In this document: positions 1 through 25,609 of the stretch, in pieces
Layout of the letters: each line of letters begins with the position of its first letter
How positions within the stretch are numbered: the stretch's first letter is position 1
Position numbers and translations under genes: made by a program
The notes under the pieces: model-generated
Databases searched by the model: none
Told to the model about the DNA's origin: nothing
Seen by the model: only the letters and a program-made list of their open reading frames with translations
DNA from: a virus
Length of the DNA: 25,609 bases
Virus record (IMG/VR): IMGVR_UViG_3300034112_000767
Span: 1 to 25,609 of that record
Strand: one strand, 5' to 3'

Positions 1-231
1 CTGCATGGCAATGGCTCTCGAGTGTTGCCCTGTGATGAACAGATCGAGCACCTTCTTCTGTATCTCCGGTGGAATGCCCGCAAGCGCCCCTTGTCCGTTC
101 ACTTTCTCCATTACAACCCCAGGCACATGCTTCTCGATCTTCACGCCACTCAACCCGGCAAGCTGCCGTGCCCTGCTCTCTGGCGAGCGGTACACGGCGT
201 TGCGCTTCTTGCGTTTTGGGTTGTCGCTCAC
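1..231 (-). CDS. Small basic protein, possible HTH, cut by window edge
   Basis: The gene starts at a GTG (231-229) that overlaps the stop of the previous gene as GTGA, with a strong GGAGGAG about 6 bases upstream. The frame stays open for 77 codons to the window edge, so the C-terminus is missing. The N-terminus is very basic (SDNPKRKKRNAVYRS). The segment from about residue 53 (IPPEIQKKVLDLFITGQHSR) looks like the start of a helix-turn-helix, as in small terminase subunits or phage regulators. That reading is only an inference from a partial protein. The gene was chosen over plus-strand frames because of the coupled start and SD. Confidence 0.75.
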   Translation of the reverse strand, partial: MSDNPKRKKRNAVYRSPESRARQLAGLSGVKIEKHVPGVVMEKVNGQGALAGIPPEIQKKVLDLFITGQHSRAIAMQ

Positions 232-473
232 TCTCGCTCCTCCATGAATGACAAGTCCTCAGCCGTGATCCCGGTGATGTCGCCAAAGGCAGCCTCACGG
301 ATGGCCTGGAGCTGCATGTAGTAGTGATCCGCCTTGAGCGCGATGCGAAGCTGGATGTCAGCTTCCTCTTCACGTTCCTTTTTCAAAATTTGAATTTCAT
401 TTTTCAATTTTGAAATCTCCTTTTCAGCCTGAAGCAGGAGCATCTCTGTGGCTATGGCTTGTTCTGGTGTCAT
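228..473 (-). CDS. Small coiled-coil protein, unknown function
   Basis: An 81-residue protein that I do not recognise. Residues 1-45 form a Glu/Lys/Leu-rich helix with heptad-like spacing (EKEISKLKNEIQILKKERE), very likely a coiled coil, followed by a short C-terminal part containing AEDLSFMEERE. It overlaps both neighbours by four bases (ATGA at 470-473 and GTGA at 228-231), so it is probably translated by reinitiation from the gene before it. No SD precedes the ATG. It is one link in the chain of small accessory genes at the left end of the window. Confidence 0.75.
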   Translation of the reverse strand: MTPEQAIATEMLLLQAEKEISKLKNEIQILKKEREEEADIQLRIALKADHYYMQLQAIREAAFGDITGITAEDLSFMEERE

Positions 474-775
474 TTTTGTTTAACGTACTCTAGTCCGGCC
501 TCGTCTAAAAGCGCATACAACCGCTTAGCCTCATCTTTCCACGAATGCTTACGCTCGATTAACGGCATGCCAACCAGCGCCCGCAGCCTGTTCATGGCTT
601 TCATCCCAACCCAGATGACCTGTTGGTTGTGCTCAAGTGCGTAGCGAAGCTGGTCTGGATTGCGTATATTGAGCTTCTCGATGTACCGGGCCATTTTGAA
701 GTCGAGGGGCGCACACCCGCTGAGTTGCTCCATTCGGTACACCCACAACTTGCGTCTGTTTTCAAACGGCCTCAT
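470..775 (-). CDS. Small basic protein with helix-hairpin-helix-like segment
   Basis: A 101-residue protein, start coupled to the previous stop by ATGA at 772-775. Residues about 30-70 (YIEKLNIRNPDQLRYALEH... GMKAMNRLRALVGMP) resemble the short helix-turn-helix-hairpin arrangement of helix-hairpin-helix or RNA polymerase alpha-CTD-like folds, which would suit nucleic-acid binding. The resemblance is weak and not a family assignment. An internal Met (MEQLSG, residue 15) is an alternative start, but the overlap favours the longer form. Confidence 0.72.
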   Translation of the reverse strand: MRPFENRRKLWVYRMEQLSGCAPLDFKMARYIEKLNIRNPDQLRYALEHNQQVIWVGMKAMNRLRALVGMPLIERKHSWKDEAKRLYALLDEAGLEYVKQK

Positions 776-963
776 TTCCGAGTCTCCTCATGTTTAATCG
801 CGTCCCACATGCAGTCGGCCTCCATCTGGTGATACCGGGCCAATAGGCGCAGCACGCAAATGGCTGTCGTGTCCTCGTCGCTCTCGGCAAAGTCTTCAAC
901 ATATGAGGCAATGCGCCCCAGCATCTGTGAATGCTCCTTGAGTTTCTCGATGTTGTCGCTCAC
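772..963 (-). CDS. Small acidic helical protein, unknown function
   Basis: A 63-residue protein with a GTG start at 963-961, overlapping the previous stop as GTGA. A near-perfect SD (AAGGAGGTG) lies about 5 bases upstream, which fixes the start. The sequence is predicted to be all-helical and acidic (EDFAESDEDTTA) with a Met- and Cys-containing second half. No known domain is recognised. It sits within the chain of overlapping accessory genes. Confidence 0.75.
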   Translation of the reverse strand: MSDNIEKLKEHSQMLGRIASYVEDFAESDEDTTAICVLRLLARYHQMEADCMWDAIKHEETRK

Positions 964-1337
964 TTCTGCACCTCCTTCACCATTTCGGTGGCGTCACCAG
1001 ATTGGTCTTCCCATTTGCCTAGCGTCCGCAAGAATGCCTCTGCGCGTTGGCGGGCTGTTGCGTCTAACATGTCGCTCGCTTCCATGCGTTGCCAGTTGTG
1101 TGGATTTTGTAACTTTCCAAGTTCGTCAACGTAATCGTAGCGCATGAACCAATCCTTCCGCCAAAGATGTTGCTCCGCCTCATGCATTGCGTTGAGATCG
1201 TTAACGTAATCTGGCAGGTCTGGGCGTAACTCTAAGCCATTGTCAAAGCCCTTGTAAAAGCCAGATTCGCCTTCAATCGCAAGGTCACGCCAACCACACG
1301 CTTCCGCAATGCGTTGGTTAATTTGTTCGTCTGTCAT
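960..1337 (-). CDS. Phage ABA-sandwich domain protein (paralogue 1)
   Basis: A 125-residue protein. It starts MTDEQINQRIAEACGW, carries NDLNAMHEAE at about residue 70 and ends with ATARQRAEAFLRTLGKW. This pattern (N-terminal IAEA-GW, central NDLNAMHEAE, C-terminal A-R--AFL-TLGKW) matches the small phage ABA-sandwich proteins common in environmental phages, whose function is unknown. The gene at 4623-4916 has the same three blocks and is a clear paralogue. ATGA overlaps exist at both ends. An extra charged tail (DQSGDATEMVKEVQK) follows the conserved end. Confidence 0.82.
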   Translation of the reverse strand: MTDEQINQRIAEACGWRDLAIEGESGFYKGFDNGLELRPDLPDYVNDLNAMHEAEQHLWRKDWFMRYDYVDELGKLQNPHNWQRMEASDMLDATARQRAEAFLRTLGKWEDQSGDATEMVKEVQK

Positions 1338-1555
1338 GGTTGGGTCACCCTGTTTACAGTTCTAAAATGCGTTTCCAATGTTTTAAAAACCTTCACGCAC
1401 ATAACTAGCTCAATGTGTTCATTTACATTTACGGTTTTTGTTGTGTCAGCCCATGCTCCGTATGCTTGATCTCGATCGGAAAATTCACCAGAACACCAAA
1501 ATTCCCCATCTGCATCTCTTCTTCCAATCATGTAAGTAACAATTTCGTTTGTCAT
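1334..1555 (-). CDS. Hypothetical protein, 73 residues
   Basis: I do not recognise this protein. It starts MTNEIVTYMIGRRDADGEFW and shows alternating beta-strand-like segments (EIVTYMIG, HIELVMCVKVF) around an acidic loop, suggesting a small alpha/beta fold. It is coupled on both sides by ATGA overlaps (1552-1555 and 1334-1337). No SD precedes the start, so expression probably depends on reinitiation after the upstream gene. Its codon use is more AT-rich than the neighbouring ABA-sandwich gene. Confidence 0.7.
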   Translation of the reverse strand: MTNEIVTYMIGRRDADGEFWCSGEFSDRDQAYGAWADTTKTVNVNEHIELVMCVKVFKTLETHFRTVNRVTQP

Positions 1556-1725
1556 GGTTTGTAAATTTTATCCATTAATTGTCTCGCAAGTGCTTCCACT
1601 TTTATTTTGTCATAATCGATTTGCGATTGAACTCTGTTAAACAAAGCCTGCAGCTTACTTAGCCTTCTTTGCTTCTGTTCCAGTTTCTTTCTAGCGTTAA
1701 TGTAAGCAGTCTGTTCTTCGGTCAT
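1552..1725 (-). CDS. Small basic coiled-coil protein
   Basis: A 57-residue protein, helical throughout (YINARKKLEQKQRRLSKLQ...), Lys/Arg/Gln-rich, with coiled-coil character and no recognised domain. I place the start at the ATG at 1725 because it overlaps the upstream stop as ATGA (1722-1725), the junction type used throughout this region. The longer frame from a GTG at 1743 has its SD-like GGAGGA directly abutting the start and is less likely. A GGGAG lies about 11 bases upstream of the chosen ATG. Confidence 0.68.
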   Translation of the reverse strand: MTEEQTAYINARKKLEQKQRRLSKLQALFNRVQSQIDYDKIKVEALARQLMDKIYKP

Positions 1726-1973
1726 ACTTCGTAAGTCTCCCACTCCTCCGAGAGTAGCTCGTCTGCACCTAAGCGCGGATTGAGATCAGCAGGATCGCTC
1801 GTGTAATAGAGCTTCTCCCATGTCTTTCCGTTCTTATCCAGCTTACGCTCAAACCTGAGCAGCCCGATATACGCGCCCCTCCACATAGGGAGTCTGATGC
1901 CAATCTTGTGCGGCTGTTCAAGCATAGCTTTAAATGCCTCGCAGAACCGCAGTCTGTTTTGGATGAGTTTCAT
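1722..1973 (-). CDS. Tad2-like (DUF2829-type) single-module protein
   Basis: An 83-residue protein with a strong SD (GGAGG four bases before the ATG). The layout matches the small DUF2829/Tad2-like fold: an N-terminal helix with FCEAFKAMLEQ, then IRLPMW-GAYIGLL, a loop, and a C-terminal ADELLSEEWETYEV corresponding to the family's 'S--DLLA-DWE' ending. Characterised Tad2 proteins from phages sequester the cyclic ADP-ribose-type signal of the Thoeris defence system. Family membership is inferred from pattern only; function in this phage is unproven. The gene at 4913-5257 carries two related modules. Confidence 0.6.
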   Translation of the reverse strand: MKLIQNRLRFCEAFKAMLEQPHKIGIRLPMWRGAYIGLLRFERKLDKNGKTWEKLYYTSDPADLNPRLGADELLSEEWETYEV

Positions 1974-2221
1974 TTCGCCTCCTTCTGCGTCAGCTTATAC
2001 GCCTCAGCCAACACAAGGTCAGCGTCAAGCAGTGCAGCTCGGTCGTTTGGAAACGCTGAATGGGCATCGTAGTGCTTGAGCAGGCAATGCTTGAGCTGCT
2101 CGATCGCTGATGCCGCCTGTACGGCAAGATGCCTGTGCATGATAAGCTCGGCCTTAAGGTTGCCGATCATCTCGGCCTGACGGTTGTGTGCGTCCATGTA
2201 TTGTTGTAGTTGTACGCTCAT
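1970..2221 (-). CDS. Small helical protein, unknown function
   Basis: An 83-residue protein starting MSVQLQQYMDAHNRQAEMIG. The start at 2221 is set by an ATGA overlap with the upstream stop (2218-2221); the open frame extends further upstream but only inside the previous gene. It is almost entirely helical with hydrophobic spacing compatible with a coiled coil (MIGNLKAELIMHRHLAVQAASAIEQL). The C-terminal half (NDRAALLDADLVLAEAYKLTQ) suggests a second helical hairpin. No family is recognised. Confidence 0.7.
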   Translation of the reverse strand: MSVQLQQYMDAHNRQAEMIGNLKAELIMHRHLAVQAASAIEQLKHCLLKHYDAHSAFPNDRAALLDADLVLAEAYKLTQKEAK

Positions 2222-2454
2222 GCTGCGAATTTGACTCCCATTCGACGGTGTGCAGTCTTGTTCTCGTACCCGATGCTGATTAATGCATCGATCATCTCCT
2301 CCGTCTCGGGCCACATTTCCTTGCGAAAAGTGCTAGGATGTGCTCGGAGCCACATGTCCATCTCCGGCCAACGGTTCGGCACCGTCTTGTCTGCAAAGTA
2401 ATCCCACCACACGATCTGCGCCACAAACACTTGCAGCTTCACCGGCAGTTCCAT
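2218..2454 (-). CDS. Trp-rich small protein, unknown function
   Basis: A 78-residue protein starting MELPVKLQVFVAQIVWWDYF and rich in Trp, Met and charged residues (NRWPEMDMWLRAHP, MWPETEEMIDALISIGYE). The composition is protein-like from this Met onward. The frame stays open up to 2541, but that part reads as the shadow of the coiled-coil gene on the other frame, so I prefer the ATG at 2454, with GGAG about 10 bases upstream. It overlaps the 3' part of the next gene's frame by 122 bases, which is unusual here and is listed as a finding. Confidence 0.62.
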   Translation of the reverse strand: MELPVKLQVFVAQIVWWDYFADKTVPNRWPEMDMWLRAHPSTFRKEMWPETEEMIDALISIGYENKTAHRRMGVKFAA

Positions 2455-2614
2455 AATCCGTGATCTCCACTCCCGTGGATCTACCTTCCGCAACCTGCCT
2501 ACCCAGCCGTTTGATTGTCTCTTCTTTAATCTGATTCTCATTTGTTAGTCGTTTGTTTTCTTGTGTTAGTACATGGATGCGCTCCATGAGCGATTCGATT
2601 AATTGAGCACTCAT
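2333..2614 (-). CDS. Coiled-coil protein with suspect out-of-frame tail
   Basis: A 93-residue frame. Residues 1-45 form a convincing coiled coil (LMERIHVLTQENKRLTNEN...). The start at 2614 overlaps the stop of the 28-residue membrane microprotein as ATGA. After about residue 55 (GVEITDYG) the sequence becomes Gly/Ala/Cys-rich without clear structure and runs 122 bases through the next gene in another frame. The genuine protein may end near residue 55, with a single-base loss removing an original TAATG stop/start. The N-terminal part is well supported, the tail is not. Confidence 0.55.
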   Translation of the reverse strand: MSAQLIESLMERIHVLTQENKRLTNENQIKEETIKRLGRQVAEGRSTGVEITDYGTAGEAASVCGADRVVGLLCRQDGAEPLAGDGHVAPSTS

Positions 2615-2697
2615 TCTCGGTCGAAGATGTAGCCCAGCGCCAATGCTAGAATGCTTAGTATAGCAATAGCAACTTGTATTTTAGGTGGGTTCTTCAT
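2611..2697 (-). CDS. 28-residue single-pass membrane microprotein
   Basis: A short frame: ATG at 2697-2695, stop TGA at 2613-2611. It encodes MKNPPKIQVAIAI followed by LSILALALGYIFDRE, that is a basic N-terminus, one hydrophobic span of about 18 residues and a charged end. It overlaps the zinc-ribbon gene by 17 bases and its stop overlaps the next start as ATGA, the same junction type as its neighbours. That junction, plus filling an otherwise empty gap between genes, argues that it is real. Upstream AAGAAGA may act as a weak SD. Function unknown; a small regulator of a membrane target is possible. Confidence 0.6.
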   Translation of the reverse strand: MKNPPKIQVAIAILSILALALGYIFDRE

Positions 2698-2839
2698 TCT
2701 TCTTTTGACTTTCTTTAGCATCACACTCAGGGCAGAACCAGTCTCCCCAAAAGTCTTGAGTCAAATCTTCCCGGCAGTACCAGCAGACTGGATGCTCGTC
2801 CTTAGGATCGCTATCACCTGGGTGTCCTGTGCTGATCAT
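2681..2839 (-). CDS. Small zinc-ribbon protein
   Basis: A 52-residue protein with two CxxC knuckles, CWYC at about residues 19-22 and CPEC at about 37-40, separated by LTQDFWGDWF. This is the pattern of a small rubredoxin-like zinc ribbon. The start at 2839 overlaps the upstream stop as ATGA and has GGAGG six bases before it. The tail is Lys/Glu-rich. Such proteins in phages often bind nucleic acid or proteins, but no specific role can be read here. Confidence 0.75.
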   Translation of the reverse strand: MISTGHPGDSDPKDEHPVCWYCREDLTQDFWGDWFCPECDAKESQKKNEEPT

Positions 2840-3063
2840 CTGCGACCTCCGTTGTATTCGTACATGGCCGACACCGCGAACACGGCGCTTGAGATAAACA
2901 ACGCAAGCAGCACGACTGCTTCCCACAGTTCTTGAGCGAAGTAGGCAATGGCTAGTCCATCTAGAATCGCAAGTGTCGCAAATGCCCAGAGGTAGGGCAG
3001 TGCTTTGTTTGAGTTGTCAGGTTCAAGTTTCATATATGACTGGTAGTGTTTTACTTTATTCAT
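2836..3063 (-). CDS. Two-span small membrane protein
   Basis: A 75-residue protein. Residues about 22-44 (ALPYLWAFATLAILDGLAIA) and 49-68 (WEAVVLLALFISSAVFAVSA) form two hydrophobic spans with a short acidic loop, ending in MYEYNGGRR. The start at 3063 (MNKVKHYQ) overlaps the end of the helicase C-half at AATGAATAA; MKLEP at 3033 is the alternative. There is no SD. Function unknown. The overlap suggests translation by reinitiation after the helicase half. Confidence 0.68.
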   Translation of the reverse strand: MNKVKHYQSYMKLEPDNSNKALPYLWAFATLAILDGLAIAYFAQELWEAVVLLALFISSAVFAVSAMYEYNGGRR

Positions 3064-3640
3064 TGTGGAATGTTGCTGTTTTGCCGTGGAAACGCAGGTT
3101 TGCACTGACGCCACACGGGCCGTTTCGTTGGATGGGTATGCCAATCTCGCGAAACTCTGCGTCGTCGGACAGCTTCACAACCATCACGGCTGTAGCATCT
3201 TGTCCGATTGCACGGCTTTCACGAGCTTTACCCTGCTCATTTAGTTGCGTAATGCTGATCACAAGGCAACCCAATTCGATGCCAAGTAGGCGCAGACTCC
3301 GGCTAACCTCAGCCACCTCACGCTCGCGGCTAGAGTCCTTCCCAAGGTCGCATCGCACGAGTTGGATGTAGTCTACGAACAGTACACCGAGGCCGTCCGG
3401 CGACTTGGCCATAGCCCGTGCCGTGGCGCATATGTTGGCGATATCGTACAGATCGTCGCGGATCACCAGACGGCTGTTGTTGAGCTTCTGGATGGCATTG
3501 TGGACGCCCCGGATGTCGCGCTCGTGCTTGGCCCCCTCAGCGAGGGTACGCAGGCTGACGCTGCCTAGCCTGGCAACGAGCCGGTCGATGATCTGGTTAG
3601 CTGGCATCTCGAGCGAGATGACGAGGATTCCTTTGTTCAT
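3056..3640 (-). CDS. dnaB: DnaB-type replicative helicase, C-terminal half (split gene)
   Basis: A 194-residue protein that begins MNKGILVISLEM, exactly at the second RecA-fold strand of DnaB (the SLEM motif), and carries the rest of the motor. Walker B is VLFVD ending at residue 90, the DNA-contact/sensor segment is VISITQLNE (Gln 132), and the arginine-finger block is QRNGPCG (Arg 172). It lacks Walker A and the N-terminal domain, which are encoded 2.7 kb upstream at 6350-7060. The first 44 bases overlap the methyltransferase 3' end. The two halves together give about 430 residues, normal for DnaB. No intein sequence precedes the start. The active motor is probably formed by non-covalent assembly of the halves. 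Confidence 0.9.
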   Translation of the reverse strand: MNKGILVISLEMPANQIIDRLVARLGSVSLRTLAEGAKHERDIRGVHNAIQKLNNSRLVIRDDLYDIANICATARAMAKSPDGLGVLFVDYIQLVRCDLGKDSSREREVAEVSRSLRLLGIELGCLVISITQLNEQGKARESRAIGQDATAVMVVKLSDDAEFREIGIPIQRNGPCGVSANLRFHGKTATFHNE

Positions 3641-4397
3641 TTAGTAGTGTGGTAAAAGCTAAGGCTGCTGTGGCTGGGACGACTCCGTTTCCGAGGAGGC
3701 GCATCCTGTCCACCCAATCGGCACCCCCATCATCCATTCGCACCAGGATGGGTTCAGTCGTCCAGTCTGACCAGTCCGTTCCTGTGCTACTGCATCCAGA
3801 TAAAACTTGTTGACTCGATAAGTGTGACTCTTGCTCCCAAGTGGACCACAGCCCTTGTACTCGCTTGCTCTGATTGTGGGCCAAGATAAACACTCGCTTG
3901 CGTTGGTGAGGCGCACCGCATTCAGACGCGCTGAATATGCCCCACGACACCGCGTAACCCAGCTCTTCCAGATCGCTAATGACGCTGGAGAGTCCCAACG
4001 AGACGTGCCCTTCGACGTTCTCAAAGAAGCAGACTCGGGGGCGAAGAAGTCGAATGCCGTCTGCGATGTAGGGCCACAAGTGCCTTGGGTCGTCTTTGCC
4101 TGCTCGTTTTCCTGCTGCGCTGAAGGGCTGGCAGGGGTAGCCTCCAGAGAGGATGTCCACCTTTCCAGAAAACTCTGCCCAAGGGAAGGACTTGAGATCG
4201 CTCCATATCGGAGCCGCATCAAGTTGCCCGCCTTCCATTCGCGCAAGTAGGCACTCGATTGCGAAGGCTTCGATCTCCGCATAAGCGACCGTGCGCAAGC
4301 TCTGGCACACTCTACGGAGTCCGAGGTCAATGCCTCCGTATCCTGAACAAAGGCTAATATGAGTTGTTTTGGCAGTATCCACATTAGCGCAATCCAT
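3597..4397 (-). CDS. DNA (cytosine-5) methyltransferase
   Basis: A 266-residue protein with the C5-methyltransferase motifs in order: motif I LCSGYGGIDLGL (residues 16-27, SAM binding), motif IV GGYPCQPFSAAG with catalytic Cys 89, motif VI FENVEG (125-130), motif VIII QRKRVFIL (165-172), and motif X GNGVVPATA (236-244). The stretch between VIII and X is only about 60 residues, so the target-recognition domain is very short. No partner restriction enzyme is adjacent, so it is probably an orphan that protects phage DNA from host restriction. It sits between the two helicase halves. Its last 15 codons run into the helicase C-half reading frame, probably a non-homologous tail. Confidence 0.93.
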   Translation of the reverse strand: MDCANVDTAKTTHISLCSGYGGIDLGLRRVCQSLRTVAYAEIEAFAIECLLARMEGGQLDAAPIWSDLKSFPWAEFSGKVDILSGGYPCQPFSAAGKRAGKDDPRHLWPYIADGIRLLRPRVCFFENVEGHVSLGLSSVISDLEELGYAVSWGIFSASECGAPHQRKRVFILAHNQSKRVQGLWSTWEQESHLSSQQVLSGCSSTGTDWSDWTTEPILVRMDDGGADWVDRMRLLGNGVVPATAALAFTTLLNEQRNPRHLARDAS

Positions 4398-4626
4398 TCA
4401 TAGGCCTTGCCGAGGTGTGTGAGTGCTGCCCGGTGTACGGTTCCAGCACATATTTTACCTCGATGAGATCCGTCGATTGATTCTCTGGCAGCAGCATGAG
4501 CGCCTCCATCTTCGAGCCTAGTGCGTCTTTTGCGCCGATCGCAACGATGTCCTGCGTCTTCTTGGGGCGCGGCAGCTCCACGTTTTGCAGCACGTTAGTG
4601 CGTCGGATGAGTACCCAGTCGCTCAT
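4384..4626 (-). CDS. Hypothetical protein, 80 residues
   Basis: I do not recognise this protein. It starts MSDWVLIRRTNVLQNVELP at 4626, overlapping the upstream stop as ATGA (4623-4626), with GGAGG seven bases upstream. The middle is mixed alpha/beta (TQDIVAIGAKDALGSKMEALM), then DLIEVKYVLEPYTG, and a His/Ser-rich tail. It overlaps the methyltransferase start by 14 bases. It is one of six genes lying between the split helicase halves. Confidence 0.72.
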   Translation of the reverse strand: MSDWVLIRRTNVLQNVELPRPKKTQDIVAIGAKDALGSKMEALMLLPENQSTDLIEVKYVLEPYTGQHSHTSARPMNGLR

Positions 4627-4916
4627 GGTTGTGCCTCCTTCCACTTGCCTAATGTCCGCAGAAACGCCTTTGCCTTTTCTCGCGCAGTAGCATGGCAAGC
4701 GTCTTGCATGAAGCTAGCTAAGTGCATTAAGTAGATCCTCCACTGCTGCATGTTCAACACTTTCTCAGCCAGATGCATGGCATTAAGATCGTTTGCCCAA
4801 TCCCACAATTCGTCGCAAGTGCAGTCAATGCCGTTGGCCGTCCACACATAGACGCCGTCTTCCTTGCGCCAGCCCATAGCTTCAGCCATAGCCGCATTAA
4901 TCTCGTCGTCGCTCAT
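4623..4916 (-). CDS. Phage ABA-sandwich domain protein (paralogue 2)
   Basis: A 97-residue protein starting MSDDEINAAMAEAMGW. It shares NDLNAMHLAE and the ending ATAREKAKAFLRTLGKW with the protein at 960-1337, so the two are paralogues within one phage. The start at 4916 overlaps the upstream stop as ATGA (4913-4916), with GGGAGG seven bases before it; a GTG two codons upstream is the alternative. This copy has a Cys pair in the middle (DCTCDELWDW) not seen in paralogue 1. Function of the family is unknown. It lies between the helicase halves. Confidence 0.82.
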   Translation of the reverse strand: MSDDEINAAMAEAMGWRKEDGVYVWTANGIDCTCDELWDWANDLNAMHLAEKVLNMQQWRIYLMHLASFMQDACHATAREKAKAFLRTLGKWKEAQP

Positions 4917-5257
4917 GACCACACCTCCCAGTCGTTAGCCAGAATGTCTTCAATGCTAAGCTCAAATGGAGCATGGTTTTTCTCGTATTTTTCAAAATCC
5001 TCCCAGCACTTTCGCCGCACAAATCTAGCTCTGCCTTCTGATAACTCAGTGATTGGGTATATAATTCTGCATCCACTGGTTTTTAAAATTGGATGTGGCG
5101 ACATTCCCTCCCAGTCATCTTCGATTAAATCACTGCCGCTCATTGAAGTGTTACCTCCTGATTTTGAAAAACACTGCCCCTCTCTCCAGCTTTTGCGCCG
5201 CACATTCCAGCCGTCGGCCAGCTTGTCTAGCAGTTCGTTTCGTGGTATGTCTTGCAT
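4913..5257 (-). CDS. Tandem two-module Tad2-like (DUF2829-type) protein
   Basis: A 114-residue protein with two short modules of one plan. Module 1 (about residues 1-52) has LADGWNVRRKSWREG then SGSDLIEDDWEG. Module 2 (about 60-114) has LSEGRARFVRRKCWED then LSIEDILANDWEVW. The 'xVRRKxW ... DLIxxDWE' pattern fits DUF2829/Tad2-like proteins, whose studied members bind a Thoeris signalling nucleotide. A tandem fusion could supply, in one chain, the dimer that single-module members form (inference). The start at 5257 has GGAGGA eight bases upstream and lies just after the nuclease stop; the longer open frame is a shadow of that gene. Confidence 0.62.
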   Translation of the reverse strand: MQDIPRNELLDKLADGWNVRRKSWREGQCFSKSGGNTSMSGSDLIEDDWEGMSPHPILKTSGCRIIYPITELSEGRARFVRRKCWEDFEKYEKNHAPFELSIEDILANDWEVWS

Positions 5258-5258
5258 A

Positions 5259-6038
5259 TTATGCTTCCTCCCATCTTCTTGGCAGCATGACGCGCATCGT
5301 TGGTGGACCGGGCCATACATCTTGGTCGAGGCAGAGCTTGTACTGCGACAGAGTCACGTCCAACTGGTCATTGGCCAAATCAATCAACTCGGTTGACGCC
5401 TTCACCCACTGGCTCAAGTGAGGTGCCTGCATGTCCACGACGAGGAAGTAGAAGTCAATGTCCTCTTGACCGGTGATCCGCTCCAGACCGTAGGTGTACC
5501 AAGCAGCTTGCTTGTCGTAGCCAAAGCCAAAGAACTTATGGTCGAATTTAGACCAGTCACTGGTCGTCTTTAAGTCCACGATCGCCGGACGACCCTTAAT
5601 TTCAGTGATCATGTCAGGCCTGCCTTTGCACTGAATACCGTCGCGCTCCCAGAACATGGACGCTTCGATGATCTTAGCTGCCGTGACCATCTGGAGCAAT
5701 GGCTCCACAGCTGCACAGGCACCTTCAACACGCGCCCCTTCGTCCTCGTTAAGGATGACTTTACCAAGGTTCTCTTGGCAAAAGTTCTCCCACGTCAGCT
5801 TCCCCTCTTTGGTGCGCCGATCGCACGCTGGAGCGATAGCGTACTCACAACGGCCCTCAAGAGCGAGGCTGTGGACAAGCGTGCCAAGCTCCATCTCACG
5901 AGACGGCTTCCACTCCTGTGACTCCTTCCACTTGTAGTAGCTTGGACAAACTGCAAAAGCGTCCAGGCTGTGTTTCGATAAACCGTGAGTTCCACGGTAC
6001 TTTGTCATTTCCCAATCGTAGTGTATTTCGTTTTTCAT
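5259..6038 (-). CDS. RecB/RecE-like PD-(D/E)XK nuclease
   Basis: A 259-residue protein with the RecB-family nuclease motifs: GTLVHSLAL (His 56), CKGRPDMI (Asp 142), AIVDLKTT (Asp 155-x-Lys 157) and the QxxxY motif KQAAWY (Gln 177, Tyr 181). This is the layout of phage 5'-3' exonucleases related to the RecE C-terminal domain and other PDDEXK_1 proteins. In phages they resect double-stranded ends for recombination or replication. No RecT/Erf-type annealing protein is visible in the window. The start at 6038 follows the upstream stop by four bases; the longer frame into the preceding gene is a shadow. It lies between the two helicase halves. Confidence 0.88.
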   Translation of the reverse strand: MKNEIHYDWEMTKYRGTHGLSKHSLDAFAVCPSYYKWKESQEWKPSREMELGTLVHSLALEGRCEYAIAPACDRRTKEGKLTWENFCQENLGKVILNEDEGARVEGACAAVEPLLQMVTAAKIIEASMFWERDGIQCKGRPDMITEIKGRPAIVDLKTTSDWSKFDHKFFGFGYDKQAAWYTYGLERITGQEDIDFYFLVVDMQAPHLSQWVKASTELIDLANDQLDVTLSQYKLCLDQDVWPGPPTMRVMLPRRWEEA

Positions 6039-6042
6039 TTTG

Positions 6043-6357
6043 TTATGGGTTGATTTCAAGCGCACCGCAGCCAACGATTCTGCCAGCTCCGTCGCGAATG
6101 AGTTTTGTTGGACTCGCCAAATCTTTCCTGTGCGGAAGTGCAGTTCGCACATAGCCCGGCACAATGTAAAGTACACCTTTAATTGGATCAGGCAGATTGC
6201 TCACACGAGCGTCCTTGCAGCACATGATGGGTACACCATCGACGTCGTCCACCTTAGACAAGTGCGAGTGTACTTTGACTGAGTTTCCGCTAGGCTCCAC
6301 GATGCCATATCCTGTAATGACTATGTCGTGAGGAGTGAGGTTTATAAGCTTATTCAT
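6043..6357 (-). CDS. Small conserved LTPHD-type protein, function unknown
   Basis: A 104-residue protein starting MNKLINLTPHDIVI. Small proteins opening with INLTPH and continuing with PSG, DGVPI, GVLYIV and RKDLxxP...RDGxGRIVGC are widespread in phages and bacteria without a known function; all those blocks are visible here. The start overlaps the end of the helicase N-half as AATGAATAA, so it probably depends on reinitiation. It is the first of the six genes separating the helicase halves. Mostly beta-strand in character, likely soluble. Confidence 0.8.
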   Translation of the reverse strand: MNKLINLTPHDIVITGYGIVEPSGNSVKVHSHLSKVDDVDGVPIMCCKDARVSNLPDPIKGVLYIVPGYVRTALPHRKDLASPTKLIRDGAGRIVGCGALEINP

Positions 6358-7060
6358 TTATTAGATTTGCGATTATATTGAGCGCCAGCATCGTCTTGCC
6401 TGACTTGGTTTCACCACCGATGACTACGAAGTCTCCGTACCTGATAGGACATATGTTGTCGATAGCAGAATAGCCAGTCTTAATTCGCATCGACTCGTCA
6501 TCTCCTGTCTCATAGCGGTTAAGTGCGTTGAGCAAGAGGGCCTTAGTGTCCATCACCTTGGGAGGCGCAAGCTCTCTGGACAGTCCCTCGACCTTCATCA
6601 CCACATCACTGAGTAGCTCCGGCGTCTGCACGGTCGTGTCAGCGATTGCCATAAGCGTCTCGTAAGCCACATGCTGCAAGGTGCGCCGCTTGGCCGTGGA
6701 CTTGACTATCTCGATGAGGTCACCAATAGCCGACGCAATCGGCATAAGCGTGTAGAGCTCGCTCAGTTCGTGGAATTGCACCTGAGGCAGTGTCTCGCGT
6801 ACTTTCTCAAATACGACACGGATCTCCGAGCTGGCGTTGCGGCTCTGCTGCTGCAAGATGATCTCGCATACCCTATGACTGAGCGGATCGAAAATGTCCG
6901 CCACCTTGAAGTTCTTCTCCGAGATGTGATGCAAGAACACCTCGGGGTGGTTCAGCGCAATTGACGCTATACCACGTTCAGCCTCGCTCGCGGTTGGCAC
7001 CACCGTGTCAGGTGGCAACTCTACAGGCTTACGCCTACCAGCTTTCTTGGGTGCTTCCAT
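6350..7060 (-). CDS. dnaB: DnaB-type replicative helicase, N-terminal half (split gene)
   Basis: A 236-residue protein. Residues about 20-110 match the helical DnaB N-terminal domain (SEAERGIASIALNHPEVF...). Residues about 110-190 form the linker. Residues 195-236 begin the RecA motor (TGYSAIDN, then Walker A GGETKSGKT with Lys 222 and Thr 223), ending LALNIIANLINE. A normal DnaB continues with the SLEM strand; here a TAA stop intervenes, and that continuation is found at 3056-3640. Walker B, sensor and arginine finger are all missing from this chain, so it cannot hydrolyse ATP alone. It lies downstream of the loader-like gene, overlapping it by 26 bases. Confidence 0.9.
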   Translation of the reverse strand: MEAPKKAGRRKPVELPPDTVVPTASEAERGIASIALNHPEVFLHHISEKNFKVADIFDPLSHRVCEIILQQQSRNASSEIRVVFEKVRETLPQVQFHELSELYTLMPIASAIGDLIEIVKSTAKRRTLQHVAYETLMAIADTTVQTPELLSDVVMKVEGLSRELAPPKVMDTKALLLNALNRYETGDDESMRIKTGYSAIDNICPIRYGDFVVIGGETKSGKTMLALNIIANLINE

Positions 7061-7577
7061 TTGATGCCATTAAAGTGTCGCGCTTAAGAAGCGTCTTGAT
7101 TGGCGCCCGCGCCATTGATGATGCACGACTGAGCCAGCCGTTGAGGAAGCGCCCCATGCCGCGAGCGGTCTTGCGCCGGTGAGTGTCAGCTTCGAGCCAG
7201 GCGTGAGCCTTTAGTAGCTCCTGCTCCACGGTCTTTTCGCCGTAGATGATGACCAGATCTTTCATCAGGCCGGGAGGCACCTGCCAGTCTTTTCCGTCTT
7301 GAGTCTGGAATGTCATGTTGTACATGCTCATCGTCTTACCTGACTCGGGGTCTTGGCAAAGCTCGTCCACCATTTCCTTCACGGACGTGTACCGCTTACC
7401 TGACGACTCGAGCTCTTTGTTCGTGACGATGCACATGGCGTCTGCCAAGTCCTGCGCAGGCTGTACCGGCGTCACAGGTGATTCTGGCTCGCTAACGATC
7501 TGGCATGGCTCCTCGAGAGGGACGACCAGTTCGACCTTGGTGCCGGATTTGTATGTTATATTGATGCTGATGTTCAT
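7035..7577 (-). CDS. Helicase-loader/replisome-organizer-like protein
   Basis: A 180-residue protein. The N-terminus (MNISINITYKSGTKVELVVP) is beta-rich, followed by a Pro/Glu-rich linker. The C-terminal part has LLKAHAWLEAD...RRKTARGMGRFLNGWLSR, a signature at the C-terminus of many phage replication-initiation proteins, where AWLExxPxRRKTxRGMxRFLxxWL recurs. The gene directly precedes the helicase N-half, which fits a role in helicase recruitment (inference). There is no SD at 7577; an upstream in-frame ATG at 7652 is possible but its added residues look non-coding. Confidence 0.7.
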   Translation of the reverse strand: MNISINITYKSGTKVELVVPLEEPCQIVSEPESPVTPVQPAQDLADAMCIVTNKELESSGKRYTSVKEMVDELCQDPESGKTMSMYNMTFQTQDGKDWQVPPGLMKDLVIIYGEKTVEQELLKAHAWLEADTHRRKTARGMGRFLNGWLSRASSMARAPIKTLLKRDTLMASNGSTQESW

Positions 7578-7724
7578 AAAATGTGTGCGTTGTGCAGGCG
7601 CACCCCTGCTGTGTGCAGAAGTTGGTCTAGTCTCTCCCAGTGTCACGCCCATTGACTCTTGGCGGCGTTCCCGATCTCTCGTCAGAGAATTATGCTGTCT
7701 CGCCGGAAACCAGCGGGGCAGGTG
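7578..7724 (-). other. 147-base non-coding gap in the replication module
   Basis: This is the longest gap in the window. It holds short inverted repeats: TCTCT-CGTC-AGAGA (7675-7688), CTGC-TGTGT-GCAG (7606-7618) and GTGC-AGGC-GCAC (7592-7603). A GTGTCAC direct repeat begins at 7640 and again at 7722. No sigma70-like promoter with proper spacing was found and no U-tract follows the hairpins. A regulatory leader or a replication origin element is possible, given its place before the loader and helicase genes, but this is unproven. Confidence 0.4.
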
Positions 7725-8078
7725 TCACAAAATAGGATGATACTCTCCCTTGCAAGCATCCATTCCTTCTCGCAATAGTTGAAAGAAGAACTGGGCATCC
7801 ATTGTTACCTTCCAATAGCTTCTGCTCTTTTTGTGAGCAACAATATAAGGTTTGACTCCCCGATCCCGATCAGCCTGCTCGCAGGCTTTCTCAAGATTGA
7901 GGGATTCAACAAACTTAACCTCCATGTGAAGGTTGCGCAGTTCGTCACAGATAACATCTGGGCTATCTGCACCCCCCGCAAACTGCTGGCCCCGCCTTGC
8001 GGTAAAGCCAGCTCCCCTGAGCATGTCACGCCAGAGACGCTCGCCTCTAGCTCCCTTGGCTCTTGAGTTTATGGGCAT
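7725..8078 (-). CDS. Hjc-like PD-(D/E)XK Holliday-junction-type nuclease
   Basis: A 117-residue protein opening with NSRAKGARGERLWRDMLR (Glu 13), then GGADSPDV (Asp 41) and MEVKFVE (Glu 53-x-Lys 55). This spacing is that of the small archaeal-Hjc-type PD-(D/E)XK endonucleases found in many phage replication modules, including the RRGQQFAGG segment before the catalytic Asp. It probably resolves branched DNA during replication or packaging. Length is typical for the family. The start overlaps the HTH gene upstream by 32 bases. Confidence 0.85.
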   Translation of the reverse strand: MPINSRAKGARGERLWRDMLRGAGFTARRGQQFAGGADSPDVICDELRNLHMEVKFVESLNLEKACEQADRDRGVKPYIVAHKKSRSYWKVTMDAQFFFQLLREGMDACKGEYHPIL

Positions 8079-8235
8079 CTCGTTTGACTTGGAGCCAGTG
8101 GTTGACTTCCTCGATGCTAAACCGCAAGCAGCGCGGGCTGATACGGTGATGAGGGATACGATTCTCGCGCGCCCACTTCAGAACAGTCTGAAGTGAGACG
8201 TTTGCGAGCTGGGCGATATCTTTGGCTTTTACCAT
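8047..8235 (-). CDS. Excisionase/MerR-type helix-turn-helix protein
   Basis: A 62-residue protein with the HTH_17/excisionase pattern: VKAKDIAQLANVSLQTVLKW as the HTH, then a wing ending PRCLRFSIEEVNHWLQ. Such proteins bind DNA as regulators or excision directionality factors. No integrase lies in the window, so a regulatory role is as likely as excision. It overlaps the SSB-like gene by 7 bases upstream and the nuclease gene by 32 bases downstream, so it is expressed within the replication operon. Confidence 0.85.
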   Translation of the reverse strand: MVKAKDIAQLANVSLQTVLKWARENRIPHHRISPRCLRFSIEEVNHWLQVKRDAHKLKSQGS

Positions 8236-8870
8236 TTGAGGTCGTCCTCCTCAAGTTCAGGTGCTTCTTCCTTCGCTGCCTTCACCTGCGCTGAGGGGAA
8301 TGCCTTCGCAAATCCCGCACGATCTGCGGAGATGAACAAGCTGGTCGCGATAGCCTGGAGATGCTCAGGCGAAAGCGCCTTGACCTCTTTACCAACCCAC
8401 TCGGCTGCTTTGATAGCTTCAGCCATAAGCTGTGCTGCCTGAAAGAGCGCACGCTTGGCATCAGCCACAGTCAGCGACACCGGTGATGAAGCCTGCACCG
8501 GCTTGCGTGGGCCTGCCACTGGTGACGCGCCACTTGCGTCATCTATAATCGCGGCTTTGTCGGTAACCTTCAGCTCGTTCTCACCACTGTGCGTGCTAGT
8601 CTTAACCGACAGACCATCGAGCCCTTTCTTTCCGGGCTGTGACTTCAGAGTCACCATTTGCCCCTTAAGATCGTTCATCTCGTCGGGGATCCAAAATGAG
8701 GCTTTAGCCTCACCTGTGCTGTCCTGAATAACGCAGTTCTGCACGCGCCATTCACCGAATTTGCCCTGCCCAGTGCGGGGAGGATAGACCGTCTTGATTG
8801 TTACTCGCATCTCCCCAATGACGGAGCCGTCAGCTAGGTTAGCAAGATCTGCAATTGTTGCTACTTTCAT
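8229..8870 (-). CDS. OB-fold ssDNA-binding-like protein with acidic tail
   Basis: A 213-residue protein. Residues about 15-110 look like an OB-fold of the RPA type (VIGEMRVTIKTVYPPRTGQ, FGEWRVQNCVIQDSTGEAKA, KGQMVTLKSQPG). A Ser/Pro/Ala linker and a helical segment (about 130-195) follow. The protein ends EAPELEEDDLKW, an acidic tail with a terminal aromatic residue like the protein-binding tail of bacterial SSB. Location among helicase loader, nuclease and helicase genes supports a single-strand-binding role. It is not the canonical SSB family, and the assignment rests on fold-level pattern. Confidence 0.65.
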   Translation of the reverse strand: MKVATIADLANLADGSVIGEMRVTIKTVYPPRTGQGKFGEWRVQNCVIQDSTGEAKASFWIPDEMNDLKGQMVTLKSQPGKKGLDGLSVKTSTHSGENELKVTDKAAIIDDASGASPVAGPRKPVQASSPVSLTVADAKRALFQAAQLMAEAIKAAEWVGKEVKALSPEHLQAIATSLFISADRAGFAKAFPSAQVKAAKEEAPELEEDDLKW

Positions 8871-8941
8871 TTTTGTTAAGTTTCATCAACGGACCATCCG
8901 CTGAATGACGAGCAAGCTACACGTTGCTTTTCTACGCGCAA
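8871..8941 (-). other. 71-base intergenic stretch
   Basis: Read on the minus strand it contains an inverted repeat AGCAA...TTGCT with an 8-base loop and a second AGCGGA-TGG-TCCGTT, ahead of AACTTAACAAAAATG, the start of the SSB-like gene. No U-tract follows either hairpin, so a terminator is not supported. No clear promoter was found. It may be a leader or translation control element. Confidence 0.3.
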
Positions 8942-9214
8942 CTACTTTTTTGCACGAATTTCATCATCATCGTCATCATCCTCATCATCACACTCTTCTG
9001 ACCAAGAATGTTCTAGCACACGTTCTTTGTGCATGAGATGGATGTGGCGATCACGAGCAAAACGGTTGCCCCAACCGGCCTCGTACCGATCTGTGTTGTC
9101 GTTATCAAGTTCGTTCTGCGCCTGCACCAGAATCTCGCCGCACTCAAAGTACTCAGACAAAATGTCTTTTGCACGTTGGATGATGGCTTGGCGTTCAGAT
9201 TCTTGCGGGCTCAT
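8942..9214 (-). CDS. Acidic-tail hypothetical protein
   Basis: A 90-residue protein that I do not recognise. It starts MSPQESERQAIIQRAKDILSE with a helical first half. The region about residues 74-86 is a run of Glu/Asp (ECDDEDDDDDDEI), coded by a low-complexity ATCATCATCGTCATC-type tract on the plus strand. The tail may mimic DNA or bind basic proteins, but this is inference. The start overlaps the upstream HTH gene as ATGA (9211-9214). Confidence 0.7.
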   Translation of the reverse strand: MSPQESERQAIIQRAKDILSEYFECGEILVQAQNELDNDNTDRYEAGWGNRFARDRHIHLMHKERVLEHSWSEECDDEDDDDDDEIRAKK

Positions 9215-9468
9215 AGCTTGTAATGTACCGTGGGGATAATCCTGCCGTCACACGTTTTGTGCAAAAATGTCTGTGCGGCAGCCTTGTTTCGCTTAAGGAC
9301 ATTACGCGCCGCAGTTCTGCCCATATTCAAGCGTTGAGCAATTTCAGTGAGCGTGTACCACCCTGGAGGAGCACACTTTGCGTGCAGAGTTTCGGCAAGC
9401 TGCGCGAGCCAGTCTCCCTTTACACGGGGAGCCGGAAGCTTCCGTCCTTTGTTTCTTTTGTCAGCCAT
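9211..9468 (-). CDS. Small winged-helix/HTH DNA-binding protein
   Basis: An 85-residue protein. Residues about 36-72 (GWYTLTEIAQRLNMGRTAAR, then NVLKRNKAAAQTF) form a clear HTH, followed by a wing with GRIIPTVHYKL. The N-terminus is basic (ADKRNKGRKLP). A role in regulation or replication-origin binding is possible. It overlaps the metallophosphoesterase end by 49 bases and the next gene by 4, so it is tightly coupled to both. No SD precedes the start. Confidence 0.78.
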   Translation of the reverse strand: MADKRNKGRKLPAPRVKGDWLAQLAETLHAKCAPPGWYTLTEIAQRLNMGRTAARNVLKRNKAAAQTFLHKTCDGRIIPTVHYKL

Positions 9469-10172
9469 ACAATTGTCTCATTGTCAGTATATTCACCCCA
9501 CGCCCAACCTCGACTCCATGCGGTGGTTGCGATCCTATTCTCCGCATAGCCAGCCATTTCGGGATCTCCTAGCCACCCTACAGAGTAGCCAGTCACCCCT
9601 TTAATGCGCCGACCTTCAGCGATTTGTACACGGTGAATGTGGCCCATAACAAGCTTGGTGTACTTGCCGTGGCACATCCGCTCGGCGGAATCCCGCAGCG
9701 CATTCTCGCTGTGAAGATAGCCGTGTTGAAATAAGGCATCACCTAAACCAACAAAGCCGATCTTGAGCTTGTAGTCGTATACCTTACACTTGATGGCTTT
9801 AGCTCGGTCGTGGATCTGGTGGTACACACGAGTCGCAAGTGCCGAGATGATCGCCTTAGGGTGGCTCATCAGCGTGACTAGCCGGGCCTCGTGGTTGCCA
9901 AGCAGATAGTGCTGGGGACGCAGTGCGGAGATAAACGCCAGACCGTCGTTCAGGTCAGCCTCAGGATCGACGGTAGCGTCGTGACTATCGTTAGTGATAG
10001 CGCCACTGCGCAGGCACGTCATGTCGATGGCATCGCCCAGATGCAGCACCGTGTCCGGCCTCCATCGATCACGAAAGCGAAGGACTTCCTTGAGTACAGC
10101 CTGGTCGGCCATGAAGCCGTGGCTGCATGATACTGCAAGGAAGCGTTTCCACTTCCGTGTTATGTTAGCCAT
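9420..10172 (-). CDS. Calcineurin-like metallophosphoesterase
   Basis: A 250-residue protein with the metallophosphoesterase motifs: SCSHG (about residues 15-19), HLGDAID (about 44-50), GNHEAR (about 91-96) and a C-terminal GHIHR. In the first motif the usual metal-binding Asp of DxH is Cys (CSH), so one metal ligand is changed. Motifs II, III and the terminal GHxH are intact. Phage enzymes of this family are phosphodiesterases or nucleases, or act on nucleotide signals; the substrate is unknown. It lies at the start of the replication module, three bases after the preceding gene. Confidence 0.88.
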   Translation of the reverse strand: MANITRKWKRFLAVSCSHGFMADQAVLKEVLRFRDRWRPDTVLHLGDAIDMTCLRSGAITNDSHDATVDPEADLNDGLAFISALRPQHYLLGNHEARLVTLMSHPKAIISALATRVYHQIHDRAKAIKCKVYDYKLKIGFVGLGDALFQHGYLHSENALRDSAERMCHGKYTKLVMGHIHRVQIAEGRRIKGVTGYSVGWLGDPEMAGYAENRIATTAWSRGWAWGEYTDNETIVWLTKETKDGSFRLPV

Positions 10173-10175
10173 AGG

Positions 10176-10331
10176 CTATTTCTTGCGCTTAGTAGCGGCC
10201 TGCTGACGAGCAGCGTCCTTCTGTACGCGATAAGCGATTGCCACAGCCTGCTTCTGTGGCTTGCCAGCGCCGATCTCGCGCCGGAGGTTTTCGGTGAAAG
10301 CTTTGTCGGAGGCGGAGTGCTTGAGTGGCAT
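10176..10331 (-). CDS. Small basic conserved phage protein
   Basis: A 51-residue protein starting MPLKHSASDKAFTENLRREI, then GAGKPQKQAVAIAYRV and a Lys/Arg tail. Small proteins of the plan 'MPLK-S----N---E--AGKPQKQAVAIA' recur in environmental phage genomes with no known function. The start at 10331 is preferred over an upstream Met that falls inside the large gene. It sits between the virion-protein block and the replication module. Confidence 0.75.
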   Translation of the reverse strand: MPLKHSASDKAFTENLRREIGAGKPQKQAVAIAYRVQKDAARQQAATKRKK

Positions 10332-10335
10332 ATGG

Positions 10336-13300
10336 TTATTTCTTTGAATACTTCTTTCTCGCAAACTGAATGGCTTCTTCTTTGGTCTTAAAGACTCCTT
10401 CTACGTTTCTTGTTGGGCCAAATACTTTAAACTTATTGTTTGGAGTAGACAGAACGCGAATATTAAACTTCTGATCGCTTATACTTGTTGTGCCGTTAAT
10501 GTCTTCTTCAATAGTGTTAGCAGGATCAAAGATAACATTACCAGCAAGATTGCGATTTGACGCTGCCAGTGCAGACATAATCCACTTCTTCTTGGCTTCT
10601 GTTCCAAACGGAATAGCTGTGTTCTTTGTCAACTTGCTGAATGCGGCGCTCTTTGCCAACCGGGCAGCAGACTGCTCTGTGATGTTTGGATCTGTGGCAG
10701 CCTTAACTGCAAACTCTATAAATTCTGGGCTGTGAATTAAGTTTGCAAAAGCAGTTCTAATCTCTGGCTTAGCTCCAGTAATAAATTTCGATAGTTTACT
10801 TACAGCTCCAGCTCCTAGCGCCATGCCAGCCGTTTGGCCTAACGGGCCTATTAGACTGCCTGCTGCACCGCCAACTGTTGCTCCAATAATCGGGCCACCA
10901 ACGCCATTGATAAGCTGTTCAACAAACCGTTCAGCCTGCATTGAATCAAAGAACTCTTGGTTTGCTTTTCCAGTGTGCAGCAGGTTTGCCTTCATTTTGG
11001 CAATTCTGTCACCGATAGTTGCAACGCCTTCGATGATGCGAATGTCTGCCGGAGTTACACCGGGAGCTTGCTGGATTTTTTGCCAGATAGGAGCTTGAGT
11101 CTTAAGTCTGCCAACTTTTGCAGCAAAGTCACTGAACGACAATTTCCCGGCCTTGTCTGATGTAGCATTCATCAAAGAAGACATCAGCACAGTCTTCTTT
11201 AGGTCATCTGGCACTACGTTAAGCAGCTTTTCAATTGGCTGAGTATTCCCCTTTGCGCCAGAATTGATGGCGCTTCGCATTAGGTCCGCAAGACTGCCGG
11301 TATTGTCGCTGCCAAATCCTTCTATGATTCGATCATTGATATCACCTGCTTGTTTCCACAAATATGAAGCTTGTTCAAAATCAAGCAAGTCATCTGGGCC
11401 TGCATGCTTGGCTATGATGTTGCGCTGATCTGCATTGAAAGCAGCATACAGCTCGCTCTTTGCCTTTCGCTCCATGTCGGCAAAGTCGTTTTTGCCAAAA
11501 CCGCTAATAGCTTCGCCAAGTTTGCTTTTTTCACGAGCAACCATTCCATAAGTAATGTCGCCATCTTGCATCATCTGATACAGACGCCGCTCGGCAGCTT
11601 CCATGTTGGCCACTTTGCCACCAGCGATATCTTTTGCTTTTTGCAATTGAGCGCGCAACGAAGGCAACTCAACGGTTGTCGTTGCCGGAATTTTCTGGTC
11701 TAGTTCTTTGTAAATCTGCCTAGCTATGCCTCTATTTTGATCTCTTTGAGATCCAAGGTAAGATTTAACATTTTCAGAAACAGACCCAAGATCTGGCGAT
11801 GCATCAAGTGATTGCAATAAGCCTTGCGCCTTTTCCCTTGCAGCATCTACAGTAGCCGCAAACTTTGGACCAAACTCAGATCCGGTCTTAGAGCGCATTT
11901 GCCCTATAACTTCATTAAGCTGCTTGTTGTCGCTGTAAGCGTCAATCGGCAATTCAAAGCCAAGCTCTTTGGCGGTTTGTTCGATGTTTGGATCGATCTT
12001 AGCCAGCACAGCCAAGTCCTGCCTTGCCTTAGCCGAGCCCATTCCTTCGCTGGATGCCTTGCGAACTAGCTCGCCAAGATCTCGCTGCTTAAGCTCAGCC
12101 GGAACAACATTTTTGGCTTTATTAATTGCAGCCAAAGCGTCTTCAGAGCTTTTAAACAGCGGCCTAACAGCTTCGATGATCTTGCCACCAATCTTGCCTG
12201 CTGCGCTGAATGCACCTCCAAGTCCACCGGCCATTGCAACGTCTTCAGGATTAATCTCGCCGCCTGTGGCCTTCTGTAGGCCTTCTTGTACAGCCTGCTG
12301 TGCTGCGCCTGTCAGGATTGCTGCACCGATTCCTTCTGCTGCTACGGCTGGAGTTGCGATTGCAGCACCCACAGTGTTCATTGCCCTTGGAATGTCGCTC
12401 CATTCCAATCCGGGCTTCATGGCGTATTCTTTTTTGTCGATATCCGACTTAAGAATGTAGTTACCCTTTTCGTCTTGGCGTACTTGTATGTTTGGAAATT
12501 GAGCCTGGAAGATCTTAACCGTTTCTTCTGGGCTTGTTGCCATGGTGCCAGCCGCTGCTTTAAGTGCAGCGCCAGCTTGCGGGCTGATCCCGCCATCTCG
12601 AAAGATTGAGAATTCAGGCATGCTTGTGCGATAGTTCGGAAGATTCTTAATCTCATCCGTCATTCGCTCATTGCCGGTAATACTTTCTGCAATCCTACTT
12701 AGAACCCCAGGCGTTGGCGTTTCGTTGCCTGCCGTCTCAACCTGCGTGTCCTTTTGAATGTCAGGAATCTGCGCCTGTTGCTGTGCGATTTGTGGCTCTA
12801 ATTCGGCAAAGGTCTTGATTGGAGTGACCCCCCAATTAGATGCAATGCGCCCGCTAGTTGGCAGCACAATCTTGTTATATGATAGTTTGTTGTGCGCGTC
12901 CGCAACGCTATCATGGATGTCCTTCATCTTTTTGATGGCGACATCTGGATTGGTCGAGAAAGAGTTGCTGAGCTTTTCTAAAAAGTTTGCGCCTTCTGCA
13001 CTGCGCAACTTTGCTTGAAGCGTAGTTGGGTTAAGCTCAGACTTACCCATCATTGCTGCATACTCTGCAGTTCCCATGAGTTCTGGGAACTTGTACATCA
13101 ACTCCACGCCAGTAACCGCGTCAGTCGTGATGATGTTGTTGACTGCCTTTACTGCATTTGAAAGCAAGTATGCAGACTTAGCTTCTGGTGTATCATACTT
13201 CTCAGCATTTGTAATTTCGTTCTTTAGAATATCAAGAACTTCTGTCTTTTTAGTAAAGTCGTTTGAGTATGCAAACTCTTGAGCCTTCTTGTAATCAGCC

Positions 13301-13713
13301 GTTTCTTCAAATGGCTTAAGCTTGTTTTTGAACTGCGACTCAAGTACAGGCTTTTGAGTATCAATAAAAAATTGCGCAGCTTTAGGATCTTGCATGTATA
13401 ACTGCCGCGCTTGATTAATCATCTGCGCCTGATACTGGTCATACGCTTGACGATCAGCGTCGTACTGCAATTGATGACGATACTCACCAAATTTTAAGTT
13501 TTCGTCAGGCTGTTGCTCCTGTTGTGGCTGAGAAGCAGCGGCCTCTTGCGCGGCAGCTCGCTGAACCAAGGCACGTTCCTGCGCGGCCATCTGCTGATCT
13601 TGCATAGCCTGGCGCTGCTGAGCCGCTGCCTGCTCTCTCTGCGCGGCCATCTGTTGTGCATAACGCACATAGTCAATTGCCGATTGAGATGTAAGTCCGT
13701 AGTTTTCAGCCAT
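10336..13713 (-). CDS. Large virion/ejection protein candidate (1125 residues)
   Basis: A 1125-residue protein. Residues about 15-75 are Gln/Ala-rich coiled coil, and the remainder is largely helical with two glycine/alanine-rich hydrophobic stretches, about 451-480 (TPAVAAEGIGAAILTGAAQ) and about 935-980 (GGPIIGATVGGAAGSLIG...). Long helical proteins with such glycine-zipper segments are typical of podovirus internal core or ejection proteins, which insert into the host envelope during DNA entry. The last 45 residues form a separate small domain (FKVFGPTRN...FKTKEEAIQFARKKY). The start at 13713 follows the upstream stop by four bases. The assignment is by size, position and composition only. 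Confidence 0.65.
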   Translation of the reverse strand: MAENYGLTSQSAIDYVRYAQQMAAQREQAAAQQRQAMQDQQMAAQERALVQRAAAQEAAASQPQQEQQPDENLKFGEYRHQLQYDADRQAYDQYQAQMINQARQLYMQDPKAAQFFIDTQKPVLESQFKNKLKPFEETADYKKAQEFAYSNDFTKKTEVLDILKNEITNAEKYDTPEAKSAYLLSNAVKAVNNIITTDAVTGVELMYKFPELMGTAEYAAMMGKSELNPTTLQAKLRSAEGANFLEKLSNSFSTNPDVAIKKMKDIHDSVADAHNKLSYNKIVLPTSGRIASNWGVTPIKTFAELEPQIAQQQAQIPDIQKDTQVETAGNETPTPGVLSRIAESITGNERMTDEIKNLPNYRTSMPEFSIFRDGGISPQAGAALKAAAGTMATSPEETVKIFQAQFPNIQVRQDEKGNYILKSDIDKKEYAMKPGLEWSDIPRAMNTVGAAIATPAVAAEGIGAAILTGAAQQAVQEGLQKATGGEINPEDVAMAGGLGGAFSAAGKIGGKIIEAVRPLFKSSEDALAAINKAKNVVPAELKQRDLGELVRKASSEGMGSAKARQDLAVLAKIDPNIEQTAKELGFELPIDAYSDNKQLNEVIGQMRSKTGSEFGPKFAATVDAAREKAQGLLQSLDASPDLGSVSENVKSYLGSQRDQNRGIARQIYKELDQKIPATTTVELPSLRAQLQKAKDIAGGKVANMEAAERRLYQMMQDGDITYGMVAREKSKLGEAISGFGKNDFADMERKAKSELYAAFNADQRNIIAKHAGPDDLLDFEQASYLWKQAGDINDRIIEGFGSDNTGSLADLMRSAINSGAKGNTQPIEKLLNVVPDDLKKTVLMSSLMNATSDKAGKLSFSDFAAKVGRLKTQAPIWQKIQQAPGVTPADIRIIEGVATIGDRIAKMKANLLHTGKANQEFFDSMQAERFVEQLINGVGGPIIGATVGGAAGSLIGPLGQTAGMALGAGAVSKLSKFITGAKPEIRTAFANLIHSPEFIEFAVKAATDPNITEQSAARLAKSAAFSKLTKNTAIPFGTEAKKKWIMSALAASNRNLAGNVIFDPANTIEEDINGTTSISDQKFNIRVLSTPNNKFKVFGPTRNVEGVFKTKEEAIQFARKKYSKK

Positions 13714-13717
13714 AATG

Positions 13718-14623
13718 TTATCTGTATGGAGTTCCACCCCATGCGCCGCCATAGTTTTGCTGCTGCTGGGCAGGTGGAAGTCCTCCAAATTGCGTGAAGT
13801 CTACTGGCGGCAATGGAGTGTATCCTCCACCACCTCGTGATCCTGCCAGTTCTGCTATGCCTCGTGCATAGGTTGGCTCGTTGCGCAAGTTTTGCATTTG
13901 CACCTGCCTGTCAAAGTCCACATTGCCAGCGCCAACTCGCGACAGCATCGGCAGTGTTTGTTGCAGGTATTGTGCGCCTTCAATTGTGCCAAGCGTGTCC
14001 TTGTACTTCATCAAGGCATCAACCTGCTCTTGTTTTACTCCGGGATACAATGCCTCACGAACAGCAGGATCTTTAAGTGTTCCTTCTAAAATGCGATTGC
14101 TTTTATTTGCCGACTGTACGTCCTGAAAGTAAGACCCAATTGCACCAGCGATTGCCTGTTGTGGCATAGCACTACCACCGCCTCCGCCTCCGCCTCCAGC
14201 TCCTCCACCCATTGCTCCCATAACTGCACTGTTAATCAATGATCCCGTAACTCCTCTTCCTAAAGCGCCAGCAGTAGTGCTCAATCCACCAGCAAGCCCT
14301 TTAACGCCCGGAGCAACCGACCCTGCACCTGTAAAAGCCCCAAGCGCACCTTTGCCAAAAGTAGATAACCCAGCGCCAAGGCCACCAGCCATTGCCCCGG
14401 GAGCAGCTAAAGCAGCAGCTCCACCTGTAAGTGCCGTTGCTCCAACTAAAAGTGCCATATTTTGCAACGCCTTTTTTTTCTGCCGCTTTTGTTCGGCTTC
14501 AGCATCTTCTCTATTTTCAATGCCAGCCTGTCCCGCTCCCATTCTTGAATACGCACCGGCAATTTGACTGGCAATTTCTTGCGGGAAATAATCTCCAGCG
14601 TTAACTTGTGAAAATCCTTGCAT
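13718..14623 (-). CDS. Glycine-rich virion/internal protein candidate
   Basis: A 301-residue protein. An N-terminal helix and a basic stretch (EQKRQKKKALQ) are followed at about residues 55-165 by a Gly/Ala-rich hydrophobic region (LLVGATALTGGAAALAAPG and further) including a run of eight glycines after MGGGAG. The rest is helical, ending with a Gly/Gln/Pro-rich tail. The composition and place between two large virion proteins resemble gp14-type internal core proteins of podoviruses (inference). No enzymatic motif is seen. Confidence 0.6.
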   Translation of the reverse strand: MQGFSQVNAGDYFPQEIASQIAGAYSRMGAGQAGIENREDAEAEQKRQKKKALQNMALLVGATALTGGAAALAAPGAMAGGLGAGLSTFGKGALGAFTGAGSVAPGVKGLAGGLSTTAGALGRGVTGSLINSAVMGAMGGGAGGGGGGGGSAMPQQAIAGAIGSYFQDVQSANKSNRILEGTLKDPAVREALYPGVKQEQVDALMKYKDTLGTIEGAQYLQQTLPMLSRVGAGNVDFDRQVQMQNLRNEPTYARGIAELAGSRGGGGYTPLPPVDFTQFGGLPPAQQQQNYGGAWGGTPYR

Positions 14624-14635
14624 ATAAATAACAGG

Positions 14636-16960
14636 TTAAACAACTTCACCGTTTTCGCGGATGAACGGCACATCCTCGCCAAGCAAATCAAAGACATTCA
14701 TCCAAAATCCTTCAACTGGCTTAAACACCCAGCCGTGTTTGTTCTGGCCGTAGTACCACTTGGCAAATGACACTAGCGGATCTGCAAACAGTTTAGACAC
14801 CGCAAACTTAAACAATTTAGACTTGCGCATCAAGGGCACAAACACTTCTGCCAGCTTGTAGTATCCGCGACGATTGCGCGGCGTCACATGCTCGTCTCTG
14901 TAGCGGCGGACAACTTCATCCATCACGCCATTCCCGTAGCGAGCTTCTAGCATGATAAAGCAACATAGACCTCCACCACCGCCACCTGAAGGTTGGCTTG
15001 CTCTTCCTTGTAGGTATGAGGCAGCAAAGTTTGCGTTGTTGCTGTACTGACTCATCACGTTTTGATAAGGCAGCATGTTCAGCCCGGTAATCACAGGATT
15101 AGTCGGGTTAGCAATGTTTAGCCCGGCTTGAGCGTACTGATTCGTGGCTTGGTTAGCAGACGTGCCATAAGCGCCCTGTGTTGGCGGCACATTAAAGTAT
15201 GCAGACATTGCTGGGGCCAGCGCCTGTTGTTGTGTGCCAAGAGTGCTTGCTGCGATCTGTGCCTGATTTGCTTGCAGTGTATTTGCAGCCTGAATCCTGC
15301 CACTCTCAGCTTCTCCCCTAGCAAGAGCTTGATTAAACTGCTGACCTTGAATAGTAGCTTGTTGTTGTTCCCGAGTAGCCGCCTGACCAAATTGTTGCGC
15401 TTGAGTGCTGAGCCCGAGCTGTTCAAGGCCTAGCCTTTGTTGGTACTCTTGCGCCTGCGCCGCTCGTGACAGATCTTCTTGCGACATGGCCTGACCAAAA
15501 GCCTGTGCTTGTGCTCCAAGGCCGTACTGTTCCGCCCCTGCCTGTCTAGCGTATGTTTGAGCCAAAGCGGGCTGATACAAATTGGAGATTGTCCCCATTG
15601 CTTGTTGGGCGGCAGCCTGACGCTCACGATATCGTTGATTTGCCAGCTCTTCACGCCCTAATATTTCTGCTCCGATTGCCTGCGGGCCAAGAGCCATTCC
15701 TCGTGCAGCATAGGCTTCACGGGCGGCTTGCGTAGCCAGACGTTCTTGTTCTGGCGTTAAAGATCTTCCAGCAGCTAAATCTAAGTTGGCTTGCTCTCCC
15801 AGCCTTTGAGCGGCGGCTGTTACGCCCGGCATTGCTCCCATGTATTGGTTTACAAGGTTTTGATCAATCGTGCCAAGATCTGACTGCAACTTTGGGCCAG
15901 CTACCTCGCCAGCAAACTGACCCGGCGCATACATCTGCATTCCACCAAGTGATAAATCTACACTTGGCCCTGCAATCTTACTAAGTTCTTGTCCGTAAGT
16001 TGGCCCTGCCACCTGTTGCTCAAACGCAGTAAGCTGTGGTGCCTGTGTGGCTTTTTGTGCCATCTGCGTGCCAAGCTGTCCAAGCGACTGTAGAGTCTGC
16101 TCCGCACCGGGCATTTGCTCCAGATACTGCTTCTGATACTGCGGCATCAACTTTTGGTACTGCTCTAGCTTACCTTGTTGAATAGCTTGGTTGAAGAGCG
16201 TGTCTGCACGCGCAGCCAATTCTGAAGTTGGAGTTTGCGCAAACCGAGCGTCGTATTGAGCAAGTGTCTGTTGCTCGGCTGGTGTAAGCGTTTCCTTACT
16301 GCGCAGTGCGCTGATCTCAGGCGTGTCAGTTGCAGCCTGAATGTTCTTGATCATTTGCTCGCGTTGAGCCTGACCCGTAACCTGAGCCAGCTGCGGAGCA
16401 TACTGAAGCTCAAGATTTGCCGCCTCTCCTAGGACGGCCTTCATGGCATCTACGTTCTCTTGTAGAATAGCCTTTGTTTCTGGAGGCTCGTTAGCCTTAG
16501 CAAAGGTTATTAGCTTGCCAAAAGTATCTGCATCTTTCTCGCTTGGCTTTTTGCCTAAAGCAGCATAAGCAGTTTTGCTGCCTATTTTAAAGTCAGCCTC
16601 AAGTTTGGTAAGTTGTTTTCTGGCCGCAGCTTTAGCTAAAGCGGAAAAAGTACTTCCCGGAGTAGTAATGATTTCATTAAGCTGATTCTTGGCGTTTAAA
16701 TATGAATTATTGTATTGTGAAAGGTAATCGCCTTTTTTTGCCTCAGAAGCCTCAAGTTTAGGGATCGTGTATTTACTGATCCTACTAAGCAGTTGATTTT
16801 CGGTTTCATTCTTTCTAGCTGCAGCCTGCTGTGCTTGATATGCCTTGTTTGAAACCCACTGAACTCCATTGTATGTTTGATCTCCAATGGTTTGCCCTTC
16901 AACTGGCGCTTGGTAAAGGCTGCCATATGGGCCAAGATATGAGTAAAGATTGTTCGCCAT
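14636..16960 (-). CDS. Virion protein with CFI-box-like C-terminal domain
   Basis: A 774-residue protein. The first about 650 residues are Gln/Ala/Leu-rich and helical, with heptad-like repeats (GLGAQAQAFGQAMSQEDLSR, LGLSTQAQQFGQAATREQQQ). A glycine run leads to a C-terminal domain of about 110 residues: CCFIMLEARYGNGVMDEVVR, RYRDEHV, RRGYYKLAEVFVPLMRKSK. The Cys-Phe-Ile start, RxYRDEH and downstream Tyr/Pro pattern resemble the CFI-box C-terminal domain found on bacterial and phage proteins. It probably belongs to the tail or internal core. The role of the CFI-like module is unknown. Confidence 0.7.
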   Translation of the reverse strand: MANNLYSYLGPYGSLYQAPVEGQTIGDQTYNGVQWVSNKAYQAQQAAARKNETENQLLSRISKYTIPKLEASEAKKGDYLSQYNNSYLNAKNQLNEIITTPGSTFSALAKAAARKQLTKLEADFKIGSKTAYAALGKKPSEKDADTFGKLITFAKANEPPETKAILQENVDAMKAVLGEAANLELQYAPQLAQVTGQAQREQMIKNIQAATDTPEISALRSKETLTPAEQQTLAQYDARFAQTPTSELAARADTLFNQAIQQGKLEQYQKLMPQYQKQYLEQMPGAEQTLQSLGQLGTQMAQKATQAPQLTAFEQQVAGPTYGQELSKIAGPSVDLSLGGMQMYAPGQFAGEVAGPKLQSDLGTIDQNLVNQYMGAMPGVTAAAQRLGEQANLDLAAGRSLTPEQERLATQAAREAYAARGMALGPQAIGAEILGREELANQRYRERQAAAQQAMGTISNLYQPALAQTYARQAGAEQYGLGAQAQAFGQAMSQEDLSRAAQAQEYQQRLGLEQLGLSTQAQQFGQAATREQQQATIQGQQFNQALARGEAESGRIQAANTLQANQAQIAASTLGTQQQALAPAMSAYFNVPPTQGAYGTSANQATNQYAQAGLNIANPTNPVITGLNMLPYQNVMSQYSNNANFAASYLQGRASQPSGGGGGGLCCFIMLEARYGNGVMDEVVRRYRDEHVTPRNRRGYYKLAEVFVPLMRKSKLFKFAVSKLFADPLVSFAKWYYGQNKHGWVFKPVEGFWMNVFDLLGEDVPFIRENGEVV

Positions 16961-16963
16961 AAG

Positions 16964-17641
16964 TTAGTTAAATGATCCCCAGTGCGTAACTTGCGTTGGG
17001 TTGTCTTGAAGAGCAACAAACACAAAATCCTGAGTGCCGCTTGCAGCCGTAACTGTCACTATGTTTGTTGACGCGCCGCTGGCTTGAAAGTTGACTGTAG
17101 CACTGCCAGAAAAGGTTATCTTAAAATTCATCGTGGCTCCGTTTTTGGCATTCGACGGTAGCTTAAATGTTTGTACAGACGAAGCAGTCAAAGTATATCT
17201 GTAGAACTGCGAGAACGTAGCTGCTGCTGTTAATGTCGATGTCTGTGTGCCAGATAATGTTCCCGTATAAAATGCAGCCAGCGGAAAAGCAGCAAGCGTA
17301 ATTGCCCCTGCGGTATTAGTCACAGCCAAGTTGGATCCGGCGGTCAGCGTTGTTTTTACAAACTGGTTGGTAGTTGCATTGCCAATCAGTAGCTGACCAT
17401 TTTGAGCAGGTGACAATCCCCCAATTACGGCATTTCCAAGTGTAGCCTGTCTTAAGTTGCCGCCAAAATTAACAAGAACTTGAGCCGCTGAAAGTGATGA
17501 AATTTGAGCGGTTGTAATTGCAATCTGATCGCTTATTGCTCCCGGCAATAAAATAGCATTATCGACATGCGCATTTAAATTGTCGGCTGTAACAGTTGCG
17601 TTGATTGATGAATATGTGGTGCCTTTTTGAATCTGGGCCAT
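16964..17641 (-). CDS. Small tail-fibre-like protein
   Basis: A 225-residue protein starting MAQIQKGTTYSSINATVTAD, then a Thr/Ser/Ala/Gly-rich beta-type sequence with ITTAQISSLSAAQVL and LTAGSNLAVTNTAGAITL. Composition and motifs such as NGQLLIGNATTNQFVKTTLT are typical of phage fibre and baseplate proteins. GGAG lies five bases before the start, one of few clear SDs in the structural half. It directly follows the gp12-like gene. Receptor-binding or fibre-anchoring roles are possible. Confidence 0.65.
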   Translation of the reverse strand: MAQIQKGTTYSSINATVTADNLNAHVDNAILLPGAISDQIAITTAQISSLSAAQVLVNFGGNLRQATLGNAVIGGLSPAQNGQLLIGNATTNQFVKTTLTAGSNLAVTNTAGAITLAAFPLAAFYTGTLSGTQTSTLTAAATFSQFYRYTLTASSVQTFKLPSNAKNGATMNFKITFSGSATVNFQASGASTNIVTVTAASGTQDFVFVALQDNPTQVTHWGSFN

Positions 17642-17643
17642 AA

Positions 17644-19566
17644 TTACTCCTGACTAATCATCGGACGACTAGCAGTAATAGCATGTACTGTGACGCCCTT
17701 CAAGGATGGTCTTCCATGTGTAAAATATACAACAAAAGCTATAGACGACCCTCTTAGTGCTATTCTTGGTCGAAGTGTGCCATCCGCAGTTCCGGCAAAT
17801 TGAAAATTAAGAATTTCCGCAAATTCATCTGGGTCGCGTGTGCCAGCGTGTAAGAGAATTGAATCCTCCAGTGCATTGTTAAACTGAAATTCAGCTCTAC
17901 TGTATCTTTTTTGCGCCAATGAATCAAATGTAAATTCTCTTGTTGTAACAAAAGATTCTATCTTGTTAATGACACCTCCAGCATTTAATCCTTCAGGCAA
18001 ATTAAATGGAAGTGTTGCGCCTTCGCCGCCTTGGAAAATGTCTCCATTTTCTCTTTCTCCCTCAAGAAAAACACCGCCAAACTGCCCAGAAACGCTACCA
18101 TTAAAATTTGTAAGAATAAACAACCTTCTTTGATATTGATACAATGAGACAATTAAATTGTCAGCGTTTAATCCGCGAGGATAAACATCAATACTTTCCC
18201 AATTCTTGTTCAATAAATTGTAAACAAGTATTCTGTTGTTTCGGCTTTGGAATTCACTTGGATACTGCTCAACAATTGGAACTGCAATGTAAAATCTATT
18301 GTCGTAATAGTTTGCAACAGAATTTTGTACAATACTATAGTCGAGGTTCTCGAAAAAGTCAGCAATTGGCTCACTAAGCGGCATTGTATTGCCAATGACT
18401 TTAAGATCTAACTGCGGAGTTAACAGGTAAACTCCTTTTGCCGAAAGAAACAAAACATACTGACCAGCGTTTACAATGGTGCGTCTAGCCAGACATCCAA
18501 GCTGAGTAGTAACAACGGTAATCTGGCTTTTGTCGGATTGTGTGGTAAGATTTGATCTTGGATCGAAATATGCCAGATAAATCGAGTTTTTCATGAAAAC
18601 CAAAAACTGGCTTTCTATCCAAGGCAAGAATCCAACTATTGAATCATTTCCGCCTTGATTAACGTAGTACACGTTAACAGCAAGATCAAAACGCTCAGAC
18701 AATATGTCGCTAAACGCTACCTTTTGATTTTCTATTTTAACAATTAACCTGTTTTGGAAATATATCCCAAAGTCTGCTGGTGGAACAGATTCAGTAATTT
18801 GCGTTAAGGCAGTATTTGGCGGAGTTGGATTTGTGTACTTTTGATTTGCCGCTGTAAACGTCAGCGTGTTTGAATCCCAGATTAGCGGCGGCTTTCCACG
18901 AACTGTCGTAAACCCGGTAAGTGCTGTGTTGGCAGCAAACGAAACGCCAGTCGTGTTTGTAAACTGATAAGTAAACGTGCTTGCTCCAGTTACCGTAATG
19001 ACATAGTTGCCATCTAGCGCCGACTGTGTTCTGTATGTCGTCGATCTTATCGTAACCTCGTTTCCAGTCGAATACCCGTGCGGCGTTGTTGTCGTAACGG
19101 TAACTGTACCTGTAGCGCTAACATTAATGATCGGATTGGTGACACTTGCCGTAAAGATCGTGGAGTCTGCCTGTCCGCGAAAAATGTACAGTTTATTCAA
19201 CGCCTGCACAGCATCGACAATGCCCCCAAATGCTATGGCTCTTGATGTTGGAAAGTTGTATGGGCCAAGCAAGACAGCAGGCTGGCCAGCTTGTGTTGGT
19301 CGATACAAGTACATGCTACTTGTAAAGATCAGCACAATATTATCGCGGCCATCAGAGTCGATCCAGACGGCAGATCCGACCATTGTTAAATCATTCAGAT
19401 CAGTGCTGGTAAGTCTTTGGCATCCCTTTCTAGGCTGTGCCACTCCACGCTGAAGCCTGATATTCTGTGCTGCCTGCAATATACCAGCAGGCAAATTGCC
19501 AGGGTCAAGCCTACTGGCAAAGCCAGTATAGCTGTTGTCGGATTCAGCTTGTGGTTGTGACGGCAT
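17644..19566 (-). CDS. gp12-like tail tubular/nozzle protein
   Basis: A 640-residue protein. It begins with DNSYTGFASRLDPGNLPAGI then QAAQNIRLQRGVAQPRKGC, the N-terminal signature of the T7 gp12-type tail proteins of podoviruses. The body has repeated beta-strand blocks as in the beta-propeller nozzle (IDSDGRDNIVLIF, FQNRLIVKIENQKVAFSDIL, YDNRFYIAVPI). Residues about 143-220 form an inserted beta-sandwich (TTTTPHGYSTGNEVTI ... GNYVITVTGASTFTY) as seen in many phage tail proteins. It probably forms the tip channel through which DNA leaves. The start shares a base with the preceding stop (TAATG). Confidence 0.8.
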   Translation of the reverse strand: MPSQPQAESDNSYTGFASRLDPGNLPAGILQAAQNIRLQRGVAQPRKGCQRLTSTDLNDLTMVGSAVWIDSDGRDNIVLIFTSSMYLYRPTQAGQPAVLLGPYNFPTSRAIAFGGIVDAVQALNKLYIFRGQADSTIFTASVTNPIINVSATGTVTVTTTTPHGYSTGNEVTIRSTTYRTQSALDGNYVITVTGASTFTYQFTNTTGVSFAANTALTGFTTVRGKPPLIWDSNTLTFTAANQKYTNPTPPNTALTQITESVPPADFGIYFQNRLIVKIENQKVAFSDILSERFDLAVNVYYVNQGGNDSIVGFLPWIESQFLVFMKNSIYLAYFDPRSNLTTQSDKSQITVVTTQLGCLARRTIVNAGQYVLFLSAKGVYLLTPQLDLKVIGNTMPLSEPIADFFENLDYSIVQNSVANYYDNRFYIAVPIVEQYPSEFQSRNNRILVYNLLNKNWESIDVYPRGLNADNLIVSLYQYQRRLFILTNFNGSVSGQFGGVFLEGERENGDIFQGGEGATLPFNLPEGLNAGGVINKIESFVTTREFTFDSLAQKRYSRAEFQFNNALEDSILLHAGTRDPDEFAEILNFQFAGTADGTLRPRIALRGSSIAFVVYFTHGRPSLKGVTVHAITASRPMISQE

Positions 19567-19823
19567 TAAGAAATGAGCTTACTCAACTTGTCTACAATGC
19601 GCTGAAGATCGTCACGCAGCTCGATCATGCGCTCGTTGTGCATGTCTTCACCTTCTTCTTCGCCCATGTCATCTTCATACTCACCTTCTTCTTCACCATA
19701 GCCGCATTCAGAGCAGCAGCCGTTCTCTTCCAAAGGAGACTCGCACTCAGGGCAGGACTTCTTTCTGGATCCCATAGGACTTCCAAGAATCATCAATAAA
19801 GTTTTAGCATCAGTTTTAGGCAT
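19566..19823 (-). CDS. Acidic zinc-ribbon protein
   Basis: An 85-residue protein with CPEC (about residues 24-27) and CSECGYG (about 37-43), a two-knuckle zinc ribbon, followed by a very acidic stretch (EEEGEYEDDMGEEEGED) and a helical C-terminus (ERMIELRDDLQRIVDKL). The stop overlaps the next start as TAATG. The role is unknown; a small scaffold or chaperone is only a guess. An internal Met at about residue 17 is an alternative start. Confidence 0.7.
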   Translation of the reverse strand: MPKTDAKTLLMILGSPMGSRKKSCPECESPLEENGCCSECGYGEEEGEYEDDMGEEEGEDMHNERMIELRDDLQRIVDKLSKLIS

Positions 19824-19827
19824 ATAG

Positions 19828-20304
19828 TTAGGCGATTAAAGATTGTCCTTTCCCCCGGCGAACACACAGGTCAGCAAGAGCGTAAGGAGTATTGTACTCA
19901 AAATGAGGCGCATCATAAAGTTTCTTGAAGTTGCCGCCCCATCTAAGGTTGTGCTTTGCGCACAGCGTGGAGACGTGTTTATGCATAAGATCCGCTGTCC
20001 TTTTGTCAGCGGGTGTCCCGTCATCCATGTACACGTTACCTTTGAAAACTCCGCAGTCGATGGCAAGTCCGAAGTTGTGCATGGATGAACCTGGCTTGGC
20101 GTTGGTGACGATTGGCCCAGGTGATGTGCGCCCCTTGGCGTATAGCACCGCTTGATCTTCCCAAGAGCGAAGACCAGAGATTGCTTTGTAATCCAAGCCT
20201 TCCTTTGCCACCAACTCTTTAGCTTCCAGCAAAAACTCCGTAAATGCATCCTGAACTTCAGGAAGCAGGCTCTTAATGTGTTTTGCTGACCGCTCGTCAA
20301 TCAC
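19828..20304 (-). CDS. M15-family peptidase endolysin
   Basis: A 158-residue protein with the D-Ala-D-Ala carboxypeptidase/L-alanyl-D-glutamate endopeptidase plan: SGLRSWEDQAVLYAKGRT, then SMHNFGLAIDCGVF (zinc-binding His and Asp) and DAPHFEY (zinc-binding His). It would cut peptidoglycan stem peptides to release progeny. The start is a GTG at 20304 that overlaps the holin candidate stop as GTGA. The longer open frame upstream gives a non-homologous Trp/Arg/Cys-rich N-terminus and is the shadow of the holin gene. Confidence 0.9.
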   Translation of the reverse strand: MIDERSAKHIKSLLPEVQDAFTEFLLEAKELVAKEGLDYKAISGLRSWEDQAVLYAKGRTSPGPIVTNAKPGSSMHNFGLAIDCGVFKGNVYMDDGTPADKRTADLMHKHVSTLCAKHNLRWGGNFKKLYDAPHFEYNTPYALADLCVRRGKGQSLIA

Positions 20305-20456
20305 CGTTTCTCGTTGCGGATAACGTCGATCGTTCCAAGGATGGTTAGCGCGGCGGCACCAACAGCATCGACGTGGCCAGTCTTTACGCCGAATCCGGCT
20401 AGAACCCACTTAAGAAGCCCGAGCCATGTCGATGGTTGTTTGAGGTACTCTTTCAT
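20301..20456 (-). CDS. Small membrane protein, holin candidate
   Basis: A 51-residue protein starting MKEYLKQPSTWLGLLKWVLA, with GFGVK then VDAVGAAALTILGTIDVIRN and a basic end (EKR). It has one or two hydrophobic segments separated by a short polar turn, the size and layout of a small phage holin. It lies directly before the endolysin and is coupled to it by a GTGA overlap. No SD. The holin role follows from position and topology. Confidence 0.72.
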   Translation of the reverse strand: MKEYLKQPSTWLGLLKWVLAGFGVKTGHVDAVGAAALTILGTIDVIRNEKR

Positions 20457-20457
20457 A

Positions 20458-20637
20458 TTAGTCGTTGAGTTGAGCGATTCGTTCCCAAAGTTTGAGCCTG
20501 TCTTGCTCGCACTCGGAGATCTTCACTTCTAGTTTGTTTAGTTTACTGTGCAAATAATACAGCGCCAGCGCCAGCAAAGATACCGTCAGGCCTTGTTCAA
20601 ATATGTGGTTCAAAACCTTTGTAATGAACTCGTCCAT
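20458..20637 (-). CDS. Single-span membrane protein with coiled-coil tail
   Basis: A 59-residue protein starting MDEFITKVLNHIFEQGLTVS. A hydrophobic span (LLALALYYL) is followed by a charged helix (KLNKLEVKISECEQDRLKLW) likely to form a coiled coil. The plan resembles BhlA/UviB-type holin-like proteins (short N-terminus, one span, charged helix), though an i-spanin-like role is possible. It sits one base before the holin candidate, in the lysis cassette. Confidence 0.7.
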   Translation of the reverse strand: MDEFITKVLNHIFEQGLTVSLLALALYYLHSKLNKLEVKISECEQDRLKLWERIAQLND

Positions 20638-20639
20638 AC

Positions 20640-20786
20640 TTACTTCTTTTTAGCTGTCTTGGCTGATTGTCTAAATGCCTTTGCAGTTGGCGCACCCTTG
20701 CTGCCGGGTTTACGCATCTTCTCCTTGCTGCCAGCAGCGATCCGCTCGCGTTTGGCGTGGATGTTTGAGTAGAGTCCCTTCTTCAT
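20640..20786 (-). CDS. Small basic conserved phage protein
   Basis: A 48-residue protein, very rich in Lys, Arg, Ser and Ala: MKKGLYSNIHAKRERIAAGS, then EKMRKPGSKGAPTAKAF and a Lys-rich end. Small proteins opening 'MKKGLYxNIHAKRxRI' occur widely in environmental phages, often near structural genes, with no known function. The charge suggests nucleic-acid or capsid contact. It ends one codon before the coiled-coil membrane protein. Confidence 0.78.
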   Translation of the reverse strand: MKKGLYSNIHAKRERIAAGSKEKMRKPGSKGAPTAKAFRQSAKTAKKK

Positions 20787-20790
20787 AAAG

Positions 20791-21051
20791 TTAGCACTTC
20801 CAGCGTCTCATGCTTGCCTTGGCCCGTTCAGCCGGGCCTTTGGCCTTGGCAACAACTCCAGCCATTCTAGCACAGAATGACTTCTTGCGGCCAGCATCAG
20901 CCTTTGTCTTTGGGTTGGGGGCAGGAGCCTTGAGGTTGCTGCCCGTCTCGCGGTTGTACTTGGCGCGTCCTTTTGCCGTCAGCCCTGCACCTTTAGACAC
21001 GGGCAGCTTCTCGCCGCGACCAACGGACAGGGAGGTGGATTTCTTTGGCAT
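20791..21051 (-). CDS. DUF6321-like small basic protein
   Basis: An 86-residue protein. Blocks GLTAKGRAKYNRETGSNLKA and RKKSFCARMAGV match the short basic phage proteins annotated DUF6321, whose function is unknown. Lys/Arg/Ala-rich throughout, ending MRRWKC. The start at 21051 follows the fibre stop by one base; the open frame extends upstream only inside the glycine-rich fibre gene. With the next gene it forms a pair of small basic proteins before the lysis cassette. Confidence 0.78.
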   Translation of the reverse strand: MPKKSTSLSVGRGEKLPVSKGAGLTAKGRAKYNRETGSNLKAPAPNPKTKADAGRKKSFCARMAGVVAKAKGPAERAKASMRRWKC

Positions 21052-21052
21052 A

Positions 21053-23893
21053 TTAGAAGTAGGTTGTAATAATTGCTGCGCCGGACCCGCCATTTCCACC
21101 TGCTCCACTGTTGCCAACGCTATCAACAGATGCTGCCCCTCCGCCTCCCCCTCCTCCGGGGAATCCTCCATTTCCGCCATACCCTGAATCTCCAGTAACT
21201 GAAGAAGCTCCACTTCCGCCGCCGGATCCACCTACAGGGCCGCCACTCAATGGCAATGATGGCATATCAGTTCCATTTCCTCCGGCTGACGCTATTGCAG
21301 TAGGGCCGGGACTGCCAGCGGCTCCACCAGCGTAACCAAGCAAAATTACGCGCCCTCCACTTCCTCCAGCAGAGTTGACGTTTCCAGTAGTAACCCCAGC
21401 TCCTGATGCCCCACTTCCGGCTGCACTTGCCGCACAAGTTGACGCAGATCCACTAGGAGTGCCATTTACGCCCAGTGACCCACTTGCAGATGCGGATGCC
21501 CCGTTATTGCCACCATGTCCCCCTCCGCCACCAGACCCTTGCGAGGCTGTCCCGGCTGCTCCGGCTGCTCCTCCCGGTATAACTACATGCGTTCCAAACG
21601 ATGTTTGACCACCAGCTCCTCCATTGCTTCCGTTAGTGCTATTAGCACTAGTGCTTGCTGCTCCAGTTCCTCCGCCGCCTATAGTTACAACTTCAGTTGC
21701 TCCAATGGCGCTTGCATCAAGCCAAAAATCAGCAATCTGTCCAGATCCGCCTCCCCCACCTCCGCAGCGCACAGTTCCTGCTGCTCCCTTTCTTCCAGAT
21801 CCTCCACCTCCACCTCCAGACCAAAGTTGAACTCGCACAACCCGTGCTCCTGCTGGCTTTGAATAATTGGCAGTTCCAACAGTTGAAAATGTTTGAACAT
21901 TTGGCGAACGGAAAGACACCAGCGATACAGCCGTAACCTGCCCGAGGTTGTTGACCGTCAACGATGGAATCTGCGAAGTGCTGCCGTAAGTTCCAGTCGG
22001 GTCGGGCGAAAGCGCAGCAATAGATAGCGTTCTGCTTGCTGAAAGATTGCCCCCTCCAGTAAGTCCTGTGCCAGCAGCAACACTCACCTCAGACATTGCC
22101 AGCTTACTTAGCGAGATGGCAGCATTAGTCGCAACATCTTCGTTGAGCAACTTCGATGCTGGAGACTGAAACACGCCGTTAATGACCTTTACGAGGCCAC
22201 TGCCACCAACAGATGGGACCGTAGTGTGAACGTGCGCAGGTTGCGTTGCGCCAAAGTTAAACGTAATCGTCCTGTTGTTCTGCGTCGCTTTCCCTAAGAA
22301 CTGGATGTACAGACGGTCACTTGTTGAAACAGTAGTCTGCGGAATCACTACAGACGCGATGTACTGTGCAGTTACCGTTGGATCGTAAATCGAGATGTCG
22401 TCTGAGGTGGCAAGCAGCGTAGCGGTTGTTCCGTCGTACTTAAATACCTTAAGCTGGACGATTGTCTGATTTGACGTAGTTCCAGTTGAGGACGCCCAAA
22501 AGTTGAAGTCAAACAGCCCGGCTGGGATGGCTGTGATATTTGGGTCTAGGACATCAGTAACAAAGTGGACTATTAGGTCATATCCAGTTGTAGACAAATC
22601 ACCAGATGTATAGCTTGTGCCAGTTGTGTCGGCTGTGCGGCCAAGTTCTTTAACAATGGTTGGCGTTGTTGGCAGCCCGGTTGTTGGGGCATCTGCTGCC
22701 GTATTGTAGTTAAAGAAGAATACTTGTCCTCCACCACCAGACCCGCCACTAGGAATTTCACCCGGAACCCATGCAGTTCCACTCCACTGAAGCACCTGAC
22801 CATTACTTGGAGCAGCTTCAGATACTGCATTTCCTTGAATCTTAGCCACCGTTGGGCTTGGCAGGTTACCGCTCAGGTCACCGCCAGCAGTCTGAGTTGC
22901 AGACATAGCGCCAAGCGCAGTTAACGCGCTTACAGCATCAGTTGCACCAGTGCCGCCTTTGTTAATTGCGATGATGTCGCCAGTAGCTACAGCCCCAATC
23001 GATGCTGGAGTAATTGCAGCAATCTGAGATGAAGTAATGGCTTCAACCTGTGCGCTATTAAGGCCAGACACCGGAGCAGTAGAAGCCCACTGTGAGCCAT
23101 TGTATGTCAGAACATCCCCTGCATTTGGCGTTCCCATAGCCACGCCTTTATCTTGAATTAAAGCTGCATTTGCAGAAGCCAACACCCAAGGGAATCCAAC
23201 ATTAGGAGAATTGCCAGTATTGTTGTTTTGAAGCGAAACGTAGGTATTTGAGGTTCCGTTTCCTGTTACAACGTCGCCTGCTGAGTATGTTTTTGAAGAG
23301 TTCCAAACTTGCCCTGCACCTAATCCAGTACCTAGAGCAACAATCTGCGCGGACGTTAACGCCTCAACTTGTGCGCTAGTGGTGAACCCTGAAATCTGGT
23401 CAGTAGTAGCAAATCCAGATGCTGCATCAGTTGATAATGCACCAATGCTGGCAGGTGTAATTGCGGCAATCTGTGCAGATGCAATTGCGCTTACTTGGGC
23501 AGTGTTTGTGAACCCGCTGATCTGGGCAGTCGTTGCAAAGCCGGAAAGCTGTGAGGTAACTGCAATGCCAACAATCTGAGCCGTTGTGGCAAACCCGGAT
23601 GCAGCATCCGTAGACAGTGCGCCAATAGAAGCAGGAGTAATTGCAGCAATTTGTGCCGACGTGATTGCTTCAACCTGTGCCGTGTTTGTAAGCCCGCTAA
23701 TTTGGTCAGTAGTTGCAAATCCAGACAGTTGAGCTGTCGTAGCAAGGCCGGAGATCTGGCTGGTAGTTGCCAGTCCAGCGACTACAAGCGATTTGGTTGC
23801 GGTCTTGGTTGTGCCGCCTTGGTTGAGAACAACGATATCAGCCGGGTTAACAACGGCTGCTGAAGGAAGTGCAGAGATTTTGATGTCGGCCAT
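21053..23893 (-). CDS. Tail fibre with repeat shaft and glycine-rich tip
   Basis: A 946-residue protein. Residues 1-41 carry a phage-fibre-type N-terminus (MADIKISALPSAAVVNPADI). Residues 42-161 contain two near-identical 60-residue repeats with SAQIAAITPASIGALSTDAA, and weaker copies follow (about 162-190 and 278-305). The middle (about 400-560) is a beta-rich domain (TTGYDLIVHFVTDVLD...). The last about 250 residues are glycine-rich (QLWSGGGGGGSGRKG ... GGGGGGAAS), resembling glycine-rich distal adhesin domains of phage fibres. It probably recognises the host surface. Confidence 0.82.
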   Translation of the reverse strand: MADIKISALPSAAVVNPADIVVLNQGGTTKTATKSLVVAGLATTSQISGLATTAQLSGFATTDQISGLTNTAQVEAITSAQIAAITPASIGALSTDAASGFATTAQIVGIAVTSQLSGFATTAQISGFTNTAQVSAIASAQIAAITPASIGALSTDAASGFATTDQISGFTTSAQVEALTSAQIVALGTGLGAGQVWNSSKTYSAGDVVTGNGTSNTYVSLQNNNTGNSPNVGFPWVLASANAALIQDKGVAMGTPNAGDVLTYNGSQWASTAPVSGLNSAQVEAITSSQIAAITPASIGAVATGDIIAINKGGTGATDAVSALTALGAMSATQTAGGDLSGNLPSPTVAKIQGNAVSEAAPSNGQVLQWSGTAWVPGEIPSGGSGGGGQVFFFNYNTAADAPTTGLPTTPTIVKELGRTADTTGTSYTSGDLSTTGYDLIVHFVTDVLDPNITAIPAGLFDFNFWASSTGTTSNQTIVQLKVFKYDGTTATLLATSDDISIYDPTVTAQYIASVVIPQTTVSTSDRLYIQFLGKATQNNRTITFNFGATQPAHVHTTVPSVGGSGLVKVINGVFQSPASKLLNEDVATNAAISLSKLAMSEVSVAAGTGLTGGGNLSASRTLSIAALSPDPTGTYGSTSQIPSLTVNNLGQVTAVSLVSFRSPNVQTFSTVGTANYSKPAGARVVRVQLWSGGGGGGSGRKGAAGTVRCGGGGGGSGQIADFWLDASAIGATEVVTIGGGGTGAASTSANSTNGSNGGAGGQTSFGTHVVIPGGAAGAAGTASQGSGGGGGHGGNNGASASASGSLGVNGTPSGSASTCAASAAGSGASGAGVTTGNVNSAGGSGGRVILLGYAGGAAGSPGPTAIASAGGNGTDMPSLPLSGGPVGGSGGGSGASSVTGDSGYGGNGGFPGGGGGGGAASVDSVGNSGAGGNGGSGAAIITTYF
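23411..23770 (-). repeat. 60-residue (180-base) tandem repeat in fibre gene
   Basis: Copy 1 is 23591-23770 and copy 2 is 23411-23590, residues 42-101 and 102-161 of the fibre. The shared core is AQIAAITPASIGALSTDAAS followed by GFATT; the first part has repeated ATTxQISG units. Further diverged copies follow downstream. The repeat builds the shaft and would let shaft length vary by recombination. Confidence 0.85.
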
Positions 23894-23897
23894 ACAA

Positions 23898-24236
23898 TTA
23901 ACTAATTAAAACCCAAGAAACAGAAGATTCATCCCAGCTATACCTATTCCCGTCAGATGGATATGCCACAGGCGGCTGCCAAGTGCAAGTCTGTTCATCT
24001 AACAACCAAGATGGATGCGGCTGGGGCGCATAAAAAGCGTCACGCACTTCATCGTACACGAATCCAATGCCAGCGTAATTCTTGCGAAGTGGACGACCTT
24101 CTGGATGTTGTCCAGCGCAAGTGTTGTAGCTTGTCTGAATCCAAGTTCCCGGCAACACGCCAAGATCAATAAAGTCTTGTTCTGCAACAATGACTTGCTT
24201 GACTATGCCATCTTCAACTTGAGCAAAGTGAGCCAT
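23898..24236 (-). CDS. Conserved phage tail-associated protein, unknown role
   Basis: A 112-residue protein starting MAHFAQVEDGIVKQVIVAEQ, with WIQTSYNT, RKNYAGIGFVYDEVRDAFY and PHPSWLLDEQTCTWQPPVAY. These blocks ('MAHFA--D---V--VIV', 'RKNYAGIG--YD---DAF--P-P-PSW-L') recur in small proteins near fibre genes of many marine and freshwater phages. A fibre chaperone or adaptor role is plausible but unproven. It lies two bases after the adhesin stop and five bases before the main fibre. Confidence 0.72.
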   Translation of the reverse strand: MAHFAQVEDGIVKQVIVAEQDFIDLGVLPGTWIQTSYNTCAGQHPEGRPLRKNYAGIGFVYDEVRDAFYAPQPHPSWLLDEQTCTWQPPVAYPSDGNRYSWDESSVSWVLIS

Positions 24237-24237
24237 G

Positions 24238-25083
24238 TTAAGTAGAAAAAATTCCAGATGAATTAAATGTGTGATATGTATATCCGCCAGATTGGGTTAT
24301 TGTTCCTCCAGTTGCTTTTGGTGTGCCAAGGTATCTGATTATAACAACTCCAGATCCGCCGTTTCCGGGAGTAGTGTATCCAATAGCATTATATGCTGCA
24401 CCTCCTCCAGAACCTGTATTTATTACTCCATTTTCAGCAAAATATGGTGGAGAAGTTTCGCTATTTGCCCCTCTTCCTCCTCCGCCAGCGCCGCCGGGGC
24501 CACTAAGTGGCGTCTCGCCATCCGCATTTCGTCTGTATCCACCACCTCCTCCAGCTCTTGTAATTCCATCAAGCCACGTTAATCCGTCTCCTCCTTTAGC
24601 TGTTGTTACACCTGTAGTTCCAGCTTGTCCTGCGCCACCACCTCCTCCAGCTCGTACTATATTTCCAGTTCCTGCGGGGCCATTTGCTCCATCAAACCCT
24701 TGGCCGGGAGTTCCAAGCCCAGCAGAATAAACATAATGCGATCCACCTCCAGAACCGCCATTTCGTCTTGCTCCCCCACCTCCAATTGTTGAAATATCTA
24801 AAGTTGAAGAAATTAATGAACTTGATGTTCCGTCTCCTCCGGGAGGATCTTCTCCTCCGAGAGGAACACCTCCGCCGCCAATAGTTACAGTGTAAGGTAA
24901 AGAAAAAGTTACTGTGTGTGATCCAGATAAATAACCTCCAGCCCCTCCGGGGCCAGCACTCCAATAATAATTATAGGCACCTAATCCTCCAGATCCACCG
25001 CCAGCAATTACCAAGTAATTAATAGAATAAGGAGCAATAAATTTAGCTGAACTAAAAAAGATATTTTTAGAAATAAACAACAT
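24238..25083 (-). CDS. Glycine-rich adhesin-like protein
   Basis: A 281-residue protein. After a hydrophobic N-terminus (MLFISKNIFFSSAKFIAPYS) comes INYLVIAGGGSGGLGAYNYY and a long glycine-rich sequence with YTVTIGGGGVP, STIGGGGARRNGG, GGGGGAGQ and GSGVVIIRYLG. This resembles the glycine-rich distal domains of phage fibre adhesins, which pack as polyglycine layers in studied cases. It shares the same style as the C-terminus of the fibre at 21053-23893. Two adjacent genes with this domain may give alternative or joint receptor binding. Confidence 0.75.
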   Translation of the reverse strand: MLFISKNIFFSSAKFIAPYSINYLVIAGGGSGGLGAYNYYWSAGPGGAGGYLSGSHTVTFSLPYTVTIGGGGVPLGGEDPPGGDGTSSSLISSTLDISTIGGGGARRNGGSGGGSHYVYSAGLGTPGQGFDGANGPAGTGNIVRAGGGGGAGQAGTTGVTTAKGGDGLTWLDGITRAGGGGGYRRNADGETPLSGPGGAGGGGRGANSETSPPYFAENGVINTGSGGGAAYNAIGYTTPGNGGSGVVIIRYLGTPKATGGTITQSGGYTYHTFNSSGIFST

Positions 25084-25086
25084 ATT

Positions 25087-25609
25087 TTAATATGTAAAAT
25101 TCTGAATAAATGAACCATACCAATATGTGCCGTCTGAAATAAACGAAAGCACATCCATTCTTCCGAGTGTTGCTGTAATGGTTGGGGCAGTGCCGCCGGG
25201 CCATCTTACTCCTGTGAATGTAGCGGTTGTTGGCGTGCCAGAAGCTGGCTGCCTAAGGTACAATGCAAATGATTTACCCACTCCTACGGATGGCATTGTG
25301 AACGTGCATGGCGTAGCGGATGTCAGCGTTGCCGAAATAACCGTGCCTGATGTAATAGCCAGCGTTGCCGCTCCTCCAACCGTTCCATAAGAAACCGTGC
25401 CCTCTGTGTAGCCGACAATTGTAGGTCCAGTAATCGTTGGCGAAGTAGCAAAAACACTAGCTCCACTGCCAGTCTCGTCAGTTAATGCTGCGGCCAAGTT
25501 TGCGCTTGTTGGAGCCTGCAAGAACGTGGACACATTAGTCCCCATCGAAGTTACTTGGCTAATAGTAACATTAGCAATTTGAGCCGATGTTATTCCAGTG
25601 CCAATTCTA
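25087..25609 (-). CDS. Tail-fibre protein, 5' end beyond window
   Basis: The frame is open from the window edge to the stop at 25087 (173 codons plus stop). It includes TSAQIANVTISQVTSMGTNV, STFLQAPTSANLAAALTDET and SGASVFATSPTITGPTIV, a fibre signature found in many phage tail proteins, and a C-terminal beta domain (RMDVLSFISDGTYWYGSFIQ). The Met at 25545 is internal because the coding frame continues upstream of it. The N-terminus lies outside the window. Confidence 0.8.
   Translation of the reverse strand, partial: RIGTGITSAQIANVTISQVTSMGTNVSTFLQAPTSANLAAALTDETGSGASVFATSPTITGPTIVGYTEGTVSYGTVGGAATLAITSGTVISATLTSATPCTFTMPSVGVGKSFALYLRQPASGTPTTATFTGVRWPGGTAPTITATLGRMDVLSFISDGTYWYGSFIQNFTY

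What the first reader, a model, noticed from the sequence alone, without database searches (positions are those of the whole stretch)
3056..7060. Replicative DnaB helicase split between Walker A and Walker B by six intact genes, with no intein
The N-half (6350-7060) has the DnaB N-domain, linker and Walker A and stops right after the helix following the P-loop (LALNIIANLINE). The C-half (3056-3640) starts at the next strand (MNKGILVISLEM) and has Walker B, sensor and arginine finger. Joined, they read as one uninterrupted DnaB. Known 'fractured' phage genes, including gp41-type helicases, are joined by split inteins, but neither half carries intein sequence here. If both halves are made, each ATPase site would be built from two chains, giving a 12-chain hexamer.
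Basis: partly seen in the sequence, partly recalled or inferred. Interest (0 to 1): 0.9.

Follow-up and report, generated by a model that had tools for sequence, protein, structure and literature searches.

The report
Phage DnaB helicase encoded in halves
A large group of uncultivated phages encodes its DNA-unwinding motor as two separate proteins, cut through the middle of the ATP-burning domain with one to four thousand bases of other genes in between, and both pieces are strongly preserved by evolution, so the motor most likely self-assembles from two kinds of chain.

Summary
The window (a 25.6-kb IMG/VR phage fragment) carries a DnaB-type helicase as two ORFs: N-half 6350-7060(-), with N-domain, linker, Walker A and the helix after it; C-half 3056-3640(-), with catalytic Glu, Walker B and Arg finger. 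Six ORFs (2,709 bp) lie between. On solved DnaB (2r6a) the halves align to residues 11-229 and 233-437, so nothing is lost or duplicated. The split is no artefact: 68 distinct N+C pairs from IMG/VR show the same order, strand and cut, with a variable 1.3-3.8 kb interval and no fused gene. All 24 near-complete relatives (37-44 kb) hold exactly these two DnaB_C matches and no intact dnaB. Both halves are under strong purifying selection (dN/dS 0.05 and 0.04; 0.02 over the Walker A part). No intein, Rfam intron or frame-restoring repeat was found. Best reading: two separately translated chains that assemble non-covalently into a DnaB-like ring. Split phage enzymes are known (Aeh1 NrdA, gene 43 of phages 25/44RR, T4 topoisomerase); a replicative helicase cut inside its ATPase core without an intein was not found in the papers searched. 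Assembly and activity are inferred.

The parts
6350..7060 (-). dnaB N-half, 236 aa: DnaB N-terminal helical domain, linker helix, start of RecA fold with Walker A (GGETKSGKT, residues 215-223) and the following helix; stops at ..ANLINE
   Evidence: PHROG_19; conserved in relatives; aligns to DnaB 2r6a 11-229; Foldseek: DnaB
3056..3640 (-). dnaB C-half, 194 aa: starts MNKGILVISLEM (catalytic Glu E11), Walker B (VLFVDYIQL, D90), TQLN, RES, Arg finger (QRNGP, R172)
   Evidence: DnaB_C 49-255; conserved in relatives; aligns to DnaB 2r6a 233-437; Foldseek: DnaB
3641..6349 (-). Interval between the halves: 2,709 bp here, 1,323-3,785 bp in relatives, variable gene content; always holds the PHROG_30542-like ORF and the exonuclease
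6043..6357 (-). 104-aa ORF (PHROG_30542-like, unknown function); its ATG overlaps the N-half stop codon; present in 70/70 distinct intervals
5259..6041 (-). RecE/exonuclease VIII-like nuclease (DUF3799, PD-(D/E)XK); present in 70/70 distinct intervals
4913..5257 (-). 114-aa ORF with weak Tad2-like (Thoeris anti-defence 2-like) match over its last 21 residues
4623..4922 (-). 99-aa ORF, no family match
4384..4626 (-). 80-aa ORF (..LPRPKKTQD..), no family match; similar small ORFs recur in relatives
3597..4397 (-). C5-cytosine DNA methyltransferase; its 3' end overlaps the C-half start by 44 nt; present in a minority of relatives

Best explanation
A phage-encoded DnaB-family (SF4) helicase whose gene was cut once, in an ancestor of a large clade of 37-44-kb phages, in the loop between the helix after the P-loop and the next strand of the RecA fold. 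Both pieces are now separate genes of one early operon, translated independently (shown: conserved ORFs, conserved start with unrelated upstream sequence, purifying selection). Inferred: the chains complete one RecA fold by non-covalent complementation, the N-half giving the N-domain collar, linker and Walker A, the C-half giving catalytic Glu, Walker B, DNA-contacting motif and trans Arg finger; six pairs form a two-tier ring that unwinds the phage fork. No DNA polymerase A or Toprim_2 primase was found in these genomes, so it probably works with the host's primase and polymerase.
For: Flush, complementary coverage of one DnaB. 68 distinct N+C pairs, same order and strand, no fusion, variable interval. 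24/24 near-complete genomes have exactly these two DnaB_C matches. dN/dS 0.052 (N), 0.039 (C), 0.022 for N residues 190-236. Walker A, catalytic Glu, Walker B and Arg finger residues invariant in 27 diverse members. C-half ATG invariant despite several unrelated upstream sequences, with a stop codon directly before it in many members including the window. The C-terminal ends of the N-half vary only in the loop in nearly all members (ANLL, ANLIA, ANLISE, ANLINE). AlphaFold models of each half alone match DnaB, with low confidence mainly in the RecA parts that need the other half. Split rows form one group (100/100) apart from intact DnaBs. No primase (Toprim_2) or polymerase A match.
Against: No protein- or RNA-level data. 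The C-half lacks a DNA-contact loop and the lysine near the Arg finger found in the intact DnaBs compared, so its biochemistry may differ from canonical DnaB. Low model confidence may partly reflect a shallow alignment (27 sequences). The two chains could not be modelled together here. Few C-half starts have a Shine-Dalgarno-like motif (8/68).
Confidence: 0.82

Rival explanations
1. The halves are rejoined covalently by a split intein, as in the 'fractured genes' of environmental phages.
For: Such genes are described, gp41-type helicases included (Dassa et al. 2009, known to me and cited in PMC10343443; the paper itself was not held). Inteins do occur in this phage group, in the terminase of G006 and as intein matches in G004, G007 and G008.
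Against: N-halves end within a few residues of the DnaB helix in nearly all members, and C-halves start at the next strand: no room for intein halves. The C-terminal extension of the N-half in L146/L148/L220 is short and its C-half partner begins at the strand. The intein model finds nothing at the dnaB halves in 24 genomes.
Confidence: 0.02
2. The interval is removed at RNA or DNA level (intron, trans-splicing, programmed excision) or bypassed in translation.
For: None beyond the contiguity of the joined protein.
Against: No Rfam intron in the window or five relatives. Interval length and genes differ between members. Junction repeats are no longer than by chance, and in the window the shared TAAATGAA lies in different frames at the two ends. 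Unrelated sequences lie upstream of the C-half start. The interval holds conserved genes of its own.
Confidence: 0.03
3. One or both halves have a separate role (for example the N-half binds host DnaB or primase, the C-half acts alone as a core-only ATPase) and do not form one enzyme.
For: DnaB N-domains fold alone, and RecA-core-only DnaB relatives exist in mycobacteriophages (PMC4523182, abstract). Some canonical residues are lost in the C-half.
Against: The C-half lacks Walker A and the N-half lacks Walker B, yet both motifs are invariant, and the Walker A segment is the most constrained part of the N-half (dN/dS 0.022). No member keeps only one half where the contig is long enough. No other DnaB_C gene is present.
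Confidence: 0.1
4. Assembly artefact or decayed pseudogene.
For: All members of the clade come from metagenome assemblies.
Against: Same arrangement in many independent assemblies and in one GTDB MAG contig (L295); dN/dS about 0.04-0.05; reading frames open throughout.
Confidence: 0.01

Closest known systems
Split nrdA of Aeromonas phage Aeh1 (NrdA-a/NrdA-b, 'genes-in-pieces' ribonucleotide reductase)
   Same: A phage replication-related enzyme cut into two genes whose products reassemble without an intein; shown functional (PMC2988022).
   Different: There the cut is made by a mobE homing endonuclease; here no homing endonuclease is seen between the halves, the cut is fixed across a clade, and the enzyme is a ring motor cut in its ATPase core.
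Split DNA polymerase gene 43 (43A/43B) of phages 25 and 44RR; T4 topoisomerase large subunit
   Same: Phage replisome enzymes encoded in pieces; 43A and 43B co-purify and have polymerase activity (PMC2988022).
   Different: Different enzymes; separated by an untranslated sequence or a homing endonuclease, not by a variable set of conserved phage genes.
'Fractured genes' with split inteins (Dassa et al. 2009), including gp41-type helicases
   Same: Phage helicase halves encoded apart.
   Different: Those halves carry split inteins and are ligated; here there are none.
DnaB-like helicase of Phage C75C1 (OQ984151) and P1 Ban
   Same: Same enzyme family; C75C1 shares the major capsid protein family and has an exonuclease in the same early module.
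   Different: Single intact genes; only about 29-34% identical to the split halves.

Membership tests
DnaB-type SF4 replicative helicase | RecA-like ATPase with Walker A, catalytic Glu (SLEM), Walker B and Arg finger | tested here: met
   All invariant in 27 diverse members, divided over two chains; DnaB_C 1e-31
DnaB-type SF4 replicative helicase | N-terminal helical domain and linker helix | tested here: met
   Profile match to 2r6a 11-229; the model matches M. tuberculosis DnaB N-domain, TM-score about 0.8 of target, rmsd about 2.7
DnaB-type SF4 replicative helicase | RecA core on a single polypeptide | tested here: not met
   Cut between the P-loop helix and the next strand in all 68 distinct pairs
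DnaB-type SF4 replicative helicase | Lysine two residues before the Arg finger and the long DNA-contact loop before RES(G) | tested here: not met
   K replaced by I/Y/F and the loop about 13 aa shorter in the split members shown, versus nine intact DnaBs
DnaB-type SF4 replicative helicase | Hexameric ring, ATP-driven 5'-3' unwinding | not testable with these tools
   Needs biochemistry or complex prediction
Fractured genes joined by split inteins | Intein fragments at the broken ends | tested here: not met
   Ends flush with DnaB; no intein match at the halves in 24 genomes although inteins elsewhere are found
Genes-in-pieces made by homing endonuclease insertion | Homing endonuclease gene between the pieces | tested here: not met
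   None of the six window ORFs matches one; HNH_3 matches in 24 genomes all lie elsewhere. Other homing endonuclease classes were not searched in all intervals
Genes-in-pieces made by homing endonuclease insertion | Both pieces retained and jointly functional | tested here: inconclusive
   Retained under purifying selection; joint function not tested
Intron or translational bypass | Conserved intron or bypass signals and a conserved interval | tested here: not met
   No Rfam match; interval 1.3-3.8 kb with variable genes

The most novel reading that the evidence does not exclude
The split is not just tolerated but used: the ring is assembled on single-stranded DNA from an N-half collar and separately made C-halves, so helicase loading or activation is controlled by chain assembly instead of a ring-opening loader. 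No DciA and no above-threshold DnaC/IstB-type loader was found in 24 genomes, though three have weak sub-threshold IstB hits.
Probability: 0.15. Interest if true: 0.93.

Novelty: new variant of a known kind. Interest (0 to 1): 0.8.

Why it matters
DnaB rings are a textbook single-chain hexamer. A clade-wide, strongly constrained natural version with the RecA core cut between Walker A and Walker B would show that the motor can be built from two polypeptides without protein splicing, give a ready-made two-part system for testing how the ring closes on DNA, and provide a split-protein scaffold for controlled helicases. It also warns that gene callers and marker-gene surveys will report two partial DnaBs in these phages.

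Tried and rejected
Fused relatives: none among fetched loci; a spacing-specific DNA pattern (K[ST]GKT then SLEMP) over 2.9 million viral contigs gave 12 stretches, of which only one held the motif in an open frame, and it is only weakly related; the pattern misses AGY serine codons in SLEMP. The GTDB scan gave one split member and four distant bacterial DnaBs at 31-34%. GenBank phages: nearest C-half match 36%, and that 'phage' record looks like a bacterial chromosome piece. Recombination repeats at the junction: not above chance. Complex prediction: not run, because a joined query is outside the stated rule of the prediction tool. The N/C distance correlation (r=0.98) is expected for linked genes and was not used as evidence of interaction.

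Full report
What is there. The window is a 25,609-bp IMG/VR virus record. On the minus strand, 6350-7060 encodes 236 aa and 3056-3640 encodes 194 aa. PHROG_19 (DnaB-like replicative helicase) matches the first over positions 154-377 and the second over 381-580; Pfam DnaB_C matches positions 2-44 and 49-255. Profiles from the relatives match the same solved DnaB, 2r6a, over residues 11-229 and 233-437. The cut is therefore in the loop after the P-loop helix and before the strand that ends in the catalytic SLEM motif; nothing is missing and nothing overlaps. Six ORFs fill the 2,709 bp between: a PHROG_30542-like ORF whose ATG overlaps the N-half stop, a RecE-like exonuclease, a small protein with a weak Tad2-like match, two small unknowns, and a C5-cytosine methyltransferase that overlaps the C-half start by 44 nt.

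It is a clade-wide arrangement. Searches of viral contigs with each half brought back largely the same set of contigs. After removing redundancy there are 68 distinct N+C pairs (69 distinct N..C segments), N-halves diverging by up to 61% and C-halves by up to 36%. In every one N precedes C on the same strand with a gap of 1,323-3,785 bp, and none is fused. Every C-half of the clade with at least 4.2 kb of upstream sequence has its N-half there; the only exceptions were four distant intact bacterial DnaBs. In 24 near-complete genomes (37-44 kb) DnaB_C hits exactly twice, once at profile positions from 2 to about 48 and once from about 45 to 255; there is no intact dnaB. No completeness figure is given for these records, so 'near-complete' is my judgement from their length.

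The halves are genes, not debris. Nei-Gojobori dN/dS medians are 0.052 for N and 0.039 for C; residues 190-236 of the N-half, which carry Walker A, give 0.022. Walker A, the SLEM glutamate, the Walker B aspartate and the Arg-finger arginine are invariant in 27 diverse members. The C-half ATG is invariant although the sequence upstream falls into several unrelated types, and in many members, the window included, a stop codon stands directly before it. The N-half ends vary only in the loop in nearly all members.

The interval. The PHROG_30542-like ORF and the exonuclease are in 70 of 70 intervals; methyltransferase, deoxynucleotide kinase and small ORFs come and go. Rfam finds no intron in the window or five relatives. 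No homing endonuclease was found among the window's six genes, and HNH_3 matches in the 24 genomes lie elsewhere. Shared sequence at the two junctions is no longer than chance.

No intein at dnaB. The intein-splicing model finds inteins in four of the 24 genomes, well away from the dnaB halves; the one I read (G006) interrupts the terminase. This serves as a positive control. The dnaB ends are flush with DnaB and leave no room for intein fragments.

Structure. AlphaFold2 gives a confident N-domain and linker for the N-half and low confidence from about residue 160 on, including the Walker A part. For the C-half the first 90 residues are confident and most of the last third is low. Both match DnaB structures best. 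This fits two incomplete pieces of one fold, but the alignment was shallow (27 sequences), so I give it little weight. A two-chain model could not be run.

Relation to intact DnaB. Aligned with nine intact DnaBs, the split proteins form one group (100/100). Compared with these they lack about 13 residues before the RES motif and carry I, Y or F in place of the lysine two residues before the Arg finger. Whether these changes followed the cut is unknown. The best GenBank match to the capsid protein of the sister genome G006, Phage C75C1, has an intact 441-aa DnaB and an exonuclease in the same early module, in line with an intact ancestor.

Mechanism. Shown: two conserved, constrained, separate genes and no alternative helicase of this family. 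Inferred: non-covalent completion of the RecA fold and a ring of six pairs, with each ATP site using Walker A from one N-half, Glu and Walker B from its C-half, and the Arg finger from a neighbouring C-half. No polymerase A or Toprim_2 primase was found, so host primase and polymerase are probably used. The origin of the cut is open: past insertion of a mobile gene now lost, or insertion of the ORF/exonuclease cassette, would both fit.

Known kinds. Split phage enzymes that reassemble are established (Aeh1 NrdA; gene 43 of phages 25 and 44RR; T4 topoisomerase; PMC2988022). Literature searches found no naturally split replicative DnaB without an intein; the library lacks most subscription papers. 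I therefore call it a new variant of a known kind.

Noticed in passing
L300:1432-4092 (+) and L300:1808-2521 (-), genome G006; also G008; G004 and G007 have intein matches without this HNH: In sister phage G006 an intein interrupts the large terminase at its Walker A (GGNR|C..HKN|SGKT), and an HNH_3 endonuclease ORF lies antisense inside the intein-coding DNA (same overlap in G008); an unusual nested arrangement.
   Followed up: partly
window 3056-3640: The split C-halves lack about 13 residues before the RES motif and the lysine two residues before the Arg finger, both found in the nine intact DnaBs compared.
   Followed up: partly
L146, L148, L220 N-half ends: In one subclade the N-half runs on for a C-terminal tail of roughly 20-25 residues, overlapping the next gene in another frame.
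   Followed up: no
window 4913-5257: Weak Tad2-like (Thoeris anti-defence) match in the last 21 residues of a 114-aa ORF; Pfam score just above its cut-off.
   Followed up: no
window 3659-4384: A 241-aa open frame overlaps the methyltransferase gene in another frame; probably chance.
   Followed up: no
GenBank CAKLQH020000004.1 (L325): A record labelled 'Acinetobacter phage MD-2021a' shows the bacterial rpsR-rplI-dnaB-alr order, so at least this contig looks like host chromosome.
   Followed up: partly
PMC10343443, viral contig group 6: A short Lake Erie contig is described as carrying both a 'DnaB' and a 'T4 gp41' helicase with a hypothetical protein; it might be a split helicase of this kind read as two genes.
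   Followed up: no
L295 (JAFMIZ010000069.1): A member of the split clade sits in a GTDB MAG named Pedosphaera sp.; a possible host hint, or a binning error.
   Followed up: no
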